Virus record (IMG/VR): IMGVR_UViG_3300021957_000095
Span: 1 to 41,361 of that record
DNA: 41,361 bases
Origin: a virus
Reading direction: 5' to 3' (one strand)
The position numbers and the translations under genes are program-made. The notes beneath the pieces were generated by a model that saw only the letters and a program-made list of their open reading frames with translations, did not search any database and was not told the DNA's origin. This document shows positions 1 through 41,361 of this stretch, one piece after another. Within the stretch, counting starts at the first letter, position 1, and the number at the start of each line of letters is the position of its first letter.

Positions 1-2
1 AT

Positions 3-2195
3 ATTAAAACAGCTAATCATCCCGTAACCGTTATAACTGTTTATGATTCACTTGAAGATAAATTTACTGCATGGGGAATAAAGCCATATAATAATACACA
101 AGATGATGTTACGTATATTCACTGTGCAGATGAAAAAGACCTTTTCATGGCTTTCATACAATTTTTGGAAGTAGATTATCCGGATATTTTATCTGGTTGG
201 AATTCAGAGTTTTTCGATATCCCGTATATTGTAAACCGTTGTCGTCGTATACTGGGTGATGAATGGGTTAATCGTATGTCACCTGTCGGTAATGTCTATA
301 GTAGAACAATCAGAGGTCAGTTCGGTGCTGAGCAGGTAAAATGGTATATCGAGGGTATTTCACTGATCGACTATCTTGACGTATATAAGAAGTTTACTCA
401 AGGTCTCCGTGAGAGCTATAAGCTAGACGCTATTGGTGAGCTAGAGTTAGGTCAGAAAAAAGTTGAGTTCGGTAATATGAACCTTGCGACTTTATCTGAT
501 GATGATTGGCAGACGTTTGTTGATTATAATATTCAAGACGTTAGATTACTTAAACATCTCGAGGTAAAACTGAAGTTTATTGAATTATTACGTATGTTAG
601 CGTATACCGGCTTAACTACTTTTGAAGCAGCTATGGGTGCCCTATCTGTAATTAACGGTGCAACAGCTATTAGAGGTAGACGACGCGGTCAACTTATACA
701 TACCTTTATACGTAACGAAGATACTGGTAAAAACCCGGGAGCATATGTAGGGGTTCCACTTAAAGGCTTTCAGACTGATATTATATCATTTGATGCTAAC
801 TCACTATACCCGAATGTGATGATATCCTTAAATATGTCACCGGAAACTAAGGTAGGTAAGATCGAAGATAAAACAGATAAAGATGTAACTATTCGACATG
901 TAAATGGTAAGACATTTACTCTACCAATAAAAAACTTCGCGAAGTTCGTTAATGACGAGAAGATAGCGATAAGCAAAGCCAATGTACTATTTACGCAAAA
1001 GCGTAAAGGTGTTATGCCAGAAATTCTCGATGAATATTATAACAAGCGAGTTGAAGTAAAAAAGGAGCTAACTACTCTTAAGCGAGCGTATAGTAAAAAT
1101 AAAGACAAAGCTACGAAGGTTAAGATAGATCAGTTAGACGCTAAGCAGTTATGTATTAAGATTTTTATTAACTCAATTTATGGTTATTTTGGTAATAAAA
1201 ACGCACCTTTTGGTGATGATGATATTGCTAGCTCTATTACTCTTACTGGGCAAGCAGTAATTAAAACGTCTAACGAGCTACTCAAGAAGTATATTACCGA
1301 ACGCGTAGGTATTGAAGATGCTAAGATATTAAATGATTGCGTGGTTTATAATGATACAGATAGTTCGTATATCTCAATTAAGCCTATTATTGATAATACA
1401 GATATTCAATTTACAGGGTCTGATGGTAAGCTTACTGCGGAGTTACATACAGAAGTTCAGAACGTTGAAGATTATCTTAATAAGCATATTAAAACATGGG
1501 GAGCAAAGAGTTTAAACTCCGAGGATTGCAGGTTTGTTTTTAAGCGTGAGATAATTGCCGATGTAGGGGTATTCTTAGCTAAGAAGCGATATGTTATGCA
1601 TATCCTGGATGATGAAGGGATAGAGATGGATAAATACAAGTATACTGGAGTGGATGTCGTTCGTAGTACTATGCCAGCTGCAGTTAAACCGTACGTTAAG
1701 AATATCATCGAGATCATGCTGAATACGCGTGATATTACAAAAACAAATAATGTACTAAATGAAGCTTATAAGATATTTAAAGATCTACCGATAGAAGATA
1801 TCGCGCGCGTATCAGGTATTAAAAATTATGAAAAGTATGCATCTGAATGCGATGGATTTAAGACTGCTAAAGGCATGCCTAATCACGTCAAATCAGCGTA
1901 TTTTCATAATACGCTCTTACGACGCTTTAATATTGAAAATGAATACGAGTCAATTGGTAGCGGTGATAAGGTAAGGTATTTTTATGTACAGAAGCCAAAT
2001 GCTTATAATGTAGATAGTATCGCATATAAGTATTATTACCCTGATGAATTTAAGAAATGTTTTCACGTCGACTATGAAAAGATGTTTGATAAAATTATCT
2101 TTTCAGCTATCCAGCCGTTCTATGAAAATGTTAACTGGGCAGTACAAAAGCCCGGGTCACTTACTCAGACAAACTTATTAGAACTTTTAAGTTGA
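3..2195 (+). CDS. gp43: DNA polymerase, T4 gp43-like family B (5' end missing)
   Basis: Replicative DNA polymerase with 3'-5' proofreading. The frame is open from base 3 and runs without a stop into the first internal Met at 147, so the gene begins upstream of the window; about 730 of roughly 850-900 residues are visible. Family B motifs occur in order: an exonuclease region (SGWNSEFFDIPY near nt 190-225, YNIQDVRLL near 525-550), the SLYP motif of region II (near 790-815), NSIYGYFGN of region III (near 1170-1200), and the catalytic DTDS of region I (near 1352-1367). All catalytic aspartates that can be seen are intact. It is followed closely by a small gene with its own early-type promoter. 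The assignment is firm; only the true start is unseen. Confidence 0.97.
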   Translation: MKTANHPVTVITVYDSLEDKFTAWGIKPYNNTQDDVTYIHCADEKDLFMAFIQFLEVDYPDILSGWNSEFFDIPYIVNRCRRILGDEWVNRMSPVGNVYSRTIRGQFGAEQVKWYIEGISLIDYLDVYKKFTQGLRESYKLDAIGELELGQKKVEFGNMNLATLSDDDWQTFVDYNIQDVRLLKHLEVKLKFIELLRMLAYTGLTTFEAAMGALSVINGATAIRGRRRGQLIHTFIRNEDTGKNPGAYVGVPLKGFQTDIISFDANSLYPNVMISLNMSPETKVGKIEDKTDKDVTIRHVNGKTFTLPIKNFAKFVNDEKIAISKANVLFTQKRKGVMPEILDEYYNKRVEVKKELTTLKRAYSKNKDKATKVKIDQLDAKQLCIKIFINSIYGYFGNKNAPFGDDDIASSITLTGQAVIKTSNELLKKYITERVGIEDAKILNDCVVYNDTDSSYISIKPIIDNTDIQFTGSDGKLTAELHTEVQNVEDYLNKHIKTWGAKSLNSEDCRFVFKREIIADVGVFLAKKRYVMHILDDEGIEMDKYKYTGVDVVRSTMPAAVKPYVKNIIEIMLNTRDITKTNNVLNEAYKIFKDLPIEDIARVSGIKNYEKYASECDGFKTAKGMPNHVKSAYFHNTLLRRFNIENEYESIGSGDKVRYFYVQKPNAYNVDSIAYKYYYPDEFKKCFHVDYEKMFDKIIFSAIQPFYENVNWAVQKPGSLTQTNLLELLS

Positions 2196-2218
2196 TTATA
2201 AGGTAGGTATACTATAAT
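2192..2218 (+). promoter_or_regulatory. Early-type sigma70-like promoter
   Basis: TTGATT (2192-2197), 15-nt spacer, TATAAT (2213-2218) preceded by AC. The -35 box overlaps the stop codon of the polymerase gene. The ATG of the next gene follows TATAAT after 8 nt. The ACTATAAT core recurs upstream of several replication genes in the window. Confidence 0.7.
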
Positions 2219-2226
2219 ATATAGAT

Positions 2227-2595
2227 ATGGAAGAACAAACATATATTACATTCATTGATAACGCCGGGCGCTCGATTTTTGGAGCTCTCGCAGAAGCAAC
2301 CGAGAACGCAATTAAGGTGCAAAACCCTGTAATGATTGGAGTGCAGCAACAAGAGAACGGTCAACTTTCTGTTCAACTTTTTCCGCTCTTCTTTGCAGAG
2401 TTCGTAACACCTGCAGGTGATGGAGAATCGCGTAATAACTATTTTACTTACGATAAAGCTGCGATCGCGATTGGTGAAGATTTTGAAGTAGATCCGCGTA
2501 TTTCTGCTCAATACGAAAAGATTGTGAATCCAGTTCTTGTACCGACAGATGCTCCAGCTGATGACGGTGAAGTTATCAAGTTGTTTGATGACTAG
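2227..2595 (+). CDS. Small protein, possible Sm/Hfq-like fold
   Basis: A 122-residue protein not recognised with certainty. The first 65 residues alternate short beta-strand-like stretches (YITFID, SIFGALAEA, AIKVQNPVMIGV, QLSVQLFPLFFAEFV). That layout resembles the five-strand Sm/LSm fold with a conserved N-P turn; this is an inference from pattern only. The C-terminal 25 residues are acidic (ends in LFDD), as in many phage nucleic-acid-binding proteins. It is a single-gene unit: its own early-type promoter lies immediately upstream and a strong hairpin terminator 25 nt downstream. Its position behind the polymerase gene suggests early expression. It could equally be an unrelated small beta-rich protein. 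Confidence 0.75.
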   Translation: MEEQTYITFIDNAGRSIFGALAEATENAIKVQNPVMIGVQQQENGQLSVQLFPLFFAEFVTPAGDGESRNNYFTYDKAAIAIGEDFEVDPRISAQYEKIVNPVLVPTDAPADDGEVIKLFDD

Positions 2596-2619
2596 TTAGA
2601 ACCTGTTAATAAAACAAAT

Positions 2620-2656
2620 AATACAGTCGCTGAGTAATCGGAGACTGTATTTTTTT
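2620..2656 (+). terminator. Rho-independent terminator
   Basis: A 9-bp stem (AATACAGTC 2620-2628 with GACTGTATT 2643-2651) is followed by a run of T residues to 2656. It closes the 2227-2595 gene. Confidence 0.85.
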
Positions 2657-2668
2657 GTATATTTTTTA

Positions 2669-2697
2669 TTGCAAACACGTGTAATGTACATTAATAT
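2669..2697 (+). promoter_or_regulatory. Weak candidate early promoter
   Basis: TTGCAA (2669-2674), 17-nt spacer, TAATAT (2692-2697), 8 nt before the ATG at 2706. The region is a simple TA run, so the -10 match has limited weight. Confidence 0.35.
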
Positions 2698-2705
2698 ATA
2701 TATAT

Positions 2706-3257
2706 ATGAGTAACTGGGACAGCAAAGTCGGTGCAACGTCGTTTAGACCACCGAGTGATACATCTTCTTATTTTGATAAAGTAACATCAGAAACTGAGCA
2801 GAGATTGCGTAATGAAATTACGCAGCAAGTAAGAACTGACGCTAATAATGTTATACATGGCATTGTAACAGGGAAAGATGGCGAGATTAACGACCTTAAA
2901 CAGGTAATAGATGGTTTAGAGGTTAAAATTAAACAAAAACAGCAAGAGATTGAATCGCTAAAGAGAGAAAAAAGACATTTTGCAATACCAGAAGAGGTAG
3001 AGTTCAGAGCGGAAACCCCAACATCCGCAATTGATGCAGATGTAGATACATTTATATCTCATATTTTAAAAATTATAAAAAGAGGTGATAATGGCATCGC
3101 ATTTAATAATAAGGAGCAAGAAAAAGTACGCAAGGTTGTTGCCGTATGGAAAGGATTTCTCGAGGAATATAAATGGAAGAGTAATTATATTTCGGTAAAA
3201 ATAAAGAAGCTACTTAAAGATACGGAGCAAATCTTAAATGATGATAACAGTATGTAG
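2706..3257 (+). CDS. Hypothetical coiled-coil protein
   Basis: A 183-residue protein of unknown function. Residues 1-25 are polar and low in predicted structure. Residues about 28-90 form a long charged helix with heptad-like spacing (TSETEQRLRNEITQQV, then DLKQVIDGLEVKIKQKQQEIESLKREK), so a coiled coil is likely. The C-terminal 80 residues are lysine-rich and helical (VRKVVAVWKGFLEEYKWK). No signal peptide or membrane segment is visible. It sits between a terminator and the fibre-like locus, transcribed in the same direction as both. It could be a fibre assembly or connector protein, but there is no direct evidence for that. Confidence 0.75.
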   Translation: MSNWDSKVGATSFRPPSDTSSYFDKVTSETEQRLRNEITQQVRTDANNVIHGIVTGKDGEINDLKQVIDGLEVKIKQKQQEIESLKREKRHFAIPEEVEFRAETPTSAIDADVDTFISHILKIIKRGDNGIAFNNKEQEKVRKVVAVWKGFLEEYKWKSNYISVKIKKLLKDTEQILNDDNSM

Positions 3258-3309
3258 TTATAGTGTTTGAATTAACGTAGATTTTTATAGTGAATGAACG
3301 TTAATTATT

Positions 3310-3317
3310 ATTAAATA
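3310..3317 (+). promoter_or_regulatory. Late promoter box ATTAAATA
   Basis: A TATAAATA-like box whose last base is exactly 5 nt before the ATG at 3323. The same box-N5-ATG arrangement precedes many virion genes here. A 9-nt inverted repeat (3270-3278 with 3298-3306) lies just upstream. Confidence 0.65.
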
Positions 3318-3322
3318 ATATT

Positions 3323-5140
3323 ATGACGTACGTTAAAATATCTGACCTTAGCTTTGCTCAAACTTTAACCGGTAATGAAATATTACCGGTAGTGCAGAAT
3401 GGTACGTCGTATAAAGTATCAGTTAGTGCTGTTGGAGGTGCAGGTGGTGATACGGAGAATATTAATGGTTGCTGCAATGATATTAGTACCGGTAGTAACT
3501 ATAGTAGCATTGTAGGCGGTAAATATAACGATGTTTATGGTAACTGTAGTTTTATAGGTGGCGGTTCTACTAATGCATTATCAGCTGATTTTGGGTTTAT
3601 AGGTGGCGGTAATAGTCATAAAGTGTATAGCCCGGGAGGTATAATCGGTGGAGGTTCGCAAAATCTAATTGATATAAATGGTTATATCGATACTATCGGT
3701 GGTGGTAACGGTAACAGTATACGTCCTAGTTTTAAAAACTCATTCATTGGTGGAGGGTACGGTAATGCGATGTCTAATGTCAGCCCGGATCGCTTTTGTG
3801 CATCTACTGCGTCACGGTTTAATAGTATAGGTGGTGGTAATCAAAATGCTATAGGGGGATTTTGTTTTACAAAATGTGCACATTCGAATACCATTGCCGG
3901 TGGTAAATACAACGGTATAGGTGGTATAGAATTACAGTTGTTCCCTAATGAGAATTGTACATCAAATTATAATTTTATAGGCGGTGGTTATTCAAACGGT
4001 GTAAATGGACACTTTTCTGGTATTACTGCAGGTAGCTGTAACAGGATACATGCAAACCTCTCCGGTGCATTTATTGGAGGTGGTTATAGTAATACTATAC
4101 GTAATGTAGATGGTACTGAGGGTGGAGATTATTCATCTATTGTTGGTGGTAAACAAAATCAACTGTCAGCTGATTTTGGATTTATCGGCGGTGGATGGGG
4201 AAATACTGTATCATCAGCGTGCGGTACTATTGGTGGTGGTTATGGCAATTCATTGAGCAGTGTTGGTGGGTTTATCGGGAGTGGTTTAAACAATACAGTA
4301 AAAAGTGGATTAGCCACCGACTTCAATACGGGTCAATTACTACCCGTACCGGCAATAATTGTAGGTGGTCAACGCAATAAAATATTAAATTCAACTTCCA
4401 GTTTTATAGGCGGCGGTGATGCTAATAAAATCGCCGGCTATGCCGCATGCGCCACCGGTAATATCATAGTAGGTGGTTATGGCAATCAGAATATAGACGG
4501 TTTCCAAAGTGTTATAATTGGAGGCACTCTTAATACTTTAAGTGGTAATAACATCGACCGCGACAGTAACTCTAGAAACCTTATAGGTGGAGGCTGCCAG
4601 AATACAATAATAGGCCATGGTAATGAGAGCTCACAACACAATGCTATTTTAGCCGGGTCAAACAATCAAATTGGACCAGAAACTGAACCTGGCGAGAAAA
4701 TGTTGGACAGTGTAATTGCTGGTGGTAAATTTAATCAAATTATAACTTGCGGTGCTAGCACCACCAGCTTTATAGGTGCAGGACAAGGTAATAGTTTAAC
4801 CGGTACGAATTTTGCAGGTAATAGTCTTTTTGCTAACGTAAGTGGTTTAAATAATGCTGTTGTTGCAGGGTATGATGTTGATATTTACGGATGTCAGAGT
4901 TTTATTGGCTCTGGATTTTTAAATACAATTTGCGGTGACTACTCGTCAATCATAACAGGTTGTAGTAATAATAATAATCATAATAACTCGCATATTGTAG
5001 GTTCAGATATAACAACTGTTTCTGGTAATATGCTTCATGCAAATACGTTATATTTAAGTGCTGCAGCTTTACCGACGACCGATCCTGGTGTATCTGGGGT
5101 TGTCTGGAGAGACGGTACAGATTTAAAGATAAGTTTATAA
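3323..5140 (+). CDS. Tail fibre/adhesin-like Gly-Asn repeat protein A
   Basis: A 605-residue probable tail adhesin. The N-terminal 40 residues (KISDLSFAQTLTGNEILPVVQNG) resemble the attachment end of phage tail proteins. The body is built of many GGG-x-x-N units (IGGGSTNALSA, IGGGYGNSLSS) with variable loops, resembling the stacked head repeats of trimeric autotransporter adhesins. The C-terminal 45 residues (from about SDITTVSGNMLHANTLYL to the end) match paralogue B at 5528-7111 almost exactly. Repeat spacing is irregular compared with B. A TATAAATA-type late box lies 5 nt upstream of the start. Role as a host-recognition fibre is inferred from repeats, end conservation and late promoter; the receptor is unknown. 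Confidence 0.8.
   Translation: MTYVKISDLSFAQTLTGNEILPVVQNGTSYKVSVSAVGGAGGDTENINGCCNDISTGSNYSSIVGGKYNDVYGNCSFIGGGSTNALSADFGFIGGGNSHKVYSPGGIIGGGSQNLIDINGYIDTIGGGNGNSIRPSFKNSFIGGGYGNAMSNVSPDRFCASTASRFNSIGGGNQNAIGGFCFTKCAHSNTIAGGKYNGIGGIELQLFPNENCTSNYNFIGGGYSNGVNGHFSGITAGSCNRIHANLSGAFIGGGYSNTIRNVDGTEGGDYSSIVGGKQNQLSADFGFIGGGWGNTVSSACGTIGGGYGNSLSSVGGFIGSGLNNTVKSGLATDFNTGQLLPVPAIIVGGQRNKILNSTSSFIGGGDANKIAGYAACATGNIIVGGYGNQNIDGFQSVIIGGTLNTLSGNNIDRDSNSRNLIGGGCQNTIIGHGNESSQHNAILAGSNNQIGPETEPGEKMLDSVIAGGKFNQIITCGASTTSFIGAGQGNSLTGTNFAGNSLFANVSGLNNAVVAGYDVDIYGCQSFIGSGFLNTICGDYSSIITGCSNNNNHNNSHIVGSDITTVSGNMLHANTLYLSAAALPTTDPGVSGVVWRDGTDLKISL
3473..3610 (+). repeat. Direct repeat, 5' copy in adhesin A (partner 5675-5812)
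   Basis: A 138-bp tract shared with 5675-5812 in adhesin B, with one mismatch seen (C at 3576, T at 5778). Flanking parts of the two genes are clearly more diverged, so this looks like recent gene conversion or selection on a shared module. Confidence 0.9.
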
Positions 5141-5150
5141 ATATAATAAA
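5000..5150 (+). repeat. Direct repeat, 3' copy in adhesin A (partner 6971-7121)
   Basis: A 151-bp tract shared with 6971-7121, with one mismatch seen (G at 5074, A at 7045). It covers the C-terminal coding end, the stop codon and the late promoter of the next gene, so both adhesin genes end in the same coding-plus-promoter module. Confidence 0.92.
5136..5143 (+). promoter_or_regulatory. Late promoter box TATAAATA
   Basis: A perfect TATAAATA that overlaps the stop codon of adhesin A. The ATG at 5154 follows after 10 nt, a longer gap than the usual 5. Confidence 0.65.
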
Positions 5151-5153
5151 AAA

Positions 5154-5522
5154 ATGATTAAGTCAAATAAAAAATATATTAAAAGTTTAAATCCTTGCGA
5201 TACCGGTAAAGATAATTTATTTAAGCAGCTCTTAGGTTTAAATGAAACTGTAGAATTTAATCTACTTATAGCTGATTTTAAAGATGTTCTCTGGGCTTTA
5301 ATACAATCAGAAATTGGTAGGAATGTAATTTCCGATATACTTTTAAAATATCACGAATCTTTGCAGGTTAGTAAATATAAACGAAAAGTGTATAGAATTA
5401 TGGTAAGATTTAATGCTAATAATAATATAGAGAATTTATTTATTTTAAATAAAGACGATAATAATTTTGAAAATTACTTCAAGACAGAATGTAACAGTTT
5501 AAACATATCTTTAACTAATTAA
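5154..5522 (+). CDS. Hypothetical protein between the adhesin paralogues
   Basis: A 122-residue lysine- and asparagine-rich protein that I do not recognise. It appears mostly helical in the middle (residues about 30-65, FNLLIADFKDVLWALIQSEIGRNVISDILL), with a charged N terminus and an Asn-rich C terminus. There is no membrane segment or cysteine motif. It is preceded by a perfect TATAAATA late box and followed 5 nt later by adhesin B. Its position between two fibre-type genes suggests a fibre assembly chaperone or an accessory tail protein, which is inference from context only. Confidence 0.75.
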   Translation: MIKSNKKYIKSLNPCDTGKDNLFKQLLGLNETVEFNLLIADFKDVLWALIQSEIGRNVISDILLKYHESLQVSKYKRKVYRIMVRFNANNNIENLFILNKDDNNFENYFKTECNSLNISLTN

Positions 5523-5527
5523 TAAAA

Positions 5528-7111
5528 ATGGCTTACGTAAAAATATCTGATTTAAATTTTGCTCAAACTTTAACAGGTAATGAAATATTACCGGTAGTGC
5601 AAAATGGTACATCGTATAAAGTATCAGTTAGTGCTGTTGGTGGTACCGGTGATACGGAAAATATTAACGGTCGATGCAATGATATTAGTACCGGTAGTAA
5701 CTATAGTAGCATTGTAGGCGGTAAATATAACGATGTTTATGGTAACTGTAGTTTTATAGGTGGCGGTTCTACTAATGTATTATCAGCTGATTTTGGGTTT
5801 ATAGGTGGCGGTACTGGTCATATTGCATATTCAATAGGTGGCTTTATAGGCGGCGGCTCAGGTAATGATACATGTCCTAATACATGCCTTGATACTATCG
5901 GTGGTGGTAACGGTAATGTAGTTGATTCAGGATTTAAACTTTCATTTATTGGCGGCGGTAAAAGTAATTTTATGGAAACCGGCAACGCTTGTGCAAGTGC
6001 AGATTCAAGTTTCAATAATCAAGGTAACACAATCGTCGGTGGTAATCAAAATTCAATAGGCACAAAAGGTAACCCTCTAAAGGGGTTACCGGGAATGACA
6101 AAAGCTTTATGTCATAATACTGTTGTAGGTGGTTATTTGAACAAAATTTCTAAATTCGGGACAATAGCTAACCCGCTATCAGCTGAAGATTTAGAATCAA
6201 AATATAGCTTTATAGGCGGCGGTGTAAATAACGGTATAAACGGTAACTATACTGCTATAGTTGGCGGAAGTAATAATAAAGTATACTCCGGTGTAAAAGG
6301 TGGTTTTGTAGGAGGTGGAGTATACAATACTATACGTAATGTAGACGGTACCGCGGGTGGAAATTATTCATCTATCGTTGGTGGTTGTTGTAATAATGCT
6401 ACCGGTAATTGTTCGAATATAGGCGGCGGTACGCTTAATACATCTAGTGGTGATGTTGCAACTATAGGCGGCGGTGGGGTTAATAATGCTAGCGGTGCTT
6501 GTTCAACTATAGGTGGTGGTATACAAAATACAGCTAGTGGTGATCGTTCGAACGTAGCTGGCGGCGGGGTTAATTATGCTACTGGTATTGGTGCAACCAT
6601 AGCTGGTGGCTTTGTTAATTATGCTATTGGTAATTGCTCGAGCATAGGTGGAGGTGTAAACAATAGAGCTGATGGTTTTGCTGCAACTTTAGGTGGCGGA
6701 GGTGATAATATAGCTAGTGGTTGTTATTCAACTTTAGCTGGAGGTGTAGACAATACAGCTAATGGCTGTAGATCAACTGTAGCTGGAGGTATACAAAATA
6801 CAGCTAGTGGTATTGCTTCAAACGTAGGCGGTGGTAGAAAAAATACAGCTAGTGGTAATTATTCGAATGTAGCTGGTGGTTGCAATAACAATTTATCTGC
6901 ATCGTTTGGTTTTATTGCTGGTGGGTGTTCTAATAATTTAAAAACAGGACATAGTAACTCGCAAATACTCGGTTCAGATATAACAACTGTTTCTGGTAAT
7001 ATGCTTCATGCAAATACGTTATATTTAAGTGCTGCAGCTTTACCAACGACCGATCCTGGTGTATCTGGGGTTGTCTGGAGAGACGGTACAGATTTAAAGA
7101 TAAGTTTATAA
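5528..7111 (+). CDS. Tail fibre/adhesin-like Gly-Asn repeat protein B
   Basis: A 527-residue paralogue of the protein at 3323-5140. The N-terminal 40 residues and C-terminal 45 residues are nearly the same as in A; the centre differs. Residues about 283-447 form eleven 15-residue repeats with consensus IGGGxxNxASGxxST, each exactly 45 nt. These probably stack as a beta-roll or beta-helix shaft, as in trimeric adhesin heads. Several repeats carry a cysteine (GACST, GNCSS, GCYST). No strong late box lies in the 5 nt between the upstream stop and this ATG, so it is probably co-transcribed from 5136. Role in host binding is inferred; the duplicate may give alternative specificity. Confidence 0.8.
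   Translation: MAYVKISDLNFAQTLTGNEILPVVQNGTSYKVSVSAVGGTGDTENINGRCNDISTGSNYSSIVGGKYNDVYGNCSFIGGGSTNVLSADFGFIGGGTGHIAYSIGGFIGGGSGNDTCPNTCLDTIGGGNGNVVDSGFKLSFIGGGKSNFMETGNACASADSSFNNQGNTIVGGNQNSIGTKGNPLKGLPGMTKALCHNTVVGGYLNKISKFGTIANPLSAEDLESKYSFIGGGVNNGINGNYTAIVGGSNNKVYSGVKGGFVGGGVYNTIRNVDGTAGGNYSSIVGGCCNNATGNCSNIGGGTLNTSSGDVATIGGGGVNNASGACSTIGGGIQNTASGDRSNVAGGGVNYATGIGATIAGGFVNYAIGNCSSIGGGVNNRADGFAATLGGGGDNIASGCYSTLAGGVDNTANGCRSTVAGGIQNTASGIASNVGGGRKNTASGNYSNVAGGCNNNLSASFGFIAGGCSNNLKTGHSNSQILGSDITTVSGNMLHANTLYLSAAALPTTDPGVSGVVWRDGTDLKISL
5675..5812 (+). repeat. Direct repeat, 5' copy in adhesin B (partner 3473-3610)
   Basis: Second copy of the 138-bp shared tract, offset 2202 bp from the first, in the same reading frame of the paralogous gene. 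Confidence 0.9.
6374..6868 (+). repeat. In-frame 45-nt tandem repeats (11 units)
   Basis: Eleven consecutive 15-codon units, each opening with an Ile/Val/Leu codon then Gly-rich GGN triplets, an AAT (Asn) and a GGT (Gly) at fixed places. The period is exact with no indels, although third-codon positions vary. This makes the array a likely site for repeat-number change. Confidence 0.88.
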
Positions 7112-7121
7112 ATATAATAAA
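6971..7121 (+). repeat. Direct repeat, 3' copy in adhesin B (partner 5000-5150)
   Basis: Second copy of the 151-bp tract, offset 1971 bp, including the stop codon and the TATAAATA box that serves the next gene. Confidence 0.92.
7107..7114 (+). promoter_or_regulatory. Late promoter box TATAAATA
   Basis: A perfect TATAAATA overlapping the stop of adhesin B, 7 nt before the ATG at 7122. It lies within the duplicated 151-bp tract. Confidence 0.68.
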
Positions 7122-8837
7122 ATGGCCTTTCCACCTCCACCAATTAAGCTGTTTAAAAACGATTTAAACAGGTCGAAGAATGTAACTAAATATAGATACA
7201 AGATACCTGGTCTAGGTTCATCGCCGGATTCATCAGTTATAACAATACCTTCATTAGATCCATTTAATAATGAAATTGTATTTTTTGAAACACAAATTGA
7301 TTTTACCGGTTCAGGTAATGGTCTTGTAACAGAGGATGGGAGATTATATGGAAATTCTATATTAGGCGAACCGGTATTATCGTTAAATGGTAATCCTTTT
7401 TATTCAGGTGCGACATTATCTGCAACAACGAGATATTCTCAAAAAAGCTTATATTTTGTTGATAATTCATTCAAATCTAAAAGTATAAATTTTGACTTTT
7501 TGTTAGATGGAGCTAAAAATTATAGCTTAAGAAGAGATTTTTATAATACAAGCGGAGTCGAAACAACAAGCACATATGCTATTTCAGTATTTGATTTTAA
7601 TAATTTAAATGTAGTTTTATCAACTAACACGCTATCTGTCATAGGTGGCACTGATGAAAATATACAAATAAAGATTACTAACAGTAAACAATCCGGTAAT
7701 ATAGTAGATGGTAAAACTAATTTTAAAGTAGACTTCGGAGCTAATGGAGATAGAAATGAAAGTTCTATTTTTTCAAATTTATTGAATATAGAAACTGTTA
7801 ATTATACGTATACGGAATCTTTTACTGGAACAAATACATTGACATTATCTACTATTAGAAATGATGGTTTTGCGAGTGATTTAATTACCACTACTTTAAA
7901 CGTAAATGTATTAATAGCGTTTACATTCAGTTTTAATGCAATTACAAGGAATAATATATCAACTACTTGGAATACTATTTCTGGTGTAGATAATCCAAAT
8001 AATATTGAAGATAAATATAGATTTCTGACTTTTGATAGTAATAAATTATTATCAGGTGCATGGAATACTGAATGGTGGGGGTATAGTGCGAGAGATATTT
8101 ATAATTTCTCCGGTACTAGTTATAGTATGAGAGGTACTAGTGGTAATAAAGATGAAAATAATATTACACTTATAACACCGAAACATGGTATATGTAACTC
8201 ACACTGGGGTAGTAGTGAAGATCCTAATGTAGGAGATTCAGCTTTCTTTTATGACCATACTACAGGAGATTCAGTTTCAGCAGAAGTTATATCGGTATCA
8301 GCAACTGGAAGAAGCGATATAACTATGGTAAAGTTTGATAGAGATTTAACTCAACAAGGTAATATTAAGGTTTATAAATTACCTAGATTTGACGGTATAG
8401 GCAGTAATTATAGTGCAGTATTAGACAATAAATTAGCAACACTAACGCAAGGCGGTAATGGACCGTTCGGTACCGGTGAAACGGATTGTTTTGCTGGTCT
8501 TGGTTGTAGTGGTAAATTAAATCAAAGTTATGGTGGTATTGCAGCTGGTAATTATTTTGAAACAAAAAATGCAAGAACATCGCTAGCTTCTGTATCTTCT
8601 GTTTTCAGTAATTCGTTCTTCGGGTTAAGTAGCTTTAACGTAGGTGATAGTAGCAGCCCGACGTTTATAATTTATGATAATGATATTTTATTATCATCAA
8701 CATTATATGCTACGAGTAGTGATTTAACCATTGGTCCAGGATATGGTTTATCTGCAATACAAGCTGTATTATCTTCAGGGTTAATTGAATTAGGTAACAG
8801 CGAAGGTTATGAATTATCTACTGTAAGAATTTATTAA
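7122..8837 (+). CDS. Virion protein with trypsin-like serine protease fold
   Basis: A 571-residue probable tail protein. The N-terminal part (to about residue 340) is beta-rich and Asn/Ser/Thr-rich with no clear homologue. The C-terminal part has the signature order of a chymotrypsin-fold protease. A His segment (ITPKHGICNSHW, with His361 the likelier catalytic His and His355 as alternative) is followed by SDITMVKF with Asp399. Then comes VGDSSSPTF with Ser510, in the place of the classical GDSGGP. Spacings of 38 and 111 residues fit this fold broadly. A late promoter 7 nt upstream and position after the adhesins suggest a fibre-associated or self-processing protein. The triad is read from motif order only; the GDSSSP departs from the canonical glycines, so activity is uncertain. 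Confidence 0.7.
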   Translation: MAFPPPPIKLFKNDLNRSKNVTKYRYKIPGLGSSPDSSVITIPSLDPFNNEIVFFETQIDFTGSGNGLVTEDGRLYGNSILGEPVLSLNGNPFYSGATLSATTRYSQKSLYFVDNSFKSKSINFDFLLDGAKNYSLRRDFYNTSGVETTSTYAISVFDFNNLNVVLSTNTLSVIGGTDENIQIKITNSKQSGNIVDGKTNFKVDFGANGDRNESSIFSNLLNIETVNYTYTESFTGTNTLTLSTIRNDGFASDLITTTLNVNVLIAFTFSFNAITRNNISTTWNTISGVDNPNNIEDKYRFLTFDSNKLLSGAWNTEWWGYSARDIYNFSGTSYSMRGTSGNKDENNITLITPKHGICNSHWGSSEDPNVGDSAFFYDHTTGDSVSAEVISVSATGRSDITMVKFDRDLTQQGNIKVYKLPRFDGIGSNYSAVLDNKLATLTQGGNGPFGTGETDCFAGLGCSGKLNQSYGGIAAGNYFETKNARTSLASVSSVFSNSFFGLSSFNVGDSSSPTFIIYDNDILLSSTLYATSSDLTIGPGYGLSAIQAVLSSGLIELGNSEGYELSTVRIY

Positions 8838-8864
8838 ATAAATTTTTCAAATGGAAGTTTTTTA

Positions 8865-8892
8865 TTGATATACGCTAATTATATACTATAAT
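8865..8892 (+). promoter_or_regulatory. Early-type promoter of uvsX-queC
   Basis: TTGATA (8865-8870), 16-nt spacer ending in ATAC, TATAAT (8887-8892), and an ATG 7 nt later at 8900. Confidence 0.8.
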
Positions 8893-8899
8893 CGTATAT

Positions 8900-10024
8900 A
8901 TGAGTAAAGAAATTGACGATATTTTATCTGTAATTGATAAGACAAACCCGTACGCATCATTCTTAAATGACAGTGCAATTAGCAATGTGGATGGTTGGTT
9001 AGATACTGGTTCGATGGTACTTAACGGTATTGTTTCAGGTTCACTATTTGGTGGCATCCCAAAAAATAGAATGACTCTTTTAGCTGGACCGAGCATGACT
9101 GGTAAGTCATTTATCCTTCAGAAGATTTTAGCTAACGCTCAAAAGGAAGGTCTAATTCCAGTTATTTTTGATAGTGAAAACGCTATTGATAAAGATGGTG
9201 CAGAAGCTCTTGGACTAGATGTTAGTAAAGTTAAATATGTACCGGTTTTTAGTATTGAAGAATGCCGTAATACAATTTATGACTTCTTAATGAAAGTTAA
9301 AGAAAAGGGGCAAGAAGGTAAGTTCATTATCGCAATTGACTCTCTCGGCAATATGGAAAGTCAGCTACAGATTGGTCGAATGACTAAAAATAATGTAAGT
9401 GCTGATATGGGTAGTAGAGCTAAAGCAATGAAAACTCTTCTTAGAACTTGTACTCAACTATCTGGATTAACAAAGACAACTATTCTAGCTACTAATCATA
9501 TCTATGAAGACCCTGCAGCGATGTTTCCTACTCTAGTAAAAGCAATGCCAGGCGGTACAGCTGCTGTATACTTACCATCAGTAACTATTCAATTAGCTCG
9601 TAAGCCGGTTAAGGAAGATAAAAATACTGACGGTAAATTAGCCGTCGGTCAAAAGAGCTATTCAGGTGTTATTCTACGAGCGCTGACCGTTAAGAACCGC
9701 TTTATTAAACAATATTTACAGGGCGAAATGTATCTATCTTTTGATAAGGGTCTAAACAAATATTACGGTCTATTAGACTTAGCAGTAGGTCTAGGAGCAG
9801 TTACTCAAACAGGTGCAACGTATCAATTACCAGATGGTAAAAAACTCGGTTATTACTCAAAGTGGAAGGATGATACGGAACTCTGGGATAATACTATTAT
9901 ACCTGTCATTGAAGAAAAGATTAAACAGGAGTGGGCGTATAGTAATAAATCTGAGGAAGAGGAAATTATTCCTGATGAAGTAATCGATGAAGTTCCAGAT
10001 GAAGTAGAGGGGGAAGAAGTTTAA
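8900..10024 (+). CDS. uvsX: UvsX recombinase (RecA family)
   Basis: Strand-exchange ATPase for recombination-dependent replication and repair, acting on gp32-coated ssDNA. At 374 residues it is close to T4 UvsX (about 390). Walker A is GPSMTGKS at residues 63-70. A Walker B-type strand (KFIIAIDSLGNMES) and the L2-region ATNHIYEDP are visible. The C terminus is strongly acidic (EEEEIIPDEVIDEVPDEVEGEEV in overlapping pieces), typical of UvsX and gp32 partners. The start at 8900 is 7 nt below an early-type TATAAT. queC follows after 2 nt, so the two genes share a transcript. Confidence 0.95.
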   Translation: MSKEIDDILSVIDKTNPYASFLNDSAISNVDGWLDTGSMVLNGIVSGSLFGGIPKNRMTLLAGPSMTGKSFILQKILANAQKEGLIPVIFDSENAIDKDGAEALGLDVSKVKYVPVFSIEECRNTIYDFLMKVKEKGQEGKFIIAIDSLGNMESQLQIGRMTKNNVSADMGSRAKAMKTLLRTCTQLSGLTKTTILATNHIYEDPAAMFPTLVKAMPGGTAAVYLPSVTIQLARKPVKEDKNTDGKLAVGQKSYSGVILRALTVKNRFIKQYLQGEMYLSFDKGLNKYYGLLDLAVGLGAVTQTGATYQLPDGKKLGYYSKWKDDTELWDNTIIPVIEEKIKQEWAYSNKSEEEEIIPDEVIDEVPDEVEGEEV

Positions 10025-10026
10025 TA

Positions 10027-10776
10027 ATGCAAAATAAAAAAGTTATAGTTACGTTATCTGGAGGCGCTGATTCAGCAGTATTGCTTTATAAAGCTGCTGA
10101 GCAATATGATGAAGTACATACTGTTACATTTGATTATGGTCAGCGACATGAGAGTAGAGAGGTAGGAGCTTCTGAGAAGCAATTATTAAATGCAAGTGTA
10201 GATTACCCGAATGTAACTTTTACTAACAAGTTACTAGATGTAAAATACATTAAAGATATTGCACCTACTTCATCTCTTACAAATAATGATATAGAAACAC
10301 CTAATGTAAAAGATATTATGGGTGAAGCGCAGCCGAAGAGTTACGTTCCATTCCGTAATTTAATGTTCATAAGTATATTAGCATCTTATGCTGAAGCAAT
10401 AAAAGCGTCAGAAATTTGGTATGGTGCTGCTGAGGCAGATAGCTTAGCTGGTTACTGGGATGGCTCTGCAGAGTTTGTTGATGAGATGAATAAATTAACA
10501 TCACTTAATAGAGAATATAAAGTAACGCTCGTTGCTCCTCTTATTAAAATGTCTAAGAAGGATATTATATTAGATGGTGTTTCTTTAGGTGTTAACTTTA
10601 AAGATACATATACTTGTTACTCTGGTGAATACCCTTGTGATGCTGAGTCTGCTAGTAGCAGCTTACGGTTAAAAGGCTTTATAGATGCTAAGCTAAAAGA
10701 TCCTCTTTTATATAAACAGCAAGATAAGCTAGACGCTGTATATGAAAAGAATGATTGTAAGACAATTGTAAAATAA
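10027..10776 (+). CDS. queC: QueC-like 7-cyano-7-deazaguanine (preQ0) synthase
   Basis: QueC converts 7-carboxy-7-deazaguanine to preQ0 using ammonia and ATP. The PP-loop SGGADS is at residues 11-16, followed by TFDYGQRH and VPFRNLMF, all typical of the family, and the length (249) is normal. The C-terminal zinc site is degenerate. C197 and C204 remain, but the two ligands expected at 207 and 210 of the C-x2-C-x2-C run are Glu and Ser. In phages QueC usually feeds 7-deazaguanine DNA modification that blocks restriction. The glutaminase and formyltransferase genes 1.5 kb downstream fit that. No QueD, QueE, FolE or DpdA gene is in this window, so substrate supply and insertion are unseen. Confidence 0.9.
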   Translation: MQNKKVIVTLSGGADSAVLLYKAAEQYDEVHTVTFDYGQRHESREVGASEKQLLNASVDYPNVTFTNKLLDVKYIKDIAPTSSLTNNDIETPNVKDIMGEAQPKSYVPFRNLMFISILASYAEAIKASEIWYGAAEADSLAGYWDGSAEFVDEMNKLTSLNREYKVTLVAPLIKMSKKDIILDGVSLGVNFKDTYTCYSGEYPCDAESASSSLRLKGFIDAKLKDPLLYKQQDKLDAVYEKNDCKTIVK

Positions 10777-10780
10777 GTAA

Positions 10781-10814
10781 AAAAAAAGGTATGAAATATT
10801 TCATACCTTTTTTT
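10781..10814. terminator. Bidirectional terminator (34-nt perfect palindrome)
   Basis: A perfect palindrome with A7 on one side and T7 on the other (core GGTATGAAAT/ATTTCATACC). It lies between convergent queC and the minus-strand gene ending at 10833, so it can terminate both. Confidence 0.92.
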
Positions 10815-10832
10815 ATTTGTATTTAAAATACT

Positions 10833-12215
10833 TTAGTAGCCGTGTGTATGGCGCCTTTGCTGTGCATATAAGTTTTGAACTCGTTGTCTCTCTTGAACAG
10901 CAAGATGTTGATTAATCTCTAATTGAGACATCTTAACCTCTTCAGCTTCTTCTCTCGCTTCTGCAGGAGCTGTTGACATATACTGGCTGGTTGAAAACTC
11001 TTCATCTTCTCCTCCTTCTCTTTTTCTGAAGTAGAATTTTTGAAGTGTATTGTATCCCCATTCATCAGGATTAAAGTTTTCGAAATTTTGTACCATTTCA
11101 AATTCTTCAGGTGATAGAATAGATAATTCCTCAAGCGGTGTGTTGTCGAGATTTGCCTCTTCATCTTCATAATGATCAGCAACTGCTCTTGCATGAGATT
11201 GACCAGCTCTTTCTTGCTCTTTCTTCATCGCTTTAGCAATAGCTTCCCCTCTACTCTTTTCATATTCAGAGATTTCACCATCATCGTCTAAATCAGCTTT
11301 TTCAGCGTCAATCTCTTCATCACTATAAGGGCAGTTTTCAGCATCTTCTTGCTCATACTCTGGATAATTACCAACTTCTCTTGGGTCCTGTCTTACTTCA
11401 TCATGTACATTACCCTTTTCATACTCTTCATCTTCCTTCTGAGCTTGCATATCTTCTAGATTTGTTTCAATGACATCCATTGTATCAACAAGATATTGAC
11501 GAATAACATTATATTCTTCGAAGTCAGCAATATAATCTAAGAATTTTTCAAACTGAGATAAATTATCAATTTTTGCAACCGCATCAGCAACATTATCAAG
11601 AGCTTCTTGCGATACATCTTCTTTTTCAAGTTGTGAAATAACACTACCAACAGCAGTTCTAAGAAGTAGTTTTTCATCTGATACATCATCACCAGCATCA
11701 AACTCATCTTGCTTTTTAGCGATTGCATCTGTAGTAGCATCTGCAATTTCTTGAGCTGTTAATTTGCTATAATCTTTTCTAACATACCCTTCTGCTCTCT
11801 TAGGCCGCACGCCTTTACCTTGTCTTAAAGTAGCAGCTGTATTTAGAAATTGTGAAACTCTATCTAAGCCGGTATCTGTCTTTTCAGCTGAATATTGTTC
11901 AAAACCTGCTCCAATTGTATCAAGTAGCTCAGGCTTTTCAGTTGCGATCTGACCGACAATCGCATTTACGTCTTTTGCACTTGGTTTTCTTGTCTCAAAA
12001 CCAGCTGGTACCACTTCAGGGTAATTATCTTGCAAGAACTTAAAGAAAAATAGACGAGCATCTCTATAAGGTAACCCGATATTTAACTTCTTCATTTTAT
12101 TCATTACAGGTTTAAGAGTCTTTGCGATACTCTCTTCAACCAAGTCGCCAGAAACGTAGCTCTGCGTATTTTCATTAATAATAGTCGGTTTTGTTGCCCA
12201 TGAGATAAAGTTCAT
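10833..12215 (-). CDS. Acidic virion-type protein with EF-hand-like loop
   Basis: A 460-residue acidic protein of unknown function on the minus strand. Residues about 30-70 hold a short region (LKPVMNKMKKLNIGLPYRDA), followed by long helical acidic stretches. At residues 308-319 is DLDDDGEISEYE, which fits the canonical EF-hand calcium loop (Asp at 1, 3, 5, Gly 6, Ile 8, Glu 12). It is followed by a basic helix (KSRGEAIAKAMKK). The C terminus is Gln/Arg-rich. The start is placed at 12215 because a TATAAATA-like late box lies exactly 5 nt upstream on this strand. Late promoter and composition suggest a capsid-core or other virion protein. It interrupts a run of early plus-strand genes. Confidence 0.8.
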   Translation of the reverse strand: MNFISWATKPTIINENTQSYVSGDLVEESIAKTLKPVMNKMKKLNIGLPYRDARLFFFKFLQDNYPEVVPAGFETRKPSAKDVNAIVGQIATEKPELLDTIGAGFEQYSAEKTDTGLDRVSQFLNTAATLRQGKGVRPKRAEGYVRKDYSKLTAQEIADATTDAIAKKQDEFDAGDDVSDEKLLLRTAVGSVISQLEKEDVSQEALDNVADAVAKIDNLSQFEKFLDYIADFEEYNVIRQYLVDTMDVIETNLEDMQAQKEDEEYEKGNVHDEVRQDPREVGNYPEYEQEDAENCPYSDEEIDAEKADLDDDGEISEYEKSRGEAIAKAMKKEQERAGQSHARAVADHYEDEEANLDNTPLEELSILSPEEFEMVQNFENFNPDEWGYNTLQKFYFRKREGGEDEEFSTSQYMSTAPAEAREEAEEVKMSQLEINQHLAVQERQRVQNLYAQQRRHTHGY

Positions 12216-12220
12216 ATTAA

Positions 12221-12228
12221 TATTTATT
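12221..12228 (-). promoter_or_regulatory. Late promoter box AATAAATA (minus strand)
   Basis: Read on the minus strand, AATAAATA followed by TTAAT and the ATG at 12215 (5-nt gap). It overlaps the -35 box of the divergent early promoter by 2 bp. Confidence 0.65.
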
Positions 12229-12254
12229 GATTTTTAATAAATTTCTACTATAAT
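12227..12254 (+). promoter_or_regulatory. Early-type promoter of the glutaminase-gp41 operon
   Basis: TTGATT (12227-12232), 16-nt spacer, TATAAT (12249-12254) preceded by AC. The ATG at 12265 follows after 10 nt. It is the only clear promoter seen for the genes up to about 17.1 kb. Confidence 0.8.
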
Positions 12255-12264
12255 ATGTAATATA

Positions 12265-12969
12265 ATGTGCGGTATATACATGTCAAATAATTTATCGATG
12301 TTCGAAGTATTAGAGCAAGCCAATAGAAAGAGAGGAAATTTTTCTACTGGGGTCTTTCATGCTTATAGAGCATCATCATATAAGGTTGTAAAGAAGCGCT
12401 TCTTTACATCGGTTGTAAAGAAGCAGGGTGGTATTGACTGGGATGAAGTAAAGCTACCTAGCGATAATTCTAGCAACTTTATATACCTAGGACATAATCA
12501 AGCTCCTACAAGCAGTGCACGGGAATGGAAAGAAGAGACCTCTCACCCATTCTGGTACGGTGATTGGGTTGTAGCTCATAACGGGGTTTTAACAAATTAT
12601 GAAGAGCTTATTGATGAATATCTACCAATGCATGATAGCCCCGTCGATAGTAGTATTATACCTGCATTATTAGATGAATTTGAATATAATCATGGTCCAT
12701 GCGAGGATGCAGATACAGAGATACAGAATATTTTATATACAATTGAAAAACTTAAAGGTACTTTTGCTCTTTGGATTGTTAATATTAGAACGATGAATGT
12801 TTATATAGCTAGACAGGGTAGTACGCTTTTCTATAATGATTCTAATGTATCGTCTGTAAAGGGAGATGGATATAAAGAAGTAGAGGAGGGCATACTTTAC
12901 AGTTATACGTCCGAGGGACTAGTAGAGCAAGATAATTTTAAGTACGATTCACCATTTTTAACATTATGA
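12265..12969 (+). CDS. Class II glutamine amidotransferase (glutaminase domain)
   Basis: Releases ammonia from glutamine for a partner enzyme. The start is fixed by the N-terminal nucleophile: Met1 then Cys2 (MCGIY). Other family positions are present: RGNFSTG around residue 23, HNQAPTS at 77, HPF at 94, HNGVLTNYEEL at 105 and DSS at 128. Only the glutaminase domain is here (234 residues); no synthetase or isomerase domain follows. An acceptor enzyme must therefore be supplied separately. The next gene (formyltransferase) overlaps it by 4 nt, and queC is 1.5 kb upstream. Class II glutaminase domains fused to QueC (Gat-QueC) make archaeosine-type bases, so a split Gat/QueC pair is a reasonable hypothesis. 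Amino-sugar or nucleotide synthesis are alternatives. Confidence 0.88.
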   Translation: MCGIYMSNNLSMFEVLEQANRKRGNFSTGVFHAYRASSYKVVKKRFFTSVVKKQGGIDWDEVKLPSDNSSNFIYLGHNQAPTSSAREWKEETSHPFWYGDWVVAHNGVLTNYEELIDEYLPMHDSPVDSSIIPALLDEFEYNHGPCEDADTEIQNILYTIEKLKGTFALWIVNIRTMNVYIARQGSTLFYNDSNVSSVKGDGYKEVEEGILYSYTSEGLVEQDNFKYDSPFLTL

Positions 12970-13514
12970 GACATATAGCATTATTTTCACAAACCGGTTC
13001 CGAGGTAGCAAATCTTATTGATCAAGGATTTACCCCGACTACAATATTATTTGATCAAAAAGATGATACTAAAATTGATAGTAGACTTAATACTGATGAG
13101 ATAGGCCATCAAATTGTAAAGAAGAATGTTAAGAACGTACAGTATTTGAGAGATTGTTTTGGTGACCCGTCAACATGTTTTATTACGTTGCATGGATGGC
13201 TTAATATCATCCCGAAGGAGATATGTAAGGAGTATGAAATTTATAATGGTCATCCTGGGTTAATCACAGTATACCCAGAGCTTAAAGGTAAAGATCCGCA
13301 GGTACGTGCCTTTGACGGTAATTACCCTATTGTAGGATCAGTTATTCATCGAGTTACACCGGGTGTTGATGAAGGAGAAGTCTTAATGTCGACGCATGAA
13401 TATAATAATTGCAATAACATAGATCAAATGTTTGAGATGTTAAAGAGTTTATCTCTTTCTTTATGGGTTGATTTTTTCGATAATAGATACGATAATAACG
13501 TATGGGAGAGTTAA
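12966..13514 (+). CDS. Formyltransferase (PurN/Fmt-type catalytic domain)
   Basis: Transfers a formyl group, normally from 10-formyl-tetrahydrofolate, to an amine. The 182-residue protein has the catalytic set of the formyltransferase N-terminal domain. Asn94 and His96 lie in YNGHPG, and Asp135 in PGVDEG, after VGSVIHRV. A hydrophobic LHGWLNIIP strand precedes the active site. The N-terminal 60 residues are shorter and less conserved than in PurN. It overlaps the glutaminase stop (ATGA). Candidates are a DpdN-like enzyme acting on a 7-deazaguanine base in DNA (DpdN is the predicted dPreQ1 formyltransferase of phages), a sugar N-formyltransferase linked to the rml genes 7 kb away, or a purine-synthesis enzyme. 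Context favours the first but does not prove it. Confidence 0.85.
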   Translation: MRHIALFSQTGSEVANLIDQGFTPTTILFDQKDDTKIDSRLNTDEIGHQIVKKNVKNVQYLRDCFGDPSTCFITLHGWLNIIPKEICKEYEIYNGHPGLITVYPELKGKDPQVRAFDGNYPIVGSVIHRVTPGVDEGEVLMSTHEYNNCNNIDQMFEMLKSLSLSLWVDFFDNRYDNNVWES

Positions 13515-13840
13515 AGACAACAGGAAAACCACGACAGTTTGAAACTGGTGCACAACGTGATTGCGGTGAAGGTAAGTTGAGGATGAGTTTAGTACCAATA
13601 AAGCCACTGCAGTCTGTTATGATGAGATATCTTCAAGGAGCCGAGACATATGGGGAAAATAATTGGAAGAAAGGTATGAACCACTCTGTATTATATGACA
13701 GTACTATGAGACATTTAATGGGAGATTTCACTGGGGATGAAAGTGAAGATCATCTCGGAGCTGCATTATGGAATATCATGGGTATGATCTGGAATAGAGA
13801 AAACAAACCTGAATTAGACGATCGCAAGGATTATGAATAA
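13502..13840 (+). CDS. DUF5664 protein (dATP/dGTP diphosphohydrolase N-terminal type)
   Basis: A 112-residue protein with the DUF5664 pattern: ETGAQRDCGEGKLRMSLVP at residues 14-32, then QGAETYGENNWKKG around 45-58 and STMRHLMGDF plus EDHLGAALWN later. The family is associated with dATP/dGTP pyrophosphate hydrolysis in phages, which points to shaping of the purine dNTP pool. It overlaps the formyltransferase by 13 nt and the following glycosyltransferase by 8 nt, so all are translated from one message. No Shine-Dalgarno sequence is visible before the ATG. The family match is firm; the reaction is inferred from the family. Confidence 0.8.
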   Translation: MGELKTTGKPRQFETGAQRDCGEGKLRMSLVPIKPLQSVMMRYLQGAETYGENNWKKGMNHSVLYDSTMRHLMGDFTGDESEDHLGAALWNIMGMIWNRENKPELDDRKDYE

Positions 13841-14510
13841 CATAAAGATTTATACAGCTGTAAAAGGTAAGAAAGAAACTACACCTCTCTATAAATCTTT
13901 AAATCGCGTTTTAGTAGATTATGGTCCAATAATGCCGTTTGATGTACATTACGAAGAGAATAATACTAGGAGCTTGCAAATTTGCTATAATACTTTCTTA
14001 GAAGATGCTAAGCAGAATGATATTGATATTGCTGTTTTTATACATGATGATGTTTTTATTAATACAAGAGACTTGCGATCTCGTCTGCAGGATAGCGCGA
14101 ACCGATATACAGTATTTGGGCTAGCTGGAGCTACTTCCTGTAAAATTGGTAACCCTGCTTTATGGCATCTTATGTCAGAGAGAAAGGATCAGAGAGGTTG
14201 TGTAGCTCACGGGAATGAAGAGTCGTATATGTATACTTCCTTCGGGCCTATCCCTAGCAGATGTTTAATTATTGACGGGGTATTCATTGGTATTAATATA
14301 AAGCAGTTACCTGAAGAAGTAAAATTCGATGAGACATACCCATGTAAATGGCACTATTACGATTTAGATTTCTCACTTGAATGTAATAGGAACAATGTTA
14401 AAATAGGCGTGGTTGATATACCCGTCATACACTCAAGTCCCGGGTTAACGAATCCTGATAAAGAGTTTTATGACGGTCAACATTACTTTATTAATAAATG
14501 GAAAAAATAG
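13833..14510 (+). CDS. GT-A fold glycosyltransferase
   Basis: A 225-residue enzyme expected to move a sugar from a nucleotide-sugar donor. It shows the metal-binding HDD at residues 71-73 (AVFIHDDVFI), CLIIDGVFIGI around 144-154, HYYDLDFSLEC at 174-184 and a late IPVIHSSPGL with His200. This layout is typical of short GT-A glycosyltransferases in T4-like phages. The acceptor is unknown: phage DNA, a virion protein, or a host surface sugar. It lies between the nucleotide-modification genes and gp41 in one overlapping operon, and the phage also encodes dTDP-sugar synthesis near 20-22.6 kb, a possible donor source. That link is inference. Confidence 0.8.
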   Translation: MNNIKIYTAVKGKKETTPLYKSLNRVLVDYGPIMPFDVHYEENNTRSLQICYNTFLEDAKQNDIDIAVFIHDDVFINTRDLRSRLQDSANRYTVFGLAGATSCKIGNPALWHLMSERKDQRGCVAHGNEESYMYTSFGPIPSRCLIIDGVFIGINIKQLPEEVKFDETYPCKWHYYDLDFSLECNRNNVKIGVVDIPVIHSSPGLTNPDKEFYDGQHYFINKWKK

Positions 14511-15823
14511 ATTTAGATTATTTCGAGAAAGTTATTGTATATAAAAGCTTGACAGATGAAAAATACCTGGCAGATATTATAGGTCATATTGACCCTGCTC
14601 TTATAGCTAATAAAAGCATTAAGACTATTTTCACTATCATTAAGGACTTTTATAATAAGCGCGGTACCCCGCCTACAGTAACTGAACTTAAAACATACCT
14701 CGTCAATGATGAAGTGAAAGATGCTTTTAGAGTTGTTGCTGGTACCTTTAATGAGATTGACAAAAAACTTAATAAGGAAGAACTCCTCGAAAATACCGAG
14801 AGATATCTTAAAGAACGCGCAATCTACCATACTATGATGGATGTAGCCGAAGATATCACATCCGGAAAAGTTGATACGAGTTATATTTTAGAGAGGTTCG
14901 AAAAGAGCTGCCGTATTAATCTTAAAGATGATATCGGGTTAGATCTATTTAAAGATATTGATAACCTCGTAGATGAAATCACGACTGATCAACCAGTAAT
15001 ACCATCTCTCTGGCCATGGCTAGATGAAAAGCTTGACGGGGGATTTCGAGCAAATGGCAGAGCGTTTTATGTTTTTGCTGGTCAGACAAACGTCGGTAAA
15101 AGTATCTTCCTAGGTAATATTGCTGCTAATATGTGCCGGCAAGGTAAAAATGTCGTTATTATCTCTCTAGAAATGAGTGAGATAATGTACGGGTGCCGCG
15201 TTGCGTCTGATATAACTAGAATACCAATAGCGAACTTAAAAGACGAAGCTGTTACTCTTAAGCATACTATTAATGAGATTGGTGAAACGCCATCAAACGG
15301 TAAAATCTTAATTAAAGAGTTTCCACCGAATACTATTAGCGCACAACAAGTTGCGAGTTATATTAAAACAGTTCAAATGCAAGGTATACATATCGACGCT
15401 ATTGTTCTAGACTATATTAATCTCATCCGAGGTTCGATGAATTCAAATCTTTATGAGCGTATTAAGACTGCCGCTGAAGAAATCAGAGCTCTAACATATA
15501 AGTTTGAATGCCCTATCATTAGCGCTACCCAGCTTAACCGTACAGGGTACGATGTAGAAGCGCCGAAACTAGATAGTATTGGGGAAAGTATTGGTCTAGC
15601 TGCGACATCTGATGTAATCGTGGGCATTACACAGAGTGATGAAGATAAGGAGCTCAGTATAATCAATTTACATATGATGAAAAATCGTTTTGGACCGAAT
15701 TTTGGTAGTAATCAAATGCGAATTGATTTTAATACTCTTACTATTAGCGAGGATGAAACGTTAAATGATGATGACGGTGATTTAGGGGGAGCAGCTAATG
15801 CACTCGATATGTTGAGTAATTAA
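14498..15823 (+). CDS. gp41: Replicative DNA helicase, T4 gp41-like (DnaB family)
   Basis: Hexameric 5'-3' helicase that opens the fork with primase gp61. The 441-residue length fits gp41 (about 475). The N-terminal 150 residues are helical, as in the DnaB collar. Walker A is AGQTNVGKS at residues 194-202, followed by IISLEMSE at 221-228 (DnaB H1a), a Walker B-type IVLDYINLI near 305 and SATQLNR near 345. The C terminus is acidic. The gene starts 13 nt inside the glycosyltransferase gene with no clear Shine-Dalgarno sequence, so translation is probably coupled. Confidence 0.95.
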   Translation: MEKIDLDYFEKVIVYKSLTDEKYLADIIGHIDPALIANKSIKTIFTIIKDFYNKRGTPPTVTELKTYLVNDEVKDAFRVVAGTFNEIDKKLNKEELLENTERYLKERAIYHTMMDVAEDITSGKVDTSYILERFEKSCRINLKDDIGLDLFKDIDNLVDEITTDQPVIPSLWPWLDEKLDGGFRANGRAFYVFAGQTNVGKSIFLGNIAANMCRQGKNVVIISLEMSEIMYGCRVASDITRIPIANLKDEAVTLKHTINEIGETPSNGKILIKEFPPNTISAQQVASYIKTVQMQGIHIDAIVLDYINLIRGSMNSNLYERIKTAAEEIRALTYKFECPIISATQLNRTGYDVEAPKLDSIGESIGLAATSDVIVGITQSDEDKELSIINLHMMKNRFGPNFGSNQMRIDFNTLTISEDETLNDDDGDLGGAANALDMLSN

Positions 15824-15846
15824 AAAAAGGAACTAAATAATTTGTA

Positions 15847-16224
15847 ATGTCCAAGCACGACACAGTACAAATTATTAAGAAGTTTATAACCGATTATACA
15901 TCAACGCTAGCTTACTTTAAAGAGTCAGATTTATATAAAGGTAGCGTTGTACTTGGCGGTACGAGTTATAATATCTTAGGAGCCTTTTTTTCAGTAAACC
16001 CGCATTCTATTGCTAATAAAGCACTAGAGGACCATGGAGGTGATATTATATTTTTAATTAATATTGAAAAAAACGTAGTTCTTATGAGAAAGAATAAAAA
16101 CTGTGGTATCGATCTAGGTAAGCTAGCCAAGCAGCTCTCTTCCGGTGGTGGTACGTCTGATGTAGCGGGGTGTATATTAAACGATACGATTATTAATATA
16201 ACTAAACTTTTACAGCCATGTTAG
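15847..16224 (+). CDS. Small protein with DHHA1-like C-terminal pattern
   Basis: A 125-residue protein. The stretch GGDIIFLINIEKNVVLMRK, then IDLGKLAKQLSSGGGTSDVAG, resembles the DHHA1 substrate-binding domain of RecJ/NrnA-type phosphoesterases. That domain typically reads (l/i)D-v-x-x-L-A-x-x-x-GGGGH-x-x-AAG. The usual His is replaced (GGGTSDVAG) and the catalytic DHH domain is absent, so a nuclease role is unlikely on its own; it may bind nucleotide or ssDNA. A CTAAATA late-like box lies 7 nt upstream (15833-15839) and an AAAAAAGG run slightly further up. It overlaps the next gene by 7 nt. The family call is tentative. Confidence 0.7.
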   Translation: MSKHDTVQIIKKFITDYTSTLAYFKESDLYKGSVVLGGTSYNILGAFFSVNPHSIANKALEDHGGDIIFLINIEKNVVLMRKNKNCGIDLGKLAKQLSSGGGTSDVAGCILNDTIINITKLLQPC

Positions 16225-16502
16225 TCGAAACACCTACACAACAAATCGAGGAAGCAGAATTTGCTCATGCTTTTCTTTCATTCTGTACTCTAGTATCTCT
16301 ATTAAACGGTAAGAAGATGAATTATCCAACAGTGTTTTTGAAGATATTGGAAAATAAAAAAATTCGCGAACTTTATATGGAGCATATCCATGAAGATAGT
16401 GAATTTGCAGCAATTCGAAAATTTATCGATATGGAGCCATCGATTACAAAAAGTAAATATATAACAAAGTACTTGAATAAGTTAAAAACGCCTCTATTAT
16501 AG
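16218..16502 (+). CDS. Small helical protein, possible gp33 by position
   Basis: A 94-residue acidic, mostly helical protein (EEAEFAHAFLSFCTLVSLL, then YPTVFLKILENKKIRELYMEH). I do not recognise it from sequence. In T4 the order is 33-59-32, and this gene lies directly before the gp59-like and gp32 genes, so it is a positional candidate for gp33, the late transcription co-activator that links sigma gp55 and the clamp. The size (T4 gp33 is 112) fits. Other small proteins are equally possible. It overlaps the upstream gene by 7 nt. Confidence 0.7.
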   Translation: MLVETPTQQIEEAEFAHAFLSFCTLVSLLNGKKMNYPTVFLKILENKKIRELYMEHIHEDSEFAAIRKFIDMEPSITKSKYITKYLNKLKTPLL

Positions 16503-16506
16503 ATGT

Positions 16507-17148
16507 GTGGATGAATTTGAGAAAAATATTTACAATACGTATTTAGCGGTATCGAGGTCTGTTGTTAGTAAGCCCTTCCGCATACGTCGAAACTTTAAAG
16601 ATTTTGAGCAGAAGCCCGAATATGCAGCTGTAGTAAAGCTGAGTAAATTTTTTAAGAAACATAAACAGGTCAATATTAAAAGCTTCTTCGAAGCTCCTTT
16701 TTTTGTATATGGAGATGATCATTTCGATTTAAGTTTTTTCTGCTCTTATAAAGCAATTAGTGTATATACAAAATACAACGACAACTTCTTAGTCGATAAT
16801 CCTGGAAGTAAAGTTTGTTTACAAAAGATAAAAGATAGTATTATTTTTATTAGTAATTACTGTAAACAGCAAGATATAAACATTAATTATTATATAGCTC
16901 ATAAGGAGCCCGGTGCACTATATAATGCATTTTTAAATCATTTAAAAAACAGGCAAATAAATGTGTATATTTTATTTGCCTATTCACAATTTGATAGTAT
17001 AATAACGTTGTTAGATTATAATATCAAACAAACATTCTCACCGTCATTAGCTCGAATAAAATATTTGAGAACAAAACTATACACGGCTAACCAAACAAAA
17101 AAAAATATCGATATGTTTAAAACGTATCTTGAAAAACAAAAAAAATAA
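16507..17148 (+). CDS. gp59: gp59-like helicase loader
   Basis: gp59 loads gp41 helicase onto gp32-coated forks. Support is threefold: the length (213, T4 217), the position immediately before gene 32 as in T4, and a matching pattern. That pattern is a basic helical N terminus, a central LSFFCSYKAISVYTKY segment, and a C-terminal FLNHLKNRQINVYILFAYSQF part similar in layout to T4 gp59. The protein is basic (Lys-rich ending), as expected for a fork-DNA binder. The start is GTG at 16507; the nearest ATG codons upstream are in other frames. Similarity was judged by eye, so moderate certainty. Confidence 0.72.
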   Translation: MDEFEKNIYNTYLAVSRSVVSKPFRIRRNFKDFEQKPEYAAVVKLSKFFKKHKQVNIKSFFEAPFFVYGDDHFDLSFFCSYKAISVYTKYNDNFLVDNPGSKVCLQKIKDSIIFISNYCKQQDININYYIAHKEPGALYNAFLNHLKNRQINVYILFAYSQFDSIITLLDYNIKQTFSPSLARIKYLRTKLYTANQTKKNIDMFKTYLEKQKK

Positions 17149-17156
17149 AATATAAT
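17129..17156 (+). promoter_or_regulatory. Early-type promoter of gp32
   Basis: TTGAAA (17129-17134), 16-nt A-rich spacer, TATAAT (17151-17156), then exactly 6 nt to the ATG at 17163. Confidence 0.8.
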
Positions 17157-17162
17157 TAAATC

Positions 17163-18023
17163 ATGAGTAATATAACAAAATCAATGTTCGAATCCATTCG
17201 CGGTGCATTAGCAGCTGACGAAGGTAAATCATCAAATAATGCCAATATCCTGCGCACTGAACCGGGCAATACTTACACGGTACGACTTCTACCGTTCGCT
17301 GCAGATCCGTCGAAGACGTTCTTTCATTATTTTCAACATGGTTGGAATAGCTTTTCTACAGGTCAGTATGTAGCAGCGATCTCGCCTCAGACGTTCGGTG
17401 ACCGTGACCCAATTGCAGAAACCCGCTATAAATTTTACAGGGGTAATGATGAAGAAAAGGCGATCGCAAGTAAGATTATGCGTTCCGAAAAATGGCTTGC
17501 TAATGTTTATGTTGTAAATGATCCTGTTAACCCGGATAATAACGGTAAAACTATGGTTCTACGTTACGGTAAACAATTACATAAAGTTATCGCTAGCGCT
17601 ATTGACGGTGAGGATGCCGGTGATCTTGGTCCTCGTATCTTCGATCTCGGACCTGATGGTGTTAACTTTAAAATTATTGTTGAGAAGCAAGGTGATTTTC
17701 CGACGTATGTTTCGTCAAAGTTTACCTTTCCTACTGAGATTAAAGGTCTCGCAGAAAGTGATCACGAAAAAATCTATAAAAGCGGTGTGGAGCTCAACTC
17801 AATCTTCCCTATTAAGAGTTATGATGAACTTAAAGAGATGGTTAATGAGCATATTCTCTGCGAAGATGCCGACTCGCAACGTAGCGAGGCAGCTCCTGCT
17901 CCTGTTGCAGTACCTACATCTGCACCAGCTACTGCCGCACCAGTTCCAGTAGCTGCTGCAACAACCACAGCTTCAACCGATGATAGTGACATTCAAGATC
18001 TACTTGACGGTCTAGATATCTAA
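17163..18023 (+). CDS. gp32: Single-stranded DNA-binding protein, gp32-like
   Basis: Coats ssDNA during replication and recombination and recruits UvsX, gp59 and gp41. At 286 residues it is close to T4 gp32 (301). The gp32 core pattern is visible: NTYTVRLLPFAADPSKTFFHYFQHGW, then SEKWLANVYVVNDPVNPDNNGKT and VLRYGKQLHKVI (the VVxDP...GK element). The tail is an Ala/Pro-rich linker and a short acidic end (DDSDIQDLLDGLDI), as in the regulatory C terminus of T4 gp32. The T4 zinc site (His plus three Cys) is missing: the only Cys is near residue 237, outside the core. It has its own early-type promoter and is followed by an unknown gene after 5 nt. Confidence 0.92.
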   Translation: MSNITKSMFESIRGALAADEGKSSNNANILRTEPGNTYTVRLLPFAADPSKTFFHYFQHGWNSFSTGQYVAAISPQTFGDRDPIAETRYKFYRGNDEEKAIASKIMRSEKWLANVYVVNDPVNPDNNGKTMVLRYGKQLHKVIASAIDGEDAGDLGPRIFDLGPDGVNFKIIVEKQGDFPTYVSSKFTFPTEIKGLAESDHEKIYKSGVELNSIFPIKSYDELKEMVNEHILCEDADSQRSEAAPAPVAVPTSAPATAAPVPVAAATTTASTDDSDIQDLLDGLDI

Positions 18024-18028
18024 TACAT

Positions 18029-18571
18029 ATGGAAGATCAAGAACAGGTCCCGCCAAGTAGCTTCGAGAGACAGCTTACCCCAGAAGAAGAAAAAGCGGTG
18101 CTTATTAACTTCATGGGTAATACCTACGGTGAAGTTAAGAAGTTAGATAGTAACGTCGTCGGTAATTCAACGTCGCTCGGTAATCGCAGCGACGGTATCA
18201 AACAGCATCTAGAACATGTTGTAAAGTCTAACGCAGCTAATACCCCGGTAAATACGCTACCTGTTCAAGCTCAACCGGTACAGCAGCCAGTCGAAGCTGT
18301 ACCGGTTGTACCTCCTCCACTGGTGCAGCCCGGTTCATCGACGGTAAATGAAGTACATTCCCAGCAAGATGATAATCAACTAACCTTCAGTTTTGATGTA
18401 AACGAGAAAGAAGAATTATTTACATTAATCGAAAAGGTATTAACTAGGTTAGATAAATTGCATCGTAAAGTGGATGATCTTGTAGAAAGTGGTAAAAATA
18501 GCAAAGTCACTTCTTTACCGATCAAGAAGCGAACAAAAAAAAAATCAGTTGAACCAAAAGAGGAAACATAG
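18029..18571 (+). CDS. Hypothetical protein with Pro/Gln linker
   Basis: A 180-residue protein of unknown function, 5 nt after gp32. Three parts can be seen. Residues 1-75 are mixed polar (RQLTPEEEKAVLINFMGNTYGEV). Residues about 75-110 are a Pro/Val/Gln linker (NTLPVQAQPVQQPVEAVPVV). Residues 120-165 form a probable helix pair (EKEELFTLIEKVLTRLDKLHRKVDDL). The C terminus is very basic (KKRTKKKSVEPK), opposite in charge to the gp32 tail encoded just before it. It may interact with gp32 or DNA; that is inferred from charge and position. Confidence 0.75.
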   Translation: MEDQEQVPPSSFERQLTPEEEKAVLINFMGNTYGEVKKLDSNVVGNSTSLGNRSDGIKQHLEHVVKSNAANTPVNTLPVQAQPVQQPVEAVPVVPPPLVQPGSSTVNEVHSQQDDNQLTFSFDVNEKEELFTLIEKVLTRLDKLHRKVDDLVESGKNSKVTSLPIKKRTKKKSVEPKEET

Positions 18572-18577
18572 TATAAT
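18549..18577 (+). promoter_or_regulatory. Early-type promoter and RBS of gp45
   Basis: TTGAAC (18549-18554), 17-nt spacer, TATAAT (18572-18577). The ATG at 18589 is 11 nt away and, unlike most genes here, has a Shine-Dalgarno-like GAGG at 18579-18582. That supports ATG 18589 over the TTG at 18577. Confidence 0.75.
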
Positions 18578-18588
18578 TGAGGCAATAT

Positions 18589-19332
18589 ATGGCATATTTA
18601 AAACTAAAAAATAAGAAAGACTTCATTACTAACTTTCTCGGACCTATATCAAATCTAAATGATATGTGCGTTCTTAAAGTTACTAACAACAACATCTCCT
18701 GTACAATTGCAGCAGCCGATTCGACTGTTGTATGTAGAGCTGATTTAGAATGCGAAGTTGATATTGGGTCAGTAGAATCTGTTACTCTAAATATACCTGA
18801 TATTAAAAAGCTAATTAGAGTATTAGATATTGTACCAGAAAATGAGATATCTATAACAATAAACGATAATAATATTTCCTATAGTAAGAGTGGGTATAAG
18901 TTTAGATATCATGTTCTCGACGATGGTATTATTAAACTACCTAATATTAATGTTAATAAGATTAATAACCTGGAGTTTCATACTAACTTTAAAGTTACCG
19001 AAAAAGATCTAGGAATGCTATATAAGGGTAGTTCATTTACTACTGAAACATCTAAGCTTTACATCTTCCAGGAAGGTGAAGGTATCTCCGGAGAGTTAGG
19101 TGATAAGAATCGTCATAATACAGATAACTTCGTATGCGTGTTAAGTGAAACCTATGAAGGTAATACTTTATCAAAACCTCTCGCAGTTAACTTTGAATCA
19201 TTTAGATTATTAAGTTTTGGTGGCAGTCGTGAAGTTAATTTTAGAGTTAACCAAGATATGGGAATCATTACATGCGCACTGAAAAAAGGCAGTACATCAT
19301 TGATTTACGTTGTATCTGCATTAATTAATTAA
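18589..19332 (+). CDS. gp45: Sliding clamp, gp45-like
   Basis: Trimeric ring that tethers gp43 to DNA and, in T4-type phages, activates late transcription. The protein has 247 residues (T4 gp45 228). Pattern support: LKLKNKKDFITNFLGPISNL at the N terminus, TNNNISCTIAAADSTVVCRADL, a linker with LNIPDIKKLIRVLDIVPENEISI, and a repeating PCNA-like beta layout to the end. I place the start at ATG 18589, just after GAGG, not at the in-frame TTG four codons upstream. The clamp-loader genes 44/62 that usually neighbour it are not in this window. Confidence 0.88.
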   Translation: MAYLKLKNKKDFITNFLGPISNLNDMCVLKVTNNNISCTIAAADSTVVCRADLECEVDIGSVESVTLNIPDIKKLIRVLDIVPENEISITINDNNISYSKSGYKFRYHVLDDGIIKLPNINVNKINNLEFHTNFKVTEKDLGMLYKGSSFTTETSKLYIFQEGEGISGELGDKNRHNTDNFVCVLSETYEGNTLSKPLAVNFESFRLLSFGGSREVNFRVNQDMGIITCALKKGSTSLIYVVSALIN

Positions 19333-19333
19333 T

Positions 19334-19699
19334 ATGTTAAACAAAGACGGTAGACTCAAAGAGAAGAGAATCAGTAATAAGCTTAAAACAGCTGGTTATA
19401 CTATTAAGAGATTAAAGGATAATGGCTTTGTTGTATTTAAGATGTTCAACGCCTATAGTACTGTTGATCCACGTCGATGGACGATCATGATTAATCCCGG
19501 TGATGCATCTGTTTATATGACATGCCATCATAATAAAGATAATCTAAATGAGGTATTATTTGAGTTAGATGATGGTGGTAACAATTTTAACCGAGGCTTC
19601 TTTGTTAAGACAGATAGTATCGAAGTTATCGTTAATGAGCTTATATCTAAAGGAGTTAATAACGACCCATCAAAAAATCCATTTAGTAAACTTAAATAA
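19334..19699 (+). CDS. Hypothetical protein
   Basis: A 121-residue basic protein 1 nt after gp45, probably co-transcribed with it. Pattern: Lys/Arg-rich helical N terminus (DGRLKEKRISNKLKTAGYTIKRL), then beta-rich GFVVFKMFNAYS, RRWTIMINPGDASVYMTC and EVLFELDDGG. This looks like a small alpha/beta domain. There are no catalytic motifs, cysteine clusters or membrane segments. Its place in the replication region suggests an early or middle role. I cannot assign a function. Confidence 0.75.
   Translation: MLNKDGRLKEKRISNKLKTAGYTIKRLKDNGFVVFKMFNAYSTVDPRRWTIMINPGDASVYMTCHHNKDNLNEVLFELDDGGNNFNRGFFVKTDSIEVIVNELISKGVNNDPSKNPFSKLK
19691..19698 (+). promoter_or_regulatory. Candidate late box CTTAAATA
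   Basis: CTTAAATA 5 nt before the ATG at 19704. It coincides with the end codons and stop of the upstream gene, so chance is possible, but the spacing matches the other late boxes exactly. Confidence 0.45.
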
Positions 19700-19703
19700 T
19701 CAC

Positions 19704-20045
19704 ATGGATGACGAATCCTTAGAATCGAACGAGTGTAATGATGAAAATTCAAGCACTGTCCCGCCTCTCTCTACACTACCAGTAGATGTAAAGGTAGATA
19801 AAGTAATTCAAGATGCAATACGCCTAATCGTCAAGGAGCAACTTAGTAAAGAAAGTGCGGATACAGATATTGATGCAATGATAGCAACATGCGCTGAATT
19901 TATGAAAAGCTTTATTATAATGGGCTATGATTTTGACGATAATGCAATTGCCCCTATATTCTATGCTAAAACAGATCTTGAAGCGGACGCGTTATCTCAC
20001 TATATGCAGCAATATTTTGTCTCTTCTATGAAACATGGTGGTTGA
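19704..20045 (+). CDS. Hypothetical acidic protein
   Basis: A 113-residue acidic protein, unrecognised. The N-terminal 30 residues are Glu/Asp/Ser-rich and disordered in character (DDESLESNECNDENSS). The rest is helical (DKVIQDAIRLIVKEQLSKES, then MIATCAEFMKSFIIMGYDF). The ATG at 19704 is preferred over the upstream in-frame start at 19569, which would overlap the previous gene by about 130 nt. It also sits 5 nt after a CTTAAATA box. If that box is used, this gene is late and distinct from the early genes around it. Confidence 0.7.
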   Translation: MDDESLESNECNDENSSTVPPLSTLPVDVKVDKVIQDAIRLIVKEQLSKESADTDIDAMIATCAEFMKSFIIMGYDFDDNAIAPIFYAKTDLEADALSHYMQQYFVSSMKHGG

Positions 20046-20069
20046 TTTTCTGCATATATATTATATAAT
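20042..20069 (+). promoter_or_regulatory. Early-type promoter of the rml-rnh operon
   Basis: TTGATT (20042-20047) overlapping the upstream stop codon, 16-nt spacer, TATAAT (20064-20069), and exactly 6 nt to the ATG at 20076. Confidence 0.8.
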
Positions 20070-20075
20070 AGTTAT

Positions 20076-20939
20076 ATGAATATAGCTGTACTCGGATCAG
20101 GGTTTATTGGTAAATATCTTAATAGTTACCTTTCAGATAACCATCTTACATACCTTCTTAACCAGACGGATGATCAGTATCACGTATCACATCGTCTTAG
20201 AGAATTTATTAAAACGCATAGAATTGATGTTGTAGTTAATACATGTGGATATACAGGTTACCCTAACGTAGATGCATGCGAAGATAATAAAGCTTCATGT
20301 ACATTATATAACATTACAGTACCGCTAGTAATTGAAGAAGAGTGTAAAGCTGCAAATGCTAAATTTATTAACGTGAGTTCTGGTTGTATATATACCGGTT
20401 ACGATAAAGATTATGTAGAAGATGACGAACCTAATTTTGGTATATATAATCCCGATTCTAGTTTTTATAGTAAGACAAAGCATTTAAGCGAGATGTTTTT
20501 AGATAAAGACTTTACTAATATTATTCGTATTAGAATGCCAGTTACAAGTAAGATGGACCATAAGAATCTTCTTTCTAAATTAAACAAATACGATAATATT
20601 ATTGACTTTAAGAATAGTAAAACTGATGTGGTTAAATTATGTCAGTTTATTGAAGTAGTAGTAGAGAATTTTAAGCCAGGTATTTACAACGCAGTACATA
20701 ATAAGACTCTTACAACGAGAGAGGTTACGGAGATTATGGTAGAGTACGGGATACAGAATGATAATTGGAAGTTTATACCATATGAAGATTTAGATATTCA
20801 AGCAAACAGAAGTAATTGTGTATTAGATAATAGTAAAGCTAAGAGAGACTTTGATTTTGATTTTGGAGATGAAGAATATTATATTAGACTTAATTGCGCT
20901 ATTTTACAAAAATCAGAATCATGGCAAGAAAAGGTATAA
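20076..20939 (+). CDS. RmlD-like dTDP-4-dehydrorhamnose reductase (SDR family)
   Basis: An extended short-chain dehydrogenase of 287 residues that probably reduces a dTDP-4-keto sugar. The N-terminal NAD(P) site is GSGFIG (residues 7-12). DVVVNTCGYTGYPNVDACE matches RmlD's motif after strand 4. SSGCIYTG carries the catalytic Ser/Thr region and FYSKTKHLSE the Tyr-x3-Lys pair. It is first in an operon with rmlA (19-nt overlap) and rmlB. No RmlC epimerase gene is seen, so the final sugar may not be L-rhamnose, or the host may supply RmlC. An alternative is a 4-ketoreductase with another stereochemistry. Confidence 0.82.
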   Translation: MNIAVLGSGFIGKYLNSYLSDNHLTYLLNQTDDQYHVSHRLREFIKTHRIDVVVNTCGYTGYPNVDACEDNKASCTLYNITVPLVIEEECKAANAKFINVSSGCIYTGYDKDYVEDDEPNFGIYNPDSSFYSKTKHLSEMFLDKDFTNIIRIRMPVTSKMDHKNLLSKLNKYDNIIDFKNSKTDVVKLCQFIEVVVENFKPGIYNAVHNKTLTTREVTEIMVEYGIQNDNWKFIPYEDLDIQANRSNCVLDNSKAKRDFDFDFGDEEYYIRLNCAILQKSESWQEKV

Positions 20940-21679
20940 TTTTAGCTGGCGGTAATGGAACGAGATTGTACCCATTAACATATAGTATCTCAAAACAAGT
21001 TTTACCGGTTTATGATAAACCGCTACTACTATACCCGGTACAAACAGTTTTGGACGCTGGTGTAGATGAAATTATCTTTATTATCAAACCTGATCAGTAT
21101 TATAATTTTAAGCATTTAATTAACAAGTTACAATTACCGGTAAAGTATAATATTGTAATGCAGGGAGATCCTAATGGGTTAGCGCAAGCATTTATTTTAG
21201 CGGAAGAATATATTGAAGGTCATTCAGTTGTATTAGCTTTAGGTGATAATATTTTCTATAGCGACACATTAAATGAGGATCTTGCAAATATCTTACCAGA
21301 TGAAAATATTATATTTGGGTATGAAGTTAATAATCCGAATGCATATGGAGTTGCTGCATTTGATGATAACGATGTGTTAATCGATGTTGTTGAAAAACCG
21401 GCTGTACCACCAAGTAAGTACGCTATACCGGGGTTATATTTCTTCGATGATACAGTCGTTAAAAAAGCAAAGAGTTGCGAGAAAAGCAATCGCGGTGAAT
21501 ACGAAATCGTCGATGTAATTAAGCAGTATATAGCAGAGAAAAATATTAGCTTTTATAAATTAGATAAAGGAGCTGCGTGGTTTGATTGCGGTACAATTGA
21601 CGATTTATTAGATGCTGGTAATTTTGTAAAAGCTATACAAACGAGAACAAATAATAAAATTGGTTATGAAGCAAAGTAA
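20921..21679 (+). CDS. rmlA: Glucose-1-phosphate thymidylyltransferase (RmlA)
   Basis: Makes dTDP-glucose from dTTP and glucose-1-phosphate. The 252-residue protein begins MARKGIILAGGNGTRLYPLT, the nucleotidyltransferase signature, followed by SKQVLPVYDKPLLLYPVQ. VLALGDNIFY, ANPNAYGVAAFD-like NNPNAYGV and GEYEIVDVI all match RmlA. I choose ATG 20921 over the in-frame start at 20894 because it begins directly at the conserved N terminus. It overlaps rmlD by 19 nt and rmlB by 14 nt, so translation is coupled. Length is slightly below the usual 290, shorter at the C terminus. Confidence 0.93.
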   Translation: MARKGIILAGGNGTRLYPLTYSISKQVLPVYDKPLLLYPVQTVLDAGVDEIIFIIKPDQYYNFKHLINKLQLPVKYNIVMQGDPNGLAQAFILAEEYIEGHSVVLALGDNIFYSDTLNEDLANILPDENIIFGYEVNNPNAYGVAAFDDNDVLIDVVEKPAVPPSKYAIPGLYFFDDTVVKKAKSCEKSNRGEYEIVDVIKQYIAEKNISFYKLDKGAAWFDCGTIDDLLDAGNFVKAIQTRTNNKIGYEAK

Positions 21680-22628
21680 TGATGGAAGAAATATTTTAGT
21701 AACCGGCGGTTACGGATTTATAGGAGGTAATTTTATCCGATTCATTAGAGATAATTTCCCGCAGCATCGTATAGTGTGTTTGGATAAAAACGGATACGCG
21801 TCTAACGAAAATTTTGTTAAGGGTCTATGTGATGCTGAGTATAAGCTCGATTTAAGCGAGAGTAATACATTCGAAATATTATCAAAAAAAGAGAGTAAGT
21901 TTGATTATATCTTTAACTTTGCAGCAGAGAGCCATGTAGATAATAGTATTAAAGATCCATCAGTTTTTGTAAGATCTAATGTATTAGGTACGCAAAATTT
22001 ACTTGAATATTTCCGTAAGGCTAAATACGGTAAACTTATACATATTAGTACCGATGAGGTCTACGGCCATTTAGGATTTAATGACCCTTCATTTGTAGAG
22101 TCAACCCCAATTAACCCTCGTTCACCCTACGCTGCGAGTAAGGCATCAAGCGATCTCTTGTGTATGGCTTATATTAATACCTTCGATTGTAATATTAGTA
22201 TTACTCGATGCTGTAATAATTATGGCCCTAATCAGCATAGTGAAAAATTCATACCGACCATTATAAAATCACTTAGTAAAGATAAGAAAGTACCAATTTA
22301 CGGTGAAGGTTTAAATATCCGCGAGTGGATACATGTGTATGATCATAATTTAGCTGTCTGGGCAGTCGCGACAAAAGGTAAGAATGAAGTATATAACATC
22401 GGGTCTGGATTAGAATTTACAAATATCGAATTAGTTGATAAAATCTGCAAGATAATGAATAAGGATTTGGATAAAAGTGCGGTATTTGTTGAAGATAGAC
22501 TTGGCCATGATTTTAGATATAGCATTGACTGCAGTAAAATCCAAGAAGAACTGTTTTTTGAACCCTTATATACTGATTTTGACAGTCAATTAGAACAACT
22601 AGTTAAAGAATATGTATATGAAGCTTAA
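21666..22628 (+). CDS. rmlB: dTDP-glucose 4,6-dehydratase (RmlB)
   Basis: Converts dTDP-glucose to dTDP-4-keto-6-deoxyglucose with bound NAD. Motifs: TGGYGFIGGNF near the N terminus, NFAAESHVDNSI, STDEVYG (catalytic Thr-Asp-Glu), SPYAASKASSD (Tyr-x3-Lys) and RCCNNYGPNQ plus GEGLNIREWIHV. All are diagnostic for RmlB. Length is 320. The ATG at 21666 is preferred to the TTG two codons upstream. It is the third gene of the rmlD-A-B cassette. The sugar could decorate phage DNA, a virion glycan, or alter the host surface; the glycosyltransferase at 13833-14510 is a possible user. Confidence 0.94.
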   Translation: MKQSNDGRNILVTGGYGFIGGNFIRFIRDNFPQHRIVCLDKNGYASNENFVKGLCDAEYKLDLSESNTFEILSKKESKFDYIFNFAAESHVDNSIKDPSVFVRSNVLGTQNLLEYFRKAKYGKLIHISTDEVYGHLGFNDPSFVESTPINPRSPYAASKASSDLLCMAYINTFDCNISITRCCNNYGPNQHSEKFIPTIIKSLSKDKKVPIYGEGLNIREWIHVYDHNLAVWAVATKGKNEVYNIGSGLEFTNIELVDKICKIMNKDLDKSAVFVEDRLGHDFRYSIDCSKIQEELFFEPLYTDFDSQLEQLVKEYVYEA

Positions 22629-22878
22629 ACAAGGAGATGTATATGCTATCCATCATGGTGATTATGCTGGTCAGATGATCGTATATATTATGCGAGATAA
22701 AAAGGAACAACGATATAATTTTCTTGCACTACCAGACATGAAGACATTAAAAATTAAACAGGAAGATTTTGATGCTGGTATTAAGACAGATCTTGTAAAG
22801 TTTGTTGAGAAAGTACCTAAACATGTCATAAAAGTCATATTAGCTCAATATAAGAAAAATGAACATACTAACGATTGA
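22612..22878 (+). CDS. Hypothetical small protein
   Basis: An 88-residue protein (86 if the ATG at 22618 is used), overlapping the end of rmlB and the start of the RNase H gene. It is basic and beta-rich at first (LKQGDVYAIHHGDYAGQMIVYIM, KKEQRYNFLALPDMKTLKI) and helical at the end (KHVIKVILAQYKKN). The first half has the look of a small SH3-like barrel, which is only a guess. There are no recognised motifs. Both overlaps argue that it is a real, translationally coupled gene. Confidence 0.75.
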   Translation: MYMKLKQGDVYAIHHGDYAGQMIVYIMRDKKEQRYNFLALPDMKTLKIKQEDFDAGIKTDLVKFVEKVPKHVIKVILAQYKKNEHTND

Positions 22879-23707
22879 TGGAAATAATCTCGTACATAGA
22901 GTTTACTATGTAGCTAAAAACCTACCATATAGGACAGAATATTTACATGTTTATATGTTTTTAAATAGTGTAAAGAGCTATATTGAGATGTATAGACCTG
23001 ATAAGGTATACTGTGTTTGGGATGAGAAGCTTGATTATAAACCTAATAAACGATTAGAAATTTTACCAGAATATAAAGGTACTAGAGATAAAGAAAAAGG
23101 TAGAGAAGTTCATACTAAAAATAATTTAATTAAGGAATTACTGCAGTCGATGGGTATACCTTCTATTTTCCCGAGAGAATATGAAGCAGATGACGTTATT
23201 GCTATTATTAATAAGGAAATTGACCATGATCGGCATACAATAATAACGGTAGATAGGGATTTATGCCAATTAATTGATGAAAAGACAGTTGTATACGATG
23301 CAATTCGTAAGCTCGAACTCAATTTACATAATTTTGAAGAAAAGCTGAAATATAGTAAGAAGCAGTTTGTTAAAGTAAAGGCAATAACCGGTGATAAGAG
23401 TGATAATATACCAGGTATTAAAGGATTCGGTAAGAAGAAGATTGAAAAGTACTTTAACGGTGATGTAGATTTTAATGATGATGAACGTAAGTTATTTGAG
23501 ACTAATTTACAGCTCGTAACTCTTATAGATAGCGGAGAGGAATTTGAATATGTAAAATCTCAGCTTGATAACTGCTCTTTCAAGACTGACTGGACATTTT
23601 TTATGCAGAAAGTTGAAGAACTTAAATTTAATAATATTATTAAAAGTGAATCTACATGGTATGCGACTTTTTTCCAGACTAATAGATTATTAGAACTACT
23701 ATCTTAA
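22859..23707 (+). CDS. rnh: RNase H / 5'-3' flap exonuclease, T4 Rnh-like
   Basis: Removes RNA primers and 5' flaps from Okazaki fragments. The 282-residue protein is a FEN-type nuclease: N-terminal TIDGNNLVHRVYY with the first metal Asp, VYCVWDEKLDYK, YKGTRDK, EYEADDVIAII (paired acidic residues), TIITVDRDLCQLI, and the helix-hairpin region AITGDKSDNIPGIKGFGKKK. All expected metal ligands appear present. T4 Rnh is 305 residues. It is last in the rml operon, overlapping the small gene before it by 20 nt. Confidence 0.93.
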   Translation: MNILTIDGNNLVHRVYYVAKNLPYRTEYLHVYMFLNSVKSYIEMYRPDKVYCVWDEKLDYKPNKRLEILPEYKGTRDKEKGREVHTKNNLIKELLQSMGIPSIFPREYEADDVIAIINKEIDHDRHTIITVDRDLCQLIDEKTVVYDAIRKLELNLHNFEEKLKYSKKQFVKVKAITGDKSDNIPGIKGFGKKKIEKYFNGDVDFNDDERKLFETNLQLVTLIDSGEEFEYVKSQLDNCSFKTDWTFFMQKVEELKFNNIIKSESTWYATFFQTNRLLELLS

Positions 23708-23710
23708 ATA
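23703..23710 (+). promoter_or_regulatory. Late box CTTAAATA
   Basis: CTTAAATA, 5 nt before the ATG at 23716, overlapping the stop of the RNase H gene. Confidence 0.5.
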
Positions 23711-23715
23711 ATTAT

Positions 23716-23964
23716 ATGAACCCTAACGACTTTGTTAACCCAACTCAAATTAGATCACCGTATACCGGTGAGACATCACGTCCTACTTTTAACTCTTATG
23801 ATAAGGAAGGTAAAACTTACGAGCAAGCAGTTTTCTCTGACCCTGTAACTGGTCATATTATCAAAAAAGGTTTAGTATCAATTAAAGATACGGAAACAGG
23901 TGAAGTAATTGCTGATTATAATGGTGTAGTAGGTAAGAGCGTTACAACACAAAGTAGAGGTTAA
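23716..23964 (+). CDS. Small hypothetical protein, probably late
   Basis: An 82-residue polar protein of unknown function. It has a Pro/Asn-rich N terminus (NPNDFVNPTQIRSPYTGETS) followed by short beta-like stretches with YDKEGKTYEQAVFSDPVTGHI and SIKDTETGEVIADYNGVVG. Low hydrophobicity and the late box 5 nt upstream suggest a small virion or assembly protein. It is isolated between the RNase H and primase genes, and the early promoter of the primase gene starts 7 nt after its stop. Confidence 0.7.
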   Translation: MNPNDFVNPTQIRSPYTGETSRPTFNSYDKEGKTYEQAVFSDPVTGHIIKKGLVSIKDTETGEVIADYNGVVGKSVTTQSRG

Positions 23965-23970
23965 TAGTAA

Positions 23971-23998
23971 TTGATTACCGCTATTAATATACTATAAT
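23971..23998 (+). promoter_or_regulatory. Early-type promoter of gp61
   Basis: TTGATT (23971-23976), 16-nt spacer ending in ATAC, TATAAT (23993-23998). The GTG start at 24005 follows after exactly 6 nt. Confidence 0.8.
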
Positions 23999-24004
23999 TA
24001 GTAT

Positions 24005-25039
24005 GTGATAGTCGTCCCAGAACAGTATACCATACAAGTATTATACGAGAATATCTATAAGATATCGTATAATAAGTATAGCCATTCGTATAATGGTTGC
24101 TGCCCTATATGCAAAGAAGGTGACTCCTGGGGTAAGAAGAAGCGATTCTACTATATACCTAAAAAGGATCTGGCATACTGCCATAATTGCGGTTACAGCA
24201 AGAAGACTTTAAGTTTTCTTTTAGACGTTACACACAAACCTTTACATTTTATTATTAATGAGATAAAGGAATTTGATGTAGATATACAAATGCCTCGCGA
24301 AGAGGTTAAAGAAGAGAAGAAGCTAATAGATAAGAGTTTACCGGAAGATTGTATTAACTTATCTGACCCCAGTCAAGTAGAGTACTATAAAGATAATGCA
24401 GCAGTAATAGCAGCTTTGAATTTAATTAAAGTTCGTAAACTAGATAAAGGAGTTAATAAACCTAAAACATTTTATATATCTTTAAAAGACCCTGTACATA
24501 AAAATAGACTAATCTTACCTTTCTATGATGATAATGGAGATATTATATTCTACCAATCTCGAGGGTTAATGAAAAAGGATTTATATGATCGACCGAAATA
24601 TCTTAGTAAAGTAGGCGCAGAAAGAAGCTTATACGGTATGCAAAATATTAATCCTGACTTAGATTATGTTTTTATCTTTGAGGGTCCGATTGATAGCTAT
24701 TTTGTAGAAAATGGTTTAGCTACTTGCGGTATTACAGAGAGAAGCGATAAGATGTTTACTGTATTACAAAAGCAGCAAATTAATAAGCTTAATTTATATG
24801 AGAAGATTTACGTGTTAGATAATCAACGCTGTGATAAAGCTGCATTGTTGAAGAGTATATCTCTAGCAGATAGCGGAGAGAAGGTTTTTATATGGCCGAA
24901 AGAGTTAAAGCAGTTTAAAGACTTCAATGATATATGTGTAATCGGTAATAAAGACAAAATAAGACCCGAATTCATATTAAAAAATACATATTCGGGTCTT
25001 AAAGCTAAATTGCTTTTAACTGAGATTAAAAATAATTAG
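24005..25039 (+). CDS. gp61: DNA primase, T4 gp61-like
   Basis: Makes RNA primers for the lagging strand with gp41. The 344-residue protein (T4 gp61 342) has an N-terminal zinc site (C33-x2-C36 and C59-x2-C62, in CCPICKEG and YCHNCGYS). The Toprim domain has IFEGPIDSYFV near residues 223-233 and an IYVLDNQRCDK strand later. The start is GTG at 24005. The ATG at 24003 runs straight into a stop, and the GTG is 6 nt from TATAAT, at the predicted transcription start. The 3' end overlaps a convergent minus-strand gene by 4 nt. Confidence 0.93.
   Translation: MIVVPEQYTIQVLYENIYKISYNKYSHSYNGCCPICKEGDSWGKKKRFYYIPKKDLAYCHNCGYSKKTLSFLLDVTHKPLHFIINEIKEFDVDIQMPREEVKEEKKLIDKSLPEDCINLSDPSQVEYYKDNAAVIAALNLIKVRKLDKGVNKPKTFYISLKDPVHKNRLILPFYDDNGDIIFYQSRGLMKKDLYDRPKYLSKVGAERSLYGMQNINPDLDYVFIFEGPIDSYFVENGLATCGITERSDKMFTVLQKQQINKLNLYEKIYVLDNQRCDKAALLKSISLADSGEKVFIWPKELKQFKDFNDICVIGNKDKIRPEFILKNTYSGLKAKLLLTEIKNN
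24961..25000. repeat. Inverted repeat in the 3' end of gp61
   Basis: Perfect 11-nt arms (AAGACCCGAAT 24961-24971, ATTCGGGTCTT 24990-25000) with an 18-nt loop. It lies inside coding sequence just before the convergent gene junction at 25036. No T-run follows, so it is not a standard terminator. Confidence 0.7.
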
Positions 25040-25347
25040 TTATAATAATCTGTTGTATCTCGGAACCCAACTTCATCTTTGATAAAATCCATTAATATCG
25101 GAAATTGATCATCACGTAGAGTATGTAAGAATTCCAACTCATCATCTCCGAGAGCATCAGCGAACTTTTCAGCCTTCTTTTCAAAATCAGAAGAATCACC
25201 TACTGATTCATCTTCTTCTGGCTCCATTCCTCCGAATTGATCATCTTCTGGAGCGTCTTCAGGAGCGTATTGCTCATTCATATCTTCAGGTAGAATTTTA
25301 GTTTGAGTATATCTTTCGAAGATTAAGTCTGTTTCTGTTGTGTTCAT
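25036..25347 (-). CDS. Hypothetical acidic protein (virion-type)
   Basis: A 103-residue strongly acidic protein (APEDAPEDDQFGGMEPEEDES in the middle), followed by a helical C-terminal half (FEKKAEKFADALGDDELEFLHTL). I do not recognise a family. It is convergent with and overlaps gp61 by 4 nt. It lies 11 nt downstream of another minus-strand acidic gene. Acidity, small size and the late-type upstream boxes in this cluster resemble capsid-core and virion accessory proteins of T4-like phages; that is inference. Confidence 0.72.
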   Translation of the reverse strand: MNTTETDLIFERYTQTKILPEDMNEQYAPEDAPEDDQFGGMEPEEDESVGDSSDFEKKAEKFADALGDDELEFLHTLRDDQFPILMDFIKDEVGFRDTTDYYN

Positions 25348-25352
25348 ATTGG

Positions 25353-25360
25353 TATTATTT
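25353..25360 (-). promoter_or_regulatory. Weak late-like box (minus strand)
   Basis: On the minus strand CTAAATAATA precedes CCAAT and the ATG at 25347. Either AAATAATA with a 5-nt gap or CTAAATA with a longer gap could serve. Confidence 0.35.
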
Positions 25361-25760
25361 AGTTAAATTTATACTTTGGATCATTAGCACCTGCTAAATA
25401 ACCTTTAAGAATTTCACTGAGTGATGAGACTTCCATTGCTACTCTAGCAATTTTTTTAGTTTCAGCATTTGAGATACTATCGAAAATTGTATCTGGTTCT
25501 GCGGAGTTAAGTGATGTTTGGATACTGTCAGATGTACCGTTAAGGTAGCTAGAGAATTCATCCATCTTCTGAATCCAGCTATTTAATTCATCATACATTT
25601 TTCTTTGTTGATCGTTAATTGACGATGTAACATCAGCAGGTGCATCAGCTCCAAGCTCGTCAGCAGTTACATCTTGTAGTTCAGCATCAAGAGCCTGTGC
25701 ATCTGAAAGCTCTTCATCTTGTTCTAAAATTTTATTAAATCTCTTTAAATACGTACTCAT
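25359..25760 (-). CDS. Hypothetical virion-type protein
   Basis: A 133-residue acidic helical protein beginning MSTYLKRFNKILEQDEELSD. The longer reading to 25796 adds residues that are simply the translated late promoter (ending ININ before this Met), so 25760 is chosen: CATAAATA lies exactly 5 nt upstream on this strand. The middle is Asp/Ala-rich, and the C-terminal half is helical (QRKMYDELNSWIQKMDEFSSYL). No family recognised. The late promoter and acid-rich make-up suggest a structural or prohead protein. Confidence 0.74.
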   Translation of the reverse strand: MSTYLKRFNKILEQDEELSDAQALDAELQDVTADELGADAPADVTSSINDQQRKMYDELNSWIQKMDEFSSYLNGTSDSIQTSLNSAEPDTIFDSISNAETKKIARVAMEVSSLSEILKGYLAGANDPKYKFN

Positions 25761-25765
25761 ATTTA

Positions 25766-25773
25766 TATTTATG
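25766..25773 (-). promoter_or_regulatory. Late promoter box CATAAATA (minus strand)
   Basis: On the minus strand CATAAATA, then TAAAT, then the ATG at 25760 (5-nt gap). The identical 16-nt string precedes the gene starting at 28528. Confidence 0.7.
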
Positions 25774-25781
25774 TAAAATAG

Positions 25782-25789
25782 TATAAATA
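25782..25789 (+). promoter_or_regulatory. Late promoter box TATAAATA
   Basis: A perfect TATAAATA 5 nt before the ATG at 25795. It is divergent from the minus-strand late box at 25766-25773, within a 34-nt intergenic gap. Confidence 0.75.
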
Positions 25790-25794
25790 TATAC

Positions 25795-26160
25795 ATGAGA
25801 CGAGCAATTTTTGAGGATAGTGAAATTCCAGACGTTCAAAGACAAGTCGCTGGTATAGGTACATCAGCTGTTGACGCGGGAGGTATGAGATTAGATAGCT
25901 TATTGCAGCATAAGAATGAAGATTTAAAGTCTCAAGCTGGTAATAAATTATACCCTATAAACAATATAGATGAAGCTATTTCAGATGCTTTTATTAATAT
26001 TTCAAATGCACAGAGACTTTTAGATATAGCTAATCAAAATCCAACGCTAAAATCTAGTAAAAAATTGATTGTAAAATTAGAGAATAATCTCAAGCAAGTA
26101 GCTCATTTATTAGTTGACTTTGATGAAACATTGTCTATAATAAAGGGTGATGAGAAGTAG
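25795..26160 (+). CDS. Hypothetical protein, late
   Basis: A 121-residue helical protein, unrecognised. It starts RRAIFEDSEIPDVQRQVAGIG, and the rest is amphipathic helix (DEAISDAFINISNAQRLLDIA, LKSSKKLIVKLENNLKQVAHL). It has no cysteine and no membrane segment. A perfect TATAAATA 5 nt upstream makes it a late gene, probably virion-associated. The early promoter of the next gene lies inside its 3' end, and the two genes overlap by 11 nt. Confidence 0.74.
   Translation: MRRAIFEDSEIPDVQRQVAGIGTSAVDAGGMRLDSLLQHKNEDLKSQAGNKLYPINNIDEAISDAFINISNAQRLLDIANQNPTLKSSKKLIVKLENNLKQVAHLLVDFDETLSIIKGDEK
26114..26141 (+). promoter_or_regulatory. Early-type promoter inside an upstream gene
   Basis: TTGACT (26114-26119), 16-nt spacer, TATAAT (26136-26141). 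The ATG at 26150 follows after 8 nt (an in-frame GTG at 26147 after 5). It lies within the coding end of the late gene at 25795-26160. Confidence 0.7.
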
Positions 26161-26551
26161 CTTTGCAAAATTTTTATATTCTATTATACTAACTGCTAGT
26201 ATAAGCACGTTGATAGGGCTGATATTCAGAAGTAACTTTTGGTACGTGTTTACTTTAACTACCATTTTGCAGGTTACGGGTTTTTTAGTATTAAATCAAA
26301 TTTATACTAATAGATTAAAGCAGTCACTTGAGGTAATAAAAGCAGATCAATTAAGAGAGCAAAATCGGAATTATGTAAACGTCGTATGTCCTTGCAATCA
26401 AAAAAATATACAGTTTGTTGATATACGATTTGATACTAAACCTCTTTATGTATGCGATAAATGCGATAAGCAGGTAAGTTGCGAGCCATCAGTCAAGACA
26501 TTCACAGTAACATCGCCAGTATATTTTGGAAAAGATAATGAAGAGCGCTGA
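26150..26551 (+). CDS. Membrane protein with zinc-ribbon domain
   Basis: A 133-residue probable inner-membrane protein. Two hydrophobic segments span about residues 8-26 (FLYSIILTASISTLIGLIF) and 30-50 (FWYVFTLTTILQVTGFLVLNQ). A charged helix follows, then a zinc-ribbon-like domain with C80-x-C82 and C102-x2-C105 (VVCPC and YVCDKC). The two termini probably lie in the cytoplasm with a short loop outside. A near-consensus early promoter drives it, so it is likely made early. Takeover, superinfection or membrane-associated replication roles are possible; none is shown. The start could also be the GTG at 26147. Confidence 0.78.
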   Translation: MRSSFAKFLYSIILTASISTLIGLIFRSNFWYVFTLTTILQVTGFLVLNQIYTNRLKQSLEVIKADQLREQNRNYVNVVCPCNQKNIQFVDIRFDTKPLYVCDKCDKQVSCEPSVKTFTVTSPVYFGKDNEER

Positions 26552-26936
26552 AGATATAACAACCGAGGTACCTAGTACATCTCTGCAACCTAAGGTGACT
26601 ACAAAAGAAGTCACTTTACAGGCTATTAACGACATTCTTTTAGATACATTTTCTTACGAGAATGTCGATAACTTTAAAGCTGGTCAAGCAAGACAAGGCC
26701 AACGAGCATCTACTTCTATTACTGTGTTAAAGGATTTATTATACAAGGAAATAGAAGATTTGCAGCTAACACGAGGTACAGAAAATACTGAAAGAGCAAT
26801 TAACAGTATGACGAGAAAAACTTTAATGCATCAAGTTGACAGTATTATAAGTATTCTTGAAATGTCGACAAACAAGACTGCTGATAATAGATATTATATG
26901 CTAGGTATACTCATAAAAGCTCTATATCAGAAATAG
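26538..26936 (+). CDS. Hypothetical helical protein
   Basis: A 132-residue protein, unrecognised, starting at ATG 26538 inside the end of the membrane protein gene (14-nt overlap). The first 25 residues are polar and Thr-rich; the rest looks all-helical (VTLQAINDILLDTFSYENV, ITVLKDLLYKEIEDLQLTR, KTLMHQVDSIISILEM). An alternative TTG start at 26526 is less likely. It is expressed with the upstream early gene. The pattern fits a small DNA- or protein-binding helical bundle, without further support. Confidence 0.74.
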   Translation: MKSAEDITTEVPSTSLQPKVTTKEVTLQAINDILLDTFSYENVDNFKAGQARQGQRASTSITVLKDLLYKEIEDLQLTRGTENTERAINSMTRKTLMHQVDSIISILEMSTNKTADNRYYMLGILIKALYQK

Positions 26937-26945
26937 GAACATAGA

Positions 26946-26951
26946 TATAAT
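26946..26951 (+). promoter_or_regulatory. Candidate -10 box TATAAT
   Basis: TATAAT exactly 6 nt before the ATG at 26958. No good -35 match lies 15-17 nt upstream. Confidence 0.45.
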
Positions 26952-26957
26952 TATAGT

Positions 26958-27224
26958 ATGACAGAACAGAAAGACTTATCATTAATGTCCGTAGATGAAT
27001 TAGAGCAGGAAAATCTAGATTTTCTCTCCAGGCTTACTTGCCTTATATACGGGGTAAATGTTGCAGCTGATGCAGCGGAGAAGATGGGGATAGATACTAC
27101 GCGTAGCAGTGAGTGGATTAAGCCTATCTTTTTTCAAAAGTATGTAGAGGAGAGACATAAGGATATGAAATATAATATTAGTAAAGCTCTTAGAGGTTGC
27201 GACGATGAAGTTTATTCCTGGTAA
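26958..27224 (+). CDS. Hypothetical small protein
   Basis: An 88-residue acidic helical protein of unknown function (SVDELEQENLDFLSRLTCLIYG, VNVAADAAEKMGIDTTRSSEW). It ends CDDEVYSW and overlaps the following gene by 20 nt. It is preceded by a TATAAT box at 6 nt, the spacing seen for other early-type genes in this window. Probably an early accessory protein. Confidence 0.7.
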   Translation: MTEQKDLSLMSVDELEQENLDFLSRLTCLIYGVNVAADAAEKMGIDTTRSSEWIKPIFFQKYVEERHKDMKYNISKALRGCDDEVYSW

Positions 27225-27405
27225 TTCATTCACTAATAGAACGACAAAGTTTGGTCGCTATTTTAAACGAGGTAACACATATGTTATAAAGAACATATCA
27301 CCTAAGGATGGTAAATTTACATATACCTTTACCAGCTCTGATGGAGATAAAGAAATTGTATTTAATACAGTTAAAGAAGCAGATGCCTTTTTAAGTAATT
27401 TCTAG
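27205..27405 (+). CDS. Small beta-rich hypothetical protein
   Basis: A 66-residue basic protein (NSFTNRTTKFGRYFKRGNTYV, FTYTFTSSDGDKEIVFNTVKE) that looks like a small beta-barrel or beta-sheet domain. The gene overlaps its upstream neighbour by 20 nt, with AGAGG about 8 nt before the ATG. It converges on the minus-strand neck gene with a 4-nt overlap of stop codons (27402-27405). No family recognised. Confidence 0.72.
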   Translation: MKFIPGNSFTNRTTKFGRYFKRGNTYVIKNISPKDGKFTYTFTSSDGDKEIVFNTVKEADAFLSNF

Positions 27406-28190
27406 TAATAATCACCGTATACATCGGTATCATTAACTCTCATATCGAAAACCTCGTCTATACTAGTCTGGTCAGCGCTATACTCATCATACCCATCTTT
27501 CTTAGGTTCAGTTTCCGTATTAGCGCCTCCAGATAATCTACCAGCAAACGCATCTTCGTATATCTGCTGATTACCAGATATACTTTCATTGAGAGAGTTG
27601 AAAGGTATACCAGGTTCGAAGCTATAATCGTAACGCTTAGCTTTAATCAGGAATACATAGTGCCCGGCAAGGTTATTAATCTGCGCGATATCTTCATCTA
27701 GCTTCTCCGTAACCTCAAAATATTTAGGTTGTCTATCTGCAGGTCTGTCATCGCCGAATTCTGATAACTGGAATATATCACCAGCTTTAGGTTCAACTAT
27801 AGAGTATTGAGTATCGTATACTGATGAGAGTGTTTCAAATTTTGCCTGGAATGAAGAGATATGTATATAGGCTGTTATTTCATCATCACTTAGGAAGCCG
27901 TATTTACTTAACGTTATTGCGTTATCGTTCAGATTAACAGCCATTATTAGATCTCTAGGCGGGGCAAATGTTTTTGTTGGTTGCTCACCGTATATATTAT
28001 CTGCGGAAAGAACATTGAATGTATTAACAAAGTATTCAATCTTCACACCATATTGATTTATAAGCTCTCTCCACCAATTACTAAATAATACACGTTCAGA
28101 TTGCTGTACACTCTTATCTGTAAATCTCCAGCATGCTTCATCATCCTGTACAACACCGGGGTAGCAGTTATTATCGTAGTTTATACTCAT
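27402..28190 (-). CDS. gp14: Neck/head-completion protein, gp14-like
   Basis: A 262-residue protein (T4 gp14 256) expected to form part of the neck ring that joins capsid to tail. Pattern support: IEYFVNTFNVLSADNIYGEQP, then ITLSKYGFLSDDEITAYIH, EPKAGDIFQLSEF, KYFEVTEKLDEDIAQINNLAG and VFLIKAKRYDYSFEPGIPF. This is the gp14 order of a 'long edge, data, property, Fe/Ys' beta-sandwich seen in the T4 neck family. The C terminus is polar and disordered. It overlaps the upstream minus-strand gene by 4 nt (ATGA), so it is co-transcribed from the late box at 28534-28541. Assignment is from remembered family pattern, not alignment. Confidence 0.72.
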   Translation of the reverse strand: MSINYDNNCYPGVVQDDEACWRFTDKSVQQSERVLFSNWWRELINQYGVKIEYFVNTFNVLSADNIYGEQPTKTFAPPRDLIMAVNLNDNAITLSKYGFLSDDEITAYIHISSFQAKFETLSSVYDTQYSIVEPKAGDIFQLSEFGDDRPADRQPKYFEVTEKLDEDIAQINNLAGHYVFLIKAKRYDYSFEPGIPFNSLNESISGNQQIYEDAFAGRLSGGANTETEPKKDGYDEYSADQTSIDEVFDMRVNDTDVYGDYY

Positions 28191-28528
28191 TTTTGTAACA
28201 TGAATGTTTGAGTTTGTGGGTTGTAAGATAAAACAATACCTGTGCGGCCGAGTGTTTGAGATTTATCTTTATGAGGTACTATACTAAATGTTTTTGTTAT
28301 ATACTGTAAGTCAGCTGGTGTACACGCGCAAGACCCTTTATTATTCTTTAAATTTTCTATCTTCTGATTCTTAGATGCATCTGTTTTAACATAATCAGGT
28401 ACCAGATTTACATGTTTACGTCTATATGTTGAATGAGTATCAGTGAACCCAGTGCCTCTATGTCTGTGATTAACGCCAGGTTGTGTGCCACTATATTTGC
28501 TCTCAAAAAACTTTTTAAACGGTAACAT
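28187..28528 (-). CDS. Hypothetical basic virion-type protein
   Basis: A 113-residue basic protein, unrecognised. Features: HRHRGTGFTDTHSTYRRKHVN near residue 22, then DASKNQKIENLKNNKGSCACT, and a beta-rich end (TGIVLSYNPQTQTFMLQK). The start at 28528 (MLPFKKFF) is chosen over the upstream Met. The residues before it (ININ) are the translated late promoter CATAAATA, which lies exactly 5 nt upstream. It is translationally coupled to the gp14-like gene and is probably a neck or head-tail accessory protein. Confidence 0.74.
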   Translation of the reverse strand: MLPFKKFFESKYSGTQPGVNHRHRGTGFTDTHSTYRRKHVNLVPDYVKTDASKNQKIENLKNNKGSCACTPADLQYITKTFSIVPHKDKSQTLGRTGIVLSYNPQTQTFMLQK

Positions 28529-28533
28529 ATTTA

Positions 28534-28541
28534 TATTTATG
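28534..28541 (-). promoter_or_regulatory. Late promoter box CATAAATA (minus strand)
   Basis: On the minus strand CATAAATA-TAAAT-ATG, with the ATG at 28528. It sits just past the terminator at 28545-28579, so it restarts transcription for the neck genes. Confidence 0.72.
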
Positions 28542-28544
28542 CAA

Positions 28545-28579
28545 AAAAAAGCTGCAACCAATAAAGTTGCAGCTTTTTT
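28545..28579. terminator. Hairpin terminator between minus-strand genes
   Basis: 14-bp stem (AAAAAAGCTGCAAC 28545-28558, GTTGCAGCTTTTTT 28566-28579) with a 7-nt loop and A/T runs on both sides. It ends the 28596-29471 transcript on the minus strand. Confidence 0.88.
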
Positions 28580-28595
28580 AAATTATATTAATCTA

Positions 28596-29129
28596 TTAAG
28601 CAAATAATGAACCGCCAGTAGAACCAGTCTTTGTACCGCCTACTTTATTGTTCTTCGATGTAAGTTTACCTTTACCATCAGCAAGTGGCTTACCCTTACC
28701 ATCTACGGTTGATTTAACTTGACCTTGTGCTTTACCACCAGAAGCTTTAACAGATCCAACTTTATTCTGCTTTGATGTAAGCTTATGACCAGCTGAGCTT
28801 GGAACTTCTTTCATTTCAGTAGCTTCATCAACTGTCTCATCTTCATCTTCATCTTCTTCAGCTTCTTCAAAAGAATTAAATCCTTCTTCGCCTTCGTAAT
28901 CTTCTTCACCGGCATCGTCATCGTCATCTTCAACTTCTTCTTCTCCGAGTTGAGATTGGATTAGGTCACATAATTGCTGTGCCATATCACGGTCAAGAGT
29001 TAATGTAATCTCGTCAGTCTCTTCAGCGTCTGCGCCAGTTTCATCAGCGTCAATACCGAGAGCGTCAAGCTCTTCAATAGATTCGTCACCCATTACATCT
29101 TCAAATAATTTATCAAAAACAGATTTCAT
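28596..29129 (-). CDS. Nested short form of the acidic protein (internal start)
   Basis: A 177-residue product starting MKSVFDKLFEDVMGDESIEE at 29129, in frame with and ending at the same stop as the 291-residue protein. A perfect TATAAATA (29135-29142, minus strand) lies exactly 5 nt before this ATG. The box and gap are translated as IN-IN in the long form. This suggests either a nested gene with its own late promoter, or an ancestral gene pair fused by loss of a stop. The short form holds the acidic core. Confidence 0.62.
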   Translation of the reverse strand: MKSVFDKLFEDVMGDESIEELDALGIDADETGADAEETDEITLTLDRDMAQQLCDLIQSQLGEEEVEDDDDDAGEEDYEGEEGFNSFEEAEEDEDEDETVDEATEMKEVPSSAGHKLTSKQNKVGSVKASGGKAQGQVKSTVDGKGKPLADGKGKLTSKNNKVGGTKTGSTGGSLFA

Positions 29130-29471
29130 ATTAATATTTATACCTTCTCTATACGTTTTTTCAACTTTTTCATCAAACTTTTCTGAACTATATTTTTCTG
29201 GCTCGTATAAATTCTCTTTATCGCCTTTTTTCTTTTTAGGATCTATAGGCGCATGCATGCCTTCAATCTCATAAACCGGATCTGTAGTACCCTCACCACC
29301 AGCATGCTGTATTTTTTTTGCTTCTTTTGAATCAAGTTCAACGGCACCTGGACCAGGCTTGGTGTTCATTTTTTTGTCTCCACCTTCGATAGGTCTAGTA
29401 GTTTTACCTTCTTTTATGATCGAGTCAGCGTATACGTTCCATATCTCGGTTAGATTATTCTTTTTTGACAT
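28596..29471 (-). CDS. Acidic prohead/virion-type protein, long form
   Basis: A 291-residue protein on the minus strand, unrecognised by family. Residues 1-110 are Lys/Gly-rich (NNLTEIWNVYADSIIKEGKT, KMNTKPGPGAVELDSKEAKK). Residues 115-225 are highly acidic with an internal helix (LTLDRDMAQQLCDLIQSQLGE) and long Glu/Asp runs (EVEDDDDDAGEEDYEGEEG). The C terminus is Gly/Lys-rich with two copies of KLTSK(Q/N)NKVG. Such composition resembles T4 prohead-core proteins (gp67/gp68), but this is only compositional. Its own TATAAATA lies 5 nt upstream of 29471. A second in-frame start with a perfect late promoter lies at 29129 (next entry), so two products are likely. Confidence 0.74.
   Translation of the reverse strand: MSKKNNLTEIWNVYADSIIKEGKTTRPIEGGDKKMNTKPGPGAVELDSKEAKKIQHAGGEGTTDPVYEIEGMHAPIDPKKKKGDKENLYEPEKYSSEKFDEKVEKTYREGININMKSVFDKLFEDVMGDESIEELDALGIDADETGADAEETDEITLTLDRDMAQQLCDLIQSQLGEEEVEDDDDDAGEEDYEGEEGFNSFEEAEEDEDEDETVDEATEMKEVPSSAGHKLTSKQNKVGSVKASGGKAQGQVKSTVDGKGKPLADGKGKLTSKNNKVGGTKTGSTGGSLFA
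29135..29142 (-). promoter_or_regulatory. Internal late promoter box TATAAATA (minus strand)
   Basis: On the minus strand TATAAATA-TTAAT-ATG, with the ATG at 29129. It lies inside the coding sequence of the long form. Confidence 0.68.
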
Positions 29472-29484
29472 ATAAATATTTATA
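29471..29484. promoter_or_regulatory. Palindromic back-to-back late promoters
   Basis: TATAAATATTTATA is a perfect 14-nt palindrome holding a TATAAATA on each strand (plus 29471-29478, minus 29477-29484). The minus box is 5 nt from the ATG at 29471; the plus box is 11 nt from the terminase ATG at 29490. Confidence 0.75.
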
Positions 29485-29489
29485 GCATT

Positions 29490-31184
29490 ATGGTTAAAAA
29501 TAAACAGAATTATATGAATAATCCTAATCTACCAGCGGTAGGCGCGGAATTTGAGTATACTCCAGATCAAATCAAGCAATTAACAAAGGCAAAAAAGAAC
29601 CTTTTATACTTTGCTGAAAACTTCTTTCATATTATTTCGTTAGATGATGGTAAACAGAAGATTAAGCTACATTTACCTCAAAAACGCGCTCTACGTAAGA
29701 TGCGCGATAATAGATTCTTTATTTTATTAGCATCGAGACAGATTGGTAAGACAACAATGATGACGATCTATGCTCTATGGATTGCTTGCTTTAGTAATGA
29801 TCAACGTATCTTAGTTGTAGCTAATAAAGAAGGTACAGCTATTGAGATCATGCAACGAATACGAATGGCCTACGAGGAATTACCAAACTGGCTAAAGCCA
29901 GGCGTTAAAGAGTATGGTAAAACGTCGGTAACTTTAGCCAATGGTACGAAGATAGGTATATCCACAACAACTGGTACTGCAGCTCGTGGTCAATCTGTAA
30001 ACTGTTTAATTCTAGACGAGCTCGCCTTTATTGAACCGCATCTGGTTGAGGAGTTTTGGAAGTCAGTCTATCCAATTGTATCGTCATCGAAAAAATCAAA
30101 GATCTTTATTGCATCTACAGCTAATGGTACTGGTAATCTATTTTATAAATTATATACAGGAGCAGAAAGCGGCGAAACTAACTGGGCATGTGATAAAATT
30201 CTATGGAATGAAATTCCAGGTCGTGATGAACGATGGAAAGAAGATACGATTAATTCTATCGGCTCTATAGAAGCGTTCAATCAGGAGTTTAACTGTGAGT
30301 TTCTCGATTCCGGTGAAAGTTCATTAAATGAAGAACTCTTTGCAAGGCTGATGCAGAGAACACAGGAACCAAAATTTGTATTTGATGAAGGTAAGTATCT
30401 ACTATGGGATGAGCCTTCTAGCGATGGTATATATATTGTTAGCGTCGATACCTCGGAAGGAGTAGGGGCTGACTATTCTGTGGTACATGTTTTCGATTAC
30501 CGTGATCTTACTAATATCAAACAAGTCGCTACATATTGCGATAATACTATATCACCATATAATTTTACTGAAAAGGTATATGAAATCTTACAACATTGGG
30601 GTAATCCTCTAGCGTGTATAGAAAGAAACAACTGCGGTGCGCAGGTAGTTGATAATTTGAGTCGCCATCATGGATATGAAAATATAGTATGCTGGGGAGC
30701 ATCTGCTGCCGGTAGAGCTAAAAGTCAGCTAGGTATTATTGCTCATACTAATACTAAACATAAGGGCGTTACTAACATGAGATACTGGATCAATGAATTA
30801 GAAAGTGTGGAAATACGCGACGCTAATCTTGTAAAGGAGTTAAGAGACTTTATTCGATACCCAAACGGTACATGGGCAGCTAAAAGAGGTGCTGGTAATC
30901 ATGACGATAGGGTGATGTCGATGATATGGAATCTAATTATACTAGAAGATGAAGTAGTTAAAAAATACTTCGAGATAGTTCAGCTCGATAAAAATAAAAA
31001 ACCATTACAGATCAAACAATTTGACTTCGGGATTAAATATTTTATGAACCCAACATCTATTTATAGTAATGAGAAGACGGAAGATAGTTTCGATAACACA
31101 CCGCCGATTTTAATTGGCAACGCAATGAATCAATCATCTGACATGGATCAATTAATGGATATGGGCTTTAAACCTTTACAATAA
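29490..31184 (+). CDS. gp17: Terminase large subunit, gp17-like
   Basis: ATP-driven DNA packaging motor and headful nuclease. The 564-residue protein (T4 gp17 610) has Walker A-type SRQIGKT at residues 82-88, Walker B LILDE at 173-177 and the coupling IASTANGTGN around 207-216. The RNase H-fold nuclease carries its first catalytic Asp in VSVDTSEG (about 320), with GNHDDRVMSM around 470 supplying later ones. The first Met at 29490 is 11 nt after the plus-strand late box of the palindrome. The next gene begins 4 nt after the stop. No terminase small subunit is obvious nearby. Confidence 0.95.
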   Translation: MVKNKQNYMNNPNLPAVGAEFEYTPDQIKQLTKAKKNLLYFAENFFHIISLDDGKQKIKLHLPQKRALRKMRDNRFFILLASRQIGKTTMMTIYALWIACFSNDQRILVVANKEGTAIEIMQRIRMAYEELPNWLKPGVKEYGKTSVTLANGTKIGISTTTGTAARGQSVNCLILDELAFIEPHLVEEFWKSVYPIVSSSKKSKIFIASTANGTGNLFYKLYTGAESGETNWACDKILWNEIPGRDERWKEDTINSIGSIEAFNQEFNCEFLDSGESSLNEELFARLMQRTQEPKFVFDEGKYLLWDEPSSDGIYIVSVDTSEGVGADYSVVHVFDYRDLTNIKQVATYCDNTISPYNFTEKVYEILQHWGNPLACIERNNCGAQVVDNLSRHHGYENIVCWGASAAGRAKSQLGIIAHTNTKHKGVTNMRYWINELESVEIRDANLVKELRDFIRYPNGTWAAKRGAGNHDDRVMSMIWNLIILEDEVVKKYFEIVQLDKNKKPLQIKQFDFGIKYFMNPTSIYSNEKTEDSFDNTPPILIGNAMNQSSDMDQLMDMGFKPLQ

Positions 31185-31188
31185 CAAT

Positions 31189-31800
31189 ATGTCACTAAAT
31201 CAATCACAGTTTAATAAGAGTCGCTTAGATAAATTTCTAATGGTAATTAACTTACCAGACCCTTTAAAAGGTATTAATACAACAGACTTGAGTGTACATA
31301 CCGATAATAAGATAAATGAGAATTCTCTACAGTTCTCAGTTTACGGTGCAGTAATTCCAAATATAGCGGTACCTGAAATTACTGAACAATACGCCGGTCA
31401 ATCCTTTAAAATCTCTAGCCATACTAGACCTCCTTACGAGAACGTATCAGTGAACTTTACTGTAGATAGCAGATTTAACAATTATTGGGTTCTTTATAAA
31501 TGGTTGGATTTACTGAATAATGATAAACTGTCAGTTTTCGATTCTGATGATCTGTCTAAGACACCAGCTATAGCTACATCTAATAGAAACAAAGTTAAGT
31601 CACCTAACCCTGCATCATTATATCAAGCTGATATAACATTATATGCCAAGGATGAATATGATGAAAATGTAGTAAAATTTATATACACTAACGCATTCCC
31701 TGTTAATCTTGGAGGTATTAACTTCAATTACAGAACCGAAGGTGAGATTGAAACGACATTTGAATTCGCGTTCTCCCAGTTATTAGTTGAATTACTGTAA
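31189..31800 (+). CDS. Tail tube-fold structural protein
   Basis: A 203-residue probable virion protein. Beta-rich layout with KFLMVINLPDPL near the N terminus, LQFSVYGAVIPNIAVPEITEQY, VSVNFTVDSRFNNYWVLYKWLD in the middle, and FIYTNAFPVNLGGINFNYR with ETTFEFAFSQLLVELL at the end. This order matches the T4 gp19-like tube fold shared by tail tube and several tail-end proteins. It lies between terminase and sheath, where T4 has other neck and tail-completion genes, so a tail-terminus or tube-related role is likely. Exact T4 equivalent not resolved. Confidence 0.72.
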   Translation: MSLNQSQFNKSRLDKFLMVINLPDPLKGINTTDLSVHTDNKINENSLQFSVYGAVIPNIAVPEITEQYAGQSFKISSHTRPPYENVSVNFTVDSRFNNYWVLYKWLDLLNNDKLSVFDSDDLSKTPAIATSNRNKVKSPNPASLYQADITLYAKDEYDENVVKFIYTNAFPVNLGGINFNYRTEGEIETTFEFAFSQLLVELL

Positions 31801-31817
31801 TTTTTAGATCGAAATGC

Positions 31818-31825
31818 CATAAATA
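31818..31825 (+). promoter_or_regulatory. Late promoter box CATAAATA
   Basis: CATAAATA, then ATATT, then the sheath ATG at 31831 (5-nt gap). Confidence 0.75.
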
Positions 31826-31830
31826 ATATT

Positions 31831-34209
31831 ATGGGACGTACAATTCAATCTCCAGGTGTAGAAATAAAAGAAGTCGATTTAAGCTTAAGACCTGCTATAG
31901 CAACAGGTACAACCGTGCTAGCAGCAGGTTTTACAGATAGAGGACCAACAGATGAAGTTATTCAAGTGACAAGCTTGAGCGAATTCGAGCAAATTTACGG
32001 AGCACCGACCACTCCAGCTGAAAGATATTTCTACCATTCCGTTAGACCGCTGTTTAATTCACCGGCGAATATTTTAACATATCGCCTACCTTATGGTAGT
32101 GATACAGGTGCTGGTTTCGGTAATAGTTACGGTGCACTAGTGTATCCATGTAGTGCGGTTGCTTTATCAGGTGCCGGTGTTTATTCAAGCACCTTTTCAC
32201 AAGTAACAGATGAAAGCGGTGAAAGTGTACCTACAAACTATATTTTAGGCAAGCCAGTGCACTACGAACTTACACAAGAGCAATTCTTTAGTATACAGCA
32301 AAGACAAGGTTTTGAATGGTCAGATGTAATCAATCCAAATCCATCAACTTTTGATGATCTAGGTGGAGCAGCTGTTATTGTTCTCAATAAAGGTCAGACA
32401 ACAGTTAATAATAAATATGAAGGCTTCTATGTAGGTCTTGCTGATAATACAAACTTAAACGAAGCGACAAACTTTGATGCTATTCTTACAGCTGAAACAG
32501 TAGGTGCTAGCGCTACTTCAACGAGTTCATATTTACGTTTACCGGAAGGTCGCCTTAACTTCGCGTTATCCGCACTAAATGACGCTCAGTCAAATACGTT
32601 TGGTCAGGAATCAGATAGTATTGCTGAAATCATGGAAAATCTTACTGACTATGATATCGCAAGACCATCATTCGACGATACATTATCTGTTGGTTTATTC
32701 AAACTTAGACAATCAGTATTTGCTTCTGATGTTATTAAGTTAGATTACGTTCTATCAGAAAGTTATGTTGGTTCTTTCGATTACCATCGTCAACAGCAAT
32801 CACAAACCGGTGGAGCAGCTCAGAGCTTCTTCTTAGGATTTAAAGAAGATCAATCACCGAACGTAGAAGTACTTATTAATGATAATCTCTCGCGTAGAAA
32901 TGGTGATACGTGGTTAGGTCTTGATGGGTTACCTGTTAATAAAGTTAGATTAGCATCAACAAAGTTTAGTACTGCTCCTCTCGCGGAAGCAAATTGGCCT
33001 ATACTTTCATCTGGCTATGTAGCTACTGGTTATGAAACCGCTGCACCGTTTGTATCAGCAGCTCTTGTTGATACAGCAACAACATTAGGTGTAGCTGATA
33101 GCTTATTTACAGTGGGTGCATATACTAATGCAAATCTACAGTCAACGCAGAAAGATCTTGGTTCTATTCCGCAAAAGCTTGATAGATTACTCGATACTGT
33201 TGAAAATCCAGATATCTTTGATATCGATATTACGATTGAAGCTGGTCTAGGTACTATTAATGCAGGTAGAGAAGCTACTGGTGATGGTAAGTACTATGAT
33301 GATCTAACTAATGTACCAATGTCTGGTTTTGCTAAATCTGATATTACATTAATTAGCCAAGATGCGCAGACTTATAGAGATAACTGGAAGACAATCTACA
33401 ATAGATTTAACGACTTCGCAGAGAAGAAGAGAAAAGATCACTTGTTTATTGCTGACCTTCCTAGACCGATCTTCTTAGAAGGTGCAAACTTCAAGACATT
33501 ACAGGATCCTAATAAGAACTTCTCGTTAAATATCAATAAGCCTATCCAAGCATTCACGTCCATCTTGAATTCTAGCTACTCAACAACGTATGCTGCTTGG
33601 ACTAAAGTTTATGATGCGATGCTAGATGATCAGACATGGGTACCATTCTCTGGTACTGCTGCTGAGATAATGGCTAATACTGATAGTAACTTCCAACCTT
33701 GGTTTGCACCAGCTGGTTTCACGCGAGGAAGAGTAGGTAGTGTAAATGACATATGTCTCTACCCGAAACAGAAACAGAGAGATCAGTTATATAAGATTTC
33801 TGTTAACCCTGTTGCGTTCTTCCCAGGAGAAGGTTTTGTTACCTTCGGTCAGAAGACATTGCAATCAGCGCCAACTGCGTTTGATAGAATTAATGTTCGT
33901 CGTCTGTTCTTAAACTTAGAGAAGTCAACACGTACAACTATGAAATACTTCATATTTGAACCTAATACGCTGCTTACAAGAACTCGTATCATTAACACAC
34001 TAACTCCTATCTTTGAGAATGCAAAGAATACAGAAGGTGTTTACGATTACTTGATCGTCTGCGATGAGAGAAATAATACTCCAGATATCATTGATCAAAA
34101 TGAACTTGTGGTTGACATCTATCTGAAGCCAGTAAGAGCTGCTGAGTTCATTCTTGTTAATTTCTACGCAACAAGAACCGGTACAGATTTTACCGAAATC
34201 GTCGGATAA
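31831..34209 (+). CDS. gp18: Contractile tail sheath, gp18-like
   Basis: Main subunit of the contractile tail. At 792 residues it is longer than T4 gp18 (659), with extra outer-domain sequence. The N terminus (QSPGVEIKEVDLSLRPAIATG, then AAGFTDRGPTDEVIQVTSLSEFEQIYG) is the sheath signature. The C-terminal core has KQRDQLYKISVNPVAFFPGEG, VTFGQKTL, FDRINVRRLFLNLEKSTR and NTLLTRTRIINTLTPIF, all diagnostic. It has its own late box and a strong terminator 20 nt after the stop. Confidence 0.96.
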   Translation: MGRTIQSPGVEIKEVDLSLRPAIATGTTVLAAGFTDRGPTDEVIQVTSLSEFEQIYGAPTTPAERYFYHSVRPLFNSPANILTYRLPYGSDTGAGFGNSYGALVYPCSAVALSGAGVYSSTFSQVTDESGESVPTNYILGKPVHYELTQEQFFSIQQRQGFEWSDVINPNPSTFDDLGGAAVIVLNKGQTTVNNKYEGFYVGLADNTNLNEATNFDAILTAETVGASATSTSSYLRLPEGRLNFALSALNDAQSNTFGQESDSIAEIMENLTDYDIARPSFDDTLSVGLFKLRQSVFASDVIKLDYVLSESYVGSFDYHRQQQSQTGGAAQSFFLGFKEDQSPNVEVLINDNLSRRNGDTWLGLDGLPVNKVRLASTKFSTAPLAEANWPILSSGYVATGYETAAPFVSAALVDTATTLGVADSLFTVGAYTNANLQSTQKDLGSIPQKLDRLLDTVENPDIFDIDITIEAGLGTINAGREATGDGKYYDDLTNVPMSGFAKSDITLISQDAQTYRDNWKTIYNRFNDFAEKKRKDHLFIADLPRPIFLEGANFKTLQDPNKNFSLNINKPIQAFTSILNSSYSTTYAAWTKVYDAMLDDQTWVPFSGTAAEIMANTDSNFQPWFAPAGFTRGRVGSVNDICLYPKQKQRDQLYKISVNPVAFFPGEGFVTFGQKTLQSAPTAFDRINVRRLFLNLEKSTRTTMKYFIFEPNTLLTRTRIINTLTPIFENAKNTEGVYDYLIVCDERNNTPDIIDQNELVVDIYLKPVRAAEFILVNFYATRTGTDFTEIVG

Positions 34210-34228
34210 TATTAACCCTTAACAAATT

Positions 34229-34258
34229 AAGCCGGTCTGAAAAGACCGGCTTTTTTTT
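34229..34258 (+). terminator. Rho-independent terminator after gp18
   Basis: AAGCCGGTCT stem (34229-34238), GAAA tetraloop, AGACCGGCTT (34243-34252), then a T run to 34258. Confidence 0.95.
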
Positions 34259-34286
34259 ATATGCATATAAAAAACAGTTAATCTAG

Positions 34287-34294
34287 ATTAAATA
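34287..34294 (+). promoter_or_regulatory. Late promoter box ATTAAATA
   Basis: ATTAAATA, then ATTAC, then the tail tube ATG at 34300 (5-nt gap). Confidence 0.65.
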
Positions 34295-34299
34295 ATTAC

Positions 34300-34845
34300 A
34301 TGGCAGACGTTAAACAAACGATACAGGATTTTTATACCCAGGCTCAAGCAAAAGACTTCGCGAGAAATAATCTGTTTAGAGTGTTAAACATTGACTTTGG
34401 AGATGGCAGTGATGTATCTATCGGTGAAGAAGATTTAGTTTATGTAACAACAGCGACTCTACCTGGTAAAACTATTCAAGATGTTACAATTCCTTACATG
34501 GGACTAGACTTTCATGTACCTGGCACCGTTAAATATAATGGTTCAGAGGGATATTCGCTAACTTTTAGAGCTGATGAATCATATAATCTATATGATAAAT
34601 TCCAGCAAGTAATTAATGATACATTTAACGATGAGGATTCAACAGGTAACTACTTCACTCCAAAAGCTAGCTCTGTTATTGACTTAGTACAGTTAGATAA
34701 AGAATTGAATAGAGTTTCTCAATACCAGTTAGTTGGTTGTAGTATCAGAAGCGTCGGTGATTTATCGTATGATGTTACAGCAACTGGTGAAGTGCAGACG
34801 TTTACAGTAACTGTTGCTTACCACTATTACAGAAAAACAGCATAA
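34300..34845 (+). CDS. gp19: Tail tube protein, gp19-like
   Basis: Forms the rigid inner tube of the tail. The 181-residue protein (T4 gp19 163) begins with a helix (VKQTIQDFYTQAQAKDFARNN) and then NLFRVLNIDFGDG. TATLPGKTIQDVTIPYMGL and FHVPGTVKYNGSEGYSLTFR are the most typical tube motifs, followed by YNLYDKFQQVINDTF and VGCSIRSVGDLSYDVTATG at the end. Position directly after the sheath, with its own late promoter and terminator, matches T4 gene order and the need for high expression. Confidence 0.93.
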   Translation: MADVKQTIQDFYTQAQAKDFARNNLFRVLNIDFGDGSDVSIGEEDLVYVTTATLPGKTIQDVTIPYMGLDFHVPGTVKYNGSEGYSLTFRADESYNLYDKFQQVINDTFNDEDSTGNYFTPKASSVIDLVQLDKELNRVSQYQLVGCSIRSVGDLSYDVTATGEVQTFTVTVAYHYYRKTA

Positions 34846-34866
34846 ATTTAATTAATTTACTAAAAG

Positions 34867-34894
34867 GCCGTATCGTTTGATACGGCTTTTTTTT
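34867..34894 (+). terminator. Rho-independent terminator after gp19
   Basis: GCCGTATC (34867-34874), GTTT loop, GATACGGC (34879-34886), then eight T residues. Confidence 0.95.
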
Positions 34895-34895
34895 G

Positions 34896-34903
34896 CTTAA
34901 ATA
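34896..34903 (+). promoter_or_regulatory. Late promoter box CTTAAATA
   Basis: CTTAAATA right after the gp19 terminator, 6 nt before the ATG at 34910. Confidence 0.6.
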
Positions 34904-34909
34904 TTATAT

Positions 34910-35734
34910 ATGGGTATATTAAACGCAGCAAATAATGCATTACAGGGAGTTTCAAACCTTACGCAAGGTGCGTTAGGCGGTACATTAGCGCAACCAAATG
35001 TAAATCTTTTTGGTACAAATATACCCGGGGTGCCGTTAGTAAGCTTTAGAAATAATTTTATTAGATCTATGGAGACGTGGGTCGGGGCTTTACCACTAAG
35101 AACGCAGTGGGTTGTATTGTTCGATTCCTTTCCTGTAGGTTTGAATACAGATATTTTACAGGCTCTAGAGCCAGTTCAAGGTGATAAGAAAGGATTTGAT
35201 ATAGATAGAGCTAAAGCTTTTTTAACATCTTACCCCGCGCAGGGCATTGTTGGTTGTATATTCGCACAAGGAGCGGATATACCTGATGATACCATACAAT
35301 CACCGGTAGCGTCAATTACAAATAATAGAGGATTTATACCTGGAAGAATATCTGGCAACAGATCTGAATTTAGCCCTTTGACGCTACAGTTTAGGGAGAC
35401 TAACTCTTCTTTTATTGATTCTGTTATTAGACCGTGGGTTATATTAGGAGGGCACGCCGGAATGGTAGCCAGGGATGAAAATAATAAACCTGAACTTAGC
35501 CCTAAATCAAATATTACTGTAGTGCAGTATACGAGATCATATCAAGGTGTATCTCAAATACCTCGGAAGGTGTGGAATTTCTACAACTGTGTACCATTTA
35601 GTGTCGGTAGTAGAAACTTAACATATGATGCTGAATCTGTGCAGATAGATACAACGCAGTGGAATTACAGTCATTATACAGTCAGTGACAACCTATACTT
35701 GCCTTTACCTGATCTAATTGATAAGTTATTTTAA
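34910..35734 (+). CDS. Baseplate/tail tube-associated protein (tube-fold, gp54-like)
   Basis: A 274-residue structural protein. The N terminus is Asn/Ala/Gly-rich and flexible (LNAANNALQGVSNLTQGALGG). The rest has SFRNNFIRSMETWVGALPLRT, LTLQFRETNSSFIDSVIRPWV and VSQIPRKVWNFYNCVPFSVG. The end reads LTYDAESVQIDTTQWNYSHY. The last elements are characteristic of tube-fold proteins that start the tail tube on the baseplate in T4-like phages (gp54 type). Its stop codon shares a base with the next start (TAATG), so it is coupled to the following baseplate gene. Confidence 0.75.
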   Translation: MGILNAANNALQGVSNLTQGALGGTLAQPNVNLFGTNIPGVPLVSFRNNFIRSMETWVGALPLRTQWVVLFDSFPVGLNTDILQALEPVQGDKKGFDIDRAKAFLTSYPAQGIVGCIFAQGADIPDDTIQSPVASITNNRGFIPGRISGNRSEFSPLTLQFRETNSSFIDSVIRPWVILGGHAGMVARDENNKPELSPKSNITVVQYTRSYQGVSQIPRKVWNFYNCVPFSVGSRNLTYDAESVQIDTTQWNYSHYTVSDNLYLPLPDLIDKLF

Positions 35735-36492
35735 TGATTGATAATTTAATACCAGTAAAGCTTTCGAAAAGCGAGGTATATTTCAGAGAACCTACATTTT
35801 ACGAATATAAAAATATATGTAAAATGTTACTATCGAGTGATAGTAAGTATATAAGTGATTGCTTTAATCGCTTAATAGAATCATGTATATATATAAACAC
35901 ATACCTGAATATTATAGACAAATTTAAATGTATTATAGCTATGAGAAATACCGTTCTTGGTAACGAAATATCATTCTTAGAAGATAGTAAAAAAATAACA
36001 TTAGACATCTCGATACTGTTAGATAAAGAATTTGATGATACCCCGGTAGAGTATGATATATTTACATTTCGAAGCCCTGTTAATTTTTACGCATCAAGCT
36101 ATGATGAATTCGTTTCACAATGTTTAGTAAATGTAAAAGGTGCTTGTGTTAAAGATTTAAATATCAGCCAGAAAGCCGAGATTTTAAACGAAACATGTTT
36201 ACCATTAACTGACATTTTCAAGCAAATCCAAGATCAGTTTTCAAGGAGACAGATAAACATCTTCAGAGATAAAACGATTAATATATATAATTCTGCAGAA
36301 TTATTGCCGTTTTTGAAGAGTATATTTCAAGAGGATCTTAATAGTATTTTGCAGTTTGAGTATATATGTATGCGAAATTTAGATCTCAGATCTGCGGATT
36401 TTAAGATGTATACATACCCTGAGCTTAAGATTTTCCTTAATCATTTAAATAAAGAGCAGCAAGATAGTAAGCAGGGTAGTAACGCGCAGTAG
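35734..36492 (+). CDS. Baseplate assembly protein, T4_baseplate (gp26-type) candidate
   Basis: A 252-residue protein. The opening (IPVKLSKSEVYFREPTFYEYK) resembles the start of gp26/gp51-type baseplate hub assembly proteins (T4_baseplate family), which work as chaperones in hub formation. The middle is acidic, and the C-terminal half is helical (CLPLTDIFKQIQDQFSRRQIN, LRSADFKMYTYPELKIFLNH). Its size (T4 gp26 208, gp51 249) and place between tube-fold and tape-measure genes fit. It was matched by pattern, not alignment. Confidence 0.68.
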   Translation: MIDNLIPVKLSKSEVYFREPTFYEYKNICKMLLSSDSKYISDCFNRLIESCIYINTYLNIIDKFKCIIAMRNTVLGNEISFLEDSKKITLDISILLDKEFDDTPVEYDIFTFRSPVNFYASSYDEFVSQCLVNVKGACVKDLNISQKAEILNETCLPLTDIFKQIQDQFSRRQINIFRDKTINIYNSAELLPFLKSIFQEDLNSILQFEYICMRNLDLRSADFKMYTYPELKIFLNHLNKEQQDSKQGSNAQ

Positions 36493-36512
36493 TTGTTATT
36501 CGTATAATTAAA

Positions 36513-36520
36513 AATAAATA
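36513..36520 (+). promoter_or_regulatory. Late promoter box AATAAATA
   Basis: AATAAATA, then TTTCT, then the ATG at 36526 (5-nt gap). Confidence 0.62.
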
Positions 36521-36525
36521 TTTCT

Positions 36526-37260
36526 ATGTCTGATAAATTTAACGATATTCTAAATGAGATTAAAAGTACCCGTAGTGTCTTAACGGTGTTTTTACCGTCT
36601 ACGCAGACAGAGGTGGAGCTATCTCCTCTTACATTAGCTCAGCAGAAGCTAATTATTGAGAGTACTTCAGATACAACGCTAGGCGTCTTATTCTTTAATA
36701 ACATTTTTTATAAAATTTTAAAAGATAACCTTAACGGTAATATAAAAGACTATAACACAATTGACCGTGTTAATTTAACATTGGCGCTGAGACAGCATCT
36801 CAAAGATAGTATTGATGTAGAAAGTGATGAGACGGTATCAAAACTATTGACTCGTAATAAAGATATTCCGTATAATATTGAACCTGTAACGGTAACGACA
36901 GGCGATTTTACATTTACTGTTCAGGCTCCTACTCTTGATGTTGATAACTTTGTAAATACCCACTTATTAAACAAATATAAGAATACATCGTTTGATGATA
37001 ATAAGCTTAAAAATTTAATAAGTGATTTGTATGCATGTGAGATTTTAAAGTTCATAAAGAGTATAAAAATAAACGATAAGGAAGTTAATTTACATAATGA
37101 ATTGACTCAGAGTATTAAAGTATTAGAGAGTATTGACAGTATCCACTTTAAACAGGTTACAGACTATATTAATACAGTTAGAGACGAAGAAGCAAAATAT
37201 ACAAAATATACCGCTGAGGATAAATCGATAGATATTACTCCTGATTTGTTTATACTTTAG
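36526..37260 (+). CDS. Baseplate assembly protein, T4_baseplate-type
   Basis: A 244-residue protein whose N terminus (VLTVFLPSTQTEVELSPLTLA, then QQKLIIESTSDTT) is the clearest T4_baseplate family pattern in the window. Helical segments follow (DRVNLTLALRQHLKDSID), then a beta-rich part with EPVTVTTGDFTFTVQAPTLD. The C terminus is acidic. It may be a second member of the family alongside the gene at 35734, or the two may divide gp26 and gp51 roles. It lies directly upstream of the tape measure, which such hub chaperones bind in T4. Confidence 0.72.
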   Translation: MSDKFNDILNEIKSTRSVLTVFLPSTQTEVELSPLTLAQQKLIIESTSDTTLGVLFFNNIFYKILKDNLNGNIKDYNTIDRVNLTLALRQHLKDSIDVESDETVSKLLTRNKDIPYNIEPVTVTTGDFTFTVQAPTLDVDNFVNTHLLNKYKNTSFDDNKLKNLISDLYACEILKFIKSIKINDKEVNLHNELTQSIKVLESIDSIHFKQVTDYINTVRDEEAKYTKYTAEDKSIDITPDLFIL

Positions 37261-37267
37261 ATTAATT

Positions 37268-37275
37268 ATTAAATA
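37268..37275 (+). promoter_or_regulatory. Late promoter box ATTAAATA
   Basis: ATTAAATA, then ATAGT, then the ATG at 37281 (5-nt gap). Confidence 0.65.
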
Positions 37276-37280
37276 ATAGT

Positions 37281-38948
37281 ATGGCAGACACTACTATAGC
37301 TGATGCATTACTATTAATATCAAAAGTATCATCTTCAACAGAAAAGAGACTATCTCTACTTGAAAAGGTAGTTGGTGAGAATACTGCAGCTATTAAAGCA
37401 AAGATATCACCAACACGTGCAGTTGAAAAGGTAGTCGGTCAAAAAGTAGATGCAATTAAACCAATATCAGCTCCTAGACAGGTAGTCGAAAAAGCAAAGC
37501 CTGTTATTGTTACTGACTTTGGTAGAAAGGCGGAAAATGACCTGAAAATACTGCGCAGTGATGAATCAAAAGATACCGAAGATAAAGAGCCTGGTAAAGG
37601 TGGTATGGGGTTTATTAAGAAGCTCATAGGACCTGCATTACTAGTACTTGGAGGTCTCGCAGCTCTTATAACTGGTATAATGTCTGATGGACCTTTAAAA
37701 GGTCTTTTAAATATATTATCCAAAGGTGGTATTATTGGCGGTGTTAAGCTTTTCCAGAAGATGGCAGGTAAGCAATTAGCTAAATTTACCGGTCTATTTG
37801 CTAAAATAATGCCTAAAAATTTATTTGCTAATGTAATTAAAAAGGCGAAAGGATTTTTAGGAGGTATAACTAAATTTTTATTAAAACCGTTTGCTAAAAT
37901 AGCAGGTAAAGGTGGCGCGAAAGGTCTTTTCGGTACTATAGGTAAATTATTTAGTAAATTTTTAAAACCGGTCTTAAAGCGTATACCTGGTATAGGTTCA
38001 CTTATATCATGGGGATTTGCTGTTAGTAGGTTTAAATCTGGCGATTTAGTAGGTGGTTTAATTGATGTAGCGTCCGGTATAGCGACTTTATTCCCTGGTA
38101 TAGGTACTGGTATATCTATTGGGCTAGATGTACTTAATGCTTTTCTTGATGTAAAAAAGGACCCGGAAGAAGTTAAACCGGCTGGTTCCGGTTTTAAAAT
38201 GAGTGATTTCTTCGGTAAGATTAAAGAAAAGATAATGAATAACTTCCCTATTAAGAATCTCGTAAGTATGTGGGGTGGTGCTAAGAAGGTACTAACTGGT
38301 GATATTAAAGGCGGTCTAACTGATATGGCTATGGCTATACCTTTTATGGCGCCGTTAGCAGATTTCTTCTTCGGTGAGAAAGACGAGGATACCGGCGAAA
38401 GAAAAGGAGGGATGCAAGGTAAGAGTTTCGGTGAAATACTTAAAGTTATCGGGTCAACTCTAAAAGAAAAGGTAGGTAAGACTCTACTCAAGGCTATACC
38501 AAGTGCGTTCGGGTTAAAGAACAGAGCTGCTAAACTATTAGGTATATCTATAGATGATACAGGGGGTATGGAAGATCTATCTGAGGCAGAAGTAACTGAA
38601 TTGGCTCGGACTCAACCCCAGGCAGCAACAAGAGAATTGCCTGATTCTAAGCCATCATCATTCGCAAGTGAAGATAAAACAGTTAATAATATATATTCTG
38701 ACGATAATATGAAGCAGCAGCTTAAAATTGCACAGGCTCATTCGAAGCTAATTGTTAATCAGACAAACATGAGCGGCGAGTTACTCAATACTCAGATTGA
38801 ACTTCTAAAGGAGAATATAAGCCTTCTTAGAGAAATAGCTGATAAAACGGGTGTAGGTGCAAATATTATCACAAATAATGCGACATCTGTAACTAATATG
38901 AATAATCAGCGTAATTTGAGAGATCTTCAAGAAGTATATTCATATTAA
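37281..38948 (+). CDS. Tail tape measure protein, gp29-like
   Basis: A 555-residue protein (T4 gp29 590) that sets tail length and plugs the baseplate hub. It starts with a helical segment (ADALLLISKVSSSTEKRLSLL), then a charged linker. A long Gly/hydrophobic middle follows with alternating short hydrophobic helices (LIGPALLVLGGLAALITGIMS, then ILSKGGIIGGVKLFQKMAGK). The C terminus is helical with Asn-rich sequence (LLNTQIELLKENISLLREIA). This composition and position between baseplate chaperones and gp48 are typical of T4-like tape measures. The membrane-like stretches fit later insertion during DNA entry. Confidence 0.8.
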   Translation: MADTTIADALLLISKVSSSTEKRLSLLEKVVGENTAAIKAKISPTRAVEKVVGQKVDAIKPISAPRQVVEKAKPVIVTDFGRKAENDLKILRSDESKDTEDKEPGKGGMGFIKKLIGPALLVLGGLAALITGIMSDGPLKGLLNILSKGGIIGGVKLFQKMAGKQLAKFTGLFAKIMPKNLFANVIKKAKGFLGGITKFLLKPFAKIAGKGGAKGLFGTIGKLFSKFLKPVLKRIPGIGSLISWGFAVSRFKSGDLVGGLIDVASGIATLFPGIGTGISIGLDVLNAFLDVKKDPEEVKPAGSGFKMSDFFGKIKEKIMNNFPIKNLVSMWGGAKKVLTGDIKGGLTDMAMAIPFMAPLADFFFGEKDEDTGERKGGMQGKSFGEILKVIGSTLKEKVGKTLLKAIPSAFGLKNRAAKLLGISIDDTGGMEDLSEAEVTELARTQPQAATRELPDSKPSSFASEDKTVNNIYSDDNMKQQLKIAQAHSKLIVNQTNMSGELLNTQIELLKENISLLREIADKTGVGANIITNNATSVTNMNNQRNLRDLQEVYSY

Positions 38949-38951
38949 ATA
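38944..38951 (+). promoter_or_regulatory. Late promoter box ATTAAATA
   Basis: ATTAAATA overlapping the tape-measure stop codon, 7 nt before the ATG at 38959. Confidence 0.55.
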
Positions 38952-38958
38952 ATAATAT

Positions 38959-40212
38959 ATGAGTAATCTTTGGAATTTACAGTTTGGCGGTACTGCAGCT
39001 GTGCCTATTTTAACGAGAGGTGAAGGGAAGTTATCGGATAGTACTTCTGATATTAAGGACCTTACTAATCTTGGTATTTATGGAGATCAATCTGCTCAAG
39101 TTAAAGATCCAATTAATGTCGTAAAAGATTTTGCATGGACAAACAGTCCGAAGAGCTCTCGTGAAGATGTGCCTAAAATACAGATGATCGAGCAAAGAAT
39201 AGTGTTGAATTCTACAGTAACCAACATGATTTATTCTACGCTTGCTTCTGCAGATACTGTCGCGGCTGGGTTAATCAACACACCGGTTGGTATATTTGAT
39301 AGAGTACAGGCAGATAATAATATAGCTACAGACGCTTCAGCTGCAGCTGCAGAAACATCTGATGAGTCTCAGGAGAAATCTCTAAAGGAGAAGATAAGAG
39401 ATCAGTATGAAAAGGCTTTACAGGGCGGCTACTTTAAGACATTTGATAGTGATGTTTTAAAACCATATGAAGGGCTATACGCTACTGAATATACGGGATT
39501 TAACTACTATTTTCCGTATCTAGAAGATTCGTATAAAGAGATATCGAACAGTTTCGGGGACAGTGAGAGTAATGTAGCTGGTCCTATTGCAGACTTAATG
39601 GGAAGTCTTTCGAAGGGGTTAGCGGGTATAGCTAATATAGTAAAGCCTGGTACATATATCGAAAAGTCTCAGCAATTTTCGATGGGGCAAAAAGGTAGAG
39701 ATGTATCATTTACAATACCTCTACTCAATACAGGCACTTTTGATGATGTTAAAAGAAACTGGCAGTTAATTTTTGGACTAGTCTATCAAAACAGACCAGG
39801 TAGAGTTAGTAAGAGTATTATAGATCAGCCAGTTATTTACGAGGTACATATACCCGGTGTTGCGTATATGCCGTATGCTTATATATCAAACTTATCAGTT
39901 AAATTTTTAGGGAATAGACGTGACATGGAGCTCGAAGTACCAGTTATGGATGAAGGAGTTGACGGTGGGGTATCAAATAATATAGGTACAATCCGGACCG
40001 TAGTACCTGATGCATATGAATTGAATGTCACAGTAACCGGGCTCAATGAAGAGACGAGAAACTTTATATATGCGAGTGTTAAAAAGGATAAACTGACAGT
40101 TAATAAACCCGTTGAAGCAGCCGCTACACCCTCACCGGCTACAACACAGGTCGGCGCGGCTACAGAACCTACTATTGTTGGTAGAGCAACAGGTCGTCGC
40201 AATAGTCAATAG
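38959..40212 (+). CDS. gp48: Baseplate tube cap, gp48-like
   Basis: A 417-residue protein (T4 gp48 364). It caps the central hub and nucleates tail tube growth. The N-terminal region (WNLQFGGTAAVPILTRGEGK) is followed by IEQRIVLNSTVTNMIYST and an Ala-rich linker. The C-terminal half has PGTYIEKSQQFSMGQKGRD, TIPLLNTGTFDDVKRNWQLIF and IPGVAYMPYAYISNLSVKFLG. The end has VVPDAYELNVTVTGLNEETR. These are the conserved stretches of gp48 in T4-like phages. The last 35 residues are Pro/Ala-rich. Confidence 0.82.
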   Translation: MSNLWNLQFGGTAAVPILTRGEGKLSDSTSDIKDLTNLGIYGDQSAQVKDPINVVKDFAWTNSPKSSREDVPKIQMIEQRIVLNSTVTNMIYSTLASADTVAAGLINTPVGIFDRVQADNNIATDASAAAAETSDESQEKSLKEKIRDQYEKALQGGYFKTFDSDVLKPYEGLYATEYTGFNYYFPYLEDSYKEISNSFGDSESNVAGPIADLMGSLSKGLAGIANIVKPGTYIEKSQQFSMGQKGRDVSFTIPLLNTGTFDDVKRNWQLIFGLVYQNRPGRVSKSIIDQPVIYEVHIPGVAYMPYAYISNLSVKFLGNRRDMELEVPVMDEGVDGGVSNNIGTIRTVVPDAYELNVTVTGLNEETRNFIYASVKKDKLTVNKPVEAAATPSPATTQVGAATEPTIVGRATGRRNSQ

Positions 40213-40213
40213 G

Positions 40214-40221
40214 TATAAATA
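40214..40221 (+). promoter_or_regulatory. Late promoter box TATAAATA
   Basis: A perfect TATAAATA, then ATATT, then the gp53-like ATG at 40227 (5-nt gap). Confidence 0.78.
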
Positions 40222-40226
40222 ATATT

Positions 40227-40589
40227 ATGGAAGGTAAATTTCAAGATAAGGTAGAATTATTACCAGATTTAGAGTTATATAGATATGAAAATATCTTTAA
40301 GCTTTATAAGCAGGGTGAGAATGATTACTATTATTATAATATTCTTAAGAAGATTAAGATACCTGAAGATATTAATGAACAGATCTTTGACTTTGTTAAA
40401 TTTCCACATGCAATGCCTTTAACCACATTGAGCTATAGAGTATACGGTACAACATACCTATGGTGGTTGATCATGGTTGTTAATGATATATCTAATCCAA
40501 TGTCAATTGAATCTGGAAAGCGGGTTAGAGTAGTAAAGAAAGCTTTCCTCAAAGTTTTATTAGAAAGTATTAAACAGCAGCTGCAATGA
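40227..40589 (+). CDS. gp53: Baseplate wedge protein, gp53-like (short)
   Basis: A 120-residue baseplate wedge protein. The diagnostic segment is LTTLSYRVYGTTYLWWLIMVV with NDISNP after it, as in gp53 of T4-like phages (a YGT-x-x-WW motif). The C terminus is basic and helical. It is shorter than T4 gp53 (196), lacking part of the C-terminal region, as in several marine T4-like relatives. The next gene begins at its stop (ATGA). Confidence 0.8.
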   Translation: MEGKFQDKVELLPDLELYRYENIFKLYKQGENDYYYYNILKKIKIPEDINEQIFDFVKFPHAMPLTTLSYRVYGTTYLWWLIMVVNDISNPMSIESGKRVRVVKKAFLKVLLESIKQQLQ

Positions 40590-41361
40590 GATATACATAT
40601 GATACAGTTTATGATGAGCAGTTTAGTTATACGATAGATAATCAAAAATATATATTTAAAGCTACTCTGTTCAACCCTGACGGTGATCTATTAACTATCA
40701 CGAAGAGTTCAGTCTTAGAATTAAACTTATTTGATAATATTTTTGAACCATGGTTAAACGGGACTGTTGTTCTAGATAATACAGAGGATGCTCTAGAGCG
40801 ATTTGTATCAACGCCGAGTGACGCCGAGTTTAATACAAATAATAAATCATACAAAGGTTATACTGTTAGAGGTGATGGCCGTGATTTATTAAAAATAACT
40901 ATTATACCACTAGATGGTAATACACAGGATTATAATCAGTTAGATGCAGATATGCTTAAATCTTTCGCTATCTCTTATATTTTTTGCTTGGAAGATGAAG
41001 AACCTATCGACTATAATGGTGTAAGTGCAAAAAAATATACTATAACTGATTATGATTTGCAGATTATGAAGGAGCGTAAAGCCTTCTTCTCATCGTCTAA
41101 TGTTTTAGGTGACGTTACCGATGTAACTCAATTAAGCAATTCAGATCGACAAGTTGAAACCGGTAAATGCCTTAGAGCGTTAATTAAGAATGTTCTAAAT
41201 GATAATGCTTCTATATATACAACAGTAGAGCCAGTTTCTGGTAATGAAATTACACCTTTTTTTGAAGATGGATCATCAAAGATATTCTATTCATCGCCTG
41301 CTGAAAATAATGCTTATGAAGATATAACATATATTATGCAGCGTCATACGAGCAGTGACGG
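40586..41361 (+). CDS. Large structural protein, 5' part only (baseplate region)
   Basis: Open from ATG 40586 to the end of the window (258 full codons) with no stop. Visible sequence is polar and acidic: YTYDTVYDEQFSYTIDNQKY, FDNIFEPWLNGTVVLDNTEDA, LLKITIIPLDGNTQDYN and ITDYDLQIMKERKAFFSSS. It shows alternating beta-strands. The first 80 residues (FNPDGDLL, then VLELNLFDNIF) have the look of a baseplate hub or wedge protein. It overlaps gp53 by 4 nt, so it belongs to the late tail operon. Its identity cannot be settled from the visible part. Confidence 0.8.
   Translation, partial: MRYTYDTVYDEQFSYTIDNQKYIFKATLFNPDGDLLTITKSSVLELNLFDNIFEPWLNGTVVLDNTEDALERFVSTPSDAEFNTNNKSYKGYTVRGDGRDLLKITIIPLDGNTQDYNQLDADMLKSFAISYIFCLEDEEPIDYNGVSAKKYTITDYDLQIMKERKAFFSSSNVLGDVTDVTQLSNSDRQVETGKCLRALIKNVLNDNASIYTTVEPVSGNEITPFFEDGSSKIFYSSPAENNAYEDITYIMQRHTSSD

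Follow-up and report, generated by a model that had tools for sequence, protein, structure and literature searches.

Of the phage tail enzymes that are known to act on the host surface, most degrade glycans or peptidoglycan. Serine proteases are known from tailed phages as well, among them the T4 gp21 prohead protease and the Peptidase_S74 chaperone of fibres, but their folds and motifs differ from those of the 571-residue protein described here, which gave no profile match to either of them. A trypsin-like serine protease is annotated in phiM9 (AKE44730.1; also mentioned in PMC10783043), likewise a phage of the T4 superfamily. The phiM9 protein differs from ours in its length of 230 residues, its motifs of the ITAAH...GMSGGG type, an N-terminal hydrophobic segment and a gene that adjoins gp23 outside the tail locus, and no relation to our family was detected when this single sequence was compared by HHalign (0.1%). 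The Rhodococcus phage Shagrat also codes for an S1 protease with a GDSGGP motif (WIC88976.1), but this is an ordinary S1A-like enzyme (27.6% to bovine trypsin), whose gene lies between serine hydrolase and HNH genes and for which a fusion to a tail module was not seen. In the open-access papers searched we found no description of tail proteases of the kind considered below.

The DNA analyzed here (the window, 41.4 kb) is a fragment of a marine T4-like myovirus from a virus record and codes for DNA polymerase gp43, UvsX, a DnaB-type helicase, an ssDNA-binding protein, a primase, the terminase, sheath and tube. The interval between gp43 and uvsX holds a small cassette on the plus strand. It consists of two YadA-head-like adhesins (605 residues, 3323-5140; 527 residues, 5528-7111), a protein of 122 residues (5154-5522) which is also found in the relatives L001 (100%) and L002 (77%), and the protease-like protein of 571 residues (7122-8837, stop codon counted). 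The gene of the 527-residue adhesin lies directly upstream of the protease-like gene, and the location behind two adhesins given in a preliminary description of this DNA is correct. Both adhesins share a near-identical N-terminus (ISDL-FAQTLTGNEILPVVQNGTSYKVSVSAVGG) and C-terminus (GNMLHANTLYLSAAALPTTDPGVSGVVWRDGTDLKISL), with differing repeat regions between them. The close relative L001 possesses one adhesin and a remnant of 33 residues (3647-3745; record G001:7497-7595, minus strand), which is located just 5' of the 122-residue gene and matches the C-terminus of the window adhesin; it looks as if one of two tandem adhesins was deleted there.

In the 571-residue protein we distinguish an N-terminal region (residues 1-278; 7122-7955, plus strand), to which the searches assigned no family, and a serine-protease-like domain together with a conserved segment upstream of it (residues 279-571; 7956-8834, plus strand). 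Hydropathy gave no sign of a signal peptide or a membrane helix. Three motifs were found exactly where they had been described before: ITPKHGICNSHW at residues 351-362 with His355 (codon 8184-8186) and His361 (8202-8204), SDITMVKF at 398-405 with Asp399 (8316-8318), and VGDSSSPTF at 507-515 with Ser510 (8649-8651), the predicted nucleophile. The replacement of GGP by SSP was likewise read correctly, the loop at residues 508-513 (8643-8660) being GDSSSP. A pattern of trypsin-like motifs, spaced as in a triad and anchored on His355, matches this frame only among the stop-to-stop frames of the window with at least 100 residues; when the C-terminal 241 residues were shuffled 200,000 times, it matched once. 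As it was written once the motifs were known, this result is to be taken as a sanity check only, and better, independent support comes from the 16 related domains described below, all of which possess H361, D399 and S510. The protein is under purifying selection, with a dN/dS of 0.24 against L001 and of approximately 0.28 for the protease domain against L002.

Searches of Pfam, NCBIfam, PHROGs and PDB sequences with the window protein gave no useful match; the Pfam models Trypsin (PF00089) and Trypsin_2 (PF13365) matched neither this protein at E≤10 nor any of its relatives. The PROSITE pattern TRYPSIN_HIS, [LIVM]-[ST]-A-[STAG]-H-C, is not found in its strict form, since the window protein reads I-C-N-S-H-W, the relative L011 I-S-V-A-H-F and a podovirus relative L-S-V-A-H-T. 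A similarity to OXA beta-lactamase, which appeared with a two-sequence profile (E 0.011 to 0.35), turned out to be a chance match to RDLT..G.I.V and was gone once more sequences were included. As neither the libraries nor the PDB sequence search recognize the protein, the case depends on its relatives.

Scans of viral contigs revealed L001 (98%) and L002 (51%), followed by L011-L014, L019, L025, L028, L030, L035 and L036. Additional copies are present in the records of these relatives, namely a paralogue of 648 residues (L054) and domains within Thr-rich proteins (L050-L053). The latter are giant Thr/Ser-rich frames of approximately 1.8-2.4 thousand residues with TTTSTTSTSTS linkers and CC..PP modules, in which the second copy of the protease-like domain lies mostly within the first 600 residues. 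A further relative is the protein UOF78081 of the podovirus MW202510 (hmmsearch E 5.5e-14 with this single sequence counted; HHalign 96%). Scans of genome contigs gave no relatives, and tblastn of phage records with the proteins of the window, L002, L011 and L019 gave zero matches.

In an alignment of 11 rows both histidines, Asp399 and Ser510 are invariant. Five more distant rows, which brought the alignment to 16 domains taken from several virus records, reduce the invariant positions to eight, G331, H361, D399, G445, G508, D509, S510 and P513, a set that includes the triad and the G-D-S-x-x-P loop. The most distant rows had been trimmed to the surroundings of the motifs, and the invariance depends in part on how they were aligned. 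D378 varies in the larger alignment, and His355 is replaced by Phe in L054. The preliminary description had named His361 first, with His355 as the alternative, and its first choice is right. His361 is present in all 16 sequences and aligns to His57 of the S1 proteases, which leaves it as the predicted catalytic base; His355, which looked right initially, does not align to His57 but to the turn preceding the strand that leads into His361. Together with the Phe in the paralogue this makes it very unlikely as the base, and its conservation is probably non-catalytic.

The nucleophile loop itself reads GDSSSP in the window protein, L001, L002, L053 and L054, GDSSGP in L050-L052, GDSGNP in L019 and the canonical GDSGGP in L011, L012, L013, L025, L030, L035 and L036; the podovirus relative possesses SRRHILSVAHT...GDSGSP. 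The equivalents of Gly193, Asp194, Ser195 and Pro198 are therefore constant, and at position 196 the window clade and some paralogues have Ser, others Gly. Serine at both 196 and 197 is unusual and counts against our proposal. One may ask whether the domain has the chymotrypsin fold but is inactive and serves as a binding module, a reading for which the two of six loop positions that deviate from GDSGGP and the degenerate His57 motif could be cited. Pseudoproteases, however, usually miss a triad residue, and here the triad and G-D-S-x-x-P account for most of the positions that are invariant across the 16 sequences; we regard inactivity as quite improbable.

To S1 proteases the domain was compared on the profile level, using bovine trypsin (verified against PDB trypsin entries) and ten bacterial or phage proteins. 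The 11-row family aligned to these 11 sequences with a HHalign probability of 88% (E 3e-6, score 47.6), a value that fell to 45% when the same comparison was run with an extra alignment option, with the residue pairing unchanged. Among the controls, none of 200 column shuffles exceeded 20.4, and the reversed columns scored 16.6. With 16 rows the probability was 94% (E 1.7e-7, score 56.8) compared to a maximum of 15.2 in 100 shuffles; the adhesin control scored 9.6 and the window clade alone 29.4. H361 is paired with His57, D399 with Asp102 and S510 with Ser195, and TLI-P-HG---H361 is aligned to SLINSQWVVSAAH57. If the GDSGGP columns are masked the score drops to 25.0, still above every shuffle but with low probability, which indicates that the nucleophile loop holds much of the signal.

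The likeness to the chymotrypsin/trypsin type (S1, PA clan) thus includes, besides the profile-profile probabilities of 88-94%, the order and spacing of the triad, the G-D-S-x-x-P loop, D-[IL]-x-[LMV]-[VIL] at Asp102 (SDITMVKF resembling NDIMLIKL, with the Asp present in 16 of 16 rows) and the segment before the His, where TLITPKHGICNSH resembles SLINSQWVVSAAH of S1. Unlike S1 proteases in general, the domain escapes both Pfam trypsin models, lacks -H-C- after His57, has Ser at both 196 and 197 in the window clade, is free of any cysteine in the L011 clade and is fused to phage N-terminal regions.

A further hint arises from structure models. The AlphaFold2 model of the window protein (3 rows) was uninformative with a pLDDT of 26, and the best model, that of the L011 domain (11 rows), is still poor (pLDDT 42, pTM 0.48). 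Structure prediction and a fold search had been suggested as the check on the preliminary description; at this confidence the models are too weak to reveal a double barrel or the proximity of the three residues, but the search itself led to chymotrypsins. Foldseek placed them first for the weak L011-domain model (probability 0.91, E 0.014, above 0.001), and VIA-align returned almost exclusively chymotrypsin-fold chains with Z-scores of 5.2-6.0, a range under 8 that can reflect a common arrangement; its best row had Z 6.0, an rmsd of 4.8 and 131 aligned residues. A fold absent from the VIA-align list does not count as excluded. The chymotrypsin fold is weakly supported in this way, and the structural matches agree with the sequence result, short of proving the fold.

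The low model confidence and the lack of a significant match in the PDB sequence searches could also point to a serine hydrolase of another fold, such as an esterase or amidase, in which the order of the catalytic residues is alike by convergence. We consider this very improbable. The HHalign score exceeds all shuffles, and the shuffle maximum even with GDSGGP masked; the His-Asp-Ser order, the spacing of 38 and 111 residues and the pattern around the Asp fit S1, and the structural matches of the weak model are nearly all chymotrypsins. At the family level the previously suggested chymotrypsin-type protease domain is borne out by the invariant residues, the profile comparison, the relatives with GDSGGP and the model matches, and judged from sequence the C-terminal domain is very probably a serine protease of the S1 type.

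The question of where such a protease acts leads to the gene context. A YadA-like adhesin adjoins the protease-like gene in the window, in L001, in L002 and at each of the two loci of G003, a record of 185 kb. In L001 the adhesin (4155-5990) directly precedes the protease-like gene (6001-7716). In L002 the 122-residue gene and the adhesin lie downstream of it, gp15 precedes it and the portal gene comes after the adhesin. The L011 clade possesses no adjoining YadA-like adhesin; there the gene is part of a baseplate operon of T4 type, with baseplate-type proteins (a gp6-like helical domain, a PKD-containing protein) on one side and Gp10_C and Mtd_N/collar fibre proteins on the other. In the podovirus tail cluster, again with no adhesin of this type adjoining, it follows internal virion and structural proteins and, directly, a predicted rhamnogalacturonan lyase. 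The giant Thr-rich proteins are a further setting of the family.

In the window, TATAAATA lies directly 5' of the protease-like start (7107-7114, plus strand) as a candidate T4-type late promoter element. Its TAAATA signature also occurs 5' of the terminase, sheath and tube genes. Counted by eye, TAAATA lies at most 30 nt upstream of eight of the 11 starts in the last part of the window, which begins with the terminase (29490), and of three of the five fibre-locus starts (3323, 5154, 7122), compared to only three of the remaining 27. The octamer is no more frequent in the window than expected by chance, and its placement before starts alone is of interest. As TAAATA is common to structural genes, late expression of the protease-like gene fits, short of proof; since the gene lies between gp43 and uvsX, outside the main structural block, we infer "late" from this signature. 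Two upstream signatures can be told apart by their positions, one like ACTATAAT before several replication or early-type genes (e.g. 2227, 8900, 12265, 24005) and TAAATA before structural genes (e.g. 7122, 31831, 34300, 40227).

The flanking replication genes count against a tail protein and would suit a protease that stays unpackaged and acts on proteins of the host or the phage within the infected cell. The loci of relatives that were read, however, link the gene to tail, baseplate and adhesin genes, the upstream element is that of structural genes, and the trypsin-like protein of phiM9 is, in contrast, lone and short with a hydrophobic N-terminal segment. An intracellular role therefore appears improbable, and from its gene context the protein is likely to be tail-associated. 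Judged by eye, the adhesin-linked relatives L019 and L054 have N-termini similar to that of the window protein, and those of L002 and of the L011 clade differ; the variable N-terminal region could accordingly be a swappable anchoring module.

The authors therefore arrive at the following proposal. The C-terminal domain (approximately residues 314-571) would be a divergent chymotrypsin relative (PA clan, S1-like), in which H361, D399 and S510 form the triad and G508-D509-S510 the oxyanion loop. The exchangeable N-terminal region could anchor it to the tail or the adhesin complex, contact with the cell would be made through the neighboring YadA-like adhesins, and the protease might then cut host surface or receptor-masking proteins where the phage adsorbs. 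We slightly favor host-surface proteins as the substrate; for the whole chain, a tail- or fibre-associated serine protease acting on such proteins at the adsorption site, we see about even chances.

As the linkage to adhesins is tight, fibre processing is a serious rival, in which the protease would mature phage proteins, either the neighboring adhesins and fibres or itself, during tail assembly and leave the host untouched. The gene lies right next to adhesins in the window, in L001, in L002 and in both G003 loci, and where the domain is embedded in the Thr-rich proteins a cut in cis is conceivable. In the window-type proteins, however, it is C-terminal with nothing downstream to release, it also occurs in the L011 clade and the podovirus, where an adjoining YadA-like adhesin is missing, and an unsystematic look revealed no common cleavage motif. 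We hold maturation to be unlikely, though less so than the other alternatives. The reuse of the domain in varied scaffolds and the presence of two copies in one genome are more reminiscent of depolymerase modules than of a single protease for maturation.

Action on the host surface would make the protease a protein-cutting counterpart to the polysaccharide-degrading tailspikes. As in those depolymerases the enzyme would adjoin host-recognizing tail parts, and the podovirus gene even follows a predicted lyase; unlike them it would cut proteins instead of glycans, and a beta-helix is not known for it. The catalytic residues are kept by relatives in phage tail clusters, which points to a protease in some phages at the region of the virion that contacts the host. 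Tentatively, and with somewhat less than even confidence, we suggest an undescribed chymotrypsin-like family across phage tail modules, whose members would be "protein depolymerases" of the tail and would remove or process proteins of the host surface as the phage adsorbs. If this is true, a conserved domain in tail and adhesin loci lets uncultured phages act on protein layers, and proteins left blank by every annotation library used receive a catalytic label.

Elsewhere in the window, clusters of minus-strand frames with no assigned function lie 5' of the terminase gene (25036-25796, 27402-29471). A QueC-like gene and a glutamine-amidotransferase-like gene (10027-10776 and 12265-12969) are possible 7-deazaguanine modification genes.

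Follow-up and report, generated by a model that had tools for sequence, protein, structure and literature searches.

A candidate phage pathway to N-acylated 7-aminomethyl-7-deazaguanine, with an exchangeable acyltransferase gene

Which base in phage DNA, if any, would be produced by a queC gene, a stand-alone glutaminase gene (GAT) and a formyltransferase gene (FT) that lie close together? These genes occur in the window, the whole stretch of 41,361 nucleotides analysed here, which is a 41-kb fragment of the genome of an uncultivated, marine T4-like phage. A sequence-only reading had taken them for a candidate 7-deazaguanine DNA-modification set, in which a split Gat-QueC and a DpdN-like formyltransferase might make a new base. 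The three genes quite probably belong to a phage pathway that swaps DNA guanine for an N-acylated 7-aminomethyl-7-deazaguanine. Guanine decoration shields phage DNA from restriction enzymes.

Gene layout of the locus

The queC gene (10027-10776, plus strand) encodes a 249-aa protein of the 7-cyano-7-deazaguanine synthase family. It is ended by a bidirectional terminator-like hairpin (10781-10814, both strands; 15-bp perfect stem with T/A tails; consensus match only), situated between queC and a convergent gene for a 460-aa protein (10833-12215, minus strand). This gene and the hairpin place queC and GAT in separate operons, and one or two minus-strand genes also separate queC from GAT in the relatives L098 and L103. 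GAT (12265-12969, plus strand, 234 aa) is a class II glutamine amidotransferase whose last 4 nt (ATGA) overlap the start of FT (12966-13514, plus strand, 182 aa). The operon continues with genes for a dATP/dGTP diphosphohydrolase N-terminal domain protein (PF18909; 13502-13840, plus strand, 112 aa) and a glycosyltransferase-like protein (PF13712; 13833-14510, plus strand), the latter found 3' of GAT in 71 of 77 loci.

Open reading frames and profile matches bore out the genes as first described, namely queC, a glutaminase with Cys2 and no synthetase domain, and a PurN-type formyltransferase overlapping it by 4 nt. The early-type promoters also proposed are weak: the A+T-rich window yields 41 sigma-70-like matches where 27.4 are expected. 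The promoter scan gave a single good match ahead of GAT (TTGATT-16-TATAAT; 12227-12254, plus strand), just 5' of the gene, and it is a consensus match only, with high background. DpdA was correctly said not to be visible, and QueF, QueD and QueE are likewise not encoded in these 41 kb; however, the window covers just part of a T4-like phage genome, so the absence of DpdA carries no meaning.

QueC and the stand-alone glutaminase

The queC product matches PF06508 (2.2e-50, 171.5 bits; cut-off 22) and TIGR00364 (153.9 bits; cut-off 150.3). Motifs were tested against the canonical signature SGGxDS, YxQxHxxE, VPxRN, C(x)8CxxCxxC and YPDC (PMC13329287). The window protein keeps the SGGxDS loop (as SGGADS), YGQRH and VPFRN, and the last E of YxQxHxxE is R here and E in L098 and L103. 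It has CYSGEYPCDAESASSSLR and YWDG in place of the zinc motif C(x)8CxxCxxC and of YPDC. Since the CxxCxxC ligands are absent from all 78 QueC proteins of the lineage examined, QueC activity in this lineage is not certain.

GAT begins with MCGI, matches PF13522 (2.7e-7) and lacks a synthetase domain. The hallmarks of class II glutamine amidotransferases (C2, R23-G24, H105-N106-G107 and D128) are invariant among 23 relatives. A same-strand queC lies no more than 3 kb upstream of GAT in 62 of 62 testable cases; therefore, GAT probably supplies QueC with ammonia, as a split form of Gat-QueC. The window carries no fusion of the two, which are separate ORFs 1.5 kb apart with the minus-strand gene between them. 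Of the earlier proposal, the partnership is thus probable, while archaeosine-type G+ as its product is unsupported, as relatives carry QueF. A stand-alone glutaminase thereby gains a candidate role in preQ0 synthesis.

GAT could instead belong with the FT, acetyltransferase and glycosyltransferase genes of its operon and serve another amidation step, an arrangement that would not conflict with the other proposed steps and is rather unlikely. In this lineage GAT is co-transcribed with an FT or a GNAT acetyltransferase gene, queC has its own terminator-like hairpin, and bacterial QueC works on free ammonia without a glutaminase (PMC13329287). Against this, GAT directly abuts queC in two further phage groups (L017 and G029) while FT sits elsewhere, and fused Gat-QueC enzymes exist. 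GAT is not essential for such pathways, since neither Flavobacterium phage immuto nor phage CP220 has one.

The formyltransferase and its exchange for an acetyltransferase

FT matches PF00551 (1.5e-6), and its Asn-His-Asp catalytic residues (N94, H96 and D135) are invariant in the alignment. Its structure model has the PurN fold (pLDDT 93), and a structure search with the model gave PurN as the best matches, with sugar formyltransferases lower. The family also has an invariant block of its own (NGHPG-x-I...LKG-x-DPQ). The immuto formyltransferase and FT share 45% identity, and FT adjoins DpdA and/or QueF in about 70 viral contigs. Because of these placements with DpdA and QueF, FT is probably DpdN-type and a candidate (d)PreQ1 formyltransferase, as had been suggested; homologues adjoin DpdA and QueF, and the catalytic triad and PurN fold are kept. 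A 185-kb relative encodes an Fmt-like protein (G001, 45829-46551) that might have been a hidden FT; this reading was rejected, as the protein is longer, has a C-terminal extension and is unmatched by the FT alignment.

The nearest characterised family to FT, in sequence and in fold, is PurN. It is hardly credible, though, that FT is a viral GAR transformylase, with GAT and QueC serving host queuosine or amide metabolism, as FT reaches 28 bits on the PurN equivalog model (TIGR00639), whose cut-off is 150, has its distinct invariant block and adjoins DpdA and QueF elsewhere.

The gene after GAT is not always FT. Of 81 distinct GAT genes, 15 are followed by FT, 38 by a GNAT acetyltransferase and 28 by neither; no locus has both. 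At least six changes between FT and GNAT are required on the tree, and in a comparison of L100 (FT) with L098 (GNAT) sequence identity breaks at the GAT stop codon. Six GNAT contigs carry DpdA-kinase-QueF and none of the six has FT. The GNAT proteins match PF00583 (4.7e-8, over the cut-off), and R, G and A of the acetyl-CoA motif RxxGxA are invariant. The GNAT model (pLDDT 85) has the GNAT fold, with Foldseek matches all to GNAT proteins (2r7h, TM 0.77). No match to these proteins was found among 50,697 records of isolated phages.

Given the mutual exclusion, the exchange and the presence of DpdA-kinase-QueF in GNAT contigs, these relatives probably make acetyl-dPreQ1. That the slot behind GAT is an exchangeable acyl-transfer module, yielding formyl-dPreQ1 in FT phages and acetyl-dPreQ1 in GNAT relatives, has about an even chance of being correct. 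Acetyl-dPreQ1 (7-(acetylamino)methyl-7-deazaguanine) has not, to our knowledge, been reported as a DNA base. The interchange was beyond what the sequence-only reading could see. At a single precise site, and with the rest retained, the gene for the proposed final decorating enzyme has changed six times or more between two unrelated types of acyltransferase. If the proposed products are correct, such repeated swaps of the last decoration are to be expected where host enzymes come to recognise one form. The exchange offers a concrete candidate new base for mass spectrometry, and it is a natural experiment on the reasons for change in the outermost group.

Proposed pathway, alternatives and known systems

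The rest of the pathway is found in longer relatives. DpdA, QueF, QueD, QueE, QueC and GAT occur together on a contig of 185 kb (G001) and on a 154-kb contig of the wider lineage (G002), where FT also lies beside QueF. This co-occurrence with QueC-GAT upholds the assignment to 7-deazaguanine DNA modification. The setting of FT with DpdA and QueF is seen for homologues, G002 included, and is beyond the reach of the window fragment; no contig unites a GAT-adjacent FT with DpdA, and the longest candidate (G007, 61 kb) has only QueD and QueE. The QueF motifs ESKSxKL (NADPH), NCxVTxQPDWG and HFHEE are all kept in 85 of 96 distinct proteins, with a TIGR03138 score of 239 bits, under the cut-off of 293. 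The DpdA of the lineage is 49% identical to CP220 gp056. It has no Pfam match, no PDB sequence match and no significant alignment with phage 9g DpdA in a profile comparison, and its name rests on depositors' labels and the kinship to gp056. As PF01702 (TGT) misses this type, even in a record known to have it, a home-made DpdA profile was used.

In the proposed pathway FolE (of phage or host), QueD and QueE would form 7-carboxy-7-deazaguanine, which QueC, using ammonia from the separate GAT, would convert to preQ0. QueF would reduce preQ0 to preQ1, and a CP220-type transglycosylase DpdA would insert preQ1 into DNA by exchange. With 10-formyl-tetrahydrofolate as donor, the DpdN-type FT would then formylate the aminomethyl nitrogen to yield formyl-dPreQ1; in close relatives the GNAT acetyltransferase in its place would give acetyl-dPreQ1. 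DpdA, QueF, QueD and QueE of this phage would be encoded off the fragment. The preQ1 amine is the predicted formyl acceptor because QueF of the relatives keeps its nitrile-reductase motifs, and the most likely product in this phage is formyl-dPreQ1, an already known base. The new base predicted earlier from combined amidation and formylation is not supported, as the intact QueF motifs point to preQ1.

The main rival explanation concerns amino sugars, as N-formyl and N-acetyl amino sugars are known to alternate in nature. FT and GNAT might acylate a dTDP-4-amino sugar (formamido or acetamido) with which the adjacent glycosyltransferase decorates a surface or virion glycan, the QueC-GAT neighbourhood being accidental. 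RmlD/RmlA/RmlB-type genes at 20076-22628 of the window, also present in FT and GNAT relatives, and the PF13712 gene 3' of GAT are consistent with this. It is nonetheless unlikely, as the sugar aminotransferase needed (PF01041) is absent from the window and from two relatives of 185 kb (G001) and 209 kb (G046), and in phages unrelated to this one the FT family is flanked by DpdA and QueF. Moreover, FT has 182 aa and resembles PurN before sugar formyltransferases, and GNAT genomes have DpdA and QueF without FT. Formylation of archaeosine-type G+, made by a split Gat-QueC, to a doubly modified base is very improbable. The strict linkage of GAT to QueC would suit it, as would the dG+ made through the fused Gat-QueC of phage 9g (PMC6884629). 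However, QueF with intact reductase motifs in long relatives would use up preQ0, GAT-less phages such as immuto have FT alongside QueF and DpdA, and the usual acceptor of the enzyme family is an amine, an amidine presumably being poorer.

The preferred pathway, with preQ1 acylated in DNA, resembles known systems in part. DpdN is reportedly a PurN-like predicted dPreQ1 formyltransferase of phages with DpdA and QueF. FT of the window is likewise PurN-like and linked to such phages; in contrast, it is joined to a glutaminase by the ATGA overlap and is exchangeable with an acetyltransferase. The GNAT of relatives shares fold and RxxGxA motif with PF00583 N-acetyltransferases, but is proposed to act on a 7-deazaguanine substrate, and we know of no member of that family that does so. 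Like Gat-QueC of 9g and archaea, the lineage pairs a class II glutaminase with QueC (GAT profile against the 9g GAT domain, 1.9e-11). Here, however, the two are separate genes, QueC lacks zinc ligands, and QueF in the relatives leads one to expect preQ1 rather than G+. CP220, in which dG is wholly replaced by dADG (PMC8306585), has no GAT; its DpdA relative gp056 is followed by a thymidylate-kinase-like gene. In immuto (QueD-QueE-FolE-DpdA-FT-kinase-QueF) there is no GAT, FT stands between DpdA and the kinase rather than by a glutaminase, and no GNAT alternative is seen. Its DpdA (51%), FT (45%) and QueF (46%) are nevertheless homologous to those described here, and the same kinase adjoins DpdA and QueF in relatives.

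Gene arrangement around QueC and the glutaminase

The window carries T4-like phage markers (RecA/UvsX-like, DnaB-like helicase, gp32-like, T4-type terminase and sheath), and since the nearest named terminases are just 34% identical to its own, the lineage appears to be uncultivated. Because this 41,361-base record covers just part of a genome, genes missing from the window are uninformative. The three genes picked out by the sequence-only reading were borne out, with their positions: queC (10027-10776), ending at a bidirectional terminator-like hairpin (10781-10814), the stand-alone glutaminase gene GAT (12265-12969) and the PurN-fold formyltransferase gene FT (12966-13514), joined to GAT by an ATGA overlap. 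A 460-aa gene lies on the minus strand between queC and GAT (10833-12215). Elsewhere in the window, two paralogous genes (3323-5140 and 5528-7111; 605 and 527 aa), whose ends are nearly identical and which contain numerous IGGG..N repeats, probably encode fibre or adhesin-like proteins.

The catalytic residues of GAT are invariant, and in each of the 62 distinct cases for which sufficient sequence was available, queC lies on the same strand as GAT, at most 3 kb upstream of it. GAT directly abuts queC in two further phage groups (those of contigs L017 and G029). Because ammonia is a substrate of QueC (PMC13329287) and fused Gat-QueC is known (PMC6884629), the simplest role for GAT is as ammonia donor to QueC. 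CP220 and the Flavobacterium phage immuto have QueC and no GAT. The CxxCxxC zinc ligands were kept in none of 78 QueC proteins of the window lineage, which retain the ATP loop and RN motif. QueC adjoining GAT in the L017 group retains these ligands; zinc loss is therefore not caused by having GAT. The window GAT also contains (12385-12424) a 27-nt in-frame insertion (9 aa) forming a perfect 22-bp palindrome, TGTAAAGAAGCGCTTCTTTACA, which is lacking from the otherwise 98% identical GAT of contig L009 and reflects either mutation by template switching or misassembly.

A formyltransferase and an acetyltransferase exchanged behind GAT

Among 50,697 phage records, FT matched only Flavobacterium immuto phages (4 records, 45% identity), where the gene order is QueD, QueE, FolE, DpdA (the transglycosylase exchanging 7-deazaguanine into DNA), FT, kinase, QueF. 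A scan of IMG/VR gave 80 FT relatives, and nearly all those beyond the window's own lineage lie in the order DpdA-FT-kinase-QueF, or whatever part of it the contig allows. N94, H96 and D135 are kept, and NGHPG-x-I and LKG-x-DPQ shared, by all 26 aligned FTs. The structural comparison with PurN suggested earlier placed PurN first among matches to the FT model (pLDDT 93), with sugar formyltransferases further down; the score on the PurN equivalog was far under cut-off. Context, motifs, fold and sub-cut-off score together fit DpdN, which Cui et al. in 2023 reportedly predicted to be the dPreQ1 formyltransferase.

In many relatives without FT its place is taken by a 157-aa GNAT acetyltransferase (PF00583, 4.7e-8; GNAT fold). 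Behind 81 distinct GAT genes there were 15 FT, 38 GNAT, 28 neither and none with both (contig counts contain near-copies, an effect that counting distinct proteins lessens and does not eliminate). The ATGA junction with GAT was found in 15/15 FT and 37/38 GNAT cases. At least six FT/GNAT changes are required on a tree built from GAT, the glycosyltransferase and QueC, and between contigs L100 (FT) and L098 (GNAT) 90% DNA identity breaks at the GAT stop codon and returns at the end of the exchanged gene. Six GNAT contigs (G001, G021, G038, G046, G047 and G049) carry DpdA-kinase-QueF, with FT nowhere on them; likewise, no GNAT was found on contigs whose FT is in DpdA/QueF clusters. G002, one of the members with neither gene behind GAT, has its FT with QueF. 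In the simplest reading, whose chemistry we infer, FT and GNAT would share one amine acceptor, the preQ1 aminomethyl group, and GNAT-bearing phages would therefore carry acetyl-dPreQ1. IMG/VR contigs may be chimeric; the pattern was nonetheless seen in many samples. GAT-adjacent FT and DpdA never occur on one contig, G007 (61 kb) uniting such an FT with QueD and QueE only. In sample 3300017782, L097 ends and L003 begins within the same GAT gene; their QueC and FT are 97% and 89% identical, respectively, to those of the window, and the two contigs are probably a single genome broken at that point.

The gene 3' of FT encodes a 112-aa dATP/dGTP diphosphohydrolase-like protein (PF18909, N-terminal domain; 13502-13840), which adjoins FT or GNAT across the clade having this gene position and has a possible link to guanine nucleotide control.

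Pathway genes and the acceptor of the acyl group

The search proposed from the window for DpdA, QueD, QueE, FolE and QueF was successful in long relatives. G001 (185 kb) has DpdA, kinase, QueF, QueE, QueD, QueC and GAT; G002 (154 kb) adds FT, beside QueF and the kinase; and FolE is additionally present in G004 and G005. QueF, the preQ0 to preQ1 reductase, keeps every tested motif in 85 of 96 distinct proteins, which points to preQ1 rather than G+ as the expected intermediate, QueF and QueF-L being not always separable by sequence alone. Dp-1 and HVTV-1, which encode QueF/QueF-L-type proteins, contained dPreQ1 (PMC6884629). The sequence-only reading of a base bearing both the G+ amidation and a formyl group is thus most improbable.

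Acylation of an amino sugar by FT and GNAT had to be weighed because three dTDP-sugar genes (RmlD-, RmlA- and RmlB-like, 20076-22628) lie 6.5 kb downstream, as they do in FT and GNAT relatives, and a glycosyltransferase is 3' of GAT in 71/77 loci. However, no sugar aminotransferase was found in the window, G001 or G046, and elsewhere the FT family is located in DpdA/QueF clusters, making a sugar acceptor unlikely, if somewhat less so than the doubly modified base. The window's glycosyltransferase (PF13712, 13833-14510), which follows the PF18909 gene, may have a role in the pathway; one is also right behind QueC-GAT in the distant G029.

DpdA and its probable counterpart in CP220

By sequence, the lineage DpdA gave no convincing alignment to DpdA of 9g, a phage with fused Gat-QueC, or to any PDB entry, a weak point of the pathway assignment. 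It presumably belongs to the type linked to full replacement. In immuto, relatives of the window and CP220 alike, DpdA (and FT/QueF) comes with a gene resembling thymidylate kinase (records L002, 15516-16040; L163, 2736-3287; L295, which is CP220, 25493-26035). Identity of the lineage DpdA is 51% to that of immuto and 49% to CP220 gp056 (24675-25451), annotated as a hypothetical protein and followed by the kinase-like gene, as is DpdA in the window's relatives. CP220 DNA has dADG in place of all dG (PMC8306585), and gp056 is likely to be the transglycosylase responsible.
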